From Kribbella solani (GTDB lineage: Bacteria; Actinomycetota; Actinomycetes; Propionibacteriales; Kribbellaceae): a stretch of DNA of 64,000 bases. The stretch lies in NCBI RefSeq assembly GCF_014205295.1, contig NZ_JACHNF010000001.1, positions 806,001 through 870,000 on the forward strand, read 5' to 3'. Below are positions 1 through 64,000 of this stretch, piece after piece. The notes under the pieces are model-generated. The model was not told the origin of the DNA, did not search any database, and worked only from the letters and a program-made list of their open reading frames with translations. Positions within the stretch are counted from its first letter, which is position 1. Each line of letters starts with the position of its first letter. The position numbers and the translations under genes were made by a program.

Positions 1-1372
1 GGTGGCCCGTACGCGTCGAATGGTCCGCCAGGGTTTCCTTCAGCATCTGCAGGCCCGCGCCCAGTTCGCCCTGGCTGAACATGAACCGTGACAGCCAGGT
101 CGCGAGTGCCAGCGCACTGTCCGCATCGCCGCGGAAACGCAGGTGCCGGTACGCGGCCAGGACGTTCGCCTGTTCAGGCATCAGCCGGCGCAGGTACGCG
201 GCGTGCCGGCCGTCGCCGAGCTCTTGTTCGGCGTCGGCGACCAGTTGCAGGAAGTACACGGCGTGCCGGTCGCGTACTTCGTGCTCGTCGATCGTGTCTT
301 GGAGTTGCTCGATGCAGAACGCCTGAATCGTACCCAGCTGATGGAATCGCGGCTCGCCGTCGGGATCGGGCGAGACCGACAGCAATCCCTTGTCCAGCAG
401 GGATTCCAGCAGTTCTTCGCCAAGGTTCCGGGTCACTTGCGCGACGGCCGCCGCGGCCGCGAGGCTGAATCCGTCCGCGAAGACTCCGAGGCTGGTCAGC
501 AGGTGGCGCTCCCGCGGACTGAGCAGTTGGTAGCTCCAATGGATCGCCGCGCGCATGCTCTGCTGCCGAGGTGGCACGTTGGCCAGGTCGAAGCGCAGGA
601 TGTCGATGCCGTCGCGCAACCTGGTCAGCAACGCGGCCGGCGCGAACAGCCGGAGCTTCGTCGCCGCGAGCTCGATCGCCAGCGGCAGTCCGTCGACCAA
701 CCGGCAGATCTCGGCGACGTCGCCGACATTGTCGTCGGTCAGCTTGAAGTCCGGCGTGACCGCCCGGGCCCGCTGTACGAAGAGCGCGATCGACGGCGTG
801 TCAGCCAGCTTCGCGAACGGCATCCGCCGCGAGTCGGGAAGCGGCAGGGGCCGAACCGGGTACAGCCGTTCGCCGTAGATCTGCAGCGGCTGACGGCTCG
901 TGGTCAGTACGCGCAGACTGGGACAGTACGACAGCAGACCGGCCAACAGGTCGGTGACGCCGGTCGCGACGTGCTCGCAGTTGTCGAGAACCAGCAGCAC
1001 TTCGCGGTCGCGCAATCGCTCCCGGATGGTGTCCGCGGTACCGGGATCACGCTGCAACTCGGCAGGACAGGCCGTGGTGACCGCGCTGGGGACCTGGCCT
1101 GATTCCGACAGCGCGGCGAGCTCGACCGGCCAGGCGCCGTCGCGGAAGGCGGCGCGTACGTCCTTGACCACCGCCTGAGCCAACCGGGTCTTGCCGGCGC
1201 CGCCGGGACCGGTGAGCGTGACGAGCCGGGCCGGACTCTGGATGATGCGGCGCAGTTCGGCCCGGTCATGGTCGCGTCCGACCAGCGGGGTCGGCGGGCA
1301 GACGCCGTTCGCCCAGTACACCGCTGTCGTGTCGCGTTGCTCGGCCGGATCACGGCCGTCACCGGTACTCAT
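1..1372 (-). CDS. NB-ARC/AfsR-like ATPase transcriptional regulator (3' end outside the window)
   Basis: The first 457 residues are visible and the frame is open to the window edge. It starts at an ATG that overlaps the stop of the upstream SDR (ATGA), so it is translationally coupled to the biosynthetic operon. A Walker A motif GPGGAGKT lies at residues 55-62 and a Walker B-like VLLVLDNCEHV near residue 140, followed by the TTSRQPL and GLPLAIELAA motifs typical of the NB-ARC domain of actinobacterial regulators. There is no DNA-binding domain at the N terminus, so an HTH, if present, should be in the missing C-terminal part, as in LuxR-type members. Role as a pathway regulator is inferred from position. 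Confidence 0.8.
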   Translation of the reverse strand, partial: MSTGDGRDPAEQRDTTAVYWANGVCPPTPLVGRDHDRAELRRIIQSPARLVTLTGPGGAGKTRLAQAVVKDVRAAFRDGAWPVELAALSESGQVPSAVTTACPAELQRDPGTADTIRERLRDREVLLVLDNCEHVATGVTDLLAGLLSYCPSLRVLTTSRQPLQIYGERLYPVRPLPLPDSRRMPFAKLADTPSIALFVQRARAVTPDFKLTDDNVGDVAEICRLVDGLPLAIELAATKLRLFAPAALLTRLRDGIDILRFDLANVPPRQQSMRAAIHWSYQLLSPRERHLLTSLGVFADGFSLAAAAAVAQVTRNLGEELLESLLDKGLLSVSPDPDGEPRFHQLGTIQAFCIEQLQDTIDEHEVRDRHAVYFLQLVADAEQELGDGRHAAYLRRLMPEQANVLAAYRHLRFRGDADSALALATWLSRFMFSQGELGAGLQMLKETLADHSTRTGH

Positions 1373-2223
1373 CGCGCCGCGTAGCCGCCGTCCACGATCA
1401 GGTCGGTGCCGGTGACGAACGAGGCGTCGTCGGACAGCAGGAACAGCACCGCGGCCGCGATCTCGTACGGGGTCGCCATCCGGCGCATCGGGGTGGCGGC
1501 CACGAAGTCGGTGACGAATTGTTCCGGTAGGCCCGTGGTCATCGGGGTCCGGACCATCCCGGGGGAGACGGCGTTCACGCGGATGCCGGCCCGCGCGAGT
1601 TCGACGGCCGCGGCGCGGGTCATCGCCGCGACGGCGCCCTTTGCGCCGTGGTACGCGAAGGCGGCGCCGGAGCCGATCTGGCCGAAGACCGAGGACACGT
1701 TCACGATCGCGCCACGGCCGGCCAGGTGCATACTCGGTACGACCGTCTGCATGCCCAGCCAGGTACCGCGCTGGCTGACGTTGACGACGCGATCCCATTC
1801 GTCCGCGGTGATGGTTTCGAGACCTTGCCGACCGAGGACGCCGGCGTTGTTCACCAGCAGAGTCGGGTAGCCGAAGTGCCGGCGCGCGGTGCGGGCGAAC
1901 TTCGACCAGGCGTTGGGGTCGGTCACGTCGACCTCGGCCGGAACGACGCGGCCCGGCAGACCAGCCGCCTCGATCTCGGCGGCCGCGGCCGCGCACCGAT
2001 CCCGATCCAGATCACCGAGGACGACACCGACGCCGGCCGAAACCAGCCCGGTCACAACCTCCCGCCCAATCCCACCAGCGGCCCCGGTCACCAGCGCACA
2101 ACGCCCGGCCAGCCCCACCGCCCCACCCAACCGCTCCTGCTGCACCCCCTGCTCGTCGTGGGGGAGCTGAGCTGGGCGGGTTGGCTCTGCGTCCGGTTGG
2201 GCGGGGGTTGTGGCGGGGGTCAT
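1369..2223 (-). CDS. SDR family oxidoreductase (3-oxoacyl reductase-like)
   Basis: This 284-residue protein has a roughly 40-residue Pro/Gln-rich N-terminal leader and then a classical SDR Rossmann domain: TGAAGGIG for NAD(P) binding, NNAG, and catalytic Ser with YHGAK (Tyr and Lys). It ends with the family-typical VTGTDLIVDGGY. The start is the ATG that overlaps the stop of the AcpS-like gene (ATGA), and its own stop overlaps the next start. It is the second SDR of the operon besides the FabG-like gene at 6954-7697, so it may be a late reductase or dehydrogenase acting on the product. The substrate cannot be told from sequence. Confidence 0.85.
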   Translation of the reverse strand: MTPATTPAQPDAEPTRPAQLPHDEQGVQQERLGGAVGLAGRCALVTGAAGGIGREVVTGLVSAGVGVVLGDLDRDRCAAAAAEIEAAGLPGRVVPAEVDVTDPNAWSKFARTARRHFGYPTLLVNNAGVLGRQGLETITADEWDRVVNVSQRGTWLGMQTVVPSMHLAGRGAIVNVSSVFGQIGSGAAFAYHGAKGAVAAMTRAAAVELARAGIRVNAVSPGMVRTPMTTGLPEQFVTDFVAATPMRRMATPYEIAAAVLFLLSDDASFVTGTDLIVDGGYAAR

Positions 2224-2603
2224 TGGTTGGCCTTGTCGGGGGTGGTGGGGAGCCAGGCGAGGGCGGCGGCGTGGTTGGCCGCGTGGGTGAGGGAGACTCG
2301 CGGTACGGCGAGGCACGCCGCTTGACGCCAGCGCTCGATCGCGCCGGAGAGGCGTACCTCGGGTGGCTGACGCGGCGTCCGGAGGATCTCGATGCCCTGC
2401 CACGGCACCGGACCGGGCCAGCACAGCGCCGCGACGACCGCCTGCTTGGCCGCGACTCGCGCGGCCAGGTGCTCGCCGGCCCGCGCGAGCCCGAAGCAGT
2501 ACGCGAGCTCCGCGCGACTGAGCAACCGGCGCCATGGTTGCTCCGGGCAAACATCGTCCGGCACCCGGACGATGCACACCCGAAGCGCGGTCGAGTACGT
2601 CAT
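2220..2603 (-). CDS. AcpS-like protein with missing metal ligands
   Basis: The 127-residue protein matches the AcpS fold: a weak first strand (RVCIVRV), the helix HLAARVAAKQAV, and a final VSLTHAANHAAAL strand. Compared with known holo-ACP synthases (GxDIVE near the N terminus; KEA in the helix), the Mg-binding Asp is Cys and the Glu of the KEA motif is Gln, while the Lys is kept. Catalysis as a phosphopantetheinyl transferase is therefore doubtful. It sits directly after the ketosynthase (ATGA overlap chosen as start; an ATG six bases upstream is possible). It may be a structural partner of the other AcpS-like protein at 8626-9210. Confidence 0.7.
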   Translation of the reverse strand: MTYSTALRVCIVRVPDDVCPEQPWRRLLSRAELAYCFGLARAGEHLAARVAAKQAVVAALCWPGPVPWQGIEILRTPRQPPEVRLSGAIERWRQAACLAVPRVSLTHAANHAAALAWLPTTPDKANQ

Positions 2604-5038
2604 CCGCACGGTGACAGCACCACCGACGCGTACGTACCGCCCCAGTTCGCCGCCGTGACCACCGCGGCCCGGCCGGCCGGATCACGCTCCGACCCGACGT
2701 ACCGCTCCAGCCCAGGCAACGGTTCCCGCAACCCCGCGATCGGCGGAACCCATCCGGTCCCAAGACTCTCGGCGGCAGCGAGTACGGACATCAACGGAGT
2801 CGTCGAGTGGATATGCCCGACCTGTCCGGAAATGTTGGCCAGCCGAGTCGTACCAGCCGGGAACACCGAGGCGATCGCCCGCGCCTCGGCCCGGTCGAGG
2901 GTGCCGGTGCCGCGCGCGTCGCCGTACACCACGCCGACCTCCGCCGGGGTCACCCCGGCCGCGTCCAGCGCGTTGCGGTGGCACTGCGCCCACGCCTCGC
3001 CGGACTCCTCGTTACCCGCGACCCGATACGCATCCGCGGTCCCGGCATGCCCGCGGACCTCGGCGAGGATCGTCGCCCCACGCTCTTTCGCGTGCTCCAG
3101 CGATTCGAGTACGAGGGCAACCGAGCCTGCTCCGAGCGCGCAGCCGCTGGCCCGGGTGTCATACGGCCGGAGCGCGTCGGAGGTCAGAATCCCGAGGTGG
3201 TCGTAGCCGAGATGCACCAGTCCGGTCAGCTCGTCCGCGCTGACCGCCGCCATCACCTCGGCCTCACCCCGCCGGATCAGGTCCGACGCGTACCCGAGCC
3301 CGGCGATACCGGACGCGCAACCGATGGCGAGCGTGGACAGCGGGCCCTTGATCTGCAAGGAAAGGCAGGCGTGGCCGGGTGCCGCGTTCATCACCGAGTT
3401 CGGGAACAGGCGTGGGTTCACCCGGTGCGGACCGTCCGTGCCGATCGTCTCGGTCAGTTGCGCGACGGTGTCCAGCGGACCGGTGTACGTACCGAACACC
3501 ATCCCGACGTCGGTCGCGTTCTGCCGGGTGATCTGGTACTCGGCGTCCGCGAACGCGTCCCGGGTTGCCGCCAGTACGAGGGTTCCGAGCTGGTCCAGCC
3601 GGCGGGCGTACGCGGGATCGATCCGCCGCCGGTAACCCTGATCGGTGATCTCGGCAACCAATTTGCTGGCTGCTTCGCCGGTGTCGATCCGGGTCGCCGC
3701 CGCGATCCCGACCTGGCCGGCGCGCAGGCCGGTGATCAGGCCGTCGCGGCCCAGACCGATCGGCGAAACCACCCCGGCGCCGGTGATGACCACGCGGCGA
3801 TCGGGCCGTTGCGGCCCTGGTTTGAGCGTCCGCCCGAGTACCAGCGAGCAGTTGTTGCCGCCGAAGGCGAACGAGTTCGAGACCACCAGCCCGAGGTCCG
3901 CCCGGCGCGACGCGTTCGGCACGATGTCGTACGCCGGGCCGGCCGCGGCGACCTCCTCGGCCGGCTCGACGTTCACGGTCGGTGGCAGGATCTGTTCGCG
4001 CATCGCCAGCGCGCAGACGGCGGCCTCCAGCGCCCCGGCCGCGCCGAGCATGTGGCCCACCTGCGACTTGGTACTGCTCATCGGCGGCACGTTCTTGCCG
4101 CCGAACAACGCCGTCACCGCCTTGCGCTCGGCGCTGTCGTTGGCAGGCGTTCCGGTGCCATGACCGTTCACATAATCGACATCCGCCGCGGTGTACCCGG
4201 CCTGCTCCAGCGCGCGGCGCATCGCCCGCAGTGCGCCGCCGCCGACCGGGTCCGGCGCGGTGGCATGGTGCGCGTCACTCGTCAACGCGTACCCCAGCAC
4301 GTACCCGAGCACCTGAGCGCCGCGCGCCCGGGCCAGTTCCTCGGACTCGAGTACGAGGAACGCCGCGCCCTCGCCGATGTTGAGTCCGCTGCTTCGCGAG
4401 TACGGGGCGCAGGGCTCCTCGTCGAGTGCTTTCAGGCTGTCGAAGCCCGCGAGCGAGAGCAGGTCCAGTACGTCCACGCCACCGGCCAGCATCACGTCGG
4501 CCCGGCCTTCGCGAATGGTGTCCAGCGCCCAGCCGATCGAGTTCGCACCGGCCGCGCAGGCGTTCGAGATCACCACCTTCGGGCCTTTCAGGCCGAAGGC
4601 CGCGCTGACCGCGTCGGTCGAGGTGGACAGCGGGTACATCAGCAGATGCGCCTTCGAAGCGCCGGCGCGGCCGTCACGGAGCAGCTGCCAGTGGTACTGC
4701 TCGCCGGCATCGAGACCGCCCACCGACGTACCCGTCGCGATCCCGACCCGGTACGGATCGAATCCCGCGAGGTCCAGCTTGGCGTCCTCGAGCGCCTCCG
4801 CCGCGGCCCCGAGGGCCAGGCCGATCGCCCGATCGATCCGGCCTTTGCTCCGCCGCGGCGGAGCCGCCACCTCGGCGACCTCACCCGAGTAGTGGCAGCT
4901 CAGCGTGGACGTGTCCAGCCGCTTGGTCCGGCCGATGCCGCTGACGGCGTCGCGGACGCCGGTCCAGACCGCGTCGGCCCCGGTGCCCAGCGCGCAGGTC
5001 ACCCCGATGCCGGTAATGGCGACCCCTGTGGCGTTCAT
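2600..5038 (-). CDS. Fused tandem ketosynthase (KS and chain-length-factor-like KS in one chain)
   Basis: The 812-residue protein consists of two complete thiolase-fold ketosynthases, about residues 1-405 and 413-812. The first has the full catalytic set: Cys161 (SNACAAG), His293 (HGTGT), Lys324 and His329 (KSQVGH). The second keeps Cys574 (AIGCASG) and His742 (GQVGH), but the first His is Arg709 (ARGTGT) and the Lys is Ser737. The second half therefore looks like a non-condensing, chain-length-factor-like partner fused to the active one. Type II systems normally encode these as two separate proteins. The start ATG has a GAGGAG ribosome site. It probably extends chains on the ACP at 6609-6893. 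Confidence 0.9.
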   Translation of the reverse strand: MNATGVAITGIGVTCALGTGADAVWTGVRDAVSGIGRTKRLDTSTLSCHYSGEVAEVAAPPRRSKGRIDRAIGLALGAAAEALEDAKLDLAGFDPYRVGIATGTSVGGLDAGEQYHWQLLRDGRAGASKAHLLMYPLSTSTDAVSAAFGLKGPKVVISNACAAGANSIGWALDTIREGRADVMLAGGVDVLDLLSLAGFDSLKALDEEPCAPYSRSSGLNIGEGAAFLVLESEELARARGAQVLGYVLGYALTSDAHHATAPDPVGGGALRAMRRALEQAGYTAADVDYVNGHGTGTPANDSAERKAVTALFGGKNVPPMSSTKSQVGHMLGAAGALEAAVCALAMREQILPPTVNVEPAEEVAAAGPAYDIVPNASRRADLGLVVSNSFAFGGNNCSLVLGRTLKPGPQRPDRRVVITGAGVVSPIGLGRDGLITGLRAGQVGIAAATRIDTGEAASKLVAEITDQGYRRRIDPAYARRLDQLGTLVLAATRDAFADAEYQITRQNATDVGMVFGTYTGPLDTVAQLTETIGTDGPHRVNPRLFPNSVMNAAPGHACLSLQIKGPLSTLAIGCASGIAGLGYASDLIRRGEAEVMAAVSADELTGLVHLGYDHLGILTSDALRPYDTRASGCALGAGSVALVLESLEHAKERGATILAEVRGHAGTADAYRVAGNEESGEAWAQCHRNALDAAGVTPAEVGVVYGDARGTGTLDRAEARAIASVFPAGTTRLANISGQVGHIHSTTPLMSVLAAAESLGTGWVPPIAGLREPLPGLERYVGSERDPAGRAAVVTAANWGGTYASVVLSPCG

Positions 5039-5071
5039 ATGCTCTCCTCACCAGACCTGTGTCGTCAGCCG

Positions 5072-6094
5072 TTACTCGAGTGGTACGCCGAAGCTGGTGG
5101 CGACCAGGAACGGCGCGGCGGTGGTCAGTACCAGGTGTTCGGGCTGCTCGAGGGTCAGCTCGAGCCCGGCCGCGGCCACGTCGGCGTCGACCCGGGCGGT
5201 GCCGATCACCCGCTCGAGCCGGGGCGAGTACACCGCGTGCGTGACCGCTCCGAGCGGCTCGCCGTCCACGCCGAGGGCGGTGCCGGCGGCCGGCGGGTCG
5301 TCCAGCCCTTCGGCGGCGATCCAGCAGACCGGGCGGCGGGCCGGACCGGCCTCCCAATGCGCGGTGAGCGCCGCCTTGCCGATGAACTCGTGGCCGAAGT
5401 CGACCATCCACTGCAGGCCTGTCTCGAACGGCGTCGCGCCGTCGGCCTCCTGCTCCAGGTTGGCGAACCGCATCTCCATCCGGCAGATGTCCAGGGCATC
5501 CAGGCCGACCGGCTGGGCGCCGAGTCCGGCCAGGTGATCACGCAATTCATTGCCCGCGGCAACCGGGATGTGCAGCTTGTACCCGTACTCGCCGCTGACG
5601 CCGGTCCGGCTGACGAGCAGATCCTGGTCGTCGCCCCACGACTCGGTGACGAAACTCGAGTACGACATCGAGGTGATCGGGAAGGACAGGAACTTCTGGG
5701 CGAGCGCCGGTGATTGCGGGCCTTCGATCCCGTACACGCGGTAGTCGTCGGTGACGTCCTGCACGTTCACGTCCTGGCCGCAGGTGTTGCCGGCGGCAAC
5801 CAGGTAGTCGGCCACCGCGGCGGCCTGGGCCGGCCAGACCTCCACCAGGTAGTCGTTCCCGGAGCAGTGGATCAGCGCCTCGGCCAGCAGGGTGCCGTCG
5901 GTGTTCAGCAGCAGCGCCGAAGAGATCTGTCCTTCGAGCAGGAAGTCGACGCCGCGGGTCGAGACCTGGCTGAGGAACTGGGCCGCTTCGCCGCCGGTGA
6001 TCCGGAGCAGGCCGAGGCCGGTGTAGTCGATCAGGCCGCACGCGCCGCGCAGCAGCTCGTACTCGGCGACCGGGTCGGAGTAGACGTTCCGCAT
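5072..6094 (-). CDS. GcvT-like folate-binding aminomethyltransferase family protein
   Basis: A 340-residue member of the GcvT/YgfZ/DmdA superfamily: N-terminal GLIDYTGLGLLRITG, then the middle GVSGEYGYKLHIP and a C-terminal GLQWMVDFGHEFIGK segment. In true T-proteins a conserved Asp follows the GGIxDD motif; here the equivalent stretch reads GTLLAEAL, so that acid is missing or replaced by Glu. It might bind tetrahydrofolate and act in methyl or one-carbon transfer, or have another role. The ATG at 6094 has an AAGGGA site six bases upstream; an upstream ATG at 6118 overlaps the previous stop. It is an unexpected member of a fatty-acid-like operon. Confidence 0.8.
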   Translation of the reverse strand: MRNVYSDPVAEYELLRGACGLIDYTGLGLLRITGGEAAQFLSQVSTRGVDFLLEGQISSALLLNTDGTLLAEALIHCSGNDYLVEVWPAQAAAVADYLVAAGNTCGQDVNVQDVTDDYRVYGIEGPQSPALAQKFLSFPITSMSYSSFVTESWGDDQDLLVSRTGVSGEYGYKLHIPVAAGNELRDHLAGLGAQPVGLDALDICRMEMRFANLEQEADGATPFETGLQWMVDFGHEFIGKAALTAHWEAGPARRPVCWIAAEGLDDPPAAGTALGVDGEPLGAVTHAVYSPRLERVIGTARVDADVAAAGLELTLEQPEHLVLTTAAPFLVATSFGVPLE

Positions 6095-6114
6095 GATTGG
6101 TCCCTTCGTCAATG

Positions 6115-6612
6115 TCATTGACTGTCATTCCGTTCGGTCACGACGAGCCGGGTCGTCATCACCACTTCGCGGCCGACCGACGCCTGGCCGATCACCGACA
6201 TCAGGTCCCGCAGCCGCGGACCGGTCTGAGCCCGGATCACCAGCTGGTCGCCGGGTACGACCGTGCGCAGGAACTTTGCCTGCTTGATCTCGGCGAGATA
6301 GCCGACGCGTTCGGCGACGTCCGCGACCGGCTCGCCGGTGGCCTGGGTCGCCGCCGCGCTGCCGTAGATCACCGCGGCGAGCTGCGCGACGCATTCGACC
6401 AGCAGTACGCCCGGGTACAGCATCCGGCCGGGAAAGTGGCCGGCCAGGACGGGATCGGAGGCGGTGATGCTCTTGATCGCCTCCGCCCGTACGCCTGGCT
6501 CGACCGACGTCACCCGGTCCAGCAGGAAGAACGGGTACCGGTGCGGCAGCAGCCGGGCGATCTCGTCGGCGGACAGTTCGCGTACTCGCGCGACCGCGGG
6601 CGTACTCGTCAC
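6115..6612 (-). CDS. 3-hydroxyacyl-ACP dehydratase, FabZ type
   Basis: A 165-residue single hotdog protein. It carries HRYPFFLLDRV at residues 24-34 and GHFPGRMLYPGVLLVE at residues 58-73. The FabZ catalytic pair is present with normal spacing (His59 and Glu73). It would remove water from 3-hydroxyacyl-ACP after the ketoreductase at 6954-7697. The GTG start overlaps the stop of the ACP gene (GTGA). Its presence implies that at least some cycles are reduced to the enoyl level. No enoyl reductase is seen in the operon, so an unsaturated or polyene chain is possible. Confidence 0.9.
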   Translation of the reverse strand: MTSTPAVARVRELSADEIARLLPHRYPFFLLDRVTSVEPGVRAEAIKSITASDPVLAGHFPGRMLYPGVLLVECVAQLAAVIYGSAAATQATGEPVADVAERVGYLAEIKQAKFLRTVVPGDQLVIRAQTGPRLRDLMSVIGQASVGREVVMTTRLVVTERNDSQ

Positions 6613-6893
6613 CGGTTGCCCGCCACGTGGTCGACGAGTCGGTTGAGTGAGAGCAGGCACTCGGTGTCGTCGTCGGTGATGACCACCCCGAACTCGTCCT
6701 CGACGGCCATCGCCAGCTCGAGCGTGTCGATCGAGTCGAGCTCGAGCCCACGGCCGAACAGCGGCTGGTCGTCACCGATCATGTCCGGGTCCACCGCCAG
6801 GGCGAGCCGCTCGACCAGCAGGTGCTTGACCTCGCCGCACAGCTCCTGCCGTACCTTCGCGGCTGCCTTCGTCTCTTCCAGCGTTGCCACCAT
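6609..6893 (-). CDS. Acyl carrier protein
   Basis: A 94-residue carrier protein with the phosphopantetheine motif ELDSIDTLEL; the attachment Ser is residue 54. It is acidic in its second half, as usual for ACPs. A GGAGAGG ribosome site precedes the ATG. The stop overlaps the FabZ start by four bases. It is the only carrier protein of the operon and would serve the fused ketosynthase, with the AcpS-like protein at 8626-9210 as a candidate activating enzyme. Confidence 0.92.
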   Translation of the reverse strand: MVATLEETKAAAKVRQELCGEVKHLLVERLALAVDPDMIGDDQPLFGRGLELDSIDTLELAMAVEDEFGVVITDDDTECLLSLNRLVDHVAGNR

Positions 6894-6953
6894 GTGGCCT
6901 CTCCTGTCGCTTGTCGGGTTGCGTTGCCGTACGGCTCAGCAGGTGCTGCGGAT

Positions 6954-7697
6954 TCAGCAGGTCAGGCCGCCGTCGATGACGACGGACGCCCCGGTCACAT
7001 AGGCGGATTCGGGGCCGAGCAGGAACCGCACCACCGGCGCCACGTCCGCGGGTGTTCCGATCCGGCCCAGCGGCACGCGTTCCACGAAAGCGGTCAGCTG
7101 GTCCTGCGGCATCGAGCGCGTCATCGCGGTGTCGACGAAGCCCGGGATCACGGAGTTGACCCGGACGCCGTAGCTTCCGAGCTCCTTGGCGAGCACCCGG
7201 ACCACGGCGAGCAGACCGGCCTTGGAGGCGGCGTAGTTCGCCTGGCCGGCCGGGGCGTTCACGCCGCTGGTGGAGGCCACCGCCACGATCGCGCCGCCGC
7301 GCTGCACCGCCATCAGCCGAGCTGCCGCGCGGCAGACCAGGAACGAACCGGTGAGGTTGGTCTCCAGGACCGAACGCCACTTCTGCTCGCCCATCATCAG
7401 CGCGTAGCCGTCGTTCGCGATGCCGGCGTTGCTGACCAGACCGTCCAGCCGGCCGTGGTCGGCGCGGATGCCGCGGAACATCCGGTCCACCTCGGCCGGT
7501 ACGGCGACGTCGGCCTGGATCAGCTCGGCCCGCGGTTGCAGTTCGCGGATCTGCTCGAGGACGCGCTTGGCCTGCTCGAGGTCGCGCCGGTAGTTCAGCA
7601 GTACGCGGGTGCCGTCCGCGGCCAGGTCCATCGCGACACCGAGGCCGATGCCCTTCGTGGCGCCGGTGACCAGGACGACTCGTTCTGATTTGCTCAT
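6954..7697 (-). CDS. 3-oxoacyl-ACP reductase, FabG type
   Basis: A 247-residue classical SDR: TGATKGIG cofactor loop, SNAGIANDG, catalytic Ser in ASTSGV and YAASK, and the C-terminal VTGASVVIDGG. The ATG is in a TGATG overlap with the upstream malonyltransferase stop; a GTG one codon earlier is an alternative. Neighbours make ketoreduction of ACP-bound intermediates the likely task. A 60-base gap separates it from the ACP gene, which has its own strong ribosome site, as expected for a protein needed in higher amounts. Confidence 0.88.
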   Translation of the reverse strand: MSKSERVVLVTGATKGIGLGVAMDLAADGTRVLLNYRRDLEQAKRVLEQIRELQPRAELIQADVAVPAEVDRMFRGIRADHGRLDGLVSNAGIANDGYALMMGEQKWRSVLETNLTGSFLVCRAAARLMAVQRGGAIVAVASTSGVNAPAGQANYAASKAGLLAVVRVLAKELGSYGVRVNSVIPGFVDTAMTRSMPQDQLTAFVERVPLGRIGTPADVAPVVRFLLGPESAYVTGASVVIDGGLTC

Positions 7698-8629
7698 CAC
7701 CGGACCGCCGTCCGGAGACTGAGGGCGAGTGCTTCGGAACCGGTCAGGTGCCGGCCCGTCCGCACCATGCTGCGGCCGAGCCCGGTCAGCACCCGGCCGG
7801 GACCGACCTCGACGAAGGTTCGCGCACCGATCCGGGCGAGGGTCCCGACGGTGTCGGTCCAGCGCACCGGCCGCATGATCTGGCGACTGAGCAGCTGCCG
7901 GTACGCCTCGATGTCGTGGACCGCGCAGCCGGTCAGACTGGAAATGAACGGTACGCGGGGCGCGCGCAGGTCCGCCGCCGCGAGCATCGGCGCGAGTTCA
8001 CGCTCGGCCTCGGCCATCAGCGGCGAGTGGTACGCGCCGCCGACCGGCAACCGTTTCACCCGCAGCGCGCCGGCCGACCGGGCGGCCTCGATCACCAGCT
8101 CGACCTCCTCCGGCGTGCCGGACACGACGACTTGCCGTGGTGCGTTCAGGTTGGCCAGGACGACCACGCCCGCGCTGACCGAGGACTGCCGGCACAGATC
8201 GGTCACGTGATCCGCCGACAGTCCGCCGATGGCGGCCATCGCTCCCGGTTCCCGCTGCGCCGCGTCGGCCATCGCCCGGCCCCGCTTCGCCACGATCGAG
8301 AGCGCGTCCGCCCAGCTCAGACAGCCCGCGGCGACCAGCGCGGCGTACTCGCCGAGGCTGTGCCCGGCCACCGCGATCGGGCGGCAGCCGGCCGCGGTGA
8401 GCTCGGCCGACAGCACGCTCGACCAGACGAAGACGGTGAGCTGAGCTGCCTCGGGATCCGCCAGCGTGATCGCGTCGGCGCGGGTCATCAGCTCGCCGAC
8501 GGCGACGCCGGTCAGTTGTTCCGCGGTGTCGATCAGGCTCCGGGCCTCGACTCCACAGCGCGCCAGTTCGCGGCCCATACCAGGTCGTTGGCTGCCCTGG
8601 CCGGGGAAGACGAACGCCAAGCCGGTCAC
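7697..8629 (-). CDS. ACP S-malonyltransferase, FabD type
   Basis: A 310-residue acyltransferase with FPGQGSQRPGMG at the N terminus, the nucleophile elbow GHSLGEYAAL, and the His-containing GGAYHSPLM segment. It would load malonyl (or a related extender) from CoA onto the ACP. The GTG start overlaps the stop of the AcpS-like gene by four bases. A dedicated transacylase in the operon suggests that the pathway does not rely only on the housekeeping fatty-acid synthase. The specificity motif does not allow a firm choice between malonyl and methylmalonyl. Confidence 0.9.
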   Translation of the reverse strand: MTGLAFVFPGQGSQRPGMGRELARCGVEARSLIDTAEQLTGVAVGELMTRADAITLADPEAAQLTVFVWSSVLSAELTAAGCRPIAVAGHSLGEYAALVAAGCLSWADALSIVAKRGRAMADAAQREPGAMAAIGGLSADHVTDLCRQSSVSAGVVVLANLNAPRQVVVSGTPEEVELVIEAARSAGALRVKRLPVGGAYHSPLMAEAERELAPMLAAADLRAPRVPFISSLTGCAVHDIEAYRQLLSRQIMRPVRWTDTVGTLARIGARTFVEVGPGRVLTGLGRSMVRTGRHLTGSEALALSLRTAVR

Positions 8630-9210
8630 CAGTCCACCTCCGCCTCGGTCGCGGCGGCCCAGCACAGATCCAGTGCGGGGAGGCCGGGGGACGGGCAGGG
8701 GTGCAGTGCGCCGTGGCCGGGAATCTCGGGCGCTCGGCGGTCGGCATTCGGTGGCGCCTGCGCTGAACCGGCGGTGTCCGGGCACTCCTCCAGAACACCG
8801 CCGGCCAGCACGCCGCCGGCCAGCACGGCCCGGTGATCGCGGGCCCAGCGGGCCAGCTCTCCCCGCAACCGGATCGGCCGGGCACCGTCGCCGCCCGTCG
8901 TAGCGACGACGATGTCGCGGTAGCCGGCCCCGACCGGCAGACCGCCGACGATCTTGATCACGCATTCCTTGATCCCGAACAGCCGAGCCAACTCCGCCGG
9001 CTCGGCCGCTCGTTCGGTTTCGTCGAAAATGCGGTGCGGCCAAGCCGGACCGACGCGCCTGGCGGCCAGCGCGAACCGCTGCTGGTCGAGCAGGTCGACA
9101 CCGGCGCCCAGCAGCCGGCCCCCAGGTGTCCGGGGCACCGTCAATACCGTGGCGTAGCCGTCCGTACCGTCGAGCGGCAACGGCCGGCGGTGGCCGGTAG
9201 AAGGCATCAT
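8626..9210 (-). CDS. Holo-ACP synthase (AcpS)-like phosphopantetheinyl transferase
   Basis: A 194-residue protein whose first 120 residues match AcpS: GAGVDLLDQQRF holds the metal-binding Asp, and FGIKECVIKIVGG holds the KE pair. The C-terminal 70 residues are Pro-rich and do not resemble the usual short AcpS end. It is the first gene of the minus-strand operon. The ATG at 9210 has GGGAGC seven bases upstream and is preferred to one at 9231. It likely converts the ACP at 6609-6893 to its holo form. It differs from the second AcpS-like protein at 2220-2603, which has lost these ligands. Confidence 0.8.
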   Translation of the reverse strand: MMPSTGHRRPLPLDGTDGYATVLTVPRTPGGRLLGAGVDLLDQQRFALAARRVGPAWPHRIFDETERAAEPAELARLFGIKECVIKIVGGLPVGAGYRDIVVATTGGDGARPIRLRGELARWARDHRAVLAGGVLAGGVLEECPDTAGSAQAPPNADRRAPEIPGHGALHPCPSPGLPALDLCWAAATEAEVDW

Positions 9211-9485
9211 GAGTTTGCTCCCAACACGCATTGAATCGGGGGGCGGGTGGGCTCGGTGCTGAATTCCGAGCGCTTGTTCGTGCGGGTTGGGGTGGATGCT
9301 ATGAATCCGCTCTCGGGGCTGTCAAGGAATCCACGCCTAACCAATGCTTGCCGGTTGACGCCCGGCGCCGGCCGTCGCCAGTCTTGGCGCAGTCCTTACC
9401 GCCGGCGAAAAATGTTGAGACCGGCATCAATAGTTTTCACCGGAATCAATTATCGACAAATATATGAATGGAAAGGAAACGGCCT
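9211..9485. promoter_or_regulatory. Divergent promoter region of the KS-KS operon and the thioesterase
   Basis: This is the longest gene-free stretch in the window. It separates the minus-strand operon from the plus-strand thioesterase/flavoenzyme pair. The part at about 9425-9475 is clearly AT-richer than its surroundings, as expected for a promoter. No convincing -35/-10 pair or clean palindrome could be picked by eye. Confidence 0.4.
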
Positions 9486-9947
9486 ATGCCACGCTGGGTC
9501 GAGACCGCGCCCCGGATCGTCAGCTGGGGGTACGTGGAGACCGCCGTCCAGGTGCGGTGGTCCGAGTGCGATCTGCAGCGCCATGCCTACTACGGCAACT
9601 ACATGGTCTGGTGCGATCTGGGCCGGGAGGCGTTCGCCCTGGCCGTCGGGGTGAACTACCTGGACTACCAGTTCACCACCACCGAGTTCCGGATCCGTTT
9701 CCACACCCCGGCCTACTATCGCGACGAGCTGCTGGTCCGGACCTGGAGCTCGACGCCGCAGGCCCGGCTCGACTGCCACTACGAGATCTATCGCAAAGCC
9801 GGCCGGCAACTGATTGCCGAGGCAACTTCCCGGCACGCGCTGGTGGACTCCGAGAAGGGCCTCCGGGTCAAGGGCCCGTCGGAATTTCACGACATTTTCG
9901 AGGCGTTTCTGGAAAGCAAGCGGCCGCGTCAGCCCGAACGCGCGTAG
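9486..9947 (+). CDS. Hotdog-fold acyl thioesterase (4-hydroxybenzoyl-CoA thioesterase / YbgC family)
   Basis: A 153-residue single hotdog domain with VRWSECDLQRHAYYGNYMVW: the family active-site segment in which an acidic residue precedes the xxHxxYxNY motif. The ATG at 9486 has a GGAAAGGA site; an earlier in-frame ATG at 9468 lacks one. It is divergent from the ketosynthase operon and followed after 35 bases by the flavoenzyme. Release of an acyl chain from CoA or ACP is the inferred job, which would fill the missing termination step of the operon. Confidence 0.85.
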   Translation: MPRWVETAPRIVSWGYVETAVQVRWSECDLQRHAYYGNYMVWCDLGREAFALAVGVNYLDYQFTTTEFRIRFHTPAYYRDELLVRTWSSTPQARLDCHYEIYRKAGRQLIAEATSRHALVDSEKGLRVKGPSEFHDIFEAFLESKRPRQPERA

Positions 9948-9982
9948 CCGGGAATATACCCACGATCGCAGGAGGACGGCCC

Positions 9983-11416
9983 ATGAGTGAGCTACCTACT
10001 GATCAGTTGGCCGCCCAGTTGCGCGGTGAACTGCTGGTCCCGGACGGTCCCGGTTACGAGGACGCGCGCCGGGTGTACAACGCCGCGATCAATCGGCGGC
10101 CGGCGCTGATCGTCCGCTGCCGCGGGGTCGCGGACGTGGTCCGGTCGGTCCGGTTCGCGGCCGAGCATTCGCTCCCGGTCGCGGTCCGCGGCGGCGGTCA
10201 CAGCGTTGCCGGGCACGGCACCTGCGACGGCGGCCTACTCGTCGATCTGTCCGGCATGCGTGATGTCCGGGTCGATCCGGAAGCACGCACGGTACGAGTC
10301 GCGGGTGGCGCCACGCTGGGCGACCTGGACGCCGGCACCCAGCTGTTCGGCCTGGCTACACCCACTGGCCAGGTGTCGATGACCGGCATCGCCGGCCTCA
10401 CGCTGAACGGCGGCATGGGAATGTTGCAACGCCGCTACGGCCTGACGTGCGACAACCTGTTGTCGGCGGACGTGGTGACGGCCGATGGCAGCATCGTCAC
10501 GGCCGGCGCGGACAGCCACCCGGAGTTGTTCTGGGCGTTACGTGGCGGCGGCGGCAACTTCGGCGTGGTGACCTCGTTCGAGTTCCGTTGCCATCCGGTC
10601 GGTCCGACGGTCCTGGCCGGCATGGTCGCCTGGCCGGTGGACAAAGCACCCGAGGTGCTGGCGTTCCTGCGCGACTACATCGTGGACGCGCCGGAGGAGC
10701 TCAGCGCGGACGCGCTCTTCATGTTCGCGCCGCCGCTCGACGTGATCCCGCAGGAGTACCAGGGCACCCGGCTGATCGGGATCTTCCTCCGGTACGTCGG
10801 CGCGGACCTCGATCCCGAGGTGGTCCGGCCGATCCGCGAGTTCGGTACTCCGGTGCTCGACTTCGTCTACCCGATGCCGTACGTCGCGGTGCAGCAGATG
10901 CTCGACCCGTTGAACCCGAACGGAAACCTGCACTACTGGACCGGCGAGTACCTTGCCGAGCTCGGCGACAAGCAGATCGAGTTGCTGTCCATGTTCGGCG
11001 CCAGCCTGCCGGACCCGCATTCGATCATCGAGGTGATCCCGTTCAACGCCGCGGTCACCCGGGTCGCGCCGGACGCGACCGCGTTCAGCCACCGGCAGGA
11101 CAGCTGGCTGATCCACATCCTCGGCCAGTGGCCGGACCCGGCCGACTCGCACCGCTGCCGGACCTGGGTCAAACGGGCCGGCGCCGACCTCCGGGCGATC
11201 GGCTCCGGCGACACGTACCTGAACCTGGTCACCGATGAGGAAGTCGACCGGGTCGACACGGTCTGGAACAAGACCCGCATGCGCCGGCTGGCGAAGGTGA
11301 AGGCCCAGTACGACCCCGGCAACATGTTCCGCTTCAACCACAACATCAAGCCCGCCGATGATGCGGACAAGGATGCGGCCGCGGATGCGGACACTCGTCG
11401 CGAGCGGCGACGGTGA
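9983..11416 (+). CDS. FAD-linked oxidoreductase, BBE-like (mono-covalent flavin)
   Basis: A 477-residue vanillyl-alcohol-oxidase-fold enzyme. His73 in VRGGGHSVAGHG is the likely covalent flavin site. The second site used by bicovalent members (a Cys near GGxG) is absent; the segment reads TGQVSMTGIAGLTLNGG. The C-terminal berberine-bridge motif YDPGNMFRFNHNI is present. An AGGAGG site precedes the ATG. The last 71 bases overlap the 3' end of the convergent TrkA-N gene, and the C-terminal 20 residues are Asp/Ala/Arg-rich and outside the domain. It probably oxidises the product of the neighbouring acyl pathway. Confidence 0.85.
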   Translation: MSELPTDQLAAQLRGELLVPDGPGYEDARRVYNAAINRRPALIVRCRGVADVVRSVRFAAEHSLPVAVRGGGHSVAGHGTCDGGLLVDLSGMRDVRVDPEARTVRVAGGATLGDLDAGTQLFGLATPTGQVSMTGIAGLTLNGGMGMLQRRYGLTCDNLLSADVVTADGSIVTAGADSHPELFWALRGGGGNFGVVTSFEFRCHPVGPTVLAGMVAWPVDKAPEVLAFLRDYIVDAPEELSADALFMFAPPLDVIPQEYQGTRLIGIFLRYVGADLDPEVVRPIREFGTPVLDFVYPMPYVAVQQMLDPLNPNGNLHYWTGEYLAELGDKQIELLSMFGASLPDPHSIIEVIPFNAAVTRVAPDATAFSHRQDSWLIHILGQWPDPADSHRCRTWVKRAGADLRAIGSGDTYLNLVTDEEVDRVDTVWNKTRMRRLAKVKAQYDPGNMFRFNHNIKPADDADKDAAADADTRRERRR

Positions 11417-12689
11417 CTCGCTGCACGGCTCCGGACCGAAGGCGCGCGTAGGTTCCGTCGGCAGCGGTCAGCACGCCCGCTGCCGCCTCGCCGCCGAACT
11501 CGGTGATGACGAAGGCCGCGGCCAGTTCGGTGACGTCGCGGATGACGCCGAGAGGTAACAGGGAGCGGGTTTCGGCGATCGCTTCCTGTTCACCGGCGCG
11601 CAACACCACCCGGGTACCGGGCGCGACGGCCGTGGCAGCGACGGCGACCGCGAGGTTGTCCAGGTCGTCCGATCCGACCGCCGCCAGCGATCGGCACCGA
11701 TCGAGCCGGAGTCGTTTCAGTACCGAGCGCTCGGTACCGTCGCCGATCACGACCGGTATGCCGAGGCCGCGCGCGACCGGAAGCCATCGGGCCGACCGGC
11801 TGCGTTCGAGCCCGATCACCGGAACTCCGAGGTTGAGCAGCAACTCACACAGGCGTACGCCCAGTTGCCCCATCCCGACCACGATCACGTGATCCCGTCT
11901 GGGTACCGACCGTGAACCGACCATGCTCAGGAGCCGTGGTTCGAACAACCGGTCGATCAGGCCCGCGGTGAAGATCGAGGTGAAGCCGATCGTCGCCAGC
12001 ATCGCCAGCCCGGACCAGATCGCGTACCCACCGCCTGTTCCGGTCGGTCCTGGACCCACCGTGGCGACGACCCGGGCGGCGTCGAGGAACGCGCCGGTGG
12101 GGTCATGGTGTGCCGCGAGAACCAGCCAGGCCCAGTCGATCAGCAGGACGGTGAGCAGCCCGAACAGGCCGAGGAACATCAAGCGCGTACCCGTGTCGTG
12201 CTGATGTGGATGGTTCCAGCGAAAGGCCCTGATGATCCGGCGCCGGCGGCCGGGCCGTGCCGGCGGGGCATGGCGTACATCCGGCGTCCCGTTCGCTCCG
12301 CTGACGATCTGCCGGACCTGGTCGTCGTGCGCCTGGACCCAGAGCAGCTCCGGGTCCAGGCTCGGTCCGGCGATGCCGGGGGCCGCGATCGACGCCGGTG
12401 AGAACACCGTGCACTGCGGCAGCAGGGACCGCAATTGGCCGGCCATGGTGCGGTCGAACACGGTCACCACCTGGCGGAGCGCCGGCGCCAGGTGCGCGAT
12501 CGCCAGCGCGTACCGGAGGGCATGGACGTCCTCGCGGACGAGGATCGCGGCGGCGGTCACCGGCGCCGCCAGTACGCGGGCCAGCTCGGCATCGGTCGGT
12601 GCGCCGAGATGCTCGATCGCGCACCGGGCCTCGAGCGTCGCGCAGACCCGGCGCGCGGCCGGGGTCTCGCCCACGATCAGGAACGTCAT
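11346..12689 (-). CDS. TrkA-N (RCK) domain membrane protein, potassium-channel-like
   Basis: A 447-residue protein with two nucleotide-binding domains: a degenerate one at the N terminus (MTFLIVGETPAARR) and a good one near residue 270 (VIVVGMGQLGVRL). Between them are about two membrane segments (LMFLGLFGLLTVLLIDWAWL and LAMLATIGFTSIFTAGL). The ion-channel filter sequence TVGYGD is not seen; VATVGPGPTG is at that place. It could be a degenerate channel or a redox/ion sensor. The ATG overlaps the nucleoside-hydrolase stop. The very C-terminal His/Pro-rich tail (HPRPHPCPHHRRA) overlaps the convergent flavoenzyme gene. Confidence 0.8.
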   Translation of the reverse strand: MTFLIVGETPAARRVCATLEARCAIEHLGAPTDAELARVLAAPVTAAAILVREDVHALRYALAIAHLAPALRQVVTVFDRTMAGQLRSLLPQCTVFSPASIAAPGIAGPSLDPELLWVQAHDDQVRQIVSGANGTPDVRHAPPARPGRRRRIIRAFRWNHPHQHDTGTRLMFLGLFGLLTVLLIDWAWLVLAAHHDPTGAFLDAARVVATVGPGPTGTGGGYAIWSGLAMLATIGFTSIFTAGLIDRLFEPRLLSMVGSRSVPRRDHVIVVGMGQLGVRLCELLLNLGVPVIGLERSRSARWLPVARGLGIPVVIGDGTERSVLKRLRLDRCRSLAAVGSDDLDNLAVAVAATAVAPGTRVVLRAGEQEAIAETRSLLPLGVIRDVTELAAAFVITEFGGEAAAGVLTAADGTYARLRSGAVQRVTVAARDECPHPRPHPCPHHRRA

Positions 12690-13645
12690 TCTTTCCCGAT
12701 GACCCGGTCCACGAACCGCCGGACGAAGGCCGCCCGATCCACCTCGAACGCGATCCGTACCCGCGGGCCGTCACCCCAGTCGCGAGCGTCGGAGTCCTGG
12801 CCCGGACGCCAGTCGGCGATCGTCATCCCGCGGGTGAAGCGCCCCTGGGTTTCCACCGCCATCGGGAGCGTCTCTTCGGCCGTGATCAGTTCCGGATGCG
12901 CGACCACGCCGACCGTCAGCGGCGAATGCATGGCGCAGCAGTAGCGACCGAAGATCTGCTCGTAGAACGACATGTAGAGCGGCGCGCCGGCGGCCACCAG
13001 CTCGGCGGCCGGGGTGGCGGCGGCGGTCACCTCGTCGAGGTGTTCGGCCTCGAAGATGGTGTCGTTGGTGACGTCCAGGCCGATCTGCAGGAAGTCCCAG
13101 CCGGCGGCCACGCAGAGGGCGGCGGCCTCCGGATCATGCAAGGCGTCGGCTTCGGCGACCGGAGTTTGGTTGCCTGGTACCCGTACCGCGCCGCCCATCC
13201 ACACGACCTTGGTCAGGCGCGACGGCAGCTCCGGGTCGAGCAGCAGCGCGATCGCCAGATTCGTCAGCGGCCCCAGCCCGATGTACGTCAGCTCGCCGGG
13301 GTACTGCTTCGCCAGATCCACCGTCAGCTGAGCGGCCGTCGCACCGACCAGACTCGTGTACTCCGGGTCGGGAAAGTTCGCGTTGCCGAAGCCGTCCTCA
13401 CCGTGGATCTCCGGTACGTAACCGGCCTTACCGCCCGCGAGACCCTGCCCGGCCCCCTTCGCCAGCGGTACGTCGCAGCCCAGTCGCTCCATGATCACGG
13501 CAGTGTTCTTGGTGACCTTGCCGACGTCGACGTTGCCGAAGCTGGTCGTCACCGCGACGATCTCGAGCTCGGGAGACAGGATGCCGTAGATCAGGCCCAT
13601 CCCGTCGTCGACGCCGGTGTCGGTGTCGATGATGACCTTGGTCAT
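12686..13645 (-). CDS. Nucleoside hydrolase family protein with altered active site
   Basis: A 319-residue protein with the hallmark DTDTGVDD at residues 7-14. Compared with the Crithidia inosine-uridine hydrolase, numbering is nearly parallel: Asp9 and Asp14 remain, the catalytic His is His240, but the metal-binding Asp242 is Ser241 (MHSPL) and the ribose-binding Asn168 is Asp167 (AEADALHDPEAA). The enzyme class splits ribonucleosides into base and sugar; the changes suggest a different sugar or altered metal binding. The ATG has GGAGG upstream. It follows the SDR and aminotransferase on the minus arm and faces the BMP importer across the divergent promoter. Confidence 0.85.
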   Translation of the reverse strand: MTKVIIDTDTGVDDGMGLIYGILSPELEIVAVTTSFGNVDVGKVTKNTAVIMERLGCDVPLAKGAGQGLAGGKAGYVPEIHGEDGFGNANFPDPEYTSLVGATAAQLTVDLAKQYPGELTYIGLGPLTNLAIALLLDPELPSRLTKVVWMGGAVRVPGNQTPVAEADALHDPEAAALCVAAGWDFLQIGLDVTNDTIFEAEHLDEVTAAATPAAELVAAGAPLYMSFYEQIFGRYCCAMHSPLTVGVVAHPELITAEETLPMAVETQGRFTRGMTIADWRPGQDSDARDWGDGPRVRIAFEVDRAAFVRRFVDRVIGKE

Positions 13646-13674
13646 GTCATGTCCTCCATGGCTGGCTGAAGAAT

Positions 13675-14418
13675 TCACAGTCGCTCCAAACCCCATTCGG
13701 CGTTGGCGGCCAGCAGACCGCCGTCGACGGCGAGCAACGCGCCGGTGATGAAGGACGCGAGTGGACTGGCCAGAAAGGCGACCAGCCCGGCGACGTCCTC
13801 GGGCTCACCGATCCGGCCGGCCGGGTACAGCGCCGTCATCCGCCGCTCGGCCTCGGCCGGATCCGGGGCGGCGGCCCAGGCACGGGTGGTCAGTGGCGTA
13901 CGGATCGCGCCGGGCAGCACCGCGTTCACCCGGAGCCGGCCCGCGTACTCGAGGGCGGCCGTCTTGGTGAAGTTCGCGATCGCGCCTTTGGTGATCGTGT
14001 AGCCGGCCAGCGCGGGATCGCCGGTCACGCCGAGAACCGAGCACAGGTTGACGATCGACGACTCCGGGGGAGCGATCACCGCGAACTCCGAGGTCATCGC
14101 GACCACGGCTTCGACGTTCACCTCCCAGAGCCGGCGGCGTTCGCCGGCGCTGGTCTCCGGCAGGCGCTTCTCGAGCTGGAGCGCGGCGTTGTTGACCAGC
14201 AACCAACGCCGATCCGGATCGAGCGTACGCAGGGCCTCGGCCCGGACCGCGCTTTTGGTCACGTCACCTCGAACGTCGAAGTCCGACTCCGTCGCGGTCA
14301 GGTCGAGTGCCGTGACCCGCGCGCCGGCGGACCTGAGCAACCGGACGCAGGCCGCGCCGATACCGTTGCCGCCGCCGGTGACGAGAGCATGGACGTCGGA
14401 GAGGTTGATCTCGAGCAT
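13675..14418 (-). CDS. SDR family oxidoreductase
   Basis: A 247-residue short-chain dehydrogenase: TGGGNGIG cofactor loop, an Asp at the end of the second strand (ALDLTATE) that favours NAD(H), VNNAALQ, and catalytic Ser/Tyr/Lys in NLCSVLG and YTITK. Only two bases separate it from the aminotransferase upstream, so the two are one unit. Together they could oxidise an alcohol and then transaminate the product, or act on the sugar or base freed by the nucleoside hydrolase downstream. The substrate is unknown. Confidence 0.82.
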   Translation of the reverse strand: MLEINLSDVHALVTGGGNGIGAACVRLLRSAGARVTALDLTATESDFDVRGDVTKSAVRAEALRTLDPDRRWLLVNNAALQLEKRLPETSAGERRRLWEVNVEAVVAMTSEFAVIAPPESSIVNLCSVLGVTGDPALAGYTITKGAIANFTKTAALEYAGRLRVNAVLPGAIRTPLTTRAWAAAPDPAEAERRMTALYPAGRIGEPEDVAGLVAFLASPLASFITGALLAVDGGLLAANAEWGLERL

Positions 14419-14420
14419 GG

Positions 14421-15743
14421 TCAGCCGTTCCGTACCGACGAGACGGCTCGTCCGAAGGATTCGATGACGCGCTCGACGTCGTCGTCGGTCACCGGGGTGG
14501 ACAGACAGCCGGTGCCACGCGGCATGATCACGATGCCGTGGTTCACCAGCTGCAGCCGGACCTCGTCGAGCAGGTGCGCGTCCGCGGCCCGATGCGCCTG
14601 GTAGCTGTCGATCGGCTCGTTGCTGAAGGCAATGTTGAACATCGAGCCGACACCGTTCACGTGGACAGCGACGCCCTGGTCCTTCGCCTCCTTGCGGAGG
14701 CCTTCCCGGAGCCGGTCCGTACGATCGGCCATCTCGTCCATGACCGGCTGGGTCAAAGCGGCCATCGCGGCCCGCGCTCCGGCCAGGACCGGGGGAGCAG
14801 CGGTGAAGGTGCCGGTCTGGAGCACGGCGCCCGGGCCACCGTTGAAGACCTCGAACAGCTCCGCGCGCCCACCGAACGCGGCCAGCGCGAAACCACCGCC
14901 CATGATCTTGCCGATCGCCATCAGATCGGGCCGATAGCCCCACTCGCCCGAGGCACCGGAGTAGCCGGCCCGCAAGGACTGGATCTCGTCGAAGACCACC
15001 AGTGCCCCGGCCCGGTGCGCGTGCTCGAAGACCGCGTCGAGAAAGTCGCGCGTCGCGGTCACCAACGAGCCGTTGCCGAGGAACGGTTCGACGATCACCG
15101 CCGCGATCTCGCTTCCCCACCGGCCGAACGCGTCGGCCACCGCGGCCGGATCGTTGTAGACCGCGGTGACCGTCGAGGTCGGTTCGAGCCCGGCCGACGC
15201 CGGTCGTGATGGCGCCGCGGTACCGGCCGCGAGCGCGGGCAGGACGTTGATGTCCTGGTAGAGCTCGTTGTGGCTGCCGTGGAAACCGCCCTCGAACTTG
15301 AGTACCCGATGCCGGCCGGTGTTGGCCCGGGCAACCCGCAGTGCGAACGCCGCCGCCTCCGAGCCGGTGGTGGTGAAGTGCAGTCGTTCCAGTGGCGGGT
15401 AGCGGACCGCAAGCTCGAGCGCGTACGCGGCTTCGAGCGGATGCGCGGTGCCGATCGCACTCGAGGCACTCAGTTCCCGTACGAACGCGCTGTTGGTCGG
15501 CCGGTGCCCGTGCCCGTGCGGCAGTGACGTGTAGTTGTTGACCAGATCCAGGTACTCGTTGCCGTCGATGTCGGTGACCGTCGCGCCACCGGCGTCGGCG
15601 GCATAGAACGGGTACGGCTGGAAGGCGAGGGTGCCGCGGGAAACGCCGCCGCTGACGATCGTCCGGGCGGTGTGGAAGAGCTCCTGTGAGCCGGGCGTAA
15701 GCGTCTGGTAGTGCTCGATCGCGGACTGATGAGACGTCGTCAC
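14421..15743 (-). CDS. Class III aminotransferase (glutamate-1-semialdehyde aminomutase-like)
   Basis: A 440-residue PLP enzyme of fold type I. Visible features are TTTGSEAAAFALRVAR (phosphate cup), FDEIQSLR (the Asp that binds the pyridine nitrogen) and MAIGKIMGGG with the Schiff-base Lys at 279. Members convert aldehydes to amines or move amino groups within a molecule. It is the first gene of the minus arm, with a GTG start and a GGGAGG site, directly opposite the BMP lipoprotein gene. It is probably not the housekeeping heme-pathway HemL because it is linked to nucleoside and sugar genes. Confidence 0.85.
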   Translation of the reverse strand: MTTSHQSAIEHYQTLTPGSQELFHTARTIVSGGVSRGTLAFQPYPFYAADAGGATVTDIDGNEYLDLVNNYTSLPHGHGHRPTNSAFVRELSASSAIGTAHPLEAAYALELAVRYPPLERLHFTTTGSEAAAFALRVARANTGRHRVLKFEGGFHGSHNELYQDINVLPALAAGTAAPSRPASAGLEPTSTVTAVYNDPAAVADAFGRWGSEIAAVIVEPFLGNGSLVTATRDFLDAVFEHAHRAGALVVFDEIQSLRAGYSGASGEWGYRPDLMAIGKIMGGGFALAAFGGRAELFEVFNGGPGAVLQTGTFTAAPPVLAGARAAMAALTQPVMDEMADRTDRLREGLRKEAKDQGVAVHVNGVGSMFNIAFSNEPIDSYQAHRAADAHLLDEVRLQLVNHGIVIMPRGTGCLSTPVTDDDVERVIESFGRAVSSVRNG

Positions 15744-15804
15744 AAGTGTCTGCCTCCCGGTGCGGTTCCGGCCTTGACGTTGCCGCCGGACTCATGTGGT
15801 AATA

Positions 15805-15817
15805 CTGGTTATACCAG
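15805..15817. promoter_or_regulatory. CTGGT-TAT-ACCAG operator in the divergent promoter
   Basis: A perfect 5-3-5 inverted repeat CTGGTTATACCAG lies between the aminotransferase (minus) and BMP lipoprotein (plus). It resembles FadR-type GntR operators (CTGGTCNGACCAG). Related sites at 24881 and 27796 suggest it is bound by the GntR regulator at 24937-25611. Confidence 0.6.
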
Positions 15818-15890
15818 CAGGATCCGTCTGGTCACAAGGCAGCTCTGGGGTCAGCCGCCACCGGTCATGAGTGGCACAAGGAGACGTTTC

Positions 15891-16958
15891 ATGGGACCTG
15901 TTCACAAGGTGATGGCCGCGCTGGCCGCCACTGTTTGTCTGCTCACCACGGCCGCGTGCGGTGGTGCCTCCGGCGGCTCTTCCGAAGGTGGCGGCAGTGG
16001 CGGCGTGGCGCTGCTGCTGCCGGGGACGAGCGGTGACGGCGGATTCCTGGACAGCGCCAAAGCCGGTGTCCAGACGGCGGCGGACGAGGCGGGCATCAAG
16101 GCGCAGGTGGTGGAGGCAGGCACCGACCCGACGAAGTGGCAGCCCGCGCTCGACGACCTGGTCGCCGGCGACGCGAAGCTGATCGTCACCGGAAGTTTCG
16201 CGATGGCCGACATGATCCAGCAGGCGGCCGAGGCCAACCCGGACAAGACGTTCGTCATCTTCGACGCGTCCGTGAACTACGGCAAGTGCAAGTGCCCGAA
16301 CGTCTACTCGATCACCTACGTCGAGACCCAGGTGGGATTCCTCGGCGGGGCGCTGGCCGCGCTGATGGTGACGACACCAGGGATCGCCAAGGTCAACTCG
16401 GCCGGTACGCCGGCGATCGGCATGGTCGGTGGCGAGGAGATCCCGGTGATCGCCGCGTACTTCCAGGGCTTCAAGGCCGGCGCCAAGGCGGTCGCGCCCG
16501 GCGTCAAGGTGCTGACGACGTACTCGGGTTCGTTCAGTGACCCGGTCAAGGGCAAGGCCGTCGCGGCCGACCTGATCAACCAAGGTGCCGGCGTGATCGC
16601 CGCGGCGGCCGGCGGTACGGACAAGGGTGTTTTCGAGGCCGCTGCCGCGCGTGGTCTGTGGGCCATCGGTGCTGACAAGCAAGAGACCGTCGATCCCAAG
16701 GTCGGCGGCGTGGACACCGTACTGACGGCCGCGACGGTCGACGTCCGCAGCTCGGTCAAGCAGGCAGTTCTCGACTGGCACGACGGCAAACTCAAGGGCG
16801 GCACGGCCGGCGCGTACGGGGTCGAGGACGGATCGGTCTCGATCGTGGAGAGCCCGCTCTACACCTCGGTCGTCCCGGCGAAGATCCAGAACCGGATCAA
16901 GGAACTGGTCGCGGAGCTGAAGGCCGGCAAGTACAAGGCGGAGCTGACCGCCTCATGA
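15891..16958 (+). CDS. BMP-family nucleoside-binding lipoprotein
   Basis: A 355-residue substrate-binding protein of the BMP/PnrA (nucleoside) class. It begins with a lipoprotein signal ending at LLTTAAC, followed by a Gly/Ser linker. The mature part has GGFLDSAKAGVQ, the FVIFDASVNY strand and the FLGGALAAL segment typical of this family. The ATG with AAGGAG seven bases upstream is preferred over one 24 bases earlier. It delivers its ligand to the ATPase and permeases that follow with 1-4 base overlaps. BMP-type importers usually take purine nucleosides. Confidence 0.9.
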   Translation: MGPVHKVMAALAATVCLLTTAACGGASGGSSEGGGSGGVALLLPGTSGDGGFLDSAKAGVQTAADEAGIKAQVVEAGTDPTKWQPALDDLVAGDAKLIVTGSFAMADMIQQAAEANPDKTFVIFDASVNYGKCKCPNVYSITYVETQVGFLGGALAALMVTTPGIAKVNSAGTPAIGMVGGEEIPVIAAYFQGFKAGAKAVAPGVKVLTTYSGSFSDPVKGKAVAADLINQGAGVIAAAAGGTDKGVFEAAAARGLWAIGADKQETVDPKVGGVDTVLTAATVDVRSSVKQAVLDWHDGKLKGGTAGAYGVEDGSVSIVESPLYTSVVPAKIQNRIKELVAELKAGKYKAELTAS

Positions 16959-18508
16959 CACGGCCGGACCACGGCGCGGAAGATCCTGGTACGCCGGTCG
17001 TGCTGGAACTCCGCGACGTCGACAAGCACTTCGGGCCGGTACACGCGAACCGCGCGGTGTCGCTCTCACTGCGCCAGGGCAGCGTGCATGCCGTCCTCGG
17101 CGAGAACGGCGCGGGCAAGTCCACGCTGATGAACATCCTCTTCGGGGTGCTGACGCCGGATTCCGGTGAGATCCGCGTACACGGTGAGCCGCGGACGTTC
17201 GCGACACCGAAGGACGCGATCGCGGCCGGGATCGGAATGGTGTTCCAGCACTTCGGGCTGGTGCCTGAGCTCTCCGCGCTCGACAACATCTCGCTGGGTG
17301 CCGAGCGCACTTCCTGGGGCCTGGTGGATCGGGATGCCGCGCGGGCGAAGATCGAGGACCTGTGCCGGGAGCTTCGGGTGGAGTTGCCGCTCGAGCAGCG
17401 GGTCTCGGCGCTGACGGTCTCGCAGCAACAGCGGGTCGAGATCCTCAAGGCGCTCTACCGCGGCGCGCGGATTCTGATCCTCGACGAGCCGACCGCGCTG
17501 CTCGCGCCGCAGGAGCGCGAGGGGCTGTTCGACGCCGTCAAGCGGCTGCAGCAAACCGGAGTGTCGGTGCTGTTCATCACCCACAAGCTGGACGAGGTCG
17601 AGCTGCTGGCCGACGACGTCACCGTCATCCGGCACGGCGCGGTCGTCGCCAGGCATCGGGTCGGCACCGTCACCCAGGACGAGTTGGTCGCGGACATGGT
17701 CGGCGCGGCGACGGTCGCGTTGAGCCGGACCGAGCGCGTACCGCTCGACGTGGCGATGGCAGTGCGCGAACTGACCGCTGTCAAAGCGAACTCGTCCTCG
17801 TTGCAGGAGATCGATCTTGAGCTTCGGGCCGGCGAGATCACCGGTGTGATCGGCATCGACGGGCATGGCCATCAGCTGCTCTGCGAGGTGCTGGCCGGAG
17901 TCCGGTCCCCGGCCGGCGGCGAAGTCAGTCTCTTCGGCGTGCCACAGCGTCGCTGGGGGCGCGCGCGGGCAATGGCGGCCGGCGTCGCGTTCGTACCCGA
18001 GGACCGGCTCACCGCCGGCGTCGCCAAGCATCTCAGCATCGCCGAGAACCTGGTGGCGAACCGGCTCGGCGACCCGCTGATCACCAGGTTCAGGTTCATC
18101 CGGCGGCAGGCGTCGCGCCGGCATGCGCGGGTGCTGATCGAGCAGTTCGACGTACGCTGCCGGGACGAGCTGCAGCCGGTCGGGAGCCTGTCCGGCGGCA
18201 ATGTCCAGAAGGTGGTGCTGGCCAGAGAACTGTCGACCGATCCCCGGGTCGTGGTCGTGTGCGAGCCGACGCGTGGTCTCGACATCGCCGCGATCGCCAG
18301 CGTGCACGGGCGGCTCGCGGCCGCCGCCGATGGCGGCGCGGCAGTGGTACTGCAGTCCAGCGACCTCGACGAAGTACTTGCCGTGGTCAACCGGATCGTC
18401 GTGTTCCGGGACGGCAGAATCGTTGCCGACGTCCCCAATCGGGACGACGTCGACGCGAAGGTCCTCGGCGCGCTGATGCTCGGCGCCGCCCGGCCGGAGG
18501 CAGCCTGA
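16955..18508 (+). CDS. Sugar/nucleoside ABC importer ATP-binding protein (two ATPase domains)
   Basis: A 517-residue RbsA/NupO-like double ATPase. The first half has Walker A GENGAGKST, Walker B ILILDEPTA and a weakened signature (LTVSQQQRVEILKAL, Gly replaced by Ser). The second half has a degenerate Walker A (GIDGHGHQLL), a good signature LSGGNVQKVVLAREL and Walker B with Cys (VVVVCEPTRGLD). Asymmetric sites are normal for this family. The ATG overlaps the lipoprotein stop (ATGA). Confidence 0.92.
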   Translation: MTRPDHGAEDPGTPVVLELRDVDKHFGPVHANRAVSLSLRQGSVHAVLGENGAGKSTLMNILFGVLTPDSGEIRVHGEPRTFATPKDAIAAGIGMVFQHFGLVPELSALDNISLGAERTSWGLVDRDAARAKIEDLCRELRVELPLEQRVSALTVSQQQRVEILKALYRGARILILDEPTALLAPQEREGLFDAVKRLQQTGVSVLFITHKLDEVELLADDVTVIRHGAVVARHRVGTVTQDELVADMVGAATVALSRTERVPLDVAMAVRELTAVKANSSSLQEIDLELRAGEITGVIGIDGHGHQLLCEVLAGVRSPAGGEVSLFGVPQRRWGRARAMAAGVAFVPEDRLTAGVAKHLSIAENLVANRLGDPLITRFRFIRRQASRRHARVLIEQFDVRCRDELQPVGSLSGGNVQKVVLARELSTDPRVVVVCEPTRGLDIAAIASVHGRLAAAADGGAAVVLQSSDLDEVLAVVNRIVVFRDGRIVADVPNRDDVDAKVLGALMLGAARPEAA

Positions 18509-19587
18509 TGAGCGGCGGCCTGATCCGGGCCGGTGTGCGCAGAGGCAGCGCGATCAAAGTGTTGCCCGACTGGCGGTCCGGGATCCGGCTCGGCGCCGGC
18601 GTGCTCGGTGCCGGCCTGGTCGTGCTCGCGCTGCTGGCGCTGACCAGCGACAACGTGCCCGCCTCCGTCGACGGTCTGCTCACCGGAGCGGTGTCCAGTC
18701 CGGGGCGTACGGCGCAATGGCTGTCGTACTCGAGCTATCTCATGTTCACCGGTGCGAGTGTCTGCCTCGCCTTCCGCGTCGGGATGTTCTCGATCGGAGC
18801 CGAGGGCCAGGTGTTCGTCGGTGCGCTGGCCGCCGGCGTCGTCGCACTGGCGCTGGGGCCCAGCGCGGCCGCACTTCCGCTGGCGGTGCTGGCGGCCGCG
18901 GCGGGCGGCGCGATCTGGGCCTTCCTGCCCGGGCTGATGAAGGCGTACCTGAACGCCGACGAGATCGTCACCACGTTGATGCTCAACTACGTGGCGACCT
19001 TCGCGTTCGCCTTTGTGATCAAGGAGGCGCTGCTGCCGGCCGGGGCCGGCTTCCCGGTCTCGGCGTACTTCGACCGCGGCACCTGGCTGCCGAGTTGGGG
19101 ATCGTCGCCGGCCATCCCCAGCTCGTTGGTGTTCGCGATCCTGGCCTGCGTGGTCGTGAGCGTCTTGCTGAACCGGTCCCGGCTGGGCTTCCGGCTGCGG
19201 ATGGTCGGCGACAGTCAGCCGTTCGCCCGGGCCAACGGGTATCCGGTCCGGCGGCTGATCTGCGTTGCCTTCGTGGCATCCGGAGCGGTCGCCGGTCTGA
19301 CCGGTGCCGCCATCGCCTTCGGGGGTACGCATCGCCTCATCATCGGGATGGGCGCCGGGATCGGCTTCGAAGGTGTACTCGTCGCCCTGCTGGCGGTCAA
19401 TCGGCCGGCTCTCGTACCCCTGACCGCGCTGGCCTACGGCTATCTGCGTACGGGTGGAGAGATCATCCAGATCACCGGCAACGTACCCCGAGATGTCGTG
19501 GTGGTCCTGCAGGGACTCCTGATCATCGGACTCGCTGCTCTGCTGCGCCGGCGCGCCGCACGCAACGCCACGGAGGTGACGCACTGA
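18508..19587 (+). CDS. ABC importer permease, nucleoside type (first)
   Basis: A 359-residue polytopic protein of the BPD_transp_2 family with about nine to ten hydrophobic segments. MFSIGAEGQVFVGALAA and NADEIVTTLMLNYVA are family-typical of the NupP/YufP class. It starts at an ATG overlapping the ATPase stop by one base (TGATG). It pairs with the next gene to form the heterodimeric channel. Confidence 0.9.
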   Translation: MSGGLIRAGVRRGSAIKVLPDWRSGIRLGAGVLGAGLVVLALLALTSDNVPASVDGLLTGAVSSPGRTAQWLSYSSYLMFTGASVCLAFRVGMFSIGAEGQVFVGALAAGVVALALGPSAAALPLAVLAAAAGGAIWAFLPGLMKAYLNADEIVTTLMLNYVATFAFAFVIKEALLPAGAGFPVSAYFDRGTWLPSWGSSPAIPSSLVFAILACVVVSVLLNRSRLGFRLRMVGDSQPFARANGYPVRRLICVAFVASGAVAGLTGAAIAFGGTHRLIIGMGAGIGFEGVLVALLAVNRPALVPLTALAYGYLRTGGEIIQITGNVPRDVVVVLQGLLIIGLAALLRRRAARNATEVTH

Positions 19588-20480
19588 TGTACCTGGCAAG
19601 CGTTCTCGAGGTTGCGACGCCCTTGGTGCTGGCGGCGCTCGGCTGTCTGCTGACCGTACGGGCAGGCATGGACAACATCGGCATCGAGGGCATGATGCTC
19701 GGCGGCGCCTTCGCGGGCGCGGCCGTGTCCACCACCATCTTCGGGCCGTGGGGAGGCCTGGCCGTCGCGGCCCTCGCCGGTCTCGCGCTCGCACTGTTAC
19801 TGGCCTGGTCCCACCTGTCATTGGGCGCGGACTTCGTCCTCGCCGGCATCGCCGTGAACCTGCTCGCCGCCGGTGGCACGGCAACGTTCCTCTTCGCGAT
19901 CAACAAGAGCAAGGACAAGGGCGCCAACGCGCTCGAGTCGAATCCGTTGCCCACGGTGCACCTGTCCTTCCTGGACGGCGTCCCGGTACTGAAAGCGCTG
20001 GCCGCTCTGTCGCCGATCACCTGGGCGACGCTGGTCCTCGCCCCGGTCGTGGTGTACCTGTACTTCCACTCCCGGCCCGGAATCTGGATCCGGGCAGTGG
20101 GCGGCAACGCGCCGGCCGTGGTGGAGGCGGGCATCTCCCCGACGCGGGTGAAGTGGCTGGCGATGAGCATCTCGGGAGTCTTCGCCGGCCTCGCGGGCGC
20201 GCAGCTCTCGCTGGCCACCACGCACACCTTCGTCCGGGACATGACCCAGGGCCGGGGCTTCATCGCGCTGGCTGCCGTCTACCTCGGCCTGAAGCATCCG
20301 ATCGGCACCATCATCGCGGCGACCGCGTTCGGCATGTGCCAGGCGCTGACCATTCTGCTGCAAGCCCGTACCAGCATCCCGACGGACCCACTGACCGCCT
20401 TCCCGTACGTCGTCACCGTGCTCGCGCTGGGTATCGCAGGACTCCGGTCACTGCGCCGCCCGTCGGCCACGGTGGCCTGA
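19587..20480 (+). CDS. ABC importer permease, nucleoside type (second)
   Basis: A 297-residue BPD_transp_2 permease of the NupQ/YufQ class with MDNIGIEGMMLGGAFAG near the N terminus and GRGFIALAAVYLG in the second half. The ATG overlaps the first permease stop by one base. It completes the importer; the next gene begins 21 bases later and is enzymatic, so uptake and breakdown are one transcription unit. Confidence 0.9.
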   Translation: MYLASVLEVATPLVLAALGCLLTVRAGMDNIGIEGMMLGGAFAGAAVSTTIFGPWGGLAVAALAGLALALLLAWSHLSLGADFVLAGIAVNLLAAGGTATFLFAINKSKDKGANALESNPLPTVHLSFLDGVPVLKALAALSPITWATLVLAPVVVYLYFHSRPGIWIRAVGGNAPAVVEAGISPTRVKWLAMSISGVFAGLAGAQLSLATTHTFVRDMTQGRGFIALAAVYLGLKHPIGTIIAATAFGMCQALTILLQARTSIPTDPLTAFPYVVTVLALGIAGLRSLRRPSATVA

Positions 20481-20501
20481 CCGGAGCAGGAGCTCTGCTT
20501 G

Positions 20502-21476
20502 ATGACCACCACCACTTCGTTCGTACGGCAAACCCATCGCCCGGCGGAGCTCGATGCCGGGAGCTGGCCGATCGCCGCCGGTACGCTCCCGTTCCCCGCG
20601 GTCGACCGCCGGGGGAGGACGGCGCGTTCCGGCGGCCGGGCCGAATGGGCGGCCCGGCTCGGTGAGCTGGCGGCGGCCGGGTTCGACCACGTCGAGATCA
20701 CCGACACCTGGCTGCGCGCCGGGGACTTGGACAAAGAGGAGCTTGCCGACCTGAGCGCTGCCGGCCGGGAACTCGGCCTGACGATCGCGGCGGTCGCGTT
20801 GATCCGTGCCAGCGTGATCGATCCGGTGCACGGCGACGACAACCTCGCGTACAGCCACCGTGCGATCGAGGCCGCCGCGACGCTGGGTGCGCAGGTGGTT
20901 TCGGTCGGACTGCATGAGCGGCTGACGAGCGAGCAGGCGTCGGCGTGGTGGTTCTGGACCCGCGATCATCTGGCCAACGACCCGGACGACCGCGAGCTGC
21001 GGGCGCTCGCGGTCACCCAGCTGCGCGAGCTCGGTGAGCACGCGGGGTCGCTCGGGATGCTGCTGACGCTCGAAATGTACGAGGACACCTTCCTCGGCAG
21101 CGCCGAGAGCGCGATCCGGCTGGTCGAGGAGATCGGCCGAGCTGACGTGGGCCTCAACCCCGACACCGGAAACCTGATCCGGCTGCATCGGCCGACGGAC
21201 CCACCCGGAGAGGTACTGGCCGCGGTTCTGCCCTGGTCGAACTACTGGCACGTGAAGAACTACCTTCGCCTGGAGGACCCGGCGAGCGGCACGATCCTGA
21301 CCGCTCCCACCTCGATGGAGCTCGGCGTCATCGACTACCGCGACGCGATCCGGTCGGCGCTCGACTGTGGGTACGCCGGAATCATCACCTGTGAACATTA
21401 CGGCGGCGACGGGTTGTCGGTGAGTGCTGCCAACCAGCGCTACCTTCGCGGCCTGCTGAAGTCGGTGCGCCGATGA
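20502..21476 (+). CDS. Xylose-isomerase-like TIM-barrel sugar (phosphate) isomerase/epimerase
   Basis: A 324-residue AP_endonuc_2 barrel. The metal ligands of this class are recognisable: Glu in LTLEMYEDTF, Asp in GLNPDTGN, His in YWHVKNY and Glu in IITCEHYGG. It could isomerise the sugar released from an imported nucleoside, before or after phosphorylation by the kinase that follows with a 4-base overlap. The ATG at 20502 has GCAGGAG upstream; a TTG one codon earlier is possible. Substrate unknown. Confidence 0.82.
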   Translation: MTTTTSFVRQTHRPAELDAGSWPIAAGTLPFPAVDRRGRTARSGGRAEWAARLGELAAAGFDHVEITDTWLRAGDLDKEELADLSAAGRELGLTIAAVALIRASVIDPVHGDDNLAYSHRAIEAAATLGAQVVSVGLHERLTSEQASAWWFWTRDHLANDPDDRELRALAVTQLRELGEHAGSLGMLLTLEMYEDTFLGSAESAIRLVEEIGRADVGLNPDTGNLIRLHRPTDPPGEVLAAVLPWSNYWHVKNYLRLEDPASGTILTAPTSMELGVIDYRDAIRSALDCGYAGIITCEHYGGDGLSVSAANQRYLRGLLKSVRR

Positions 21477-23242
21477 CCGCGATTCACAACGGTGCCGAGA
21501 CGTTCGCCGACGAAGCGTTGCAAGGTTTGGTACTCGCGTACGGCCGGGATGTACGCCGGGTGGACGGCGGGGTGATCCGCGCAGCTGTTCGGCCGGCTGG
21601 TCAGGTGGGGGTCGTGCTGGGTGGGGGCTCGGGTCATTATCCGGCGTTCGCCGGCCTGGTCGGTCCTGGGCTCGCCACCGGAGCGGTATGCGGGCAGGTC
21701 TTCACGTCACCGTCGGCGGCGCAGGCGTACCGGGTGTGTCACGCCGTCGACGCCGGAGCGGGGGTGCTGCTCGTGTACGGGAACTACGCGGGGGACGTGC
21801 TGCATTTCGGCATCGCGCAGCGCCGGTTGCTTGCCGAGGGCCACGATGTTCGTACCGTCCTGGTGACCGATGACATCGCCAGTGCTCCGATCGAGGAGCG
21901 GGACCGGCGGCGGGGGATTGCCGGTGATTTCGTTGTGGTGAAGATCGCCGGTGCGGCGGCGGAGGCCGGTGCCGATCTCGATGCGGTCGAACGGGTTGCG
22001 CGGAAGGCCAATCGGCATACCCGGACGCTGGGCATCGCGATCTCCGGTTGCACGTTGCCGGGGGCAACCGAGCCGTTGTTCGAGGTGGCGGCCGGGACGA
22101 TGTCGGTCGGGCTCGGCATCCACGGCGAGGCGGGGATCGAGGACCGGCCGCTCGCTCCGTCGAGTGAGCTCGCCGTCCTGCTGGTCGACGCGCTCCTCGC
22201 GGAGCGGGTCGACGGTGGAGGGCCGGCGCGGGTCGCGTTGGTTGTCAACGGGCTCGGGACGGTCAAGTACGAGGAGTTGTTCGTGCTCTTCAAGGATGTG
22301 GCCGGCATCTTGGCCGAGCGTGGAGTGGAAGTGGTCGAGCCGGAAGTGGGGGAGTTGGTGACCAGCCTTGACATGGGCGGGGTGTCCGTCACTGTCTGCT
22401 GGCTCGACGACGAACTCGAGACGTTGTGGCGCGCGCCTGCCCGCGGCCCGGCCTTCGCGAAGACCGTGCCGGGCGAGGTCGACGACAGCGTCCCGGACGT
22501 CGGGCAGTGGAGCGACGCGACCGTCCGGCTGCCGAGGCCGTCGACCGCAGAATTGGTTGCCGCCGCCAACGATGTGGTGGCGGGGCTGGAGCTGGTGTGC
22601 GCGACCCTGGCGGAGCACGAGGAAGCGCTGGCCCGGCTCGACGCGGTTGCCGGTGATGGTGATCACGGCTCCGGGATGGTGCGGGGTGCACGCGCCGCGC
22701 TCGCCGCCGGGATCGCGGCCGAACACCAGGGCGCGGATGCGGTACTGGTCGCCGCCGGTCGCGCCTGGGCCGAGTACGGCGCCGGGACTTCAGGCGCGTT
22801 GTGGGGTGCCGGGCTGGAGGCGGCCGGGCTCGCTGCCAACACGGCCGGGACCCTGAACACGTCCACCGGAGTGCAAGCAGTCGGCGCGGCGGTGGCCGCG
22901 ATCGAGGAGTTGGGTGGCGCCCGGCCGGGCGACAAGACGATGCTCGACGCGATGCACCCGTTCATCACAACACTCACAACCAGCTCCACCACGGAATCTG
23001 ATCGCCCGGCGGCGGAACCGGCCGGCGGGCTGGGTGGGGAATCGGTTCGTCCGGCGGTCTGGGTTGAGGCGGCGGCTGCCGCGGGTGTGGCTGCCGCGGC
23101 GACTGCTGGTTTGAAACCCAGGGTGGGGCGGGCGCGGCCGCTGGCCGAGAAGAGTTTCGGGCACCCCGATCCGGGCGCCACCTCGTTCGCGATCGTCGCG
23201 ATGGCGGTCGCCCAACACCTGATGGAAAGGTCGTTGCAATGA
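21473..23242 (+). CDS. Dihydroxyacetone-kinase family sugar kinase (fused DhaK-DhaL)
   Basis: A 589-residue single-chain kinase. The DhaK half shows [12 protein letters not shown] with His55, [10 protein letters not shown], and His217 in LGIHGEAG, the residue that binds the carbonyl substrate covalently in the family. The DhaL half shows [11 protein letters not shown] and [11 protein letters not shown] for Mg-ATP, and [17 protein letters not shown]. It is ATP-dependent rather than PTS-dependent. With an RpiB-type isomerase next to it, known relatives are the erythrulose kinases of actinobacterial tetritol pathways, so a tetrulose or pentulose may be the substrate. The ATGA overlap fixes the start. 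Confidence 0.88.
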
Positions 23243-23730
23243 CCGGCAAACTTCGGATCGTCGTCGGTTCGGACGACGCGGGGCTCGGGCTGAAGACCGC
23301 GCTCGCGGCGGATCTCGGCCGGCACCCGCGGGTGGAGTCCGTGATCGACGTCGGCGTCGGCCAGGACAGCCACACCGCGTACCCGCACGTGGCTGTCGCC
23401 GCGGCCCGGCTGATCGCGGCGGGCGAGGCCGATCGCGGCCTACTGGTGTGCGGCACCGGACTCGGCGTCGCCATTGCCGCGAACAAGGTCCGTGGCGTCC
23501 GCGCGGTGACCGCCCACGACGTGTACTCGGTCCAGCGCGCCGTACTGAGCAACAACGCGCAGGTACTGACTCTCGGCGAAAGGGTGATCGGGATCGAGCT
23601 GGCGCGCGCCCTCGTCCAAGAATGGCTGCGGCACGACTTCGACCCGGAATCGGCTTCCGCGGCGAAGATCGACGCCATCACCTCGTACGAGCAACCATCG
23701 TCCGAAGCCGCGGCCGGGAGGAGGCCATGA
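23239..23730 (+). CDS. RpiB/LacAB family sugar-phosphate isomerase
   Basis: A 163-residue RpiB fold with the catalytic-Cys motif [19 protein letters not shown] and a VTAHD loop. The usual GSDHAG motif reads GSDDAG, so a His normally at the substrate phosphate is Asp. It is directly coupled to the kinase (ATGA). Relatives that work with DAK-type kinases isomerise tetrulose phosphates (DerI/EryI type); a true ribose-5-phosphate isomerase is the other option. The next start overlaps its stop. Confidence 0.85.
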
Positions 23731-24836
23731 GCTCACCCCGAGACGTACGGCCCCTCCCGGCCGCGGGGGATCTCCCGCGCGTACGGGAACTGCCCAAGGT
23801 GTCGTTGCACGATCATCTGGAAGGCGGACTCCGGGAGTCCACCATCCTCGAAGCCGGCGAGTCGCTCGGTCTCGCGCTGCCGGCCGATGACGTGGAGTCC
23901 TTGGGCGCGTGGTTCCTCCGCGCCGCCAACAGCGGCTCGCTGGTGACTGTGCTGGAGTCCTTCTGGATGTCGGTCGCCGTGATGCAGACCGCCGACGTAC
24001 TGTCGCGGGTCGCCTGTGAGTACGTACTGGACCTGGCGTCCGACGGGGTGATCTACGGCGAGGTCCGATGGGCGCCGGAGAACATGCTCACCAAGGGACT
24101 GAGCCTCGACGACGCGGTCGAAGCGGTCCAGTCGGGACTCGAGACAGGCATCGCGACGGCCGCGGCCCAGGGCCACCGGATCGTCGTACGCCAGCTCCTG
24201 ACGGCGATGCGCAACGGCGCCAACTCGCTGGAGATCGCCCGGCTCGCGCTGCGCTGGCGTGACCGCGGCGTGGCCGGGTTCGACATCGCCGGGCCGGAGG
24301 CAGGTTTTCCGCCTAGCCTCCATCGCGACGCGTTCGAGCTGCTGGCGAGCGAGTTCTTCCCGGCAACGGTCCATGCGGGCGAGGCAGCGGGCCTCGACAG
24401 CATCCGGTCCGCGCTCGTCGACGGTCGCGCGAGCCGGCTCGGGCACGGCGTACGCATCACCGAGGACATCGACGCGACCGGCACCGGACCGCGGCTGGGA
24501 CAGGTGGCGCGGTGGGTCCGGGATCACGGCGTGGTGCTGGAGACGAGTCCGACCTCGAATCTGCAGACGGGCGCCGTGCCCAGCGGAAACCTGGCCGAGC
24601 ATCCCTTCGACCTGCTCCACCGGCTCGGCTTCGCGGTCACCGTCAACACCGACAACCGCCTGATCAGTCAGACCACCCTGAGCCACGAGATCGCCTTGCT
24701 CTGCGACACTTTCGGGTACGGACTGCCGGACCTGGAACGCTTCCAGCTGAACGCACTGTCCGCGGCGTTCGTGGATGCCGGTGAACGGGCCCAGCTCGAA
24801 GCCGTCATCCGGACGGGACACGCGCCATGGAGCTGA
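23727..24836 (+). CDS. Adenosine deaminase family protein
   Basis: A 369-residue metal-dependent deaminase. It has the zinc ligands His28 and His30 (SLHDHLEGG), the HAGE motif (His and catalytic Glu), LGHG, and TDNRLIS. The position that is Asp19 in mouse enzyme, which holds the 5'-hydroxyl of adenosine, is Glu32 here. It fits a nucleoside catabolism operon, but a modified sugar or base is possible. The ATG has a GGGAGGAGG site and overlaps the RpiB stop. It is the last structural gene before the regulator. Confidence 0.87.
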
Positions 24837-24880
24837 CGAATTCCGCACTGAACCGGCTGGGCGGCATACTAAGTGGTTGC

Positions 24881-24894
24881 ACTGGTCAGACTGG
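24881..24894. promoter_or_regulatory. FadR-like half-conserved operator before the GntR gene
   Basis: ACTGGTCAGACTGG, 42 bases upstream of the regulator start, matches ACTGGTCNGACCAG at all but two positions. It shares the CTGGT-NNN-ACCAG layout with sites at 15805 and 27796, suggesting autoregulation. Confidence 0.5.
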
Positions 24895-24936
24895 CCTAAC
24901 AGCTGACCGACTCGGTTTCGTGTTCCCGGAGGCGTC

Positions 24937-25611
24937 ATGATCGACCCGAGCGCCGTTCAGCGGCGCGATTCGCAGGCCAGCCGGATTGCCCGGGCGCTGG
25001 TGGATCGGGTCAAGGACGGCAGCTACCCGATCGGCCAGAAGATCCCCAGCGAGCGGCAGCTCGCGACCGAGTTCGGGGTCTCCCGGCCGGTGATCCGGGA
25101 GGCGCTGTCGACGGTCAGCGCGATGGACATCCTGGACATCCAGATGGGTCGCGGCGCGTACGTGACCGCGGCGCCGGCCGAACACATCGCCGGCGGCGGC
25201 CTCAAGCTCCAGGACGTGGTGAATGTCCGTGAGGTGCTGGAGGTCGGCGCGATCGAGCTCACGCTGAAGAACCCGGAGCCCGCCCTCGACGGGGTGCGCG
25301 CGGCCGCGGAGCGCCTGCAGCAGGCGGTTCGCGATCGGGAGGACACGGTCGAGCCCGACCGCGCGCTGCACGCCGCGATCGTGCAGGCGGCCGGCAGCAG
25401 CCTGCTCGCCTCCATCTGGCAGACCATCGACCAGCAGGTGGTGGAGACGATCCGGATCTCGCCGCACGGCCGGACCATGAGCCAGGACATCCTGGATCTC
25501 CATCAGCGGCTGGCCGACTCGATCATCAACGGCGACCTGGAGGCGGCGGTCGAGTCGTCCCGCCTGCTCTACGAGGACAACCGCCAGTTCCTGCGCGAGC
25601 TGCTCCAGTAG
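24937..25611 (+). CDS. GntR-family transcriptional regulator, FadR/FCD type
   Basis: A 224-residue regulator. The N-terminal winged helix is clear (IPSERQLATEFGVSRPVIREAL), and the C-terminal helical FCD domain has the Asp/His positions (DRALHAAI, LDLHQRLADSI) that often bind a metal and a small carboxylate or sugar acid. It lies 100 bases after the deaminase gene. Three similar palindromes nearby make it the likely regulator of both the import operon and the divergent pair at 27.8 kb. Confidence 0.88.
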   Translation: MIDPSAVQRRDSQASRIARALVDRVKDGSYPIGQKIPSERQLATEFGVSRPVIREALSTVSAMDILDIQMGRGAYVTAAPAEHIAGGGLKLQDVVNVREVLEVGAIELTLKNPEPALDGVRAAAERLQQAVRDREDTVEPDRALHAAIVQAAGSSLLASIWQTIDQQVVETIRISPHGRTMSQDILDLHQRLADSIINGDLEAAVESSRLLYEDNRQFLRELLQ

Positions 25612-25635
25612 CACCGCGCCGAAGTCCGACTTGCC

Positions 25636-25668
25636 CCACCGGAGCCGCTCAAGCGGGTGCTTCGGTGG
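25636..25668. terminator. Hairpin between the convergent GntR and DMFase-like genes
   Basis: CCACCGGAGC at 25636-25645 pairs with GCTTCGGTGG at 25659-25668 (one G-T wobble), and an inner CGCTCAAGCG forms a second short stem. It covers the end of the minus-strand gene. No T tract follows, so termination is plausible, not proven. Confidence 0.45.
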
Positions 25669-27748
25669 TCATGTCCGTCAGCACGGCAGTCATGATCTCC
25701 CGGCAGCGACCCGGGTCATCGGCAGCGGAAAGGTGGCGGGTCCACGAGATCGACCCGACCGCGAAGACCTGCCCGCCGGCGCCGGTACGCCGCCACACCA
25801 CGTCACCGCGGAGGGCATTGGCGACCGCGCGGACCGGATCGCCGTCGAGGCTCAGGTACTCGGTCACCGGGCGGTACTCGGGCGGGATGTCGACCGCCCG
25901 CCCGAGTACGACGCAATCCACGTCCGACCCGAGCGTCACGTCGTGACAGTCGAGCTCGAAACCGCACAGTCCGAACGGATCGGCACCGACGTCGCCCATC
26001 ACCGCGGCCAGCCGTGGCGGAAGCGCATCGACCTCAAGATCGGCCGGCGCGGCGTACGCGGTGTCGCGGGAGAACCCGATCGCGCAGTAGCCCAGGCCGG
26101 TCAGCAGGTTCGGTGGTCGCCCGGCGTGTCGCCACAGGCCGCCTTGCTGCCCCGACACCTGATGCCGCAGCTCGCCGGGCTCGTCGTTCCACATGTTGCG
26201 GTCGTGGTTACCGCGCCGAAGCTCCTGCATCCACGGGCGGTCCGCGGGTACGTCGACGCGCAGGATGAAGCCGTTGCCGCCGAGGTACATCAGGTTCCCG
26301 CCGGACGCCAGGTGATCGTCGTACGCGTCGAGCAGGTTCTCGGTCGAGTACTCCGGATGGCTTCCGGTCAGCACGGTCCGGCAGCCGGCCAGCGCCGCGA
26401 CGCCTTCCTGGTCGAGGAATTCGTCGGTGGTGACTGCCCAGCTCAGCCCGGAGCGCGACAGCCAGTTGACGATCGACAGGTCGGCCGACAGCTGGTGCGG
26501 ACGACCGACGAGCTGGTACACCCAGTCCGGCCGCATGGTCGCCTGCGGCCGCTTCAAGGACGCGAGGTGTACGCCGGAACCGTCCGGGTGCAGGCCGTAC
26601 AGCGAGAGCATCCCGGTCTCGGCGAGATAGTCGTAGACATGTTGCGAAGTCGACGCGCCCTTGGTCGTGTACACGTCGGCCGGGGCGTCCTCCCAGTACC
26701 CGTTGTTGGCGTACGAGCGGTAGCTGAACGTCGGTAGCACGAGAGTCACGTCAGGCGCCGAGTCGGGTGGCGGCGCGACGAACACCGAGACCGGGAAGAA
26801 GCGGCCCGGGTCGTCGAAGCGGGGCACTTCGTCCACCGACAGCACCGCGCACAGTACGCCGGATCGCGTACCGGCCGGGAGGTCGAGCTCGACACCGATG
26901 GGCCAACCGGCGTCGCCGAGGTCGTCCCGGTGCAGGTACGCCGCGGCGTACTCGGCAGGCGCATCCTCGAAGGAGAGGGAGCGGCCCCGCCACGCCGAGC
27001 CGGTCACGGCGCGAGTGGGCTCGTTCACCAATCTGGAGTCGGCGAAGACCTGATAGCTGTCGGGGACATCGCCGGCGTACGGGAGCCGGCCGAGGTTCCA
27101 CTTGGTGATCAGGTCGCCGTCCAAGGTACGCAGCGCAGGCGCCTCGATCTTCGCGTCGAGCCGGCCGCGTCCACCGCTCGGAGAGCGCGGGTCGATCACC
27201 CCACCGATGAGGAGCTCGCGGAGGACACCCGGTTCGGCGCGTACCGCGAGGTACTCCGAGGTGGCGTCCGTGCTCAGGGTGATGCTGTCCGCGGAGATGG
27301 CGAGTGCCACCTTCGTCCAGCGGCGCGGCCGTAACGTCAGCGTAGTGGCGTACTCCTGGTCGCCGTGGCGAATGACGAAGGACTGGTCCGGCGTGAGGTC
27401 GAGTGAGAGCAGGCCGTGCTCGCCGACGTACTGCAGAAGTGTTGACGGTTCGGTTTGGGGAGCCCGGGTCCAGAGCGTCACCTCGATGCTGAGCTCTGCC
27501 AGTTCGAGATTGCTTTCGCGGGCGTGGAAGTACGAGCCCGTGACCAACGGGATATCGGCGGCGGCGAACGGACCGGCCGGCGGCAACTCGACCGGGCAGT
27601 GCGCCCAGGCATCGCCGTCACCGAGGAAGTCGGTGACGCGGAGCAGGTGCACCCAGAACTCGGGACACCGGCTCGACACGTGGATCGGAACTCGGTCGCC
27701 GGGCCTGGCGTGCCATTTCGGCGCATAGCCGACGATGTCGTAACCCAC
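25649..27748 (-). CDS. N,N-dimethylformamidase large-subunit-like protein
   Basis: A 699-residue protein with the DMFase beta-subunit organisation: an N-terminal jelly-roll/lectin-like half and a C-terminal catalytic half with TDEFLDQEGV, LTGSHPEY, GGNLMYLGGNGF and GGLWRHAGRPP. The Tyr in HPEY is a likely iron ligand. The segment that in relatives I recall reads GExGGLWR has Gln instead of Glu (SGQQGGLWR). No small subunit gene is adjacent. The family hydrolyses small amides; the real substrate is unknown. The GTG start has a GGGAGG site. It is divergent from the flavoenzyme at 27865. Confidence 0.8.
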   Translation of the reverse strand: MGYDIVGYAPKWHARPGDRVPIHVSSRCPEFWVHLLRVTDFLGDGDAWAHCPVELPPAGPFAAADIPLVTGSYFHARESNLELAELSIEVTLWTRAPQTEPSTLLQYVGEHGLLSLDLTPDQSFVIRHGDQEYATTLTLRPRRWTKVALAISADSITLSTDATSEYLAVRAEPGVLRELLIGGVIDPRSPSGGRGRLDAKIEAPALRTLDGDLITKWNLGRLPYAGDVPDSYQVFADSRLVNEPTRAVTGSAWRGRSLSFEDAPAEYAAAYLHRDDLGDAGWPIGVELDLPAGTRSGVLCAVLSVDEVPRFDDPGRFFPVSVFVAPPPDSAPDVTLVLPTFSYRSYANNGYWEDAPADVYTTKGASTSQHVYDYLAETGMLSLYGLHPDGSGVHLASLKRPQATMRPDWVYQLVGRPHQLSADLSIVNWLSRSGLSWAVTTDEFLDQEGVAALAGCRTVLTGSHPEYSTENLLDAYDDHLASGGNLMYLGGNGFILRVDVPADRPWMQELRRGNHDRNMWNDEPGELRHQVSGQQGGLWRHAGRPPNLLTGLGYCAIGFSRDTAYAAPADLEVDALPPRLAAVMGDVGADPFGLCGFELDCHDVTLGSDVDCVVLGRAVDIPPEYRPVTEYLSLDGDPVRAVANALRGDVVWRRTGAGGQVFAVGSISWTRHLSAADDPGRCREIMTAVLTDMTTEAPA

Positions 27749-27778
27749 GCTCGCCTCCCTGGGGATCGGATTGGCAAG

Positions 27779-27810
27779 ACCAGTACTACCATGGCACTGG
27801 TATTGCCAGT
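27779..27810. promoter_or_regulatory. Operator cluster in the DMFase/flavoenzyme divergent promoter
   Basis: ACTGGTATTGCCAGT at 27796-27810 is an inverted repeat (ACTGG/CCAGT) fitting CTGGT-NNN-ACCAG with one mismatch. A further ACCAGT half lies at 27779-27784. It looks like the site at 15805, so the GntR at 24937 may control this pair too. Confidence 0.55.
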
Positions 27811-27864
27811 AAGGCCACAGCGTGTCAACATTGCCGGAGCCGACAACAGCTGAGGGGCGGGTCG

Positions 27865-29199
27865 ATGGCGAGCGAGCTGGTGGCGCGAGGAGACATGGGT
27901 TTCGAGGATCTCTTGTCCGGCCTGGTCTGGAACGGACGCAAGCCCACGGAGGTACCGAAGGTCATCGCCAGACCGGTGGATGTCGCCGGGGTGGTTGAGG
28001 CCCTGGCCGTCGCGCGGCGCGACGGACTGCGGGTCGGCGTCCGGTCCGGCGGGCACAACTGGCTCGGAGTCTGCCTTCGGCCGAACGGCATGGTGATCGA
28101 TCTGTCCGGGTTTCGGCAGATCGAGATCGCGCCGGATCTTTCGACCGCGAGAGTCGGTCCGGGCGTGACCAACGACGTGCTGGATGCAGCGCTGGAACGA
28201 GTTGGCCGGGCGTTCCCCGTCGGTCACTGTCCGAGCGTTGGTGTCGGTGGATACCTGCTCTCGGGTGGGTTCGGGTGGAACAGCGGCGAGTGGGGTCTGG
28301 CCGGCGAACGTGTCCGGCGCGTCGAGGTGGTGACGGCGGCGGGGGAGGTTCTGATCGCCGACCAGGACGAGCATCCGGACCTGTTCTGGGCCGCCTGTGG
28401 CGCTGGCATGTTGTTCCCCGCTGTCGTGACCTGGTTCGAGATCGAGCTCGCCGCGCGCCCGCGACACGTGGAGTGGGCCACCGCCGTTTTCGGTCGCGAG
28501 CAGAGCCGTGCGGTCGCCGACTGGTTCGCGACGCGGCAGGAACAGGCACCGGCCAACGTCGAGGCGGCCCTGCGGCTCTGCCGGGAAGGGCCTGGTGAGC
28601 CGACGCTGCTCGAGGTCACGGTGGTGTCCTTCGCCGCGGATCGCGAACAGGCTGACCGCGATCTGAAGCCTTGGTCCGATGCTCACGTGCAGCCGCTCTC
28701 GGCGACCAGAAGAGTCGGCGCCATCAGCGATTTGTTCGCGATCGAAGATCTGCTCCATCCCATCGGCGCCCGGTACGCGACCGACAACGTCCAGTCCGGC
28801 GAACCGTTCCGGTCCCTGCTCGAACGGCTGGTGACGGCGATGGACCGCGCGCCGAGTGACCTCTCGTTCATCGGTACCGGGGTGAACCCGGCCGGCTCGC
28901 CCGGTGCCGACGGCGCCTTCTCGGTGGCGAGTTCGGCGTTCGCGTACCCGGTGGCCATCTGGCCGGACGAGTCGGGCGACGCGGCGAACGACGAATGGGT
29001 GCGCGAGACGATGCACGACGTCCCGTTGGCGCAGACCAGTTACATCGCGGAGACCACCCCCGAACTGCACCCGGGAGGTGTCCGGGACTGCTTCTCGGCC
29101 GAGTCCTGGGAACGGCTGACCGAGGTGCGCCGGAAGTACGATCCGGACGGGTTGCTCGAAGTCGGCTACGCCGGAATCGCTGATCGGCTTGGCGAATGA
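27865..29199 (+). CDS. FAD-linked oxidoreductase with bicovalent flavin motifs
   Basis: A 444-residue BBE-type enzyme. Both covalent anchor residues are seen: His64 in RSGGHNW and Cys122 in GHCPSVGVGGYLLSGG. The C-terminal YDPDG motif is a shortened form of the usual berberine-bridge end. Bicovalent members often oxidise carbohydrates or bulky alcohols. It is coupled to the metallohydrolase by an ATGA overlap and faces the DMFase-like gene across a shared operator region. Confidence 0.87.
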   Translation: MASELVARGDMGFEDLLSGLVWNGRKPTEVPKVIARPVDVAGVVEALAVARRDGLRVGVRSGGHNWLGVCLRPNGMVIDLSGFRQIEIAPDLSTARVGPGVTNDVLDAALERVGRAFPVGHCPSVGVGGYLLSGGFGWNSGEWGLAGERVRRVEVVTAAGEVLIADQDEHPDLFWAACGAGMLFPAVVTWFEIELAARPRHVEWATAVFGREQSRAVADWFATRQEQAPANVEAALRLCREGPGEPTLLEVTVVSFAADREQADRDLKPWSDAHVQPLSATRRVGAISDLFAIEDLLHPIGARYATDNVQSGEPFRSLLERLVTAMDRAPSDLSFIGTGVNPAGSPGADGAFSVASSAFAYPVAIWPDESGDAANDEWVRETMHDVPLAQTSYIAETTPELHPGGVRDCFSAESWERLTEVRRKYDPDGLLEVGYAGIADRLGE

Positions 29200-31709
29200 T
29201 GGACTACCAGCCCGTCGACCTGACTTCGCAGGCGGATGCCGATGACGACCTGGAGCTCGCGTACGCCGCCGTCTGGCGCGGGGAGGTGCTGGCCCGCGGA
29301 CTGCCGTTCCTCGCGCCGGAGCGAGCGGGCCGTGCCTCGGTGCTTCGGCTCAAGTCCGGTACGGCGCGGACGATCGGACTGGATGCGGAAGCACCGATCC
29401 GGACGATCACGTTCGCGCACCGTACCCGGGTCGAGGCGGGCTTGTCCGAACTCGGCCGAGTGAGCGCGGTCTATCGCTTCGACTTCGCCGACGGCGAGTC
29501 GGTGCGCGTTCCGATCAGAGACGGCTTCGAGGTCGAGAACCCCTTTCTGGGCTGGGGTATGCAGCCAAGTCTGGCCGTCCCGGACGCGGCGGACAGTCGC
29601 CCGGATAGGGACTTCGGCGCCTTCGCCGATGCCGGCGCGCGACAGACCGAGGTGGTGCAGGCCGGGCGCTGGTCGGATCGGCCCGGCGGACCGAGCCTGC
29701 GGTTGCAGGGCGTCGAGGACCAGCCGCCGCGGTACTTTCTGTGGTCCTGGATCAATCCACGGCCCGGGCATCAGATCGTCCGGATCGGGCTGGAGCCGGG
29801 CCAGGCGGTGGTGGAGGTCGGCGGTATCTGTCTGGGGTTCGTCGACGAGTATCCGCTGCAGCCGGAGCCGGCCAGAGTCGTGACGGCGGAGACGCCGCGA
29901 GGCTACCTGGGTGACGGTACCGACCTGGAAATCACGGTGGACCGTGGCACCGTCTCCTTCACGACTCCGCTTCGGCGGCAGCCGGACCCCGGCGATCCGA
30001 TGGCGGTGTGGGGCGATGCGCCGGATGCCGAGGTTGTCGGTGTGTACGCACGTGTCGCATCGGTCGACTCCGGCACCGTACGGCTGCAGGCGAACGGCGA
30101 GACGATCGAGACAGCCCGCTGGTCCGAGCTGGGCCAGGGGCGGTCGAGCGGTGTGGGTTCGTTGCAGGTCTCCGAGCTAGGGCGCAACTGGGTCCGCACC
30201 CGGATCGTCGACGACGCCACCGGCGAACCCATTGCCTGCCGGGTGAACTTCGCCTCGCGCGACGGCGTCCCGTACCAGCCGCACGGCCATCCGCAGCACG
30301 TGAACGGCGATCGATCCAGCTGGCACCTGGACGTCGGCAGCGACGTGCGCCTGGGGCGTACGACGTATGGCTATGTGGACGGTAGCTGCGAAGGTTGGCT
30401 ACCGCGCGGTGAGGTACGGGTCCGGGTCGCGAAGGGGTTCGAGTACGAGCCGCTCGACCAACTGGTCGAAGTCGCTGACGACACTCGGGAACTGACCTTG
30501 CGGGTCAGGCGCCGCTTCGACGTCAGCGCCGACGGCTGGTACAGCGGCGATACGCATGTCCACTTCGTCTCCAGTTTCGGCGGGCTGAAGGAGGCGGCCG
30601 CCGAGGGCGTCTCGGTGGTGCACCTGCTGCAGGCCCAGTGGGGGAGCCTTTTCACCAACACCGAGGAGTTCCTCGGCCGGCCGGTCGTGAGCGACGACGG
30701 GCGGACCGTTCTGTACACGTCCCAGGAGAATCGTCAGCACTTTCTCGGGCATCTGAGTCTGCTGGGACTGAAGGAACCGGTGATGCCGTGGAGCACGGAC
30801 GGTCCCGAGGAGGCGGAGCTGGGCGGCGGTCTGGAAGCGACGCTGTCCGATTGGGCGGATCGCTGTCGCGCGCAGGGCGGCACCGTGGTCGTACCGCACT
30901 TCCCCCTGCCGATGGGCGAGCAGGCAGCACTGATCGCGACGAACCGCGTCGATGCGGTCGAGTCGCTTGGGCTGTGGCCGGACCTGATGTACCTGCACTA
31001 CTACCGGTACCTCAACGCCGGGTACCGGCTGCCGATCAACGGTGGGACGGACAAGATGTCGAACGACGTCCCGATCGGGATGTCGCGGACCTACGTACGC
31101 CTCGGTGCCGACGACGACTTCGGGTTCGATGCGTGGTGCCGGGGGTTGTCCGCGGGGCGCAGTTACATGAGCAGCGGGCCGTTGCTCAGCCTGTCGGTCG
31201 ACGGCCGGGGGATGGGGGACACCGTCCACCTTCCGGAGCGGGGCGGAGCCGTCTCGGTCGTCGCGACCGCGCAGAGCATCTTCCCGATGTACCGGCTGGA
31301 GCTGGTGCATTCCGGAAAGGTGATCGCGACCTCTGAGGACGAGGCCGGTACGCACACGTTGACGATCGACGAGAACGTACGCTTCGACCGGCCCGGGTGG
31401 TTGGCCGTACGGGTCGGTGGCGGTGGACCGGAGTTGCGGACCCAGCATCGCGACGTGTGGCAGCGGTCGATCATGGCGCACACGTCCCCGGTGTACGTCG
31501 CGTGCGGCGAACGCGCCGCCTCGGATCCCGGCGCACTGGCCGAGATCATCACGCTGATCGAGCGTGGGCGTTCGTACGTACAACACCGCACCGCTGCCGC
31601 CACCGCTGCCATGCACCACCACGGCGGCGATCACCGGTCGTTCATGGTCCGCCCCTTCGACCAGGCACTGGCGGCGGTACGAGCTCGTTTGGCCGAGTTC
31701 CCTGACTAG
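29196..31709 (+). CDS. CehA/McbA-family PHP-like metallohydrolase
   Basis: An 837-residue protein. The first 440 residues are beta-rich with no clear match; a PHP-type hydrolase part begins near residue 448 with WYSGDTHVHF and continues with YTSQENRQHFLGH, VVPHFPLPMG and INGGTDK. These His/Asp/Glu clusters are the expected metal ligands. CehA and McbA relatives cleave carbamate esters, but many members have unknown substrates. Start overlaps the upstream stop (ATGA). Together with the flavoenzyme and DMFase-like protein it suggests breakdown of an amide- or ester-containing compound. Confidence 0.8.
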   Translation: MMDYQPVDLTSQADADDDLELAYAAVWRGEVLARGLPFLAPERAGRASVLRLKSGTARTIGLDAEAPIRTITFAHRTRVEAGLSELGRVSAVYRFDFADGESVRVPIRDGFEVENPFLGWGMQPSLAVPDAADSRPDRDFGAFADAGARQTEVVQAGRWSDRPGGPSLRLQGVEDQPPRYFLWSWINPRPGHQIVRIGLEPGQAVVEVGGICLGFVDEYPLQPEPARVVTAETPRGYLGDGTDLEITVDRGTVSFTTPLRRQPDPGDPMAVWGDAPDAEVVGVYARVASVDSGTVRLQANGETIETARWSELGQGRSSGVGSLQVSELGRNWVRTRIVDDATGEPIACRVNFASRDGVPYQPHGHPQHVNGDRSSWHLDVGSDVRLGRTTYGYVDGSCEGWLPRGEVRVRVAKGFEYEPLDQLVEVADDTRELTLRVRRRFDVSADGWYSGDTHVHFVSSFGGLKEAAAEGVSVVHLLQAQWGSLFTNTEEFLGRPVVSDDGRTVLYTSQENRQHFLGHLSLLGLKEPVMPWSTDGPEEAELGGGLEATLSDWADRCRAQGGTVVVPHFPLPMGEQAALIATNRVDAVESLGLWPDLMYLHYYRYLNAGYRLPINGGTDKMSNDVPIGMSRTYVRLGADDDFGFDAWCRGLSAGRSYMSSGPLLSLSVDGRGMGDTVHLPERGGAVSVVATAQSIFPMYRLELVHSGKVIATSEDEAGTHTLTIDENVRFDRPGWLAVRVGGGGPELRTQHRDVWQRSIMAHTSPVYVACGERAASDPGALAEIITLIERGRSYVQHRTAAATAAMHHHGGDHRSFMVRPFDQALAAVRARLAEFPD

Positions 31710-31734
31710 TTGAGGCTTGCTTGGTCGACCGGAG

Positions 31735-32499
31735 CTAGTCCGCGACGCGGGCCGGGGTGCTGGTGGTCCAGAGCACCTCGAACAGGTTGCGTTGCAGCTC
31801 GGCGTACTCGTGGCTCTCGATGATCATCGCGAACCGTTCCCGCGCCGACGACATCGTCACCACCTGGCTCTCGCCGAGCACGGTCGTCATCGTGAACGCG
31901 TACCGCGCCGGGGCGAAGCGGACTTCGCGGAAGTCGTGGCTGCTGGTCAGCCACGCGCCCGGTACGTCATGCTCCCGCGTCCGGATCACCCGCAACGAGA
32001 GCTCCCGAGTACGCCGGGCCGCGATGTACTGCCGCATCGCCTCTTCGCCAGGCACTGTCAGCAGATCCCGCATCGACAGGATGCCGAGGATCGGTGACTT
32101 CCACTCGAGCGTTTCGAACAGGGCGGACCGGATCCCGCTCGCGCCCTCGAGGTAGCGGACCCGGGGCCGGCTACGCCCGGATGCGTGCAGGGCGCGGAGC
32201 TCCGGCACCAGTGACTCGAGCTGACGCCGGCGCTCCGCCCACTCGTCCAGGAACCGCGCGGGATCGTTCGCGACCAGTACGCCGTGACTGCGGTTCCCGG
32301 TCGACGAGGTCGGGCCGGACTCGACCATGCTGATCAGTCCGCGCTCCCGGAGCCGCTTGGCGAGGTCGTAGCCGTTGGTCCGGCTCGTCCGCGCGCTCCG
32401 GGCGGCGTCGGCGATCGTCGTCCGCCCGGCGTCCAGTACGGCCAGGTAGAACTGAGCTTCCCTCGGGTCCAGGCCCACCTCGACCAGCCGTTCCAGCAT
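31735..32499 (-). CDS. TrmB-family transcriptional regulator
   Basis: A 254-residue regulator with an N-terminal winged-helix typical of TrmB (LDPREAQFYLAVLDAGRTT, then ARTSRTNGYDLAKRLRERGLI) and a helical linker plus C-terminal effector domain (LEGASGIRSALFETLEW). It is divergent from the nitrilase-aldoxime dehydratase pair and shares a 133-base promoter region that holds a perfect 9-base inverted repeat, so it is the likely local regulator. Confidence 0.85.
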   Translation of the reverse strand: MLERLVEVGLDPREAQFYLAVLDAGRTTIADAARSARTSRTNGYDLAKRLRERGLISMVESGPTSSTGNRSHGVLVANDPARFLDEWAERRRQLESLVPELRALHASGRSRPRVRYLEGASGIRSALFETLEWKSPILGILSMRDLLTVPGEEAMRQYIAARRTRELSLRVIRTREHDVPGAWLTSSHDFREVRFAPARYAFTMTTVLGESQVVTMSSARERFAMIIESHEYAELQRNLFEVLWTTSTPARVAD

Positions 32500-32516
32500 C
32501 GGTCAGCCCTCCGTTT

Positions 32517-32538
32517 GTTGTCGAAAACATTCGACAAC
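32517..32538. promoter_or_regulatory. Inverted repeat GTTGTCGAA-AACA-TTCGACAAC
   Basis: A perfect 9-4-9 palindrome lies 17 bases upstream of the TrmB start and 94 bases before the nitrilase GTG. A second small palindrome CTGTCGACAG is at 32607-32616. Both are candidate binding sites of the TrmB-family regulator. Confidence 0.6.
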
Positions 32539-32632
32539 CAAAGTGTTCGCAATCCGTTGATAACCCCGCTGCGATGAGCTTATCTTCACACCGATCATGT
32601 CGAGGGCTGTCGACAGTCGCGAGGGGGTGGGT

Positions 32633-33619
32633 GTGCTACCGACGATCCGGGTCGCGGCGGTGCAGGCGGCGCCGGTCTTCCTGGATCTCGCCGGGACGAT
32701 GGCGAAGCTGGAGGCGCTGGTCGCCGAGGCGGCCGGGCAGGGCGCCGAACTGGTCGTCTTCGGCGAGGCGTTCGTGTCCGGGTTCCCGATCTGGGGTTCG
32801 GTGCTGCCGCCGGTCGACCAGCACGAGTTGCACGTCCGGCTGTTCGAGTCGTCGATCACCGTGCCCGGTCCCCACGTTGAGCAGCTCAGCCGGATCGCCG
32901 GCAGGTACGGCGTCGTGCTGTCGGTCGGTGTGAACGAGCGGGCCGCGCATTCGCTCGGGCAACTGTTCAACTCGAACCTCATCTTCGACCGGACCGGTGC
33001 CTTGGTGAACCACCGGCGCAAACTGGTCGCGACCTGGCACGAGCGGATGACCTGGTCGCACGGTGACGCGTGTGGGCTCGAGCCGGTGCCGCTCGACGGC
33101 TGGTACCTCGGCGCGCTGATCTGCGGAGAGAACACCAACACCCTGGCCCGGTACGCCCTGCTGGCACAGGGGGAGCGGCTGCACATCTCGACGTACCCAC
33201 CTGCCTGGCCGTTCGACCGGCGCGCGGACGGCGCCGGGTACGACCTCGCCGAGAGCATCCGGCTGCGGGCCGCCGCGCACGCCTTCGAAGGCAAGGTGTA
33301 CAACGTCGTCGCCGCGACCGCGCTGGATCAGGAGGCGGTCGACGCGGTGGCCCGCGGCGACGAGCGGATCGAACGACTGCTGTGCGGTTCGCCGCCGGCC
33401 TCGATGGTCGTCGGGCCGCGCGGCGACATCATCGCCGGGCCGCCGGCGCTGGACGAGGGCATCGTGCTCGCGGACGTGGACCTGCAGGACGAGATCGTGC
33501 TCAAACGGGCCCACGACATCGTCGGCACCTACAACCGGTTCGACATCTTCGAGTTCCGGATCGACAAGCGCCGCCCGGCCCCGATCACGTTCGCCGACTC
33601 CGAGGAGACCAGTACATGA
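32633..33619 (+). CDS. Nitrilase (carbon-nitrogen hydrolase)
   Basis: A 328-residue nitrilase with the catalytic triad at family-standard positions: Glu45 (FGEAF), Lys130 (HRRKLV) and Cys164 (LICGEN). The GTG at 32633 has GAGGGGG upstream and gives the normal N terminus; an ATG 36 bases earlier has no ribosome site. Nitrilases convert a nitrile to the carboxylic acid and ammonia. The aldoxime dehydratase that follows with an ATGA overlap makes nitriles, so both steps are encoded together. Confidence 0.92.
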   Translation: MLPTIRVAAVQAAPVFLDLAGTMAKLEALVAEAAGQGAELVVFGEAFVSGFPIWGSVLPPVDQHELHVRLFESSITVPGPHVEQLSRIAGRYGVVLSVGVNERAAHSLGQLFNSNLIFDRTGALVNHRRKLVATWHERMTWSHGDACGLEPVPLDGWYLGALICGENTNTLARYALLAQGERLHISTYPPAWPFDRRADGAGYDLAESIRLRAAAHAFEGKVYNVVAATALDQEAVDAVARGDERIERLLCGSPPASMVVGPRGDIIAGPPALDEGIVLADVDLQDEIVLKRAHDIVGTYNRFDIFEFRIDKRRPAPITFADSEETST

Positions 33620-34662
33620 CGGCACCGTACGTCCGGACGATCCCGGAGCGCCGGCCGGAAGGCCACGTACCGAAGGCGCCGCGTTGGTCACTCGCGTTCG
33701 AGGCACCGGTGTCGCTGGTGACCGCCGACTACCTCGCCATCCAGCTGCCTACTGACGGAACGGACGAGGCAGAGCTCTTCCTCGAACTCGCCCGGCAGTC
33801 GAGCGACGGTCCCGATGCCTGGGAGCTGCTGACCTGCACCGACGAAGCCGGGGCGGTGAACCTTGTCCAGGTCAGCTACTGGTTGGACCCCAGCGCCCAT
33901 GCCCGCTGGCTGCGGTCCTCGAAGCTCGGCCGCTGGTACGCCGGCCTGAATCCCGCGGCGATCACCTTCGGCGCGTGGCACGAGACCGTTCAGGTGCCAC
34001 CGGACCGTCTCGAGACCATCGCTTCCAAGCCGGGCCACGTCTTCGGCCTCGGCCGGGCGCCCGGCGCCCTGATGCGGCACACCACGACCAATGGGTACTA
34101 CGGTGCGGCCCGCGACCGCTTCCCCGTCTCGGCCGTCGATCCGTTGGAGCCGGCCGAGCCGCACGTACGACGTACGCGGCCGGTCAACTCGGCCAAGCGA
34201 CGGCTGCGGGCCGAATGTGGACACAACACCGTGGTCATCCGCTCCGGGCAACTGTGGGAGTCGGCAACCGGAGACCAGCTCGACGACTACGTGAACGAGC
34301 TCCAGCCCAAGCTGCTGGCCGGCATGCGCCATCTGGTGGATCACGCCGACAGCGAGGGAACGCTGTCGCTGCGCATCACGACGAACCTGGACAAGGAGAC
34401 GCTGCAACCGCGCCGGGAGACGTCCGTCTACGCGCACTTCGCCTCACTCGAACACCTGGAGCACTGGGCGAAGACCCATCAGACGCACGCCCGCATCTAC
34501 GCGCACGCGATCCGCAAACAGCAGGAGTACGGCGATGATCGCAGCGTGGTGACCTGGCACGAGGTGTTCGTGCTGCCGAGAACGGCCGCGTTCGAGTACG
34601 TCAACTGCCATCCCGGGACAGGCATTCTGCCCTTTGCTCCGACGGTGATGGGCGTCGAGTAG
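33616..34662 (+). CDS. Aldoxime dehydratase (heme enzyme, OxdA family)
   Basis: A 348-residue member of the phenylacetaldoxime dehydratase family, normal length. Recognisable parts are the N-terminal RTIPERRPEGHVPKAPRW, the CGHNTVVIRSGQLW stretch, HFASLEHLEHWAKTHQTH with the candidate proximal heme His, and VVTWHEVFVLP near the C terminus with a second conserved His. It dehydrates aldoximes to nitriles in the cytosol. The final 62 bases overlap the convergent MptB-like gene. Confidence 0.9.
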   Translation: MTAPYVRTIPERRPEGHVPKAPRWSLAFEAPVSLVTADYLAIQLPTDGTDEAELFLELARQSSDGPDAWELLTCTDEAGAVNLVQVSYWLDPSAHARWLRSSKLGRWYAGLNPAAITFGAWHETVQVPPDRLETIASKPGHVFGLGRAPGALMRHTTTNGYYGAARDRFPVSAVDPLEPAEPHVRRTRPVNSAKRRLRAECGHNTVVIRSGQLWESATGDQLDDYVNELQPKLLAGMRHLVDHADSEGTLSLRITTNLDKETLQPRRETSVYAHFASLEHLEHWAKTHQTHARIYAHAIRKQQEYGDDRSVVTWHEVFVLPRTAAFEYVNCHPGTGILPFAPTVMGVE

Positions 34663-36172
34663 CGGCCGGGCGCCGCAGGCGGGCGCCCTTGCGGTGGCAC
34701 CAGACGATGACGGCGATCAGTACGGCTAGGTCGACGGCCGGACAGAGGGTGTCGCGGACGCGGGCGCTGACGAAATGGAGTGAGTCGGACAAGGTCGCGG
34801 CGACCTGGGGTGCGTCCGGGGAACGACCGGGGACGTACGCCAGGGCGACCATCGTCGTACGAACCGCCAGCAGCACGTCCAGTTTCGAAGCGGCCACTGT
34901 CGCGAGGGCGGACCAGGCGATCACGTCGTACCAGGGCAGCGAGTACATCGCGGTCAGCACCCAGGCGACGGCGTAGATCGCGGTGTACCGGAGCGCGGCC
35001 GGGGTGGGATCGCCGGGATGGGTCTGCGGGACGAGCGACTTCGGGAACACCTGCGACAGCAGGATCGCGACGACGATCAGCGCACCCCAGGCGAGGATGG
35101 CCAGCAATGTCCGGACCACGCCGTTGGGGAGGAAGAGCTTCAGAAGTTCGAGCAGGGCACGGTACGGGGTGCCGACCGAGATGGACGATGACTGTTTTTG
35201 TGCTTGCTGGAAGGCTTGCAGGCCAACGATCGCGTACAGCCCGCCCATCGCGATCGCTCCGCCGCCACAGAAGAAGATCGCCTTCCGCCGGTCGGCGCGC
35301 AGCGACCACAGCATCGCGACACCGACCAGACCGATGGACAGTTTGGTACAGCCCGCGACGCCGAGCATCAGACCGGCCAGGAACACGTGCCGCCGGAGCA
35401 GCACCAGCGCGATCACCGCGAACATCACCGCGATCGCGTCATTGTGCGCGCCGGCCAGCACCGCCCAGAGCAGCAGCGGGTTCGCCAGCGTCAGCATGAT
35501 CACGCGCCGCCGGGCGGTGTCCTGATCCTGGCCGTCGACGTTTGCTGGGTCGCCCGCGACCCCATTGCCGACGAGCTTCACCAGCAGCAGGGCGGTGACG
35601 ATCAGGCTGATCGCGACCGACAGTTGCAGCATCCAGACCGTGAGGTGGGCTGATTCACCGCCGATCTTCGACGCCACCCATTGAATCCACGTGGCGATCG
35701 GACCGTACACACTGCGCGCGCCCTGCCACGGCGGCTCGGTCGCGTCGATCACCGGGTCGTGACCCCGTTGCATGAAATCGGCCGGCGAGGTCGTGTACGG
35801 GTCGCCGCCGAGCGCCATGATCCGCCCGTACGCCGCGTAGATCAGGACGTCGCCGGAGGCCATTGGCGGGACCAACGTGATGGCCGCGGTCGTACCGATG
35901 CCTAGGGCAATCAATCGGTTGACGCGCGGTGCCCAGCCGTGCCGAAGTGCCTTCGTGGCCAGGTACACGCCGCATCCACCAAGAAGAATGGCGGCGTAGA
36001 TCAGCACCGACACGAGCCAGTCGTTCGGCTTCGTGTTGAACCAGTACGACGGCAGCCAAGAGTGCCGGTTGGTCAGCGTGAGGACGACCACCGACGGACC
36101 GAGCAGACCGACCGCGACGATCAGCGCCGTACACGCGAGATAGAGCGCAACCGCCCACCGGCCGTACTTCAC
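34601..36172 (-). CDS. MptB-like polyprenol-phosphomannose alpha-mannosyltransferase
   Basis: A 523-residue GT-C membrane protein with about twelve hydrophobic segments. The first loop holds ASGDVLIYAAYGRIMALGG, which carries the acidic residue used by this class, followed by GPIATWIQW. The family transfers mannose from polyprenol phosphate to cell-envelope mannan. It starts at an ATG overlapping the upstream GT87 stop. The C-terminal Arg/Pro-rich tail lies in the overlap with the aldoxime dehydratase gene. Confidence 0.8.
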   Translation of the reverse strand: MKYGRWAVALYLACTALIVAVGLLGPSVVVLTLTNRHSWLPSYWFNTKPNDWLVSVLIYAAILLGGCGVYLATKALRHGWAPRVNRLIALGIGTTAAITLVPPMASGDVLIYAAYGRIMALGGDPYTTSPADFMQRGHDPVIDATEPPWQGARSVYGPIATWIQWVASKIGGESAHLTVWMLQLSVAISLIVTALLLVKLVGNGVAGDPANVDGQDQDTARRRVIMLTLANPLLLWAVLAGAHNDAIAVMFAVIALVLLRRHVFLAGLMLGVAGCTKLSIGLVGVAMLWSLRADRRKAIFFCGGGAIAMGGLYAIVGLQAFQQAQKQSSSISVGTPYRALLELLKLFLPNGVVRTLLAILAWGALIVVAILLSQVFPKSLVPQTHPGDPTPAALRYTAIYAVAWVLTAMYSLPWYDVIAWSALATVAASKLDVLLAVRTTMVALAYVPGRSPDAPQVAATLSDSLHFVSARVRDTLCPAVDLAVLIAVIVWCHRKGARLRRPAATRRPSPSEQRAECLSRDGS

Positions 36173-37347
36173 GAACTCATCGCTTCCTGCCGACGGTCCG
36201 ACCGTGCCGTCGACCGGGCGTACTGGACCCCGAGCACCACGACCGCGACCAGTGCGGCGATCAGGTACGCGTTGCCGAGTAGCTGCTGGCCGAACGTCCA
36301 GTCGAACTCACGATCGCCGGTGTTCGGCGGCCACCAGATCGGGCCGAGTACGAACAGCCCGTACCAGCCGACGCCGACCGGGATACGCGCCCTGGACGGG
36401 ACCGCGGCCAGCAGCACCACCCCGAACGGGATGATCCAGACCCAGTGGTGGCTCCAGGAGATCGGCGAGCAGAACAGGCCGGCCAGTCCGCAGATCGACA
36501 CCGCGGCCAACGGCTGGTCCCGCAGCCAGAGCAGGCGGGCGAAGGCCAGCGCGGCGACGGCCGTGGCGAGCACGAGCACCATCCACACCGGACCGCCGCC
36601 GTCAGGGTTGCCGGCCAGCCGGGTCAGGATGCCGTTCCACGATTGGTTGCTCGCGTACCCGATCCCGCCGATGTGTTTGGTGTCGTTGACCAGCGAGACC
36701 CAGTAGTGCGCGGTGGCGCTGGGTGAGATCAGGAAGCCCAGCACGACGGTGCCGGCGAACCCGGCCGACGCGTAGAGCGCGGCCTTCCATTGCCGGGTGA
36801 CGAGGAGCAGGGCGATGAAGATCAGTGGGGTGAGTTTGACGCCGGCGGCGAGACCCGTCCACAGACCGCGCGTCTTGTGTTTCCTGCCGAGCAGGTCGGC
36901 CAGGATCACGGCGCAGAGGATCAGGTTGATCTGGCCGAAACCCAGCGTCTGACGCACCGGCTCGAGAAACGCGGAGGCCGCGGTGACGCCGAGGAGCGCC
37001 CACGGAGTCAGCCGCGCCGAGTGCCGCCAGATCACGAACAGGCAGATCAGACTGAGCACGGACCAGGTCGCCGCCGCGACAGGGGCCGGGACGATCGAGA
37101 ACGGCGCGACCATCACGGCCGCGAACGGGGGATAGGTGAACGGCAGGCCGATGCCCGGCAGATGCACGTCGTACAGCTCGCCCGGATGCTGCAGCAGCGT
37201 CGCGCCACCGAGCCGGTAGACCCGCAGATCGAGGAAGCCGTGCGGCATCGCCAGCACCAGCGCGATGCCCGCGATCACACAGATGCCCAAGGCAACCGTT
37301 CGCGGCCGGGTGATCCGGGGCAGGCCAAGCGGAGCGCGCGTTGTCAT
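36169..37347 (-). CDS. GT87-family mannosyltransferase-like membrane protein
   Basis: A 392-residue GT-C protein (DUF2029/GT87) with about ten membrane segments. The acidic motif DLRVYRLGG is in the first outer loop, FTYPPFAA follows, and LGFGQINLIL, GVKLTPLIF and SPISWSHHWVW are typical. It probably adds alpha-1,2-linked mannose from polyprenol phosphomannose. It forms an operon with the MptB-like gene (ATGA). Confidence 0.83.
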   Translation of the reverse strand: MTTRAPLGLPRITRPRTVALGICVIAGIALVLAMPHGFLDLRVYRLGGATLLQHPGELYDVHLPGIGLPFTYPPFAAVMVAPFSIVPAPVAAATWSVLSLICLFVIWRHSARLTPWALLGVTAASAFLEPVRQTLGFGQINLILCAVILADLLGRKHKTRGLWTGLAAGVKLTPLIFIALLLVTRQWKAALYASAGFAGTVVLGFLISPSATAHYWVSLVNDTKHIGGIGYASNQSWNGILTRLAGNPDGGGPVWMVLVLATAVAALAFARLLWLRDQPLAAVSICGLAGLFCSPISWSHHWVWIIPFGVVLLAAVPSRARIPVGVGWYGLFVLGPIWWPPNTGDREFDWTFGQQLLGNAYLIAALVAVVVLGVQYARSTARSDRRQEAMSS

Positions 37348-37363
37348 TTTCCTGATCTTTCGC

Positions 37364-37385
37364 TAGGGCGGAGAACGCCACCCTA
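37364..37385. repeat. Imperfect hairpin upstream of the GT87 gene
   Basis: TAGGG at 37364-37368 pairs with CCCTA at 37381-37385, with an inner GG/CC step. It could be a weak terminator of the esterase transcript or part of the GT87 leader. No T tract is seen. Confidence 0.3.
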
Positions 37386-37448
37386 CGAGACCATTGCCCT
37401 CCACCCCGAATGCTGAATCTTGCTCCACTTTCCGCGCCGGGTCCGGGC

Positions 37449-38708
37449 TCACTTGAGTTGGCTGACGAACCAAGGGAAGGCTTGCGCGAAGGCGGGGGCG
37501 GCGAACTGCCAGACGTGGGTGCCGGGGGAGACTATGAGTTGGGTCTTGATGCCGACTTTGGCCGCGGCGCGGGAGAGGTCGCCGGCTTCGCGGATGTGGA
37601 TGGTTTCGTGTTTGCTGACCAGGAAGAGGCCGGAGACGCCGGTGTACGGGCCGTGGACGCGCATCACGGTTTGCGGGTCGTGTAACGCGCGGTCCTTGGT
37701 GGATCCGCCGTACAGGTCGGCGAGGGTTTGCTCGGCGTTGCCGCTGTTCGGGGTCAGGTCGCCGGAGATGTCGACGAAGTGGCGGAAGACGTCCGGGTGT
37801 TCGACGACCAGGCCGAGCGCGCAGGTGCCGCCCATCGAGAAGCCGGCCACGCCCCAGCGGTTCGGGTCGGCGGTGGTGTCGAAGGTTTTGACGATGTACT
37901 CGGGTACGTCGCGGACGAGGTGATCCTCGGCCTGACCGTGCCGGCCGTTGACGCATTCGGTGTCGTTCGAGAAGCCGCCGGTCGCGTCGACGAAGACCAG
38001 GATCGGGGCGTACCCGTTGTGCCGCGCCGCGTACGAGTTGGCGGTCTGCACCGCGTTGCCGAGCCGGACCCAGTCGGGCGGTCCGCCGCGTTCGCCGCCG
38101 ACCAGTTCGACCACGGGCAACGTACGCCGGAATGCCGGGCCGCGGAACCAGGTCGGCGGGAGGTAGACGAGCTCTTGGCGGTGCTTGAAGCCGGAGTGGG
38201 TGGACGGGATCGTGACGCCGACCAGCTTGCCTTCGGGCAGGATGTTTCCGTCGGTCGGTGGGTGGTGCTTGACGCTGCTGATCGAGGTCACGCCAGGCAG
38301 TGGTGTGTGCGTCCAGTCGTCCCAGACCGCGCCGATCGTCGGGTAGTACCCGACGAACTGGTTCACCCCGTTGGCGCAGACGAACGCAGCCAGCAGCGCC
38401 GCCGCGACGGCCGCACCGCGCCGCCACCACCCGGCGGAGCGCCAGCCGACGGCCAGTACGAGGAGAGCGCCGATCGCGCAGCCGGCCCAGATCCAGACGT
38501 TGGCCGGGAGCGGGTCCGTGATCCCGAGGAGGCTCGCGCTGTTGCTCGAAAGAAGCAGCGTGACGATGACCGCGACGACAGCGACGACCGGGACTCGGCG
38601 CAGTCGCCACGTCTGGTCGCGCCAGCCGACCGCCAGCAGCAGCATCCCTGCGGCGAGCAGCGCGACGACCAGCGGAAACCAGCCCTTCAGCAGGGACACG
38701 GTCTGCAT
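37449..38708 (-). CDS. Membrane-anchored esterase (antigen-85/EstD-like alpha/beta hydrolase)
   Basis: A 419-residue protein. About four hydrophobic helices occupy the first 125 residues, followed by an extracytoplasmic alpha/beta hydrolase with the nucleophile elbow GFSMGG and a C-terminal catalytic His in SPGTHVWQF. The domain resembles mycolyltransferase-like esterases, which act outside the membrane. An AAGGAT site precedes the ATG. Neighbouring mannosyltransferases suggest a cell-envelope role. Confidence 0.85.
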   Translation of the reverse strand: MQTVSLLKGWFPLVVALLAAGMLLLAVGWRDQTWRLRRVPVVAVVAVIVTLLLSSNSASLLGITDPLPANVWIWAGCAIGALLVLAVGWRSAGWWRRGAAVAAALLAAFVCANGVNQFVGYYPTIGAVWDDWTHTPLPGVTSISSVKHHPPTDGNILPEGKLVGVTIPSTHSGFKHRQELVYLPPTWFRGPAFRRTLPVVELVGGERGGPPDWVRLGNAVQTANSYAARHNGYAPILVFVDATGGFSNDTECVNGRHGQAEDHLVRDVPEYIVKTFDTTADPNRWGVAGFSMGGTCALGLVVEHPDVFRHFVDISGDLTPNSGNAEQTLADLYGGSTKDRALHDPQTVMRVHGPYTGVSGLFLVSKHETIHIREAGDLSRAAAKVGIKTQLIVSPGTHVWQFAAPAFAQAFPWFVSQLK

Positions 38709-38787
38709 TGGCAATCCTTCCCCAGCTCAGGACCGGCACATCCACTGTAGGTCGCCGGCCGCGCCGCTCAACTGAGGCAAGGCCCGG

Positions 38788-39471
38788 CTACAAGGAGATC
38801 TCGTACAGATCGCCGCGGAAGATCGACGTGGTGTGCTCGAACGGAGTGCCGTCTCCGGTTTCGGACGTGACGATGGTCTGCAGGCAGGGCAGCATCGGGT
38901 CGATGCCGAGGTGCGCGGCCTCGTCGGAGTGCGGGCGGCGGGTCGAGACGACGATGCCGCTGCGGACCACGTCGATGCCGAACTGGGCGGTCAGCGTGTC
39001 GTACAGGGAATGTTCGAGGTTCGCCCCGAGCAGCCCCGGGAACAGGCCGGCGTTCAAGGTGGCGACCTCGAAACCGAGCGGTACGCCGTCGCCGAGCCGG
39101 ACGCGCTTGATCGAGTACACCGGCGCGCTCTCGCGGACGCCGAACCAGCCGGCCTCCTCGGCGCTGGACGGCCGGACCGCCGCCGCCACCAGCAGGCTGG
39201 TCGGCCGGCGGCCGGAGGAGCGCATCGCGTCGGTGAACGAGGCCGCGCTGGCGATCATCTTGGTCACCCGGGGATGGGCGACGAAGGTGCCACGCCCGGG
39301 TACGCCGCGGAGCTGGCCGTTCTGGATCAGGATCTGCAACGCCCGCCGGACCGTCATCGTCGAGGCGTCGAACTCGGCCGCGAGCTCCTTCTCGGTCGGA
39401 ATCCGGGCGCCGGGTTCGAGCGTCGCGATCCGCCCGGACAGGTCCTCGAGGATCTGCTCGTACTTGTGCAT
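38788..39471 (-). CDS. GntR-family regulator with UTRA domain (HutC type)
   Basis: A 227-residue regulator: winged helix (IPTEKELAAEFDASTMTVRRAL) and C-terminal UTRA ligand domain (AVYSIKR-like and FEHTTSIFRGDLYEI). It is divergent from the ABC importer/NanK/NanE operon. Three related CTAG-centred sites lie between them. In comparable loci such regulators respond to amino-sugar phosphates. Confidence 0.88.
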   Translation of the reverse strand: MHKYEQILEDLSGRIATLEPGARIPTEKELAAEFDASTMTVRRALQILIQNGQLRGVPGRGTFVAHPRVTKMIASAASFTDAMRSSGRRPTSLLVAAAVRPSSAEEAGWFGVRESAPVYSIKRVRLGDGVPLGFEVATLNAGLFPGLLGANLEHSLYDTLTAQFGIDVVRSGIVVSTRRPHSDEAAHLGIDPMLPCLQTIVTSETGDGTPFEHTTSIFRGDLYEISL

Positions 39472-39502
39472 GGACGTCCTCCGCACGTTCGGTAACCGGA
39501 CC

Positions 39503-39590
39503 AACCCTAGTGCAATCCCGCCTTGGCAGCACTCAGCAGTCTCTGCTACGGTCAATCAACCCTAGGGTAATCCAAATACACTAGGGAATC
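39503..39590. promoter_or_regulatory. Three CCCTAGTG/CACTAGGG-type operator sites
   Basis: AACCCTAGTGCAATC (39503-39517), AACCCTAGGGTAATC (39558-39572) and ACACTAGGGAATC (39578-39590) share a CTAG core. The third is the inverted version of the first. They lie between the divergent GntR and lipoprotein genes and are likely GntR sites. Confidence 0.6.
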
Positions 39591-39605
39591 GGCGCGGAGG
39601 TCGTC

Positions 39606-40943
39606 ATGAAAGCTGCAGGGTTGGTCATTGCGCTCGCCACGGGCCTGGCGCTGGTGGGCTGTGCGCCCAGCACCGGGTCGAAGGCCGGCGGTTCCGGCGG
39701 GGAACAGGGGAGCGGGAGCGGCACCGTCAAGATGGTGCTGTGGCCCGGGCCGGAGGGCGACGCGATGAGCAAGGTGGTCGACGCGTACAACGCCGGCCAG
39801 GGATCGAAGGACAAGATCAAGGTCGAGATGACCCTGTTGTCCCGTCAGGACACCTTCTCCAAGGAGGCGACCCTGATGGCGGCGAAGTCCAATCAGCAGG
39901 ACATCTACTTCGTCGCCAGCTACAACGTCGGCCAGTACGCGAATTCGCTCGACCCGCTGACGTCGGTCGACGCGAGCAACTACTTCCCGGTCGCGGTCGA
40001 CGGGCTGAAGTACCAGGACAAGCAGTACGCGCTGCCGCTGGACGTCTCGAACCACTTCCTGCTGTACCGCAAGGACCTGGTCGACACGCTGCTCGGTACG
40101 AAGAGCCAATGGCCCGCGTACCAGGCGGTGGCGCAGCGGGCGATCGGGGAAAGGCGCGACCCGAAGCCGGCCGCCGAGTGGGACTGGAACGACTACACCG
40201 CGATGGCGGCTTGGTTCAGCAAGACCGCGAACCCGTCGTCGCCGACCCGGTACGGGACGATCCTGCAGGCGAAGAACCTGCTGTACAACACGATGATCTG
40301 GGACGACGTGCTCTGGGGGTCGGGTGGTTCCTGGACCACGCCGGACGGCAAGGCCAACCTTGACACGCCCGCGGCGGCCAAGGCGGTCGGGGTTTACAGC
40401 ACCATCTACAAGAACGGCTGGACGTCGAAGGACAGCTCGCAGGCCGAGTTCCCGGAGACGCAGGCCGCGCTGAAGGCGGGTACGACGGCGTTCGCGCTGC
40501 AGCGGTCGGCCGGATTCGCCGAGCTGAACGACAAGACGAAGTCGCCGCTGGTCGCCGGCAAGCTCGCGATCGCGCCGGTACCGGGCCAGAAGACGCACGT
40601 GCACGCGCTGGCGGTCGCGCTGAACAAGTACTCGGAGAACAAGGACGCGGCGACGAAGTTCCTGAACTACCTGGCCACCAAGGACGCGATGAGCGCGTAC
40701 GCCGAGGCCGGCGGGATTCCGGCGATGCCGTCCGTACTGCAGGACAAGGCCTCGATCAACCCGGCGTTCCCGCAGATCGCGGAGTCGATCGACAAATACG
40801 GCTACTCGGTGCCGGTGTTCCCGAACACGTTCCAGGCGTACAGCAAGATCGCCGAGTCGCTGAGCGGGGCGTGGGTCGGCCAGCAGGACGCCGGACCGGC
40901 GCTGAAGACGGCGAACGCGGCGCTCGAGAAACTGCTCGGCTGA
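39606..40943 (+). CDS. Sugar ABC importer substrate-binding lipoprotein
   Basis: A 445-residue family 1 solute-binding protein. The signal ends in the lipobox LVGC, followed by a Gly/Ser-rich linker. The mature part contains MVLWPGPEGDAMSKVVDAYN and PLDVSNHFLLYRKDL typical of oligosaccharide binders. It heads an operon with two permeases and the amino-sugar enzymes. No ATPase is present; a shared MsiK-type ATPase is usual in actinobacteria. Confidence 0.9.
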   Translation: MKAAGLVIALATGLALVGCAPSTGSKAGGSGGEQGSGSGTVKMVLWPGPEGDAMSKVVDAYNAGQGSKDKIKVEMTLLSRQDTFSKEATLMAAKSNQQDIYFVASYNVGQYANSLDPLTSVDASNYFPVAVDGLKYQDKQYALPLDVSNHFLLYRKDLVDTLLGTKSQWPAYQAVAQRAIGERRDPKPAAEWDWNDYTAMAAWFSKTANPSSPTRYGTILQAKNLLYNTMIWDDVLWGSGGSWTTPDGKANLDTPAAAKAVGVYSTIYKNGWTSKDSSQAEFPETQAALKAGTTAFALQRSAGFAELNDKTKSPLVAGKLAIAPVPGQKTHVHALAVALNKYSENKDAATKFLNYLATKDAMSAYAEAGGIPAMPSVLQDKASINPAFPQIAESIDKYGYSVPVFPNTFQAYSKIAESLSGAWVGQQDAGPALKTANAALEKLLG

Positions 40944-40953
40944 GGGGCGACCG

Positions 40954-41826
40954 TTGAGTACACGAACAACGTCACGGCTGTCGAAATGGGTGCTGGGTTC
41001 ACCACTGATCGTCTTCGCGCTGATCTTCGTGGTGTACCCGGTGTACCAGGGCATCCAGACCGGGTTCTACAGCCTGTCGCTGCAGAACCCGGACACCCTG
41101 TTCACCGGGCTGGAGAACTTCGGCACCGTGCTGACCGATCCCGGGTTCCTCGCGGCGGCGAAGTTCACGCTGCTGTTCGCGCTCGCGGTGACCGCGATCG
41201 AGACGGTGCTCGGGTTCGGCCTGGCGTTGCTCGTGAACCGCGAGTTCCCGGGGAAGAAGGTCTTCTTCACCATGCTGCTGGTGCCGATCATGGTCGCGCC
41301 GGCGCTGCTCGGCGTGATGTTCAGGCTGCTGCTGAACGGTGACATCGGGCTGGTCCCGGAGGTGCTGCGCGGCGTCGGCCTGGACGTCTCGCTGTTCGCA
41401 CCGAACACGGTCGTCCCGCTGCTGGTACTGCTGGACGTCCTGCAATGGACACCGTTCGCGTTCCTGATCATGTACGCGGGGTTGCAGTCCTTCCCGTCGG
41501 ATGTACTGGAGGCGGCCCAGGTCGACGGTGCCGGGCGGCTCCGGACGCTGCGCTCGATCGTGGTGCCGATGATGAAGCCGATCATCTTCGCGGCGCTCTT
41601 CCTGCGGCTGATCGACGCGATCCGGACCTTCGACGTGGTCTACGTCCTCACCGCGGGTGGTCCGGGCACGAAGACGACCACGATGAGCATCTACATCTAC
41701 AAGACCGCGTTCGAGTCCGGGCAGTTCGGGCTCGCGGCGGCGGCGTCGACGATCGTGATGGTGGTCCTGATCCCGTTCGTGCCGCTGTTCGTGAAGCGGA
41801 TCGCCACCCCGGGAGCGGCCGAATGA
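40954..41826 (+). CDS. Sugar ABC importer permease, MalF type
   Basis: A 290-residue permease with six membrane segments and the EAA loop EAAQVDGAGRLRTLRSIVVP. The likely start is TTG at 40954, ten bases after the previous stop, because GAGGGG stands six bases upstream. It pairs with the MalG-type permease that overlaps by four bases. Confidence 0.88.
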   Translation: MSTRTTSRLSKWVLGSPLIVFALIFVVYPVYQGIQTGFYSLSLQNPDTLFTGLENFGTVLTDPGFLAAAKFTLLFALAVTAIETVLGFGLALLVNREFPGKKVFFTMLLVPIMVAPALLGVMFRLLLNGDIGLVPEVLRGVGLDVSLFAPNTVVPLLVLLDVLQWTPFAFLIMYAGLQSFPSDVLEAAQVDGAGRLRTLRSIVVPMMKPIIFAALFLRLIDAIRTFDVVYVLTAGGPGTKTTTMSIYIYKTAFESGQFGLAAAASTIVMVVLIPFVPLFVKRIATPGAAE

Positions 41827-42641
41827 CCAAGCGCCGGCTCTGGGGTACGACGGTCGCGGTCGGGCTGATCGCGATCCTGGTGAACGTACCGTGGTTCAAC
41901 ACCCTTTTCGTCAGTTTCAAGTCCGACGGCGACATCTCCCGCGGCGCGACCGCGGCCGGTACGCCGACGACCGATCACTACGCGAACGCGCTCGGCGCGG
42001 CCGGGTACGACTTCCCGCGGTTCTTCCTGAACTCGGCGATGATCGCGCTCGGGGCGGTGCTGCTGGTGCTGCTGATCGCGATTCCCAGTACGTACTCGGC
42101 GATCCGGCTCGGGTTCGGCGGCCGGTTCGTGATGAACGCGTCCAGCGGGCTTCGGTTGCTGCCGGCAATCTTCTTCGCGGTGCCGTACTTCCTGCTGATG
42201 TCGAACCTCCGGATGCTCGACACCGTACCCGGGCTGATCCTGGCGAACACGTTCCTGAACTTGCCGCTGGCAATCATCTTGCTGTCGGCCGGGTTCCGGG
42301 ACGTACCGATCGAGGTCGAGGAGGCGGCGAAGGTCGACGGCGCGAACACGTACCGCATCCTGTACTCGGTGCTGATGCCGATCCTGGCGCCGTCGCTGGT
42401 CGCGGTGGCGGTGCTGGTGTTCATCTTCTCCTGGAACGACTACCTGTTCGCGCTGGTGCTGTCGTCGTCGAACGCGACCCCGATCACGCTCGGCGCCGCG
42501 AACTTCGTCACCAGCACCGGCATCCGCTGGGGTGACATCTCCGCGACCGCCGTGCTGTCCACGCTGCCGCCGGTGATCTTCGCGGTCTTCGCGCAGCGGT
42601 ACCTGGTCAGCGGCCTGTCGGCCGGCGCGGTGAAGGGATGA
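41823..42641 (+). CDS. Sugar ABC importer permease, MalG type
   Basis: A 272-residue permease with six membrane segments and the EAA loop EEAAKVDGANTYRILYSVLMP. It ends in the family-typical SGLSAGAVKG. Start and stop overlap both neighbours by four bases, so import and kinase genes are tightly coupled. Confidence 0.9.
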   Translation: MTKRRLWGTTVAVGLIAILVNVPWFNTLFVSFKSDGDISRGATAAGTPTTDHYANALGAAGYDFPRFFLNSAMIALGAVLLVLLIAIPSTYSAIRLGFGGRFVMNASSGLRLLPAIFFAVPYFLLMSNLRMLDTVPGLILANTFLNLPLAIILLSAGFRDVPIEVEEAAKVDGANTYRILYSVLMPILAPSLVAVAVLVFIFSWNDYLFALVLSSSNATPITLGAANFVTSTGIRWGDISATAVLSTLPPVIFAVFAQRYLVSGLSAGAVKG

Positions 42642-43750
42642 GCGTGATCCTGGCGGTGGACATCGGCGGTACGAAGATCGCGGCGGCCCGCGTCGACACG
42701 GACGGCCGGCTCAGCGCGGACGGCCTGTACGGCGGGCCTGGCGCGGATGGTGGGCTTGGTGTGGGCGTCGTGGAGACGCCGACGCCGGCTCGGGAGGGCG
42801 CGGCGAGCGTGGTTGAGGCGACGGTGCGTTTGCTCGAATCACTGCGTGGAGCTGAGGACGAGGCGGTTGCGATCTCGACGGCCGGGGTCGTCGACACGGT
42901 CAACGGCACCGTACTCGGGGCGACCAGCAGCATTGCCGGATGGGCCGGTACGCCGTTGGGCGCGCTCGTCTCGGCCGGGGTTGGGCTGCCTACCTGGGTG
43001 GTTGGGGACGGCAACGCGTTCGGGATCGGGTTGGCGTTGGAGTACGGCGTGTCTGACCTGGTCGCGTTGGTGGCGGGAACGGGGATCGGTGGCAGCCTGA
43101 TTGTCGGTGGCGAACCGGTGCTGGGCGCGCATCATGCGGGTGGGCATCTTGGGCATGCCGTATCGCTGGAGGCGGCCGGTATGGTGTGTCCGTGTGGACG
43201 GATCGGGCATCTGGAAGCCGTTGCCAGTGGCTACGGAATCCTTGCCTGGTATCACGCTCGGGGTGGTGATCCTGGGGTGACGACGACGCGCGAGCTGCTG
43301 GGCCGGGCCGGGGACGACTTGGCGCAGGCGGCTTTGAGCACCGGCGGAAGTGCGTTGGGTGCGGCTGCTGGTGGGTTGGTGAACGCGTTCGATCCGGAGT
43401 TGGTCGTGGTCGCGGGCAGTGTCGCTCGGGCGGGTGATCCGTGGGAGACCGCGTTGCGTGCGGCGTACGCGGACACGTTGCTGCCGGCGGTGGCCGGTAC
43501 GCGGCTGGAGGTGTCCACGTCCGGCCCCGAAACCGCCCTCCGCGGCGCCGCACACCACGTCAGGAACCGAACCAGCAGCACGGCCCGGCACATCCGAAAG
43601 CAGAGCGGGGCGGCGCAGGACGTTCAGGAGCAGGGTGGCGGGGTGGTGCGGGACGCTCGGGAGGAGGGTGCCGCGGCGGTGCGGGAGGTTGGGCGGCTGG
43701 GCGATGGGGTGGCGTCCGGGGTTCGGAGAGATGGGGAGGGTGGCGCGTGA
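42638..43750 (+). CDS. nanK: ROK-family N-acetylmannosamine kinase-like
   Basis: A 370-residue ROK kinase: VDIGGTKIAAA phosphate loop, GTGIGGSLIVGG, and the zinc motif GHLGHAVSLEAAG followed by CPCGRIGHLEAVASG. Amino-sugar specificity is inferred from the adjacent epimerase gene: ManNAc to ManNAc-6-phosphate. About 55 extra residues at the C terminus (after AAHHVRNR) are charged and of low complexity, unlike usual ROK proteins, which end at about 310-320 residues. Start overlaps the permease stop (ATGA). Confidence 0.85.
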   Translation: MSVILAVDIGGTKIAAARVDTDGRLSADGLYGGPGADGGLGVGVVETPTPAREGAASVVEATVRLLESLRGAEDEAVAISTAGVVDTVNGTVLGATSSIAGWAGTPLGALVSAGVGLPTWVVGDGNAFGIGLALEYGVSDLVALVAGTGIGGSLIVGGEPVLGAHHAGGHLGHAVSLEAAGMVCPCGRIGHLEAVASGYGILAWYHARGGDPGVTTTRELLGRAGDDLAQAALSTGGSALGAAAGGLVNAFDPELVVVAGSVARAGDPWETALRAAYADTLLPAVAGTRLEVSTSGPETALRGAAHHVRNRTSSTARHIRKQSGAAQDVQEQGGGVVRDAREEGAAAVREVGRLGDGVASGVRRDGEGGA

Positions 43751-44430
43751 TCGGGTTGGCGTTGGCCTCGATCGAGGGGCAGTTGGTGGTGTCTTGTCAG
43801 GCGTACCCGGGTGAGCCGATGCGGTCGCCGGTGATCATGGCCGCGGTCGCGCAAGCTGTCGTCGAAGGTGGGGCGAGAGGCGTTCGCGCGCAGGGGATCG
43901 AGGATCTGAAGGCGATTCGTCCGCTGGTTGACGTCTGTCTGATCGGGTTGGTCAAGCGCGGATCGGACGGGGTCTTCATCACGCCGACCGTCGCCGACGC
44001 GGTCGATTGTGCGACTGCCGGCGCGGATATCGTCGCGCTGGACGGCACCCGGCGCGACCGGCCGGACGGGCAGCCGCTGGCAGCGTCCATCGAAGCGGTG
44101 CACGCGGCGGGTTCGCTGGTGATGGCGGACTGCGGCAGTCTGGACGACGCCCTGTACAGCATCGCGGCCGGGGCTGACTGTGTCGGGACGACGCTCGCCG
44201 GGTACACCGGCGAGCGCCCCGTCAGCCGCGGCCCGGACCTCGAACTGCTTGCCGAACTGGTCGCGAACGTCGCCGTCCCGGTCATCGCCGAAGGCCGCAT
44301 CCGCAACCCGGACGACGCCCTGGCCTGCCGCGACGCCGGCGCGTACGCGGTGGTGGTAGGCACCGCGATCACCCACCCCACCCGAATAACCCGAACCTTC
44401 GCCGACCCCTTGACCCGACCACCCGAATAA
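43747..44430 (+). CDS. nanE: N-acetylmannosamine-6-phosphate 2-epimerase
   Basis: A 227-residue TIM barrel of the NanE family. Typical segments are LVVSCQAYPGEPM, GARGVRAQGIEDL, GLVKR, ADIVALDGTRRDRP (with the general-base Lys/Glu region nearby), MADCGSLDDAL and PVIAEGRIRNPDDA. It converts ManNAc-6-phosphate to GlcNAc-6-phosphate. The start is GTG in a GTGA overlap with nanK. NanA lyase, NagA and NagB are not in the window. Confidence 0.92.
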   Translation: MIGLALASIEGQLVVSCQAYPGEPMRSPVIMAAVAQAVVEGGARGVRAQGIEDLKAIRPLVDVCLIGLVKRGSDGVFITPTVADAVDCATAGADIVALDGTRRDRPDGQPLAASIEAVHAAGSLVMADCGSLDDALYSIAAGADCVGTTLAGYTGERPVSRGPDLELLAELVANVAVPVIAEGRIRNPDDALACRDAGAYAVVVGTAITHPTRITRTFADPLTRPPE

Positions 44431-44558
44431 TCCGATCCGGTCACCTACCTGACCACCCAAGTGATCAGAGCCAACGACCCGGCCCGACCACCCGGCCCGA
44501 TCAGCCCGTGAGCCGGCCAACTCGACGGCCGTGTGCCTCCGGCGTGTTGGTGGGTGGT

Positions 44559-45386
44559 TCAGTGGCGGGCGTCGTACAGGACTGGGGTCAGGGGGGTGTC
44601 GGCTACCTGGCCGATGACGGCGCCGGGCATCCAGCTGAGGTCGTCCTTCTGGTGGTCGTTGGTCGGTTCGGTGATGCGGATGTCGGCGTCCATGTAGATC
44701 ACCGTCATCACCCGGCGCGGCACGGTGCCACGATTCGGGCCGGCGTGGTGGAAGGTCCAGCCGCGGTGGAAGGTCGCGTCGCCGAGCGCGAACGGCTCGA
44801 CCACGTCCTGGAAGTTCTGCTCCGCGACGGCCTGCTTCAGCCGCTCCTCGGACTCGTCGGAGATCGCCAGATCACGTCCGAACGCGAAGTTGTGGCTGCC
44901 GCGCGCGAACGCCAGCGGGCCCATCTCGAGCGGCGTCTCCTGCAGCGGGAGCCAGATCGTCAGGCACCGGTCGGACGACAGCGGCCAGTAGTACTGGTCG
45001 GCGTGCCACGGGGTGATGCCGCCGCTCGGCTCCTTGTACAGCGCCTGGTCGTGGTACAGCCGGACGGAGTGTACGCCGAGCAGCCGCGCGGCGATCCCGG
45101 CCAGCCGGCGCGAGAACACCAGCTCCTTGACCTTCTCGTTCTCCCGCCACAGGTTGCCGACCTGCAAGAACGCCTTCCCGTACGTGTCGCGTTCCGCGAG
45201 CGGGAGGTCCTGCGTGTTCAGCCGGATCACCTCGGAGGTGATCGTCGGTTCGTACTCGGCGATGGTCTTCGCGTCGAGCACGCCGGACAGGTGGATGAAA
45301 CCGTCGCGATTGAAGTCGGCGGTCGCGGTCGGTGCCAGGCCGTCGTACGGGAGGTCGAGGAGCGAGGCGTCGGTGGTCGTGGTCAT
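44559..45386 (-). CDS. Phytanoyl-CoA dioxygenase (PhyH) family Fe/2-oxoglutarate enzyme
   Basis: A 275-residue protein with the iron motif PWHADQYYWP (His128, Asp130) and the distal His in TFHHAGPN near residue 213, plus an Arg six residues later for 2-oxoglutarate. It hydroxylates an unknown small substrate. It is divergent from an AraC regulator across 126 bases, a layout that suggests control by it. Confidence 0.87.
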   Translation of the reverse strand: MTTTTDASLLDLPYDGLAPTATADFNRDGFIHLSGVLDAKTIAEYEPTITSEVIRLNTQDLPLAERDTYGKAFLQVGNLWRENEKVKELVFSRRLAGIAARLLGVHSVRLYHDQALYKEPSGGITPWHADQYYWPLSSDRCLTIWLPLQETPLEMGPLAFARGSHNFAFGRDLAISDESEERLKQAVAEQNFQDVVEPFALGDATFHRGWTFHHAGPNRGTVPRRVMTVIYMDADIRITEPTNDHQKDDLSWMPGAVIGQVADTPLTPVLYDARH

Positions 45387-45463
45387 GTCGTCGGTACTCC
45401 TACCGGTCGGCAGCGGATCGATCGCTCCACGATCGCAGCCCGGGTGGCGTCACCACCACGCCG

Positions 45464-45513
45464 CTGGTAACCAGTTCTGGTACTCAGTTGACACTCGGCT
45501 AGGCTGACGCGGG
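45464..45513 (+). promoter_or_regulatory. Palindrome and possible leaderless promoter of the AraC gene
   Basis: CTGGTAACCAG (45464-45474) is a perfect 11-base palindrome. TTGACA follows at 45488, and a TAGGCT -10-like box at 45500-45505 lies eight bases before the GTG. No ribosome site precedes it, so a leaderless transcript is possible. Confidence 0.35.
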
Positions 45514-46403
45514 TGAAGCCCCGCTACGAGCGGCCCGGAGTGCCGGACGGGTCGACTTTCACCTGCTATGTACGGCGTGAGCGCGCGTTCGGCTTCGAGT
45601 GGCACTTCCATCAGGAGTACGAGCTCACGCTCATCACGGCGGGATCGGGTACGCGGTATGTCGGTACCATCGTGGAGCGCTATCAACCGGGCGATCTGGT
45701 CCTGCTCGGACCGGAGCTCCCACACACGTACGCCTCCGAGCCGCTTGAGCCGACCGGGCCGCCGGAGCCGGCTGGGGTGTTCGCGGAAGCGTCCGTGACC
45801 CAGTTCCGGCATGACTTTCTCGGGGTGGGGTTCTTCGAGCACCCGCAGTTCCGTCGCGTCGGCGAGCTGCTGGCTCGTTCTGCTCAAGGTCTGTGGTTCC
45901 ACGACGCCGGCGTACGCGAGCTGGTCGCCGCGCTACCGCGTCTGGAGCCCGCCACCCAGACCGTGCGCCTGCTCGACATCCTCTGCCAGCTCGCCGCCGA
46001 CACCACCGCGACGCCGATCACCGGCCCGGGTTACACCTCGGCGCCCAGCACGATGGTCCGCGACCGCGTCGACATCGTCTGTCGCGAACTGCAGTTGCGT
46101 CACACCGAGGCCGTGACGCAGGAGGAGATCGCCGCGCTCGTACACATGCCGCCGACGTCCTTCAGCCGCTTCTTCCGGCGCGCGCTCGGCTGCACGTTCA
46201 CCGAGTACGTCAATCAGCTTCGCATCGAAACCGCGTGCCGCCTCCTCACCGACACCGCTTTGCCGATCACCGAAGTGGCGACTCGCAGCGGATATCACAA
46301 CCTCTCCAACTTCAACCGCCGGTTCCTTGAACTGAAACACCTCCGGCCCACCGCGTACCGGGCCGCTCATCCACCGCTGGCGCCGGTTGGCAGGTTGAGG
46401 TAG
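45513..46403 (+). CDS. AraC-family regulator with cupin sensor domain
   Basis: A 296-residue regulator. An N-terminal cupin (FEWHFHQEYELTLITAGSG, then GDLVLLGPELPHTY) is followed by two HTH motifs (VTQEEIAALVHMPPTSFSRFFRRALG and LPITEVATRSGYHNLSNFNRRF). It is divergent from the PhyH dioxygenase. GTG start. The 3' end overlaps the convergent DUF1772 gene by 37 bases. Confidence 0.88.
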   Translation: MKPRYERPGVPDGSTFTCYVRRERAFGFEWHFHQEYELTLITAGSGTRYVGTIVERYQPGDLVLLGPELPHTYASEPLEPTGPPEPAGVFAEASVTQFRHDFLGVGFFEHPQFRRVGELLARSAQGLWFHDAGVRELVAALPRLEPATQTVRLLDILCQLAADTTATPITGPGYTSAPSTMVRDRVDIVCRELQLRHTEAVTQEEIAALVHMPPTSFSRFFRRALGCTFTEYVNQLRIETACRLLTDTALPITEVATRSGYHNLSNFNRRFLELKHLRPTAYRAAHPPLAPVGRLR

Positions 46404-46843
46404 CCGGCCGCGGCCAGCAACACGACGGTGCGGGCGGCGTGCGCGAGTTGCCAGTGGTCGCGGATCTCGGACCAGTTCGCAGGTGGGGTGGTCGGGTTCC
46501 AGTTCAACTGTTCGAGGTTGATCGGGCCGTTGACGGCGAGCGTGATGACGATCGCGACGAGGATCAGTGCGAGGGCGATCAGCGGTGGGCGGAGTAGTTG
46601 GCGTTTGTGTTTGTACGCCTGCACTGTCAGCGTGATCACGGACGCGAGTGTGAGGACGGAGATCACGCCGATGAACCAGGTGAAGGGTTTGTACTCGGCC
46701 TGGCGGAGGCGGACGTAGTCGGGGCCGGCGAGGTGACGTGAAGCCAGTTCGAGCACGAGGACCGTCAGCGCGACACCGGCGAGCACGGCACTACACCCAC
46801 GCGCCGCGGCGCGGCTCCTGCTGAGGTCCACGTCAGTAGCCAT
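46367..46843 (-). CDS. DUF1772 family membrane protein
   Basis: A 158-residue protein with four hydrophobic segments. The motif NGPINLEQLNW followed by W, R and H positions near the end is diagnostic of the DUF1772 (anthrone-oxygenase-like) family, whose function in bacteria is mostly unknown. A GGGGAGG site lies seven bases before the ATG. It follows the DUF3703 gene after 20 bases. Confidence 0.75.
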   Translation of the reverse strand: MATDVDLSRSRAAARGCSAVLAGVALTVLVLELASRHLAGPDYVRLRQAEYKPFTWFIGVISVLTLASVITLTVQAYKHKRQLLRPPLIALALILVAIVITLAVNGPINLEQLNWNPTTPPANWSEIRDHWQLAHAARTVVLLAAAGYLNLPTGASGG

Positions 46844-46863
46844 GAACCAGCCTCCCCTGAAGG

Positions 46864-47211
46864 CTACTGCTCCGGGCGCAGCAGTTCGGCGAGGTCGGGT
46901 GGGGTTGGGAGTTGTTGGGTGAGGCCGATCGAGGCGCGGCCGGTGTTGCCTTCGGGGTAGCGGCCGGTGAGAGAGCCGGGGGCGGCGACGGCGATGCGTA
47001 CGACCTGGCCGAGTGCCTCGCGGCGGTCGCGTTGCTGTACGGCCAGGACGAGCATGCCGACGTGATTGCGGGTATGCAGCCAGGGATCCGGCTGGGACAG
47101 GATGTGCGCGCGTTCGAGATGCGCCCACCGGTGCGCGGGGTCGGCGGCGATCTTCGCCGCCCGCATTTCCTCGTGGTACCGGGCACGGGCCGCCGCCGGG
47201 ATGCGCGACAT
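46864..47211 (-). CDS. DUF3703 family protein
   Basis: A 115-residue soluble protein with HRWAHLERAHILSQP, a His-rich LHTRNHVGMLVLA segment and GRYPEGNTG near the C terminus, which mark DUF3703. Function unknown; the conserved His residues suggest metal binding. It is the first gene of a two-gene unit with the DUF1772 protein, preceded by an inverted repeat at 47258-47275. Confidence 0.75.
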   Translation of the reverse strand: MSRIPAAARARYHEEMRAAKIAADPAHRWAHLERAHILSQPDPWLHTRNHVGMLVLAVQQRDRREALGQVVRIAVAAPGSLTGRYPEGNTGRASIGLTQQLPTPPDLAELLRPEQ

Positions 47212-47257
47212 CGCAGGTCCTCTCAGCTCGGGGTGATCGATCCTGATCAGACCATAT

Positions 47258-47275
47258 CATCGCCACATAGCGATG
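47258..47275. promoter_or_regulatory. CATCGC-CACATA-GCGATG inverted repeat
   Basis: A perfect 6-6-6 repeat in a locally AT-richer stretch, 47 bases upstream of the DUF3703 start and adjoining the stop of the GT39-like gene. There is no T tract, so an operator of an ArsR- or TetR-like repressor encoded elsewhere is more likely than a terminator. Confidence 0.45.
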
Positions 47276-49009
47276 TTAAGCAGGCGAGGTCAGGTCATAC
47301 ACCGTTGCGCCGCCCACGGTTGTCGGTTCGAAGGTGGCCTTGACCCAGGTGGTGATTGCGTTCGGGAAGCTGGTGCCGTCGATGAAGTAGCGGATCTGGT
47401 TCTTGGCAACCAGTTGCTGGAAGGCAGTGAGAGTGGGGGTCGGGTTCGTCCCGTTGAAGCCGCCGATCGCGATCACCGGTCGGCCGGCCGCGAGTTCCAG
47501 TGGCGCGGCGGTATGTGCGCTGACTGCCGCCGCGGCCCACGTGTAGCCGGAGGCGCCGTCTTCGAGCAGTGCGATCAGCTCGGCGGGTACCTGGCTGGTC
47601 GCGGTTCCGCTGATCAATGCGCCGCTACGCCCTCCGCCGCTGCTGACGTCAGGGCCGGCGGCCGGCATCGTCCCGCCTTTGCGGACGCTGATCGTTTGGA
47701 TCGAGTAGGTCAGTGGCCCGGTCAAGGCAGTGGCGACAAGGAGACCGGCAATCAGTACGCGAAACCGGCGATGCGACGGGTTGACGAGCAACAGTCCGGC
47801 GGCGAGTACGCCGACAATGAGGACGGTGTACGGGAGCACGCCGGCCGATGCCCGTGACAACAGTCCGAAGCTGATGCCCGCGGTCAGCAAAGCCGCGCCG
47901 CTCAGGGCGGAGCGCGCGATGGGATGATCGCGGCGGCTCCAAAGCAGGACGAGGCCGGGGCCGCTCAACGCCGCGATCGGTGGCGCCAGCGCGATCAGGT
48001 AGTAGCTGTGCACCGTCCCGTCCATCAGCACGAACACCGCGCCGGTCACCACCAGCCAGCCCGCCCACAACACGACGAAGGCGCGCGAGCGACGCTCCAA
48101 GCTGACCAGGGCGACGGCCGAGATCAGTGCCACCGGCAACAACCACAGGATCTGACCGGCGTACTCCGGGTCCAGCAGCCGTTGCAGTCCGGTGGCTTCC
48201 GCGCTGGGACCCGACCGCGCCGCACTGCCGCTGAGCCTGCTCAGACCGTTGTAGCCCAGCGCCAGCTCGACGACGCTGTTCGTGCGGGATCCGCCGATGT
48301 ACGGTCGCGCCGACGCCGGCATCAGTTCGACGATCGCGATCCACCAGCCGCCACCCACGACCATCGCGATCCCGGCAAGGGCGGTGTCGCGTACGCGTAC
48401 CCGAACGCTCTTCCGGCCGGCCAGCAGATACGCGAGCGCCAGTGCCGGCAGGACCAGGAACGCCTGCGTCATCTTGGTGAGAAACGCGAAGCCGACCAGC
48501 GCCCCGGCCAGCATCATCCATCGCGCCGGGTGTTGCTCCGCCGCGATCGCGCGCGTCACCGCGTACGCGGCCGAGGTCAGCAGCAGGACCAGCAACGCGT
48601 CCGGATTGTTGAACCGGAACATCAGCACCGCGACCGGCGTCACCGCCATGATCACGCCCGCGAGCAACGCCGCCCGCGCGCCGAACCATCGGCGTACGCA
48701 CGCGTACAGCACGGCCACGGTGGCGACACCCATCAATGCCTGCGGCAACAACATGCTCCAGCTGCTGAACCCGAACGCGCGCGCGGACAGGCCCATCACC
48801 CACATCGCGCCCGGTGTCTTGTCGACGGTGATGAAACCGGGCGCGTCGAAAGCCGCGAAGAACCAGGCTTTCCAGCTGATCGAACCGGCTTGGACGGCGG
48901 CCGCGTAGTACTCGTTCGCGAACCCGTTCCGGGACAGTCCCCAGAGGTAGCCGATCGCGGTCAGGACGAGGAGAGCGACATACGCCGCTCTACTGGTACG
49001 GATTGTCAT
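47276..49009 (-). CDS. GT39-like (PMT/ArnT) glycosyltransferase membrane protein
   Basis: A 577-residue GT-C protein. The N terminus has NEYYAAAVQAGSISWKAWFF and DKTPGAMWVMGLSARAFGFS with the acidic residues of the first loop, then about ten membrane segments. The last 120 residues form an outer domain ending in TVYDLTSPA. It resembles actinobacterial YkcA/B-type transferases that use polyprenol-phosphate sugars. Acceptor unknown. No partner gene is adjacent. Confidence 0.82.
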   Translation of the reverse strand: MTIRTSRAAYVALLVLTAIGYLWGLSRNGFANEYYAAAVQAGSISWKAWFFAAFDAPGFITVDKTPGAMWVMGLSARAFGFSSWSMLLPQALMGVATVAVLYACVRRWFGARAALLAGVIMAVTPVAVLMFRFNNPDALLVLLLTSAAYAVTRAIAAEQHPARWMMLAGALVGFAFLTKMTQAFLVLPALALAYLLAGRKSVRVRVRDTALAGIAMVVGGGWWIAIVELMPASARPYIGGSRTNSVVELALGYNGLSRLSGSAARSGPSAEATGLQRLLDPEYAGQILWLLPVALISAVALVSLERRSRAFVVLWAGWLVVTGAVFVLMDGTVHSYYLIALAPPIAALSGPGLVLLWSRRDHPIARSALSGAALLTAGISFGLLSRASAGVLPYTVLIVGVLAAGLLLVNPSHRRFRVLIAGLLVATALTGPLTYSIQTISVRKGGTMPAAGPDVSSGGGRSGALISGTATSQVPAELIALLEDGASGYTWAAAAVSAHTAAPLELAAGRPVIAIGGFNGTNPTPTLTAFQQLVAKNQIRYFIDGTSFPNAITTWVKATFEPTTVGGATVYDLTSPA

Positions 49010-49072
49010 CCGTCGATGCTGTTGGGTGATCCTGAGTGGGACCTCCTGCTTAGCTGGCAGCCGGCTGGCAGT

Positions 49073-50671
49073 TCACTTTCTGCCCCGGCGGGCGGTGGTT
49101 CGGGACACGCCGGCGATCGCGTTCAGGCGCAGTGGCGCGCCGGAGTCGCGGATCTCGACCAGCGTCGGGCAGATCCAGCCACCTTCGTCGAACTCGTTCC
49201 AGGCATAGATCAGGGCGGTGCCGGCGGCGGTGCTGGCCGGATGCGCCTTGGTCCAGCTGACCGCCGCGCCCAGGTGGGACGCGATCTGAGCTGGGGTCGC
49301 CTGCTGGGTCCAGGTGTCCTTGAAGCCTGTGTAGTCAGGCTCCCAGGACACCGGATAGTCGTACCGCGGGCGCTTGTCCCAGCCGGTGCTCACAGTCGGG
49401 ATGACCTGGCCGGCCGCGGTGGCGTACTGGTCCCACAACCCGCTTTCGGCGGCAGCGAGGTCGGAGTACGGCGCACCACTCATCGAGCCGGTCGCGTACC
49501 GGCTGACCGCGTCGGCGCCGACCGTGGTCTTCAGATCGGCGGCGCCCTGCGCGGTCCACCCCATCACCACCACGTACGGATTCGCCACCCCGAGCTCGGC
49601 CGCCTTGGCGCGGAGCTTCGCGACCTTGTCGGCGTCCGCGCCGGACAGGAAGTACACCAGCGGCCGGCCGCCGAGCACTTTCTGATAGTTCGGCGTACTG
49701 AACTGCGATGCCAGCGCGGGGAGATTCGCATCGAACGTGCCGGTGAAATTCCCGTCCAGGATCGCGCACCAGTTCACGTCGTTCTTGTAGGCGCTGGACA
49801 GGTACAGGTTCCGAGCCGCCGACAGCGGCGCCTGCGGATAGTAGACAAATGCCCAATAGTCGATACCGGCCGCGGCCGCGTAGTGAATTTCCTGATCCAT
49901 CACGCTTTGCACCGCGCCGTTGGCATTCACCGACTCGGTCACTTCGACGCTGAGATTGCGGATGTACAGGTCCGAGGTCAGCGTTTCGTTGGTCCGCAGC
50001 GAAAGCCGATCGAAGGAGGTCATTGCTCCGAGCAACGGCACGTGATTGGCCCGGCGGACGCCGTCGACGAAGATGTCCACCCACGGCGTCGCGCCCTGCG
50101 GCGGAGCCGGATCCGCAATCACCTTGAGTGAATACCAGGTGTCGTCGGCAACGGGCTGCAGCACCTTCCACGTACCGTCCGACGCGCGGTACACCAATTG
50201 CGTACCTGACGCGTCGGAGCGGGTCGCGATGTCGACGGCCGCGCTGGACCCACTGACCAGAATGGCGCGGGCCCACCGCCCGGCGACCGTTTCCTTCCAG
50301 TCCCACTCCACCGTGACAGCGCGAGACTGTGGCGTGAACGGGCGGGACAGCTCGACCATTTGCGTCGTCGACTCGTCGTGCAAGAGCGTCTGAGCCGGCT
50401 CGTCGATGAGTACCCGATTGGGCACGGTGATGCCGGCGTAGTACGGCAACCGGAACTCGTACTTCTTCGGCGACAACGTCCGGTTCACCTGGCTTCCGAC
50501 CGCCCAGTCACCGCCCACCCAGGCATCCCAGCGAATCGCCCCGAGCAGCAGCTTCGCGCCCGCGGCTTCCGCTGTCCCGCCTGTCCCGCTCGGCATACCC
50601 AGCGCCACCGCACCCGACGCCAAAGCCGCTACCCGCAAGACATCCCGCCGACTCGGTCCACCGTCAACCAT
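49073..50671 (-). CDS. Tat-exported glycoside-hydrolase-like protein
   Basis: A 532-residue protein with a twin-arginine signal (SRRDVLRVAALASGAVALG). A beta-sandwich of about 200 residues follows, then a barrel-like region with DYWAFVYYPQAPL, VNWCAILDGNF, YVVVMGW and near the end YAWNEFDEGGWICPT. The last motif resembles the NAWNEW of WbsX/GH99-like proteins, such as the one at 51945. A GGAGG site precedes the ATG. Likely a secreted polysaccharide-active enzyme, with substrate unknown. Confidence 0.7.
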   Translation of the reverse strand: MVDGGPSRRDVLRVAALASGAVALGMPSGTGGTAEAAGAKLLLGAIRWDAWVGGDWAVGSQVNRTLSPKKYEFRLPYYAGITVPNRVLIDEPAQTLLHDESTTQMVELSRPFTPQSRAVTVEWDWKETVAGRWARAILVSGSSAAVDIATRSDASGTQLVYRASDGTWKVLQPVADDTWYSLKVIADPAPPQGATPWVDIFVDGVRRANHVPLLGAMTSFDRLSLRTNETLTSDLYIRNLSVEVTESVNANGAVQSVMDQEIHYAAAAGIDYWAFVYYPQAPLSAARNLYLSSAYKNDVNWCAILDGNFTGTFDANLPALASQFSTPNYQKVLGGRPLVYFLSGADADKVAKLRAKAAELGVANPYVVVMGWTAQGAADLKTTVGADAVSRYATGSMSGAPYSDLAAAESGLWDQYATAAGQVIPTVSTGWDKRPRYDYPVSWEPDYTGFKDTWTQQATPAQIASHLGAAVSWTKAHPASTAAGTALIYAWNEFDEGGWICPTLVEIRDSGAPLRLNAIAGVSRTTARRGRK

Positions 50672-50856
50672 GGCCCAACCTCCAACGATCCGGCACCCCA
50701 CTTGGTGCGAAGGACCCTAGCCGGGGCACCGCGCGGCGGCGCAGGGCCCGGATTGGGCGAAACCCGGACGATGTTGACGCCGGGCCGGCGCCCGAAGCGG
50801 GTACCAGATCAGCGCGCGAGGCAGCCGCCGGCGCAGCGCGCGAGGCGGTCGCCGGG

Positions 50857-51846
50857 TCAGAGCGCGAGTCCGCTTCCGTACGTCCGAGTGGTTTCCGGAA
50901 TCGGCGCGCCGAAGCGCGCGCCGCTGATCGGCAACGCCGGCTCGGCTTCGGTCGACGTGTGGTATCGCGCCTCGCCGGTGCGGGCGCGTTGCCGGTACGC
51001 GGACGGACTCAGGCCGTACGCGGACTTGAAGCGCCGCGCGAAGTACCCGGCGTCCTCCCAGCCGACGCGCGCGCCGATGTGGGCGATCGGGTCGTCGGTC
51101 TGGACGAGCAGCCGGGCCGCGGCCTGCTCCCGGAGCCGATTGAGGTACGCGATCGGCGGCGCGCCGAGTTCGCGCTGGAACAGCCGCACCAGATGCGTAC
51201 GCTCGGTGGACGTCGCGGTCGCCAACTGCGCAAGCGTCCACGATCGCCCGGGATTGTCCTCCATCAACTGCGCCGCCCGGGACACCGCCGGATGCATCGG
51301 CGCCAGGGATCGGCGGTGACTCGCCTGCTCGGGGGACCAGGAGCGGTTCAGGATGTCCAGGTAGATCAGCAGGTGGCCGACGAGCTCGATCCGGGATCGC
51401 CGGGCCGGGGTGGTGTCGCTCATGCTGTGCAGCTCGGCGACCGCCAGGCTCACGTCGTACTGGCTGAGCTCGACGCGTTGTGGCAGCGGCAGGCTCGACT
51501 TGTGCACGGTCTGCATCAGCGGCAGCTCGGCGTCCAGGAACGACAGCGTGCCGTCGATCAGCTCGGGCGCGACGAAGCTGTCGAAGACCACGAGGTCCTC
51601 ACACCGCGCGTACCCGTGCCACTGGTTCGGCGGGACGACGATGACGCTGCCCGGCCCGATCGGGTGGTCACCGTCGGCCGCGATGTGCAGCCCACGGCCC
51701 TGGGTGACCAGCGCGATCTCGAAGAAGTCGTGGTCGTGCGCCGCGACATCGGCCGGCATCCGGTGCCGGTCGGCCCAGACCGGCAGACCGTCCGGGTTGA
51801 ACACGGCGGCTCGTTCGTAGCGGGGCTTGCTCCGGCTGCTTGCCAC
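50857..51846 (-). CDS. AraC-family regulator of the GH99-like/ABC locus
   Basis: A 329-residue regulator: cupin part (AHDHDFFEIALVTQGRG, GSVIVVPPNQWHGY) and C-terminal double HTH (RSWTLAQLATATSTERTHLVRLFQRELG, then DPIAHIGARVGWEDAGYFARRFKSAYG). The GTG at 51846 has AGGA upstream; a TTG at 51867 is possible. It is divergent from the GH99-like gene. The long element in the intergenic region recurs before the ABC permeases, so it probably controls both. Confidence 0.87.
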   Translation of the reverse strand: MASSRSKPRYERAAVFNPDGLPVWADRHRMPADVAAHDHDFFEIALVTQGRGLHIAADGDHPIGPGSVIVVPPNQWHGYARCEDLVVFDSFVAPELIDGTLSFLDAELPLMQTVHKSSLPLPQRVELSQYDVSLAVAELHSMSDTTPARRSRIELVGHLLIYLDILNRSWSPEQASHRRSLAPMHPAVSRAAQLMEDNPGRSWTLAQLATATSTERTHLVRLFQRELGAPPIAYLNRLREQAAARLLVQTDDPIAHIGARVGWEDAGYFARRFKSAYGLSPSAYRQRARTGEARYHTSTEAEPALPISGARFGAPIPETTRTYGSGLAL

Positions 51847-51849
51847 TTT

Positions 51850-51906
51850 TGTCCTACTTTCGCTCAATCCATGCGAAGGTGCGGCGCCTCGTCGGTCAAT
51901 AACATC
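51850..51906 (+). promoter_or_regulatory. Shared AraC operator/promoter element, copy 1
   Basis: TGTCCTACTTTCGCTCAAT starts at 51850 and TCAATAACATC at 51896, the latter holding a TAACAT -10-like box. The same two blocks with almost equal spacing recur at 54921-54978. Confidence 0.6.
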
Positions 51907-51944
51907 ACACCACGGTAACCACGAGCCTGGAACAAGGAGTGCCT

Positions 51945-53078
51945 GTGACCGAAGGCGACGTCACGATCGCGGCGTACTACTTCCCGAACTTCCACGTCGA
52001 CCCGCGCAACGAGCAGTGGCACGGCGACGCCTGGACCGAATGGGAGCTGGTCAAACGCGCCGAACCCCGGTTCGAAGGGCATCTGCAGCCGCGGGTTCCG
52101 CTGGACGGCTACCTGGACGAGGCGGATCCGGACGTGATGGCCGGCAAGATCGCGATGGCGACCGAGCACGGCGTCGGCGCGTTCCTGTTCGACTGGTACT
52201 GGTACGGCGGCCGCCCGTACCTGGAGCGTCCGCTCGAGGCGGCGTTCATGCCTGCCGCGGTCGGGCACGACCTGAAGTTCGCGCTGATGTGGGCGAACCA
52301 CCATTGGAGCAACATCCATCCGTGGAAGTCCGCCACGCCCGCGACCCAGCTGGAGTCCGGCAGCGTCGACGCGGAGCAGTTCGAAGCCGCGACGGATTAC
52401 ATGATCGAGCGGTACTTCGGTCACCCGGCGTACCTCCGGATAGGCGATGCTCCGTACCTGTCGATCTACGAGCTGGAAACCCTGGTCGCGGGGCTCGGCG
52501 GGGTCGACGCGGCCAAGGCGGCGCTGGACGGTCTGCGCACCCGTGCCGCGCGGGCGGGCTATCCGGAGCTCCATCTGAACGCCGTGATCCGGGAACGCGC
52601 GGTGCTGCCAGAGGACGGGGTCGCGCTCGACGGTCCGGCCCTGGTCAGCCGGCTCGGCTTCGACAGCGTCACGTCGTACGTGTGGGTGCATCACCATCCG
52701 ATGCCGACCCGGCTGACGCCGTACGCCGAGATGCGCGCGCAGGCGGCGGACGGCTGGAAGCGGTACGCGGCCGAGTACGACCAGCCGTACTTCCCGAACG
52801 TGACGGTCGGCTGGGACTGCTCACCACGAACCGTGCAGTCCGACCGGCACAACCCGGCGTGGGGGTATCCGCACACCAACATCATCTCGGACGCGACGCC
52901 GGAGCAGTTCGGGCTGGCGCTCGAGCAGGCGCGAACGTTCGTTGACGCGACCAACGTTCCGCTGCTGACGATCAACGCCTGGAACGAGTGGACCGAGGGC
53001 AGCTATCTGGAACCGGACACCCTGCATCGGCACGGGCACCTGGAGCAGATACGCCGGGTGTTCGGAAGCAGCCGCTGA
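51945..53078 (+). CDS. GH99-like/WbsX domain glycan-active protein
   Basis: A 377-residue cytosolic protein. It begins with AAYYFPNFHVDPRNEQWHG and WTEWELVKRAEPRF, continues with FLFDWYWYGG and ends with INAWNEWTEGSYLEPD, the signature set of the GH99-like WbsX family. The GTG at 51945 has AAGGAG six bases upstream. It heads the operon with the DUF2264 gene. Members act on mannan or rhamnan-like glycans; here the substrate is unknown. Confidence 0.82.
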   Translation: MTEGDVTIAAYYFPNFHVDPRNEQWHGDAWTEWELVKRAEPRFEGHLQPRVPLDGYLDEADPDVMAGKIAMATEHGVGAFLFDWYWYGGRPYLERPLEAAFMPAAVGHDLKFALMWANHHWSNIHPWKSATPATQLESGSVDAEQFEAATDYMIERYFGHPAYLRIGDAPYLSIYELETLVAGLGGVDAAKAALDGLRTRAARAGYPELHLNAVIRERAVLPEDGVALDGPALVSRLGFDSVTSYVWVHHHPMPTRLTPYAEMRAQAADGWKRYAAEYDQPYFPNVTVGWDCSPRTVQSDRHNPAWGYPHTNIISDATPEQFGLALEQARTFVDATNVPLLTINAWNEWTEGSYLEPDTLHRHGHLEQIRRVFGSSR

Positions 53079-53088
53079 GGTGCCGGCG

Positions 53089-54906
53089 GTGAACAAGTAC
53101 ACCGGCTGGACGCGGGCGGAGCTGGTCGAGCTGGCCGACCGATCGTTGCTCGCCCTGCGGCCGTGGGCGACGCCCGGGCACGCACGGTTCGACCTGCCGG
53201 GTGCGGCGGGGCAGTCGGGTCCGATCGTGGACGGTTTGGAAGCGTTCGCGCGTTCGTTTCTGGCCGTCGGGTTTCGCTTGTCGGCGGCCGACTCCGATCC
53301 ACACGATCACGCCAGTTGGTACGCGCACGGCCTGATCGCCGGCACCGACCGGGCCGGAGCGGCCGAGCGGGGCGGAGGGGCCGACCGGACCGGGCGGGCC
53401 GAACTGGGCGCCCGGGCCGAGCGGTGGCCGTCGTTGGTGGATACGCCGCAGGCGCGCGTGGAGGCGGCCGCGATCGCGATCGGGTTGCACGAGAGCCGCC
53501 GGTGGATCTGGGACGCCCTGCCGTCGAGCGCCCAGGAGCGCATCGTCGAGTGGCTCGCCGGTTCGGTCGGCGCGTGGTACCCGGAGAGCAACTGGCAGTG
53601 GTTCCACAACGTGACGCACGCTTTCCTGCGCTCGGTCGGCGGACCGCACGACCAGGCGAAGGTGGACGAGTACCTCGAGTATCTCGACAGTTGCTACCTG
53701 GACGAAGGTTGGTACACCGACGGCCGCGGCGGCAACGTCGACTGGTACGCGGGTTTCGTCATGCAGTTGTTCTCGTTGTGGTACTGCCGGATGTCCGGTG
53801 ATCACGAACGGCAGCTCCGGTACGCCGCGCGACTCAAGGCGTACGTGGCGAGCGCGGCGGATCTCTTCGGCGCGGACGGTGCGCCGCTGTACCAGGGCCG
53901 ATCGTTGGTGTACCGGCATGCCGTCGTCGGTGCGCTGTGGACTGCCGCCGTGTTCGACGCGAGTCCGCTCCCACCTGGTCGTCTCCGCCGGACCTGCTTG
54001 GGAGCGATCAAGTACTTCGTGGATCGAGGCGCGTACGACGAGCACGGACTGCTCAGCCAGGGCTGGCACGATCGCTTCGAACCGATGCGGCAGTCGTACT
54101 CGGGGCCGGGATCGCCGTACTGGGCGAGCCTCGGTCTGGCCGGACTGGTCCTGCCCGAGTCTCATCCGGTCTGGACCGAACCCGAGGAGCCCGCGCCGAT
54201 CGATGTCGGCGATCACGTCCACGCGATCCGTCCGATCGGCTGGATCGTCTCCGGTACGGCGTCGGACGGAATCGTCCGGGTGACCAATCACCGGGCCGAG
54301 ACACCGGACGGCGAGAACCAGCTCTACAGCAGATTCGCGTACTCGACAGTCACCGCCCCGGTGCCGTTGCCTTCAGGTGCAGCCGACCAGGCCGTGGACA
54401 ACCAGGTAGCCGTGATCGACACCCACGGCCGCTGGTCCCAACGCCCACACATCAAGCTCCAAGTAATCAACACCCACCGAGCCGAAAGCCAACACGTCGC
54501 AACCTTCGCGAAGCCATCTGAGCCCGGGCCGACGCTCACCTGTGTGTCGCTGGTGCGTGGAGCGGTTGAGGTTCGGGCGGTTCGGGTTGAACCTGGTGGG
54601 TCGTGCGTGGCGCTGGTTGTGTCCGGGTATGCGGTGCCTCGTAGGCCGGCGCCTGGGGCGCGGGTGGGGCTGGTCAGTGGGGTGACGGCTTTGACCGGCG
54701 GTGGGCGGACTGGGCACTCGGTGCATTTGCTTGCGTCGCCGTTCGGCGCCGAGCTTGAAGTGCCTTGGTGCCGGTTCGATTCACCGGCGGCTGACCAGTG
54801 GTACGTGGTCGCGGTGTGCCTCGGCGGCAGTACGCCGACGTGGCCTATCTTCGACGCCGATCAGGCGAAGGTGTGCTGGCCGGACGGCTCGGTCGACGAG
54901 CTGTGA
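53089..54906 (+). CDS. DUF2264 (GH154-like) protein
   Basis: A protein of about 605 residues with the DUF2264 alpha/alpha-barrel: PIVDGLEAFARSFL, ESNWQWFHNVTHAFL, DEGWYTDGRGGNVDWY and GAPLYQGRSLVYRHA. Relatives are placed in GH154 (beta-glucuronidase). A Gly/Ala/Arg-rich low-complexity insert lies near residues 85-110. GTG starts at 53080 or 53089 are both in frame; the second has GAGG eight bases upstream. It lies directly after the GH99-like gene. Confidence 0.78.
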   Translation: MNKYTGWTRAELVELADRSLLALRPWATPGHARFDLPGAAGQSGPIVDGLEAFARSFLAVGFRLSAADSDPHDHASWYAHGLIAGTDRAGAAERGGGADRTGRAELGARAERWPSLVDTPQARVEAAAIAIGLHESRRWIWDALPSSAQERIVEWLAGSVGAWYPESNWQWFHNVTHAFLRSVGGPHDQAKVDEYLEYLDSCYLDEGWYTDGRGGNVDWYAGFVMQLFSLWYCRMSGDHERQLRYAARLKAYVASAADLFGADGAPLYQGRSLVYRHAVVGALWTAAVFDASPLPPGRLRRTCLGAIKYFVDRGAYDEHGLLSQGWHDRFEPMRQSYSGPGSPYWASLGLAGLVLPESHPVWTEPEEPAPIDVGDHVHAIRPIGWIVSGTASDGIVRVTNHRAETPDGENQLYSRFAYSTVTAPVPLPSGAADQAVDNQVAVIDTHGRWSQRPHIKLQVINTHRAESQHVATFAKPSEPGPTLTCVSLVRGAVEVRAVRVEPGGSCVALVVSGYAVPRRPAPGARVGLVSGVTALTGGGRTGHSVHLLASPFGAELEVPWCRFDSPAADQWYVVAVCLGGSTPTWPIFDADQAKVCWPDGSVDEL

Positions 54907-54920
54907 CCGTCGGCGAATCC

Positions 54921-54978
54921 TGTCCTAGTTTCGGTCAACTCAGTCGGTGGTGTGGCCCGGCAAGCGCTCAATAACATC
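54921..54978 (+). promoter_or_regulatory. Shared AraC operator/promoter element, copy 2
   Basis: TGTCCTAGTTTCGGTCAAC at 54921 and TCAATAACATC at 54968, 86 bases before the LplB-type permease start. It matches copy 1 at 51850 closely, with a one-base difference in spacing. Confidence 0.6.
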
Positions 54979-55006
54979 CCAGCATCGACCGGCGAGGAGG
55001 TGGGAA

Positions 55007-55927
55007 ATGCAGCAGCGGGTGCAGCGGTTACGGCAGTTTCGGCGGGACAAGGTGCTGGTGGCGCTCGGGTTGCCGGGTGCGATCGCGCTGATCCTGTTCC
55101 AGTACCTGCCACTGCTCGGCAACATCATCGCCTTCAAGGACTACCAGCCGTACCTCGGCATCAACGACGCGCCGTTCGTCGGCCTGCGCAACTTCTCGTT
55201 CCTCTGGGACGGCAACCCCGAGTTCCTGAACGCGCTGGTCAACACGCTCATCCTCACGCTGGTCCAGGCCGTCTTCGTCTTCCCGATCCCGCTGGCGCTC
55301 GCGCTGCTACTGAACAGCCTGGCCGGCGAGCGCCTGAAGCGACTGCTCCAGTCGGTGCTGTACCTGCCGCACTTCCTGTCCTGGGTGATCGTGATCGCGA
55401 TCTTCCAGCAGATGCTCGGCAACGCCGGCATGCTGAACACGTTCCTGGTCCAGAACGACTTCCCGATGATCCACATCATCGGCGTACCCGAACTGTTCAA
55501 GGCGCTGCTGACCACGCAGGTGATCTGGAAGGACGCGGGCTGGGGAACGATCATCTTCCTGGCCGCGTTGTCCCAGGTCGATCAGGAGCAGTACGAGGCG
55601 TCGGCGGTCGACGGCGCGAACGCGCGGCAGCGACTGTGGCACATCACGTTGCCGTCGCTGAAGGGGATCTTCATCCTGCTGCTGATCCTGCGGCTCGGTG
55701 ACAGCCTGTCGGTCGGCTTCGAGCAGATCATCCTGCAGCAGGGCCCGGTCGGGACCGATTCGAGCGAAGTGCTCGACACCTGGGTCTACAACAACGGCAT
55801 CATCGGCGGCGACTGGGGCATGTCCACCGCGGCCGGGCTGGTGAAGAGCATGGTCGGCGTCCTGCTGGTGATCGGTGCGAACAAGCTGGCTCATCTGTTC
55901 GGCGAGCAGGGGGTGTACCAGAAATGA
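55007..55927 (+). CDS. ABC importer permease, LplB type
   Basis: A 306-residue six-segment permease of the polysaccharide (LplB) class with LFQYLPLLGNIIAFKDY near the N terminus and the EAA loop YEASAVDGANARQRLWHITLP. A strong AGGAGG site precedes the ATG. It heads the transporter set with its own copy of the AraC element. Confidence 0.9.
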   Translation: MQQRVQRLRQFRRDKVLVALGLPGAIALILFQYLPLLGNIIAFKDYQPYLGINDAPFVGLRNFSFLWDGNPEFLNALVNTLILTLVQAVFVFPIPLALALLLNSLAGERLKRLLQSVLYLPHFLSWVIVIAIFQQMLGNAGMLNTFLVQNDFPMIHIIGVPELFKALLTTQVIWKDAGWGTIIFLAALSQVDQEQYEASAVDGANARQRLWHITLPSLKGIFILLLILRLGDSLSVGFEQIILQQGPVGTDSSEVLDTWVYNNGIIGGDWGMSTAAGLVKSMVGVLLVIGANKLAHLFGEQGVYQK

Positions 55928-56817
55928 GCACACGTCCGATCTGGATGGAGCCGCCGAATCCCCTGGTGCAGCTGGTCAAGTCGATCGCGCTGGGTATCGC
56001 GGTCCTGCTGGTCATCGTCCCGTTCTGGTCGGTGATCGCCACCTCGCTCGCGGATCAGCCGACGATCGACGCCTCGGGCGGCGGCATGGTGCTGTGGCCG
56101 GGTGGGGTGTCGATCGGCGCGTACAAGGCGATCTTGTCCGGGGGAGTGGTCACGCGGGCGTTGACCATCTCGATCGCGGTCACGGTCGTCGGCACGCTGT
56201 TCTCGCTGACGGCCACCTCCGGACTGGCGTACTGGCTGTCCGGGCGCGGTACGTTCGGCGCGCGGCCGATGGTGCTGGTCGTACTCGGCGCGGTGCTGTT
56301 CAGTCCGGGCCTGATCCCCAGCTATCTCGTGGTGAAGCAGTTGGGGCTGCTGGATTCATGGTGGTCGCTGATCCTGCCGGTGATGGTGAACGCCTTCAAC
56401 GTGCTGGTGATGCGGGCGTTCTTCCAGCAGTTGCCGCCGGAGCTGTTCGAGTCGGCGGCGATCGACGGCGCGTCGAGCGCCACGGTCCTGGTACGGATCG
56501 TGCTGCCGCTGTCCAAAGCAGTGCTCGCGGTGATGGGCCTGTTCTATGCGGTCGGGTACTGGAATGCGTTCTTCAACGCGATGCTCTACATCCAGAGCAC
56601 CGACAAGTGGCCGATTTCCCTGGTACTGCGGACGTTTGTGGTGAACCAGACAACCATCGGGGGTGACCAGGTCGGCGCCGGGGCGGAGGCGATGCCGCCG
56701 CAACTCCCGCTGCAAATGGCGATCCTGGTCGTCGCGCTGGTTCCGATCCTGATCGTCTACCCGTTCCTGCAGAAACATTTCGCCAAGGGAGTCATGATCG
56801 GCGCCGTCAAAGGCTGA
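55924..56817 (+). CDS. ABC importer permease, YtcP/LplC type
   Basis: A 297-residue six-segment permease with EAA loop FESAAIDGASSATVLVRIVLP and the ending FAKGVMIGAVKG typical of the class. It overlaps the first permease by four bases. These two work with the Tat-type lipoprotein that follows and a shared ATPase elsewhere. Confidence 0.9.
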   Translation: MSTRPIWMEPPNPLVQLVKSIALGIAVLLVIVPFWSVIATSLADQPTIDASGGGMVLWPGGVSIGAYKAILSGGVVTRALTISIAVTVVGTLFSLTATSGLAYWLSGRGTFGARPMVLVVLGAVLFSPGLIPSYLVVKQLGLLDSWWSLILPVMVNAFNVLVMRAFFQQLPPELFESAAIDGASSATVLVRIVLPLSKAVLAVMGLFYAVGYWNAFFNAMLYIQSTDKWPISLVLRTFVVNQTTIGGDQVGAGAEAMPPQLPLQMAILVVALVPILIVYPFLQKHFAKGVMIGAVKG

Positions 56818-56879
56818 GGCCGGCGGCTGAGAGTTCGGCGGTCGAGTACAACCGGGGGTCGTTCAACAAGGAGGAAGTG

Positions 56880-58517
56880 ATGGACAGGTCTATCGGGCGC
56901 CGGTCGTTTCTGGCCGCCGCCGGTGGCGGTGCCGCGGCGCTGCTCGGCGTCGGGTCAGTTGCCGGCTGCAACAGCAGTGGTGGCGGCGCGCAGGCCAACT
57001 CGGCGGAGTCGAACACGAAGGTGAAGCTGCCGGCGTACCTCCCGTACACCGGGATCACCCCTGATCTGGCAGCGACTGCCGCCGGTGTCGAGGCGGCGTT
57101 CCGGCACTTCCCGAAGGAGCGGCCGAAGTCGGTGCCGGACAAGCCCGGGAGCGGCGAGACGGTCAGCGGGATGAGCAACATCTTCTACGCCGTCCCGCCG
57201 GGCCTGGATCGGAACAGTTACTGGTCCGGCCTGAACGACCGGCTCGGGATCGACCTGAAACTGCAGATGGTCGCGGCCGCGGACTACGAGCAGAAGTTCG
57301 CCACCACGATCGCGGGCAACGAGCTGCCCGATGTCCTGCAGCTGCGCCCGGTGGCGAACCTGCCGTCGCTGCTGGACAAGCGCTTCACGCGACTGGACGA
57401 GCACCTGGCCGGGGACGCGATCAAGAAGTACCCGAACCTCGCCAACATTCCCACCCGGACCTGGAAGTCGGCCGTGTTCAACGGCGGCATCTACGGCGTA
57501 CCCATCCCGCGCGGCGCGGTGCAGTTGTACAGCTTCATCCGGCAGGACCTGTTCGAGGCAGCGGGCGTGTCGCCGGAGCCGAAGAGTCTGGCCGAGTTGA
57601 CCGAGACCGCGAAGGCGCTGACCGACCCGAAGTCGCGGCGCTGGGCGTTCGGCTACTGGATTCATGTACGGGACTTCCTGCAGATGATGAACCAGTCGCC
57701 GAACGGCTGGCGCGAAGAGGGCGGGCGGCTCACCCATCAGTACGAGACCCAGGAGTACAAGCAGGGGATCTCCGACCTGGCCCAGTTGTGGACGGCCGGC
57801 GTACTGCATCCTGACGCGTTCTCGGATCAGCTTCCGTTCAAGAACCTGTTCAACGCCGGCACGATCGCCATCAACGCGATCGACGGCTACCTCGGCTGGA
57901 ACGCGTACATCCAGAGTGGCGCGAGCAACCCGAAGTTCAAGCTCGGGCTGATGCCGATCTACACGCGTACGGGCGGCACGCTCGCGCCGTGGTGGCAAGG
58001 CAGCGGCACCTATTCGATGACCGCGTTGAAGCAGCAGAGCGATCCGAAGAAGATCGAGCTGATCCTGCGGATGCTGAACTGGCTGGCCGCTCCGTTCGGC
58101 ACCGAGGAGTACGTCTACCGGCTGTTCGGCAAGGAAGGCGTCGATCACACCGTCAACGCCAGCGGTGACCCGACGCTGACGGCATCCGGTCTGACCAACA
58201 CGGCCCTGCCGATCCGCTACCTGGCGGACGCGCCGGCAGTCATCTACCAACCGGGCCGGCCGCAGGACGCGGACGTCCAGCACGCGTACCAGACGAAGGT
58301 ACTCGCGAAGGTGGCGGTCAACCCGACGGTCGGACTGTTCTCGAACACGAACGCGACCAAGAACGCCACGATCGACAAGGCATTCGGCAACGGCGTGAAA
58401 GAGATCGTGCAGGGCCGCAAGCCGATCGCCACGCTCGACGACCTGGTGAAGTCGTGGCGATCCGGCGGCGGTGACGCGATGCGCTCCGAGTACGAGGCCC
58501 AGCTGCAGAGTCGTTAA
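56880..58517 (+). CDS. ABC importer substrate-binding lipoprotein (LplA type)
   Basis: A 545-residue large solute-binding protein. The signal combines a twin-arginine motif (GRRSFLAAAGG) with a lipobox VAGC, so it is likely Tat-exported and lipid-anchored. Length and the domain layout fit binders of complex oligosaccharides. The ATG has AAGGAGG five bases upstream. Its stop overlaps the convergent GH31 gene by four bases. Confidence 0.88.
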   Translation: MDRSIGRRSFLAAAGGGAAALLGVGSVAGCNSSGGGAQANSAESNTKVKLPAYLPYTGITPDLAATAAGVEAAFRHFPKERPKSVPDKPGSGETVSGMSNIFYAVPPGLDRNSYWSGLNDRLGIDLKLQMVAAADYEQKFATTIAGNELPDVLQLRPVANLPSLLDKRFTRLDEHLAGDAIKKYPNLANIPTRTWKSAVFNGGIYGVPIPRGAVQLYSFIRQDLFEAAGVSPEPKSLAELTETAKALTDPKSRRWAFGYWIHVRDFLQMMNQSPNGWREEGGRLTHQYETQEYKQGISDLAQLWTAGVLHPDAFSDQLPFKNLFNAGTIAINAIDGYLGWNAYIQSGASNPKFKLGLMPIYTRTGGTLAPWWQGSGTYSMTALKQQSDPKKIELILRMLNWLAAPFGTEEYVYRLFGKEGVDHTVNASGDPTLTASGLTNTALPIRYLADAPAVIYQPGRPQDADVQHAYQTKVLAKVAVNPTVGLFSNTNATKNATIDKAFGNGVKEIVQGRKPIATLDDLVKSWRSGGGDAMRSEYEAQLQSR

Positions 58518-60652
58518 CGGAAGACGTCGAGGTCGGGGTTACGCGTGTAGACCGGGATCACTTCGAGTGGTACCTCGCGGGTCACCAGGCCGTTCGGTAC
58601 CTGGTCGCCGGTCCACACGTCGTACCAGGTACCTGCGGGGATGTACGTGGTCCAGGTCGTCGCGCCCGGTTCGAGGACCGGGTTGACGAGGAGCTCGTCG
58701 CCGAGGAGGTACTGGTGCGGGTGGTTCCAGATCTCCGGGTCGTCGAGGTGGTCGAAGAACAGCGGCCGGAGCAACGGGCGGTCGGTACTGATCGTCCGTT
58801 TCGCCTGCTCGGTCAGGTACGGGACGAGCTGTTCGCGAAGCGTCGCGTACGCGCGGAAGACCGGGATGACCCGATCGTCGCCGGTGGTTTCGGCGACGTG
58901 CCACGGGGTCCGGTCCCGGAGTGGACGCTGATGGTGGTTGAACTCGGAGTGGTACTGCATGATCGGCAGGAACGTCGACGCGGCGGTCGCGCGCAGGTAC
59001 AGCTCGGCGTCGGGGACCGGGCCGGAGAAACCGGCCAGGTCCCATCCCCAGTACACGATGCCGCAGGACGCCGCGGTCAGACCGGCGGTGATCGACGACC
59101 GGAACGCCGCCCAGGTGGAGTCCTCGTCGCCGGCCCAGAACACGCCGTGCGCCTGTGAGCCGGTGAACCCGGCCCGGGAGAACGTCACCGGCGCCTTGCC
59201 GGCCGAGCGGAGCAGGTCGCCGAAGGCCTTGGCGTAGTGCACCGGGAAGAGATTGTTGCCGTCGGCACCGCGGCGCCCGTCGGCGTACCGGAGGTCGTGG
59301 CCCCAGGCGTGCTCGCCGCCGTCGGTCTTGAACCCGTCGACGTCGAAGTCCTCGACCAGGTAGCGGCGCTTCTCCGTCCACCAGTCCCGCGTACGCTGAA
59401 CGGACAGGTCCGGCATCAGTGCCTTCGGGAACCACCAACCACGGTTGTGGTACGCGGTACCGTCCGCTTCCAGGACCGCGTGCCCGTCACGCACCATCGC
59501 CTCCGCGTCGGCGGCCACCTGACCCGTACTGAACTCGCTCTTCTGCAACGGGATCTGCCAGAGGATCACCTTGATGTCGCGACCGTGCAGCTCGTCGATC
59601 ATCGCCTTCGGCGCCGGCCAGGCACCATCCGCCGGGTAGCTGAAGCCGGCTGCCTTGTGCGCGCTGCCGTCGGGCGTGACCGCGTACTCCGCGTCCCGCC
59701 AGATCGTGATGCCCTCCTCGTCGCTCCACGCCTCGATCACCACCGCGCCGACCGGGATGTCCAGGTCGCGATGCGCGTCCATCCGGGCCATCACCAGGTC
59801 CTGTGTGTTCCACTCGTTGCCGGAGGCCCACAACCGGAACACCCAGTCGGGTAGCTCTTCCGCGCGTCCGACCTCGCTCAGGAAAGCGGTAAGTACTTCG
59901 TTCGGGGTGCCTTCATAGATGCCGAGGTCAACGATCGGTTCGTCGCTCAGGGCAACTTCCACCGTCAGCGCGTCGCGGTCCGAGCTGAACCACGTGCGCC
60001 TTGAGGTACGCACATGGAAGCCCCAGCCGCCGTTGACCACGTGCGCGAAGGGCATCGGCAAGTACGTACGCCCGTGCTTTCCCTGCGCCTTGTACTGCTC
60101 GAAGACGACCGCGTCGAGCTCCTGACCGCGCTGATCGAGCCGGTCGTACCGTTCGCCGAACCCGACGAGGTGGTCGTCCGGTTGCAACGGCAGGACGAAC
60201 CTCGCCCGGTGCACTCCGGCGGCTGACACCAGCCATTCGACGTCGCGCACTCGGTCCTCGCCGCCGCGTACCTGGCCGGCGTCCGGCACCCAGGACGCGG
60301 GGGAGAGGTCGAACCATTCGGTGGTCTCGTTGTCGGTACGGAAGCGGTACCGGATCGGCTCGGTCACCGGCGGGGTGGTCACCGACCAGCCGCCGTCGGC
60401 GCCGAGGGACTTCGCCTGCGCCTCGCTCAGATGGCCCTCGCCGCCCGCCAGCGCCGCGGCGTCCGCGCCGTTGCCGTGGCCGGGGGAGAGGTCGAGCGTG
60501 ATGGTGCCCCAGTCGCAGACGATCGAGGTGACGTCCGGGGAGGCGACGACGCCCAGGCGTACCGGCTCGCCGGCCAGCGGGAGAACGGGGACGCGCTGGT
60601 CGGGCGAGGTGGCGTACGGGTGCTCGATGCCGTGCGGGCGATGGGTGATCAT
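58514..60652 (-). CDS. GH31 alpha-glucosidase/alpha-xylosidase
   Basis: A 712-residue cytosolic GH31 enzyme. The nucleophile is Asp444 in VDGFKTDGGE, and the acid/base is Asp509 in FWAGDEDSTW. The N-terminal beta-sandwich contains GFGERYDRLDQRG. KTDGGE is more usual in the alpha-xylosidase and sulfoquinovosidase side of the family than WNDMNE of alpha-glucosidases. It is one base away from the GH15-like gene and completes the alpha-glucoside locus. Confidence 0.88.
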   Translation of the reverse strand: MITHRPHGIEHPYATSPDQRVPVLPLAGEPVRLGVVASPDVTSIVCDWGTITLDLSPGHGNGADAAALAGGEGHLSEAQAKSLGADGGWSVTTPPVTEPIRYRFRTDNETTEWFDLSPASWVPDAGQVRGGEDRVRDVEWLVSAAGVHRARFVLPLQPDDHLVGFGERYDRLDQRGQELDAVVFEQYKAQGKHGRTYLPMPFAHVVNGGWGFHVRTSRRTWFSSDRDALTVEVALSDEPIVDLGIYEGTPNEVLTAFLSEVGRAEELPDWVFRLWASGNEWNTQDLVMARMDAHRDLDIPVGAVVIEAWSDEEGITIWRDAEYAVTPDGSAHKAAGFSYPADGAWPAPKAMIDELHGRDIKVILWQIPLQKSEFSTGQVAADAEAMVRDGHAVLEADGTAYHNRGWWFPKALMPDLSVQRTRDWWTEKRRYLVEDFDVDGFKTDGGEHAWGHDLRYADGRRGADGNNLFPVHYAKAFGDLLRSAGKAPVTFSRAGFTGSQAHGVFWAGDEDSTWAAFRSSITAGLTAASCGIVYWGWDLAGFSGPVPDAELYLRATAASTFLPIMQYHSEFNHHQRPLRDRTPWHVAETTGDDRVIPVFRAYATLREQLVPYLTEQAKRTISTDRPLLRPLFFDHLDDPEIWNHPHQYLLGDELLVNPVLEPGATTWTTYIPAGTWYDVWTGDQVPNGLVTREVPLEVIPVYTRNPDLDVFR

Positions 60653-60653
60653 G

Positions 60654-61766
60654 TCAGGCCTTGTCGGTGAGGTTCGAGGGCAGGATGCCGAGCTCGTCGG
60701 CGAGGATCAGGTACATGCCGTGCGACCAGAGCAGCGGGGTCGCGACGGTGCCCCAGCGGGCAAGCCACTCGGCGCGTGATCCTGGATGGAGCAGGTGGTG
60801 CGGGACCTGCTCCGGGAGATCGCCGTCCGGGGTTGCCTGGTCGGCGATCCAGCGCAAGTACCGCCAGGCGCCCGCGGTGTCGCCCGCGACGGCCAGGTTC
60901 CAGCCGAGGAGCGCGGAGAGCAGGATCCATTGGCCGCCGCCGTAGAACACATCGGCGGTGAATCGGTGTACGCCGCCGTCCGCGTCCAGGTCGCGGGCTA
61001 CCGCGGCCAGAGTCGCGGCGGCGGTGTCACCGGAGACGAGTCCGAACGGTACGACGCAGGACGGGAGTGACCCGTCGACGGCCGTGGTGCCCAGCCATTT
61101 CGTCAGGTGGCCGTTCTGGGTGCCTTCCGCGGCGACGAGCGCGCGGATGCGGTCGGCGGCTTCCAGGACCGGCGCGGAGGTGTGCGGCGCGATCGCGGTC
61201 AGGCCGCCGTGGATCGCGCCGAGGGTGGATACGTGCCGGTGCTCGACGTGTTCTTCCCACCAGTCGTAGCAGGGGCGGTCCCAGAAGGCGAGCAGGTAGT
61301 CGACCGCCACGTCGATGCCGGCGCGCCAGCGTTCGAGGTCGAGGTTGTGGCGGTTCGCGTGCGTGACCACCGACCACAGCCAGATCCCGTACCCGTCGGT
61401 CTGGAAGTCCCACCACGGGTCGGACCCGTCTCTCCCGTCGAAGGTGAACCGAGTCGGTAACATCGCCGACTCGTCCGGCTGCTCACCCCGCCGCACCTGC
61501 CCGCACAACTCGTCAACCTGCCCCCGCCGCCCGGCCAGCACCCGATCCACCCAGTCATGAAACCGGTTCGCCGAACCGACGTCCCCGTACCGAGAGATGC
61601 CTTCCGCGGTAAATCCACCGTCCCGCAACCACGCATACCCCTTGTACGCGGAGAACGTGGGCGCCGCCGGATAGGCACCGCCCTCGTCCTGGAACCTGGT
61701 GATGACAGCGTGGCTGTACTCGGCCAGCTCACGCAGTCTGTTGAGATCCACGTCCGATGCGATCAC
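60654..61766 (-). CDS. GH15-like glucoamylase/glucodextranase catalytic-domain protein
   Basis: A 370-residue alpha/alpha-barrel. GYAWLRDGGFTAEG corresponds to the substrate-binding region of GH15, YDWWEEHVEHRH carries the general acid Glu, and GDLPEQV the general base. No N-terminal beta domain is present, so it is short compared with bacterial glucoamylases (about 600-650). The GTG overlaps the lipoprotein stop. It lacks a signal, so it acts on imported oligosaccharides. Confidence 0.82.
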   Translation of the reverse strand: MIASDVDLNRLRELAEYSHAVITRFQDEGGAYPAAPTFSAYKGYAWLRDGGFTAEGISRYGDVGSANRFHDWVDRVLAGRRGQVDELCGQVRRGEQPDESAMLPTRFTFDGRDGSDPWWDFQTDGYGIWLWSVVTHANRHNLDLERWRAGIDVAVDYLLAFWDRPCYDWWEEHVEHRHVSTLGAIHGGLTAIAPHTSAPVLEAADRIRALVAAEGTQNGHLTKWLGTTAVDGSLPSCVVPFGLVSGDTAAATLAAVARDLDADGGVHRFTADVFYGGGQWILLSALLGWNLAVAGDTAGAWRYLRWIADQATPDGDLPEQVPHHLLHPGSRAEWLARWGTVATPLLWSHGMYLILADELGILPSNLTDKA

Positions 61767-63013
61767 TTCTTCAACAGGCCGTTCACCTTGGTTTGGGCGT
61801 CGGCCAGGGCCTTCTCCACCGTCTTCCGGCCGGCGGCGGCCGCGGTCAGTTCCTGGGTCACCGCGTCCTGCATTTCCTGCTGGCGTTCGATCACCGGCGG
61901 CAGGACCGGGGACTCGAGCGCGGTGAAGACGGCCGCGCGGTTGGCCGGCTTCGGCTGGTCGAGGTACGACTTCAGCTTGCTCTCGTCGGCGATCGGCGGC
62001 AGCTCCCACGACGACGCGAGCCGGGTCTTCGTCGTCTCGTCGGAGGACGACAGGTACGTGATCCACTTCTGCGCCGCGGTCGCGTTCTTCGATGCCGCGT
62101 TCACCACCAGCCCGTTCGCGAACATCGCGGACGCCTTCTTCGTGTTCCCCGGCTCGACCACGACGTCCCAGTCGAACTTCGCGTCCGCGAGCGCCGAGAA
62201 CATCCAGATCCCGGTGTGCCACATCGCCAGCTTCCCGGACTTGAACAGCTTCGAGTCGAAGTCCGGCGTGCCGGCACCGTCCGCCTCGGTCGGCATCGTC
62301 TTACCGACCTTCCCGACCAGGAAGTTCGCCGCCTCGACGCCCTGCGGAGAGTTGAACGTGGCAGCGGTCCGATCGGCGTTCAGGAACTCGCCACCGTTCT
62401 GCGCTAGTACCTTGTAGAACTCGTTGTACGACACCGGCTGGTAGTCGCCCCACGTCTTGGTCGCCTTGTTCGTCAGCTTGGTGGCCGCCGCCTGCTCGTC
62501 CTTCCAGGTCCAGTCGGCCGTCGGCGCGGCCACGCCGGCCTGCTTGAACAGCGTCTTGTTGTAGAACAGCACGACGTTCGAGAACGATTCGGGGACGCCG
62601 TACTGCTTACCGTCGGAGCTGAACGCGCTGTACAACGACGGCTTGTACACGGCACCGTCGACGTCCTTCAGCTCGGCCAGCGAGCCGTTCTTCGCGTACG
62701 TCACGAAGTTCTCGTAGTTCAGTTCGAACGCGTCGGCCGCGGTGCCACCAGCGACAGCGGTCTGCAACTTGGTGAAGTAGTCGGCGTACGGGACCGTCTC
62801 GACCTGGACCGTGATGTCCGGGTTCGCGGTCTGGAACGCGTTCACGATCGCGGTCAGGTCCTTCTCGTGCCCGTCGTTGGACGAGAAGTTCATGTACCGC
62901 ACCACTGCCTTCCCGTCCGGTGCCGCGGCCTCCTTGGTGGCCGAGCCCTGCCCACAGGCGGTCAGCGCAAGCGCGACGGTCACACCGACGGCCGCGAACC
63001 TGAGAATGCGCAT
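61763..63013 (-). CDS. Sugar ABC importer substrate-binding lipoprotein
   Basis: A 416-residue family 1 solute-binding protein. The signal ends in LTAC; mature features include YMNFSSNDGHEKDLTAIVNAF and GVPESFSNVVLFYNK. The ATG has an AAGGGA site. It lies between the permeases (upstream) and the two glycosidases (downstream), which suggests an alpha-linked oligosaccharide as ligand. Confidence 0.9.
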   Translation of the reverse strand: MRILRFAAVGVTVALALTACGQGSATKEAAAPDGKAVVRYMNFSSNDGHEKDLTAIVNAFQTANPDITVQVETVPYADYFTKLQTAVAGGTAADAFELNYENFVTYAKNGSLAELKDVDGAVYKPSLYSAFSSDGKQYGVPESFSNVVLFYNKTLFKQAGVAAPTADWTWKDEQAAATKLTNKATKTWGDYQPVSYNEFYKVLAQNGGEFLNADRTAATFNSPQGVEAANFLVGKVGKTMPTEADGAGTPDFDSKLFKSGKLAMWHTGIWMFSALADAKFDWDVVVEPGNTKKASAMFANGLVVNAASKNATAAQKWITYLSSSDETTKTRLASSWELPPIADESKLKSYLDQPKPANRAAVFTALESPVLPPVIERQQEMQDAVTQELTAAAAGRKTVEKALADAQTKVNGLLKK

Positions 63014-63056
63014 TGGCGACTTTCCCTTCACTTGATGCGGAGCTACTTGGTAGGAG

Positions 63057-63860
63057 TTACTTGATTCCGGTGTGGGCGACACCGGCGATGATGTGGCGCT
63101 GCGCGAGCAGGTAGACGACAGCGATCGGGACGATGGAGACGACGGAGCCCGCCATCACGACGTCCCACTGGGTGGTGAACTGACCCTGCAGCGTGGACAG
63201 CCCGAGCGGCAGCGTCATGAACTCCGGTGACCGGATCACCACCAGCGGCCAGAGGAAGCTGTTCCAGCTGCCCATGAACGCGAACACGGCGACGGTCGCG
63301 AGCGCCGGCCGGATCAGCGGCAGCACGATGGTGGTGAAGATCCGCAGATGCCCCGCGCCGTCGATGGTCGCGGCCTCGTCCAGCTCGGTCGGTACGGCGG
63401 TGACCGCCTGCCGGAGCAGGAACACCCCGAACGCGGACGCGATCGTCGGCGCGAGCAGTGCGAAGTACGTGTCCTGCAGGTTCAGTGTCTTCATCTCGAT
63501 GAACAGCGGTACGACGAGCACCTGCAGTGGCACCATCAGGGTGGCCAGGTAGCAGCCGAAGACCACGTTCTTCAGCGGGAAGTGCAGTCGCGCGAACCCG
63601 TACGCCGCCATCGATCCGGTGATCAGCTGGAGCACCGTGGAGGCGCCCGCGATCAGCAGCGAGTTGATCAGGATGCGCCAGATCGGCATCGCGTCCAGCA
63701 ACGTCCGGTACGCGTCCAGCGTCGGGTTGTGCACGATCAGCTTCGGACCGTCGGCCAGTGAACCTTCGGGCGTGATCGACGTGATCACCGTCCACAGGAA
63801 CGGGAAGAGCATCACGGCCGCGCCGATCAGGACCGCCGCGTACAGCCAGAACCTACGCAT
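63057..63860 (-). CDS. Sugar ABC importer permease, MalG type
   Basis: A 267-residue six-segment permease with the EAA loop LDEAATIDGAGHLRIFTTIVLP and the ending AQRHIIAGVAHTGIK. The ATG overlaps the stop of the upstream permease by eight bases. Confidence 0.9.
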   Translation of the reverse strand: MRRFWLYAAVLIGAAVMLFPFLWTVITSITPEGSLADGPKLIVHNPTLDAYRTLLDAMPIWRILINSLLIAGASTVLQLITGSMAAYGFARLHFPLKNVVFGCYLATLMVPLQVLVVPLFIEMKTLNLQDTYFALLAPTIASAFGVFLLRQAVTAVPTELDEAATIDGAGHLRIFTTIVLPLIRPALATVAVFAFMGSWNSFLWPLVVIRSPEFMTLPLGLSTLQGQFTTQWDVVMAGSVVSIVPIAVVYLLAQRHIIAGVAHTGIK

Positions 63861-64000
63861 AGTGCACCCACTTCCGCTGGCCGCGGATCTGGAACACCGT
63901 GATCACCAGGATCACCGCGAACAGGATCCAGGACAGTGCGGACGCTTCACCGGCGCGTCCGTACCGGAAGGTCAGGTCGTAGATCTGCCCGACCACCACC
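63853..64000 (-). CDS. Sugar ABC importer permease, MalF type (5' part outside the window)
   Basis: Only the last 48 residues are in the window. They read QIYDLTFRYGRAGEASALSW, a hydrophobic helix and QIRGQRKWVHYA, which is the typical C terminus of a MalF-type partner (last membrane segment). It overlaps the MalG-type gene. Confidence 0.85.
   Translation of the reverse strand, partial: VVVGQIYDLTFRYGRAGEASALSWILFAVILVITVFQIRGQRKWVHYA

Follow-up and report, generated by a model that had tools for sequence, protein, structure and literature searches.

A gene in a 64,000-nucleotide stretch of the Kribbella solani genome (hereafter the window) probably encodes a natural single-chain ketosynthase/chain-length factor (KS/CLF) that serves a type II polyketide synthase (PKS) of the reducing kind. 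The idea of a natural covalent KS-CLF had been put forward in a sequence-only reading of the window, and our analysis supports it: the Cys-His-Lys-His set of the first half (KS1) is kept in 42 of 42 aligned fused proteins, the full tetrad occurs in none of the 42 second halves (KS2), the KS2 halves separate in a tree with 99/99 support, and discrete type II genes for an acyl carrier protein (ACP), KR, DH, MAT and TE accompany the fusion.

The fused reading frame and its operon

The fused open reading frame is intact and starts with ATG. In its product, Pfam detects the ketoacyl-synt N domain twice and the C domain twice, and KS1 and KS2 align with 32% identity over 362 positions (E=3e-40), which confirms the earlier description of two full ketosynthases in one 812-residue chain; the eight catalytic positions named there are exactly as listed below. 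The features of the window are as follows.

1369..2226, minus strand: SDR oxidoreductase (start approximate; ORF to 2763)
2220..2609, minus strand: small protein, weakly AcpS-like (Pfam E 0.012, below cut-off)
2600..5038, minus strand: fused KS-KS protein, 812 residues, predicted active KS1 plus CLF-like KS2 (from ORF, Pfam, residues and tree)
3827..5038, minus strand: KS1 half, residues 1-404, with Cys161, His293, Lys324 and His329
2603..3826, minus strand: KS2 half, residues 405-812, with Cys574, Arg709, Ser737 and His742 (from residues and AlphaFold2 model)
5072..6118, minus strand: GcvT-like protein with aminomethyltransferase fold (below GcvT cut-off)
6115..6660, minus strand: FabZ-like dehydratase
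6609..6893, minus strand: acyl carrier protein
6954..7700, minus strand: FabG-like ketoreductase
7697..8620, minus strand: FabD-like malonyltransferase (start approximate; ORF to 9043)
8626..9231, minus strand: AcpS-like phosphopantetheinyl transferase (weak match below cut-offs)
9468..9947, plus strand: 4HBT-type thioesterase, divergent from the operon
9983..11416, plus strand: FAD-linked oxidase, berberine-bridge-like (start approximate)

We found nothing in favor of an assembly or frameshift error having joined two separate genes, and this explanation is refuted. The frame is single, its codon composition is even (third-position GC of 0.90 in KS1, 0.88 at the junction and 0.85 in KS2), and the fusion recurs in independent genomes from two phyla; its presence in Priestia, in two other Kribbella genomes and in a genus (g11) that we take to be Streptomyces rules out a frameshift artefact. 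Compared with the K. catacumbae orthologue, dN/dS is about 0.13 for KS1 (dN 0.069, dS 0.540) and about 0.12 for KS2 (dN 0.081, dS 0.666).

A cluster of eleven genes is common to three Kribbella and three g11 genomes, and eight of the eleven, from the thioesterase to the KS-KS gene, are also present on Priestia plasmids. The small weakly AcpS-like protein adjoins the fusion in Kribbella and g11. The FAD-linked oxidase is found in two other Kribbella and all three g11 clusters, with no match in the Priestia stretches. For both SDR proteins the best Pfam family is adh_short_C2, which is named after enoyl-ACP reductase, while the nearest NCBIfam models are FabG models. Given the Pfam matches, it is not certain that the cluster lacks an enoyl reductase.

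The GcvT-like gene lies 33 bases upstream of the fusion. It scores 100.9 bits with TIGR00528 (cut-off 235.85) and so does not pass, and a true GcvT with 316 bits is encoded elsewhere in the genome. Of 26 hand-chosen, nonrandom neighborhoods, 16 have a GcvT-like gene next to the fusion; eight of the 26 supplied the search profile and match by construction, and six positive ones (L203 to L208) were absent from it. In the open-licence literature, one listed record combined GcvT with type II polyketide terms, and 'glycine cleavage T' was absent from the 15 records listed of 497 in a further search. A more far-reaching reading, which we consider rather unlikely, is that at least two phyla share a separate type II synthase architecture, where a one-chain KS-CLF would work with a fixed GcvT-fold partner that would add or remove a folate-type one-carbon unit on the ACP-bound chain.

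Distribution, phylogeny and active sites of the two halves

The sequence-only reading suggested looking for the fusion in other genomes, and it was found in two phyla: we read single-chain KS-KS proteins from Kribbella, Streptomyces and further Actinomycetes as well as from Priestia, Lachnospira and Pseudalkalibacillus. The distribution is patchy, with the fusion present in 3 of 38 Kribbella genomes. When 72,556 plasmid records were compared with KS2, the best four matches were Priestia fused proteins at 258 bits, and the next listed scored 166. In a scan of 394 genomes, scoring four candidates per genome, the best eight matches (at least 294 bits) all sat in fused frames, and among the matches listed at 273 bits or below, KS frames of ordinary length were mixed with fused ones; no unfused KS2 relative was seen in the 394 genomes, where a weak one would hide in the KS background. 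Profile searching of whole genomes was more sensitive than a pattern-based scan of genome contigs with the KS2 alignment, which returned only the two known Kribbella proteins and one Chloroflexi KS because its patterns are narrow. A scan of viral contigs with KS1 found no relative.

Neither half passes the FabF model TIGR03150 (cut-off 493.75 bits; KS1 352.6, KS2 232.8). The whole chain passes both this cut-off (573.4 bits) and that of the AmcF model (345.0 against 325) because its two domains add up. Modeled alone with AlphaFold2, KS2 adopts a complete KAS II fold (pLDDT 92.9, Z about 60); KS relatives taken from viral contigs supplied 33 of the 37 input rows, and the model leans towards the FabF fold because the alignment is mostly FabF rows. 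A whole-chain model from a four-row alignment reached a pLDDT of 29 and was set aside. The ishigamide KS/CLF structure (6kxd) was among both the sequence and the structure matches.

In an unrooted tree of 50 KS domains, a branch with 99/99 support separates all 11 KS2 halves from 17 single KSs, four Cys-less KSy proteins and two separate CLFs (L074_CLF, annotated as a CLF, and L071_KS2, a CLF by our own call and annotated as fabF). The midpoint at which the tree was drawn lies within the KS2 halves, which therefore form a clade only if the true root is elsewhere. The Lachnospira and Pseudalkalibacillus KS2 halves are long rows that join each other, and their placement is unsure. The KS1 halves require two label changes and form one group in 46% of bootstrap trees. 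Thus, the proposal of a distinct lineage is supported, the KS2 halves standing apart from active KSs and from the two CLFs; a grouping of KS2 with standard active ketosynthases did not occur.

The 42-row alignment leaves out L102, which comes from the same place as L082, L089, which meets a contig end, L090, which contains a run of N, and L096, which is split into two genes; L108 is truncated, with no letters at 709 to 742. At the site of Cys574, the 42 KS2 halves have His (20), Gly (12), Cys (5), Asn (3), Ala (1) or Asp (1). Within the six-member subfamily of the window, five have Cys and one has Gly, and His742 is present in all six, a degree of conservation that a wholly dead site would not require. 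Gly was seen in one draft genome (G800; 630 contigs, 79% complete) that carries the same eleven genes, including the oxidase, which was searched for and found. In a tree of 40 fused proteins (quick method, LG+G4), from which L111 (99.6% identical to L062) and L113 (100% identical to L070) were left out although counted among the 42, the site needs eight changes, a count that cannot separate Cys retained from Cys regained. The view that retention of Cys marks this lineage was therefore not borne out, with Cys in only 5 of 42 rows and Gly in a close relative, and the site is too variable across the 42 rows to support Cys as the mark of an intermediate between KS and CLF, an idea that we rejected. 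KS2 is thus CLF-like and its Cys looks dispensable; given the Gly in a sister that carries the same genes, Cys574 probably persists as a leftover or has a structural role.

Proposed function and alternative explanations

For the single-chain KS/CLF, we propose that KS1, through Cys161, His293, His329 and Lys324, would be loaded by the ACP with the growing chain, which it would condense with malonyl-ACP supplied by the FabD-like enzyme. KS2 would have no condensing role; it would pair with KS1, within or between chains, as the chain-length factor and shape the pocket. Each new beta-keto group would be reduced by the FabG-like enzyme and dehydrated by the FabZ-like enzyme, and iterative action would yield an unsaturated (polyene-like) acyl chain, provided that the second SDR is no enoyl reductase. 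Release of the chain would probably fall to the thioesterase. No product or activity of a fused member came to light in the open-licence literature.

Both halves are complete KS domains, and KS2 retains Cys and one His, as a tandem fusion of two active ketosynthases might; however, the other His and the Lys of the window's KS2 are replaced, no KS2 has the full tetrad, and the KS2 halves lie apart from active KSs in the tree, so that such a fusion is very improbable. A partly functional KS2, in which Cys574 and His742 would hold an acyl group, either to load a starter or to park a chain during condensation by KS1, is improbable to a lesser degree. The conservation of these two residues in the window's subfamily, set against Cys in 0 of the 36 other fused rows, speaks for it, as does the position of Cys574 at a helix start in the predicted KS2 structure. 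Against it, the member with Gly has the same eleven genes, Arg709 and Ser737 stand for His and Lys, and the other 36 rows carry His, Gly, Asn, Ala or Asp at the site.

We give about the same low probability to a system resembling fatty acid synthase (FAS) that would make a special acyl chain, such as a membrane, spore or exported lipid, and no polyketide. Its parts are FabF-, FabG-, FabZ-, FabD- and ACP-like, an enoyl reductase role is conceivable for the second SDR, and accD- and plsX-like genes occur near the Lachnospira fusion. Nonetheless, the host encodes its own FabF elsewhere (495.8 bits, above the cut-off), the spread is patchy even within the genus, and the Priestia copy, which is accompanied by an MFS gene, is on a plasmid, pBM500, that is reported as not essential for viability (PMC4674009).

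Significance and relation to known systems

KS and CLF normally need co-expression and matching, which is a difficulty. The KS/CLF is described as an obligate heterodimer whose CLFs are generally not exchangeable (PMC12664062). A one-chain fusion could ease the study of these enzymes: it would offer a fixed 1:1 KS-CLF pair for structural and engineering work, with many sequence variants available from Actinomycetes to Bacillota, and the wide variation at the old KS2 active site makes it possible to probe the requirements of a CLF. The fusion further draws attention to an unstudied family of operons in which a GcvT-like partner occurs. No paper on a KS-CLF fusion in that wording was found in the open-licence literature, where the PUFA didomain surfaced under other terms.

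The same fused protein (40% identity) is encoded by the Priestia megaterium pBM500 operon BMQ_RS26325-RS26290, which shares with Kribbella the order TE, AcpS, FabD, FabG, ACP, FabZ, GcvT-like, KS-KS and is annotated by family names only. It differs in having the thioesterase on the operon strand, Asn for Cys in KS2, an adjacent MFS gene and no FAD oxidase match; a small protein after KS-KS occupies the same place as that of the window, with no BLAST match to it. The available text on pBM500 (PMC4674009) does not contain 'ketoacyl', 'polyketide' or 'fatty acid', and nothing on the Priestia cluster was found among the matches listed from the open-licence literature.

The cispentacin AmcF-AmcG pair (KS-CYF) likewise belongs to a type II-like set of KS, partner, ACP and hot-dog enzyme, and KS1 scores 225 bits with the AmcF model; however, AmcF and AmcG are separate proteins, with a CYF reported to lack some CLF secondary structure (PMC10698177), whereas the Kribbella halves are fused and neither reaches the AmcF cut-off. 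Covalent linkage of KS and CLF is shared with PUFA synthase, for which a crystal structure of the M. marina KS-CLF didomain has been reported (PMC9702510). Whereas that didomain is part of a multidomain megasynthase, the Kribbella chain stands alone, with no further domains and with discrete partners. Moreover, KS1 matches the FabF model far better than the PfaA model (87.5 bits, far below the cut-off), and our tree was built without PUFA sequences.

Highly reducing type II PKSs (ishigamide Iga11-Iga12; aryl polyene ApeO-ApeC) similarly combine KR and DH genes with a KS/CLF; the Kribbella system differs in its fused chain, in its GcvT-like gene, and in that the genes listed around the operon include no further KS gene. 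In type II PKSs generally, an active KS works with a KS-like partner that lacks the catalytic set (PMC12664062). The Kribbella halves are unlike the separate KS and CLF of such systems in forming one polypeptide, KS2 does not group with the two separate CLFs in our tree, and its Cys574 corresponds to a Gln in the L074 protein annotated as a CLF. Yet the Kribbella cluster resembles the actinorhodin type in combining a KS1 that has the full Cys-His-His-Lys set with a KS-like partner that lacks His and Lys, though it keeps Cys, and in holding monofunctional ACP, KR, DH and MAT genes in one cluster.

Intact single-chain ketosynthase pair and its operon

The natural KS-KS fusion is real. The open reading frame at 2600-5038 (-) is intact and encodes an 812-residue protein in which Pfam recognizes two stretches each of the N-terminal and C-terminal ketosynthase (KS) domains. 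Its halves, KS1 and KS2, are homologous, full-length ketosynthases with 32% identity across 362 positions (E=3e-40), which bears out the sequence-only reading of two full ketosynthases in one chain; moreover, the eight residues named there (Cys161, His293, Lys324, and His329 in KS1; Cys574, Arg709, Ser737, and His742 in KS2) are each present at the given position. Codon composition is uniform across the junction and both halves, and purifying selection acts on KS1 and on KS2. The FabF (573.4 bits) and AmcF (345.0 bits) cut-offs are passed by the whole protein only as two-domain sums, and neither half alone passes either. Among solved structures, the top sequence match to both halves (region 2603-5038 (-)) is chain B of PDB 9s5h, an entry that may hold a two-subunit KS pair; its chain C likewise matches KS2. 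The surrounding genes, from low to high coordinates, are as follows.

SDR-family oxidoreductase, minus strand
2220-2609 (-), small AcpS-like protein
2600-5038 (-), fused KS-KS
5072-6118 (-), GcvT-like protein, scoring below the GcvT cut-off
FabZ, ACP, FabG, and FabD, in this order, minus strand
8626-9231 (-), AcpS-like protein
4HBT thioesterase, then FAD-linked oxidase, plus strand

The nearest NCBIfam models of both SDRs are FabG, and their best Pfam family bears an enoyl-ACP reductase name. Each AcpS-like gene is a weak, partial match to the AcpS model, and together they may be a phosphopantetheinyl transferase pair that is split or degenerate. At the left edge, an open frame at 2-1366 (-) runs off the window, carries the P-loop GPGGAGKT, and has the appearance of a large ATPase-type regulator. 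Outside this cluster, the genome also encodes its primary FabF (495.8 bits, above its cut-off) and a true GcvT (316 bits).

Priestia plasmid pBM500 carries eight of these genes in identical order: thioesterase (39% identity), AcpS (36%), FabD (32%), FabG (43%), ACP (50%), FabZ (45%), GcvT-like (29%), and KS-KS (40%). There, however, the thioesterase shares the operon strand, whereas in the window it is on the opposite one. The FAD-linked oxidase has no match in the pBM500 cluster, and the small pBM500 protein 3' of KS-KS, in the equivalent position, has no BLAST match to that of the window. pBM500 is reported to be dispensable for viability (PMC4674009).

Catalytic sites and placement of the second half

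The 42 fused proteins that we aligned include two near-copies. KS1 has its Cys-His-Lys-His set in 42/42, and a full catalytic set in KS2 was found in 0/42. At KS2 site 574, the residues are His (20), Gly (12), Cys (5), Asn (3), Ala (1), and Asp (1); site 709 has His once (locus L114), Arg seven times, and otherwise chiefly Ala, Thr, or Ser; Lys occupies site 737 in 27 proteins; and site 742 has Glu in 26 and His in 7.

The window's subfamily has six members, three from Kribbella and three from genus g11, the latter sharing 63 to 66% identity with the window's protein. We take g11 as Streptomyces, given that plasmid proteins of named Streptomyces match two g11 proteins at 99.6 and 100% identity. 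His742 and Arg709 are invariant in the six members, which also have an eleven-gene set in common. The KS2 Cys noted in the sequence-only reading is present in five of the six, the window included (codon TGC or TGT), and in 5/42 fused proteins overall; the exception, Gly (GGC), comes from a single draft genome (G800; 630 contigs, 79% complete). Cys574 thus persists at a higher rate than a residue without use would require; nonetheless, because G800 has Gly yet the same eleven genes, it appears not to be needed for the gene set to persist. Among the parts of the case, this Cys is the least secure.

A tree of 50 KS domains, unrooted and drawn with a root that lands within the KS2 group, put all 11 KS2 halves on one side of a branch (support 99/99). 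On the opposite side were 17 single KSs, two KS-alpha proteins, three KSx, four Cys-less KSy, and two separate chain-length factors (CLFs), one so annotated (L074_CLF) and the other (L071_KS2) annotated fabF and called a CLF because it adjoins a KS and lacks the Cys. Ten KS1 halves grouped together (96/93), as did all 11 plus one more Streptomyces KS (99/97). The Lachnospira and Pseudalkalibacillus KS2 halves are two long rows, mutually attracted in the tree. Window KS2 paired with Priestia KS2 (99/95), and against 72,556 plasmid records its four best matches were Priestia fused proteins (258 bits; next listed, 166). The second half is therefore not placed among standard active ketosynthases; such a placement would have refuted the sequence-only reading. 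Modeled alone, KS2 is predicted to adopt a complete KAS II fold (pLDDT 92.9) that matches FabF structures at a Z of about 60 and the KS of ishigamide at Z 58, a closeness to FabF partly built in by an alignment made mainly of FabF-type relatives.

Spread of the fusion and its GcvT-like neighbor

Single-chain KS-KS proteins are widespread, with examples read in Kribbella, Streptomyces, further Actinomycetes, Priestia, Lachnospira, and Pseudalkalibacillus. Among 38 Kribbella genomes, three matched (E<=1e-80), namely that of the window plus two with orthologues at 86%. One orthologue-bearing genome, K. albertanoniae (G015), has a second, distant, His-type fused KS-CLF at L023:7061-12468, in a separate cluster with two additional KS genes, one without its Cys. 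With the Priestia megaterium plasmid protein (40% identical to the window's) as query, 22 of 72,556 plasmid records matched at E<=1e-100, every match being one continuous stretch (Streptomyces, 15; Priestia, 4; Lachnospira/[Eubacterium] eligens, 2; Pseudalkalibacillus, 1). We inspected six of these records (seven regions in all, two of them Priestia), and each record had one annotated coding sequence there. Across 396 Actinomycetota genomes, a BLAST-type search added one match covering both halves (G197), read as 780 aa. Among 394 Actinomycetes genomes, a profile search found 20 hits beyond the window (E<=1e-120), of which 18 continue across both halves in a single frame (unread bases occur in L087 and in L090), one ends at a contig edge, and one is two genes. 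In g11, 14/295 genomes matched (E<=1e-100).

By annotation, the Lachnospira eligens fusion (L068:9983-12376) neighbors ACP, FabG-, FabZ-, and FabD-like genes and an acetyl-CoA carboxylase beta gene, with plsX further along, an arrangement resembling a fatty-acid operon. The Pseudalkalibacillus plasmid fusion (L069:9992-20809) is annotated beside KAS III, an HAD-IIIC phosphatase, ACP, and an E2-type gene, a combination reminiscent of tetronate pathways.

A GcvT-like gene adjoins the fusion in 16 of 26 hand-picked neighborhoods, across four fused-tree branches and two phyla: the window, L024, L025, L061 (annotation and match), L059, L097, L098, L115, L117, L118, and L203 to L208, the last six being outside the eight positives from which the profile was made. 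It was not found at L023, L060, L062, L068, L069, L070, L099, L116, L209, or L210, among them every one of the seven members examined from the large Actinomycete branch (site 574: six His, one Asn). At the VVDDLIAY stretch of the true GcvT, the second Asp is Glu in the Kribbella, g11, and Priestia cluster proteins and falls in a gap in L098 and L115; an Asp in this region is catalytic in GcvT. The greater interest lies in the fusion family and its GcvT-like neighbor rather than in Cys574.

Proposed role and precedents

We propose that KS1 would be the condensing half, paired with KS2 as putative CLF, that FabG and FabZ would process every added unit, and that the thioesterase may release an unsaturated chain. 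Literature searches of open-licence papers returned no stand-alone fused type II KS-CLF among the listed matches. The aryl polyene CLF is roughly half as large as its KS (PMC8358021), whereas KS2 is full length. Two precedents come nearest: the type II KS/CLF heterodimer, from which the window protein differs in being one chain, and the KS-CLF didomain of PUFA synthases, for which a crystal structure is reported (PMC9702510) and from which it differs in standing alone with discrete partners.
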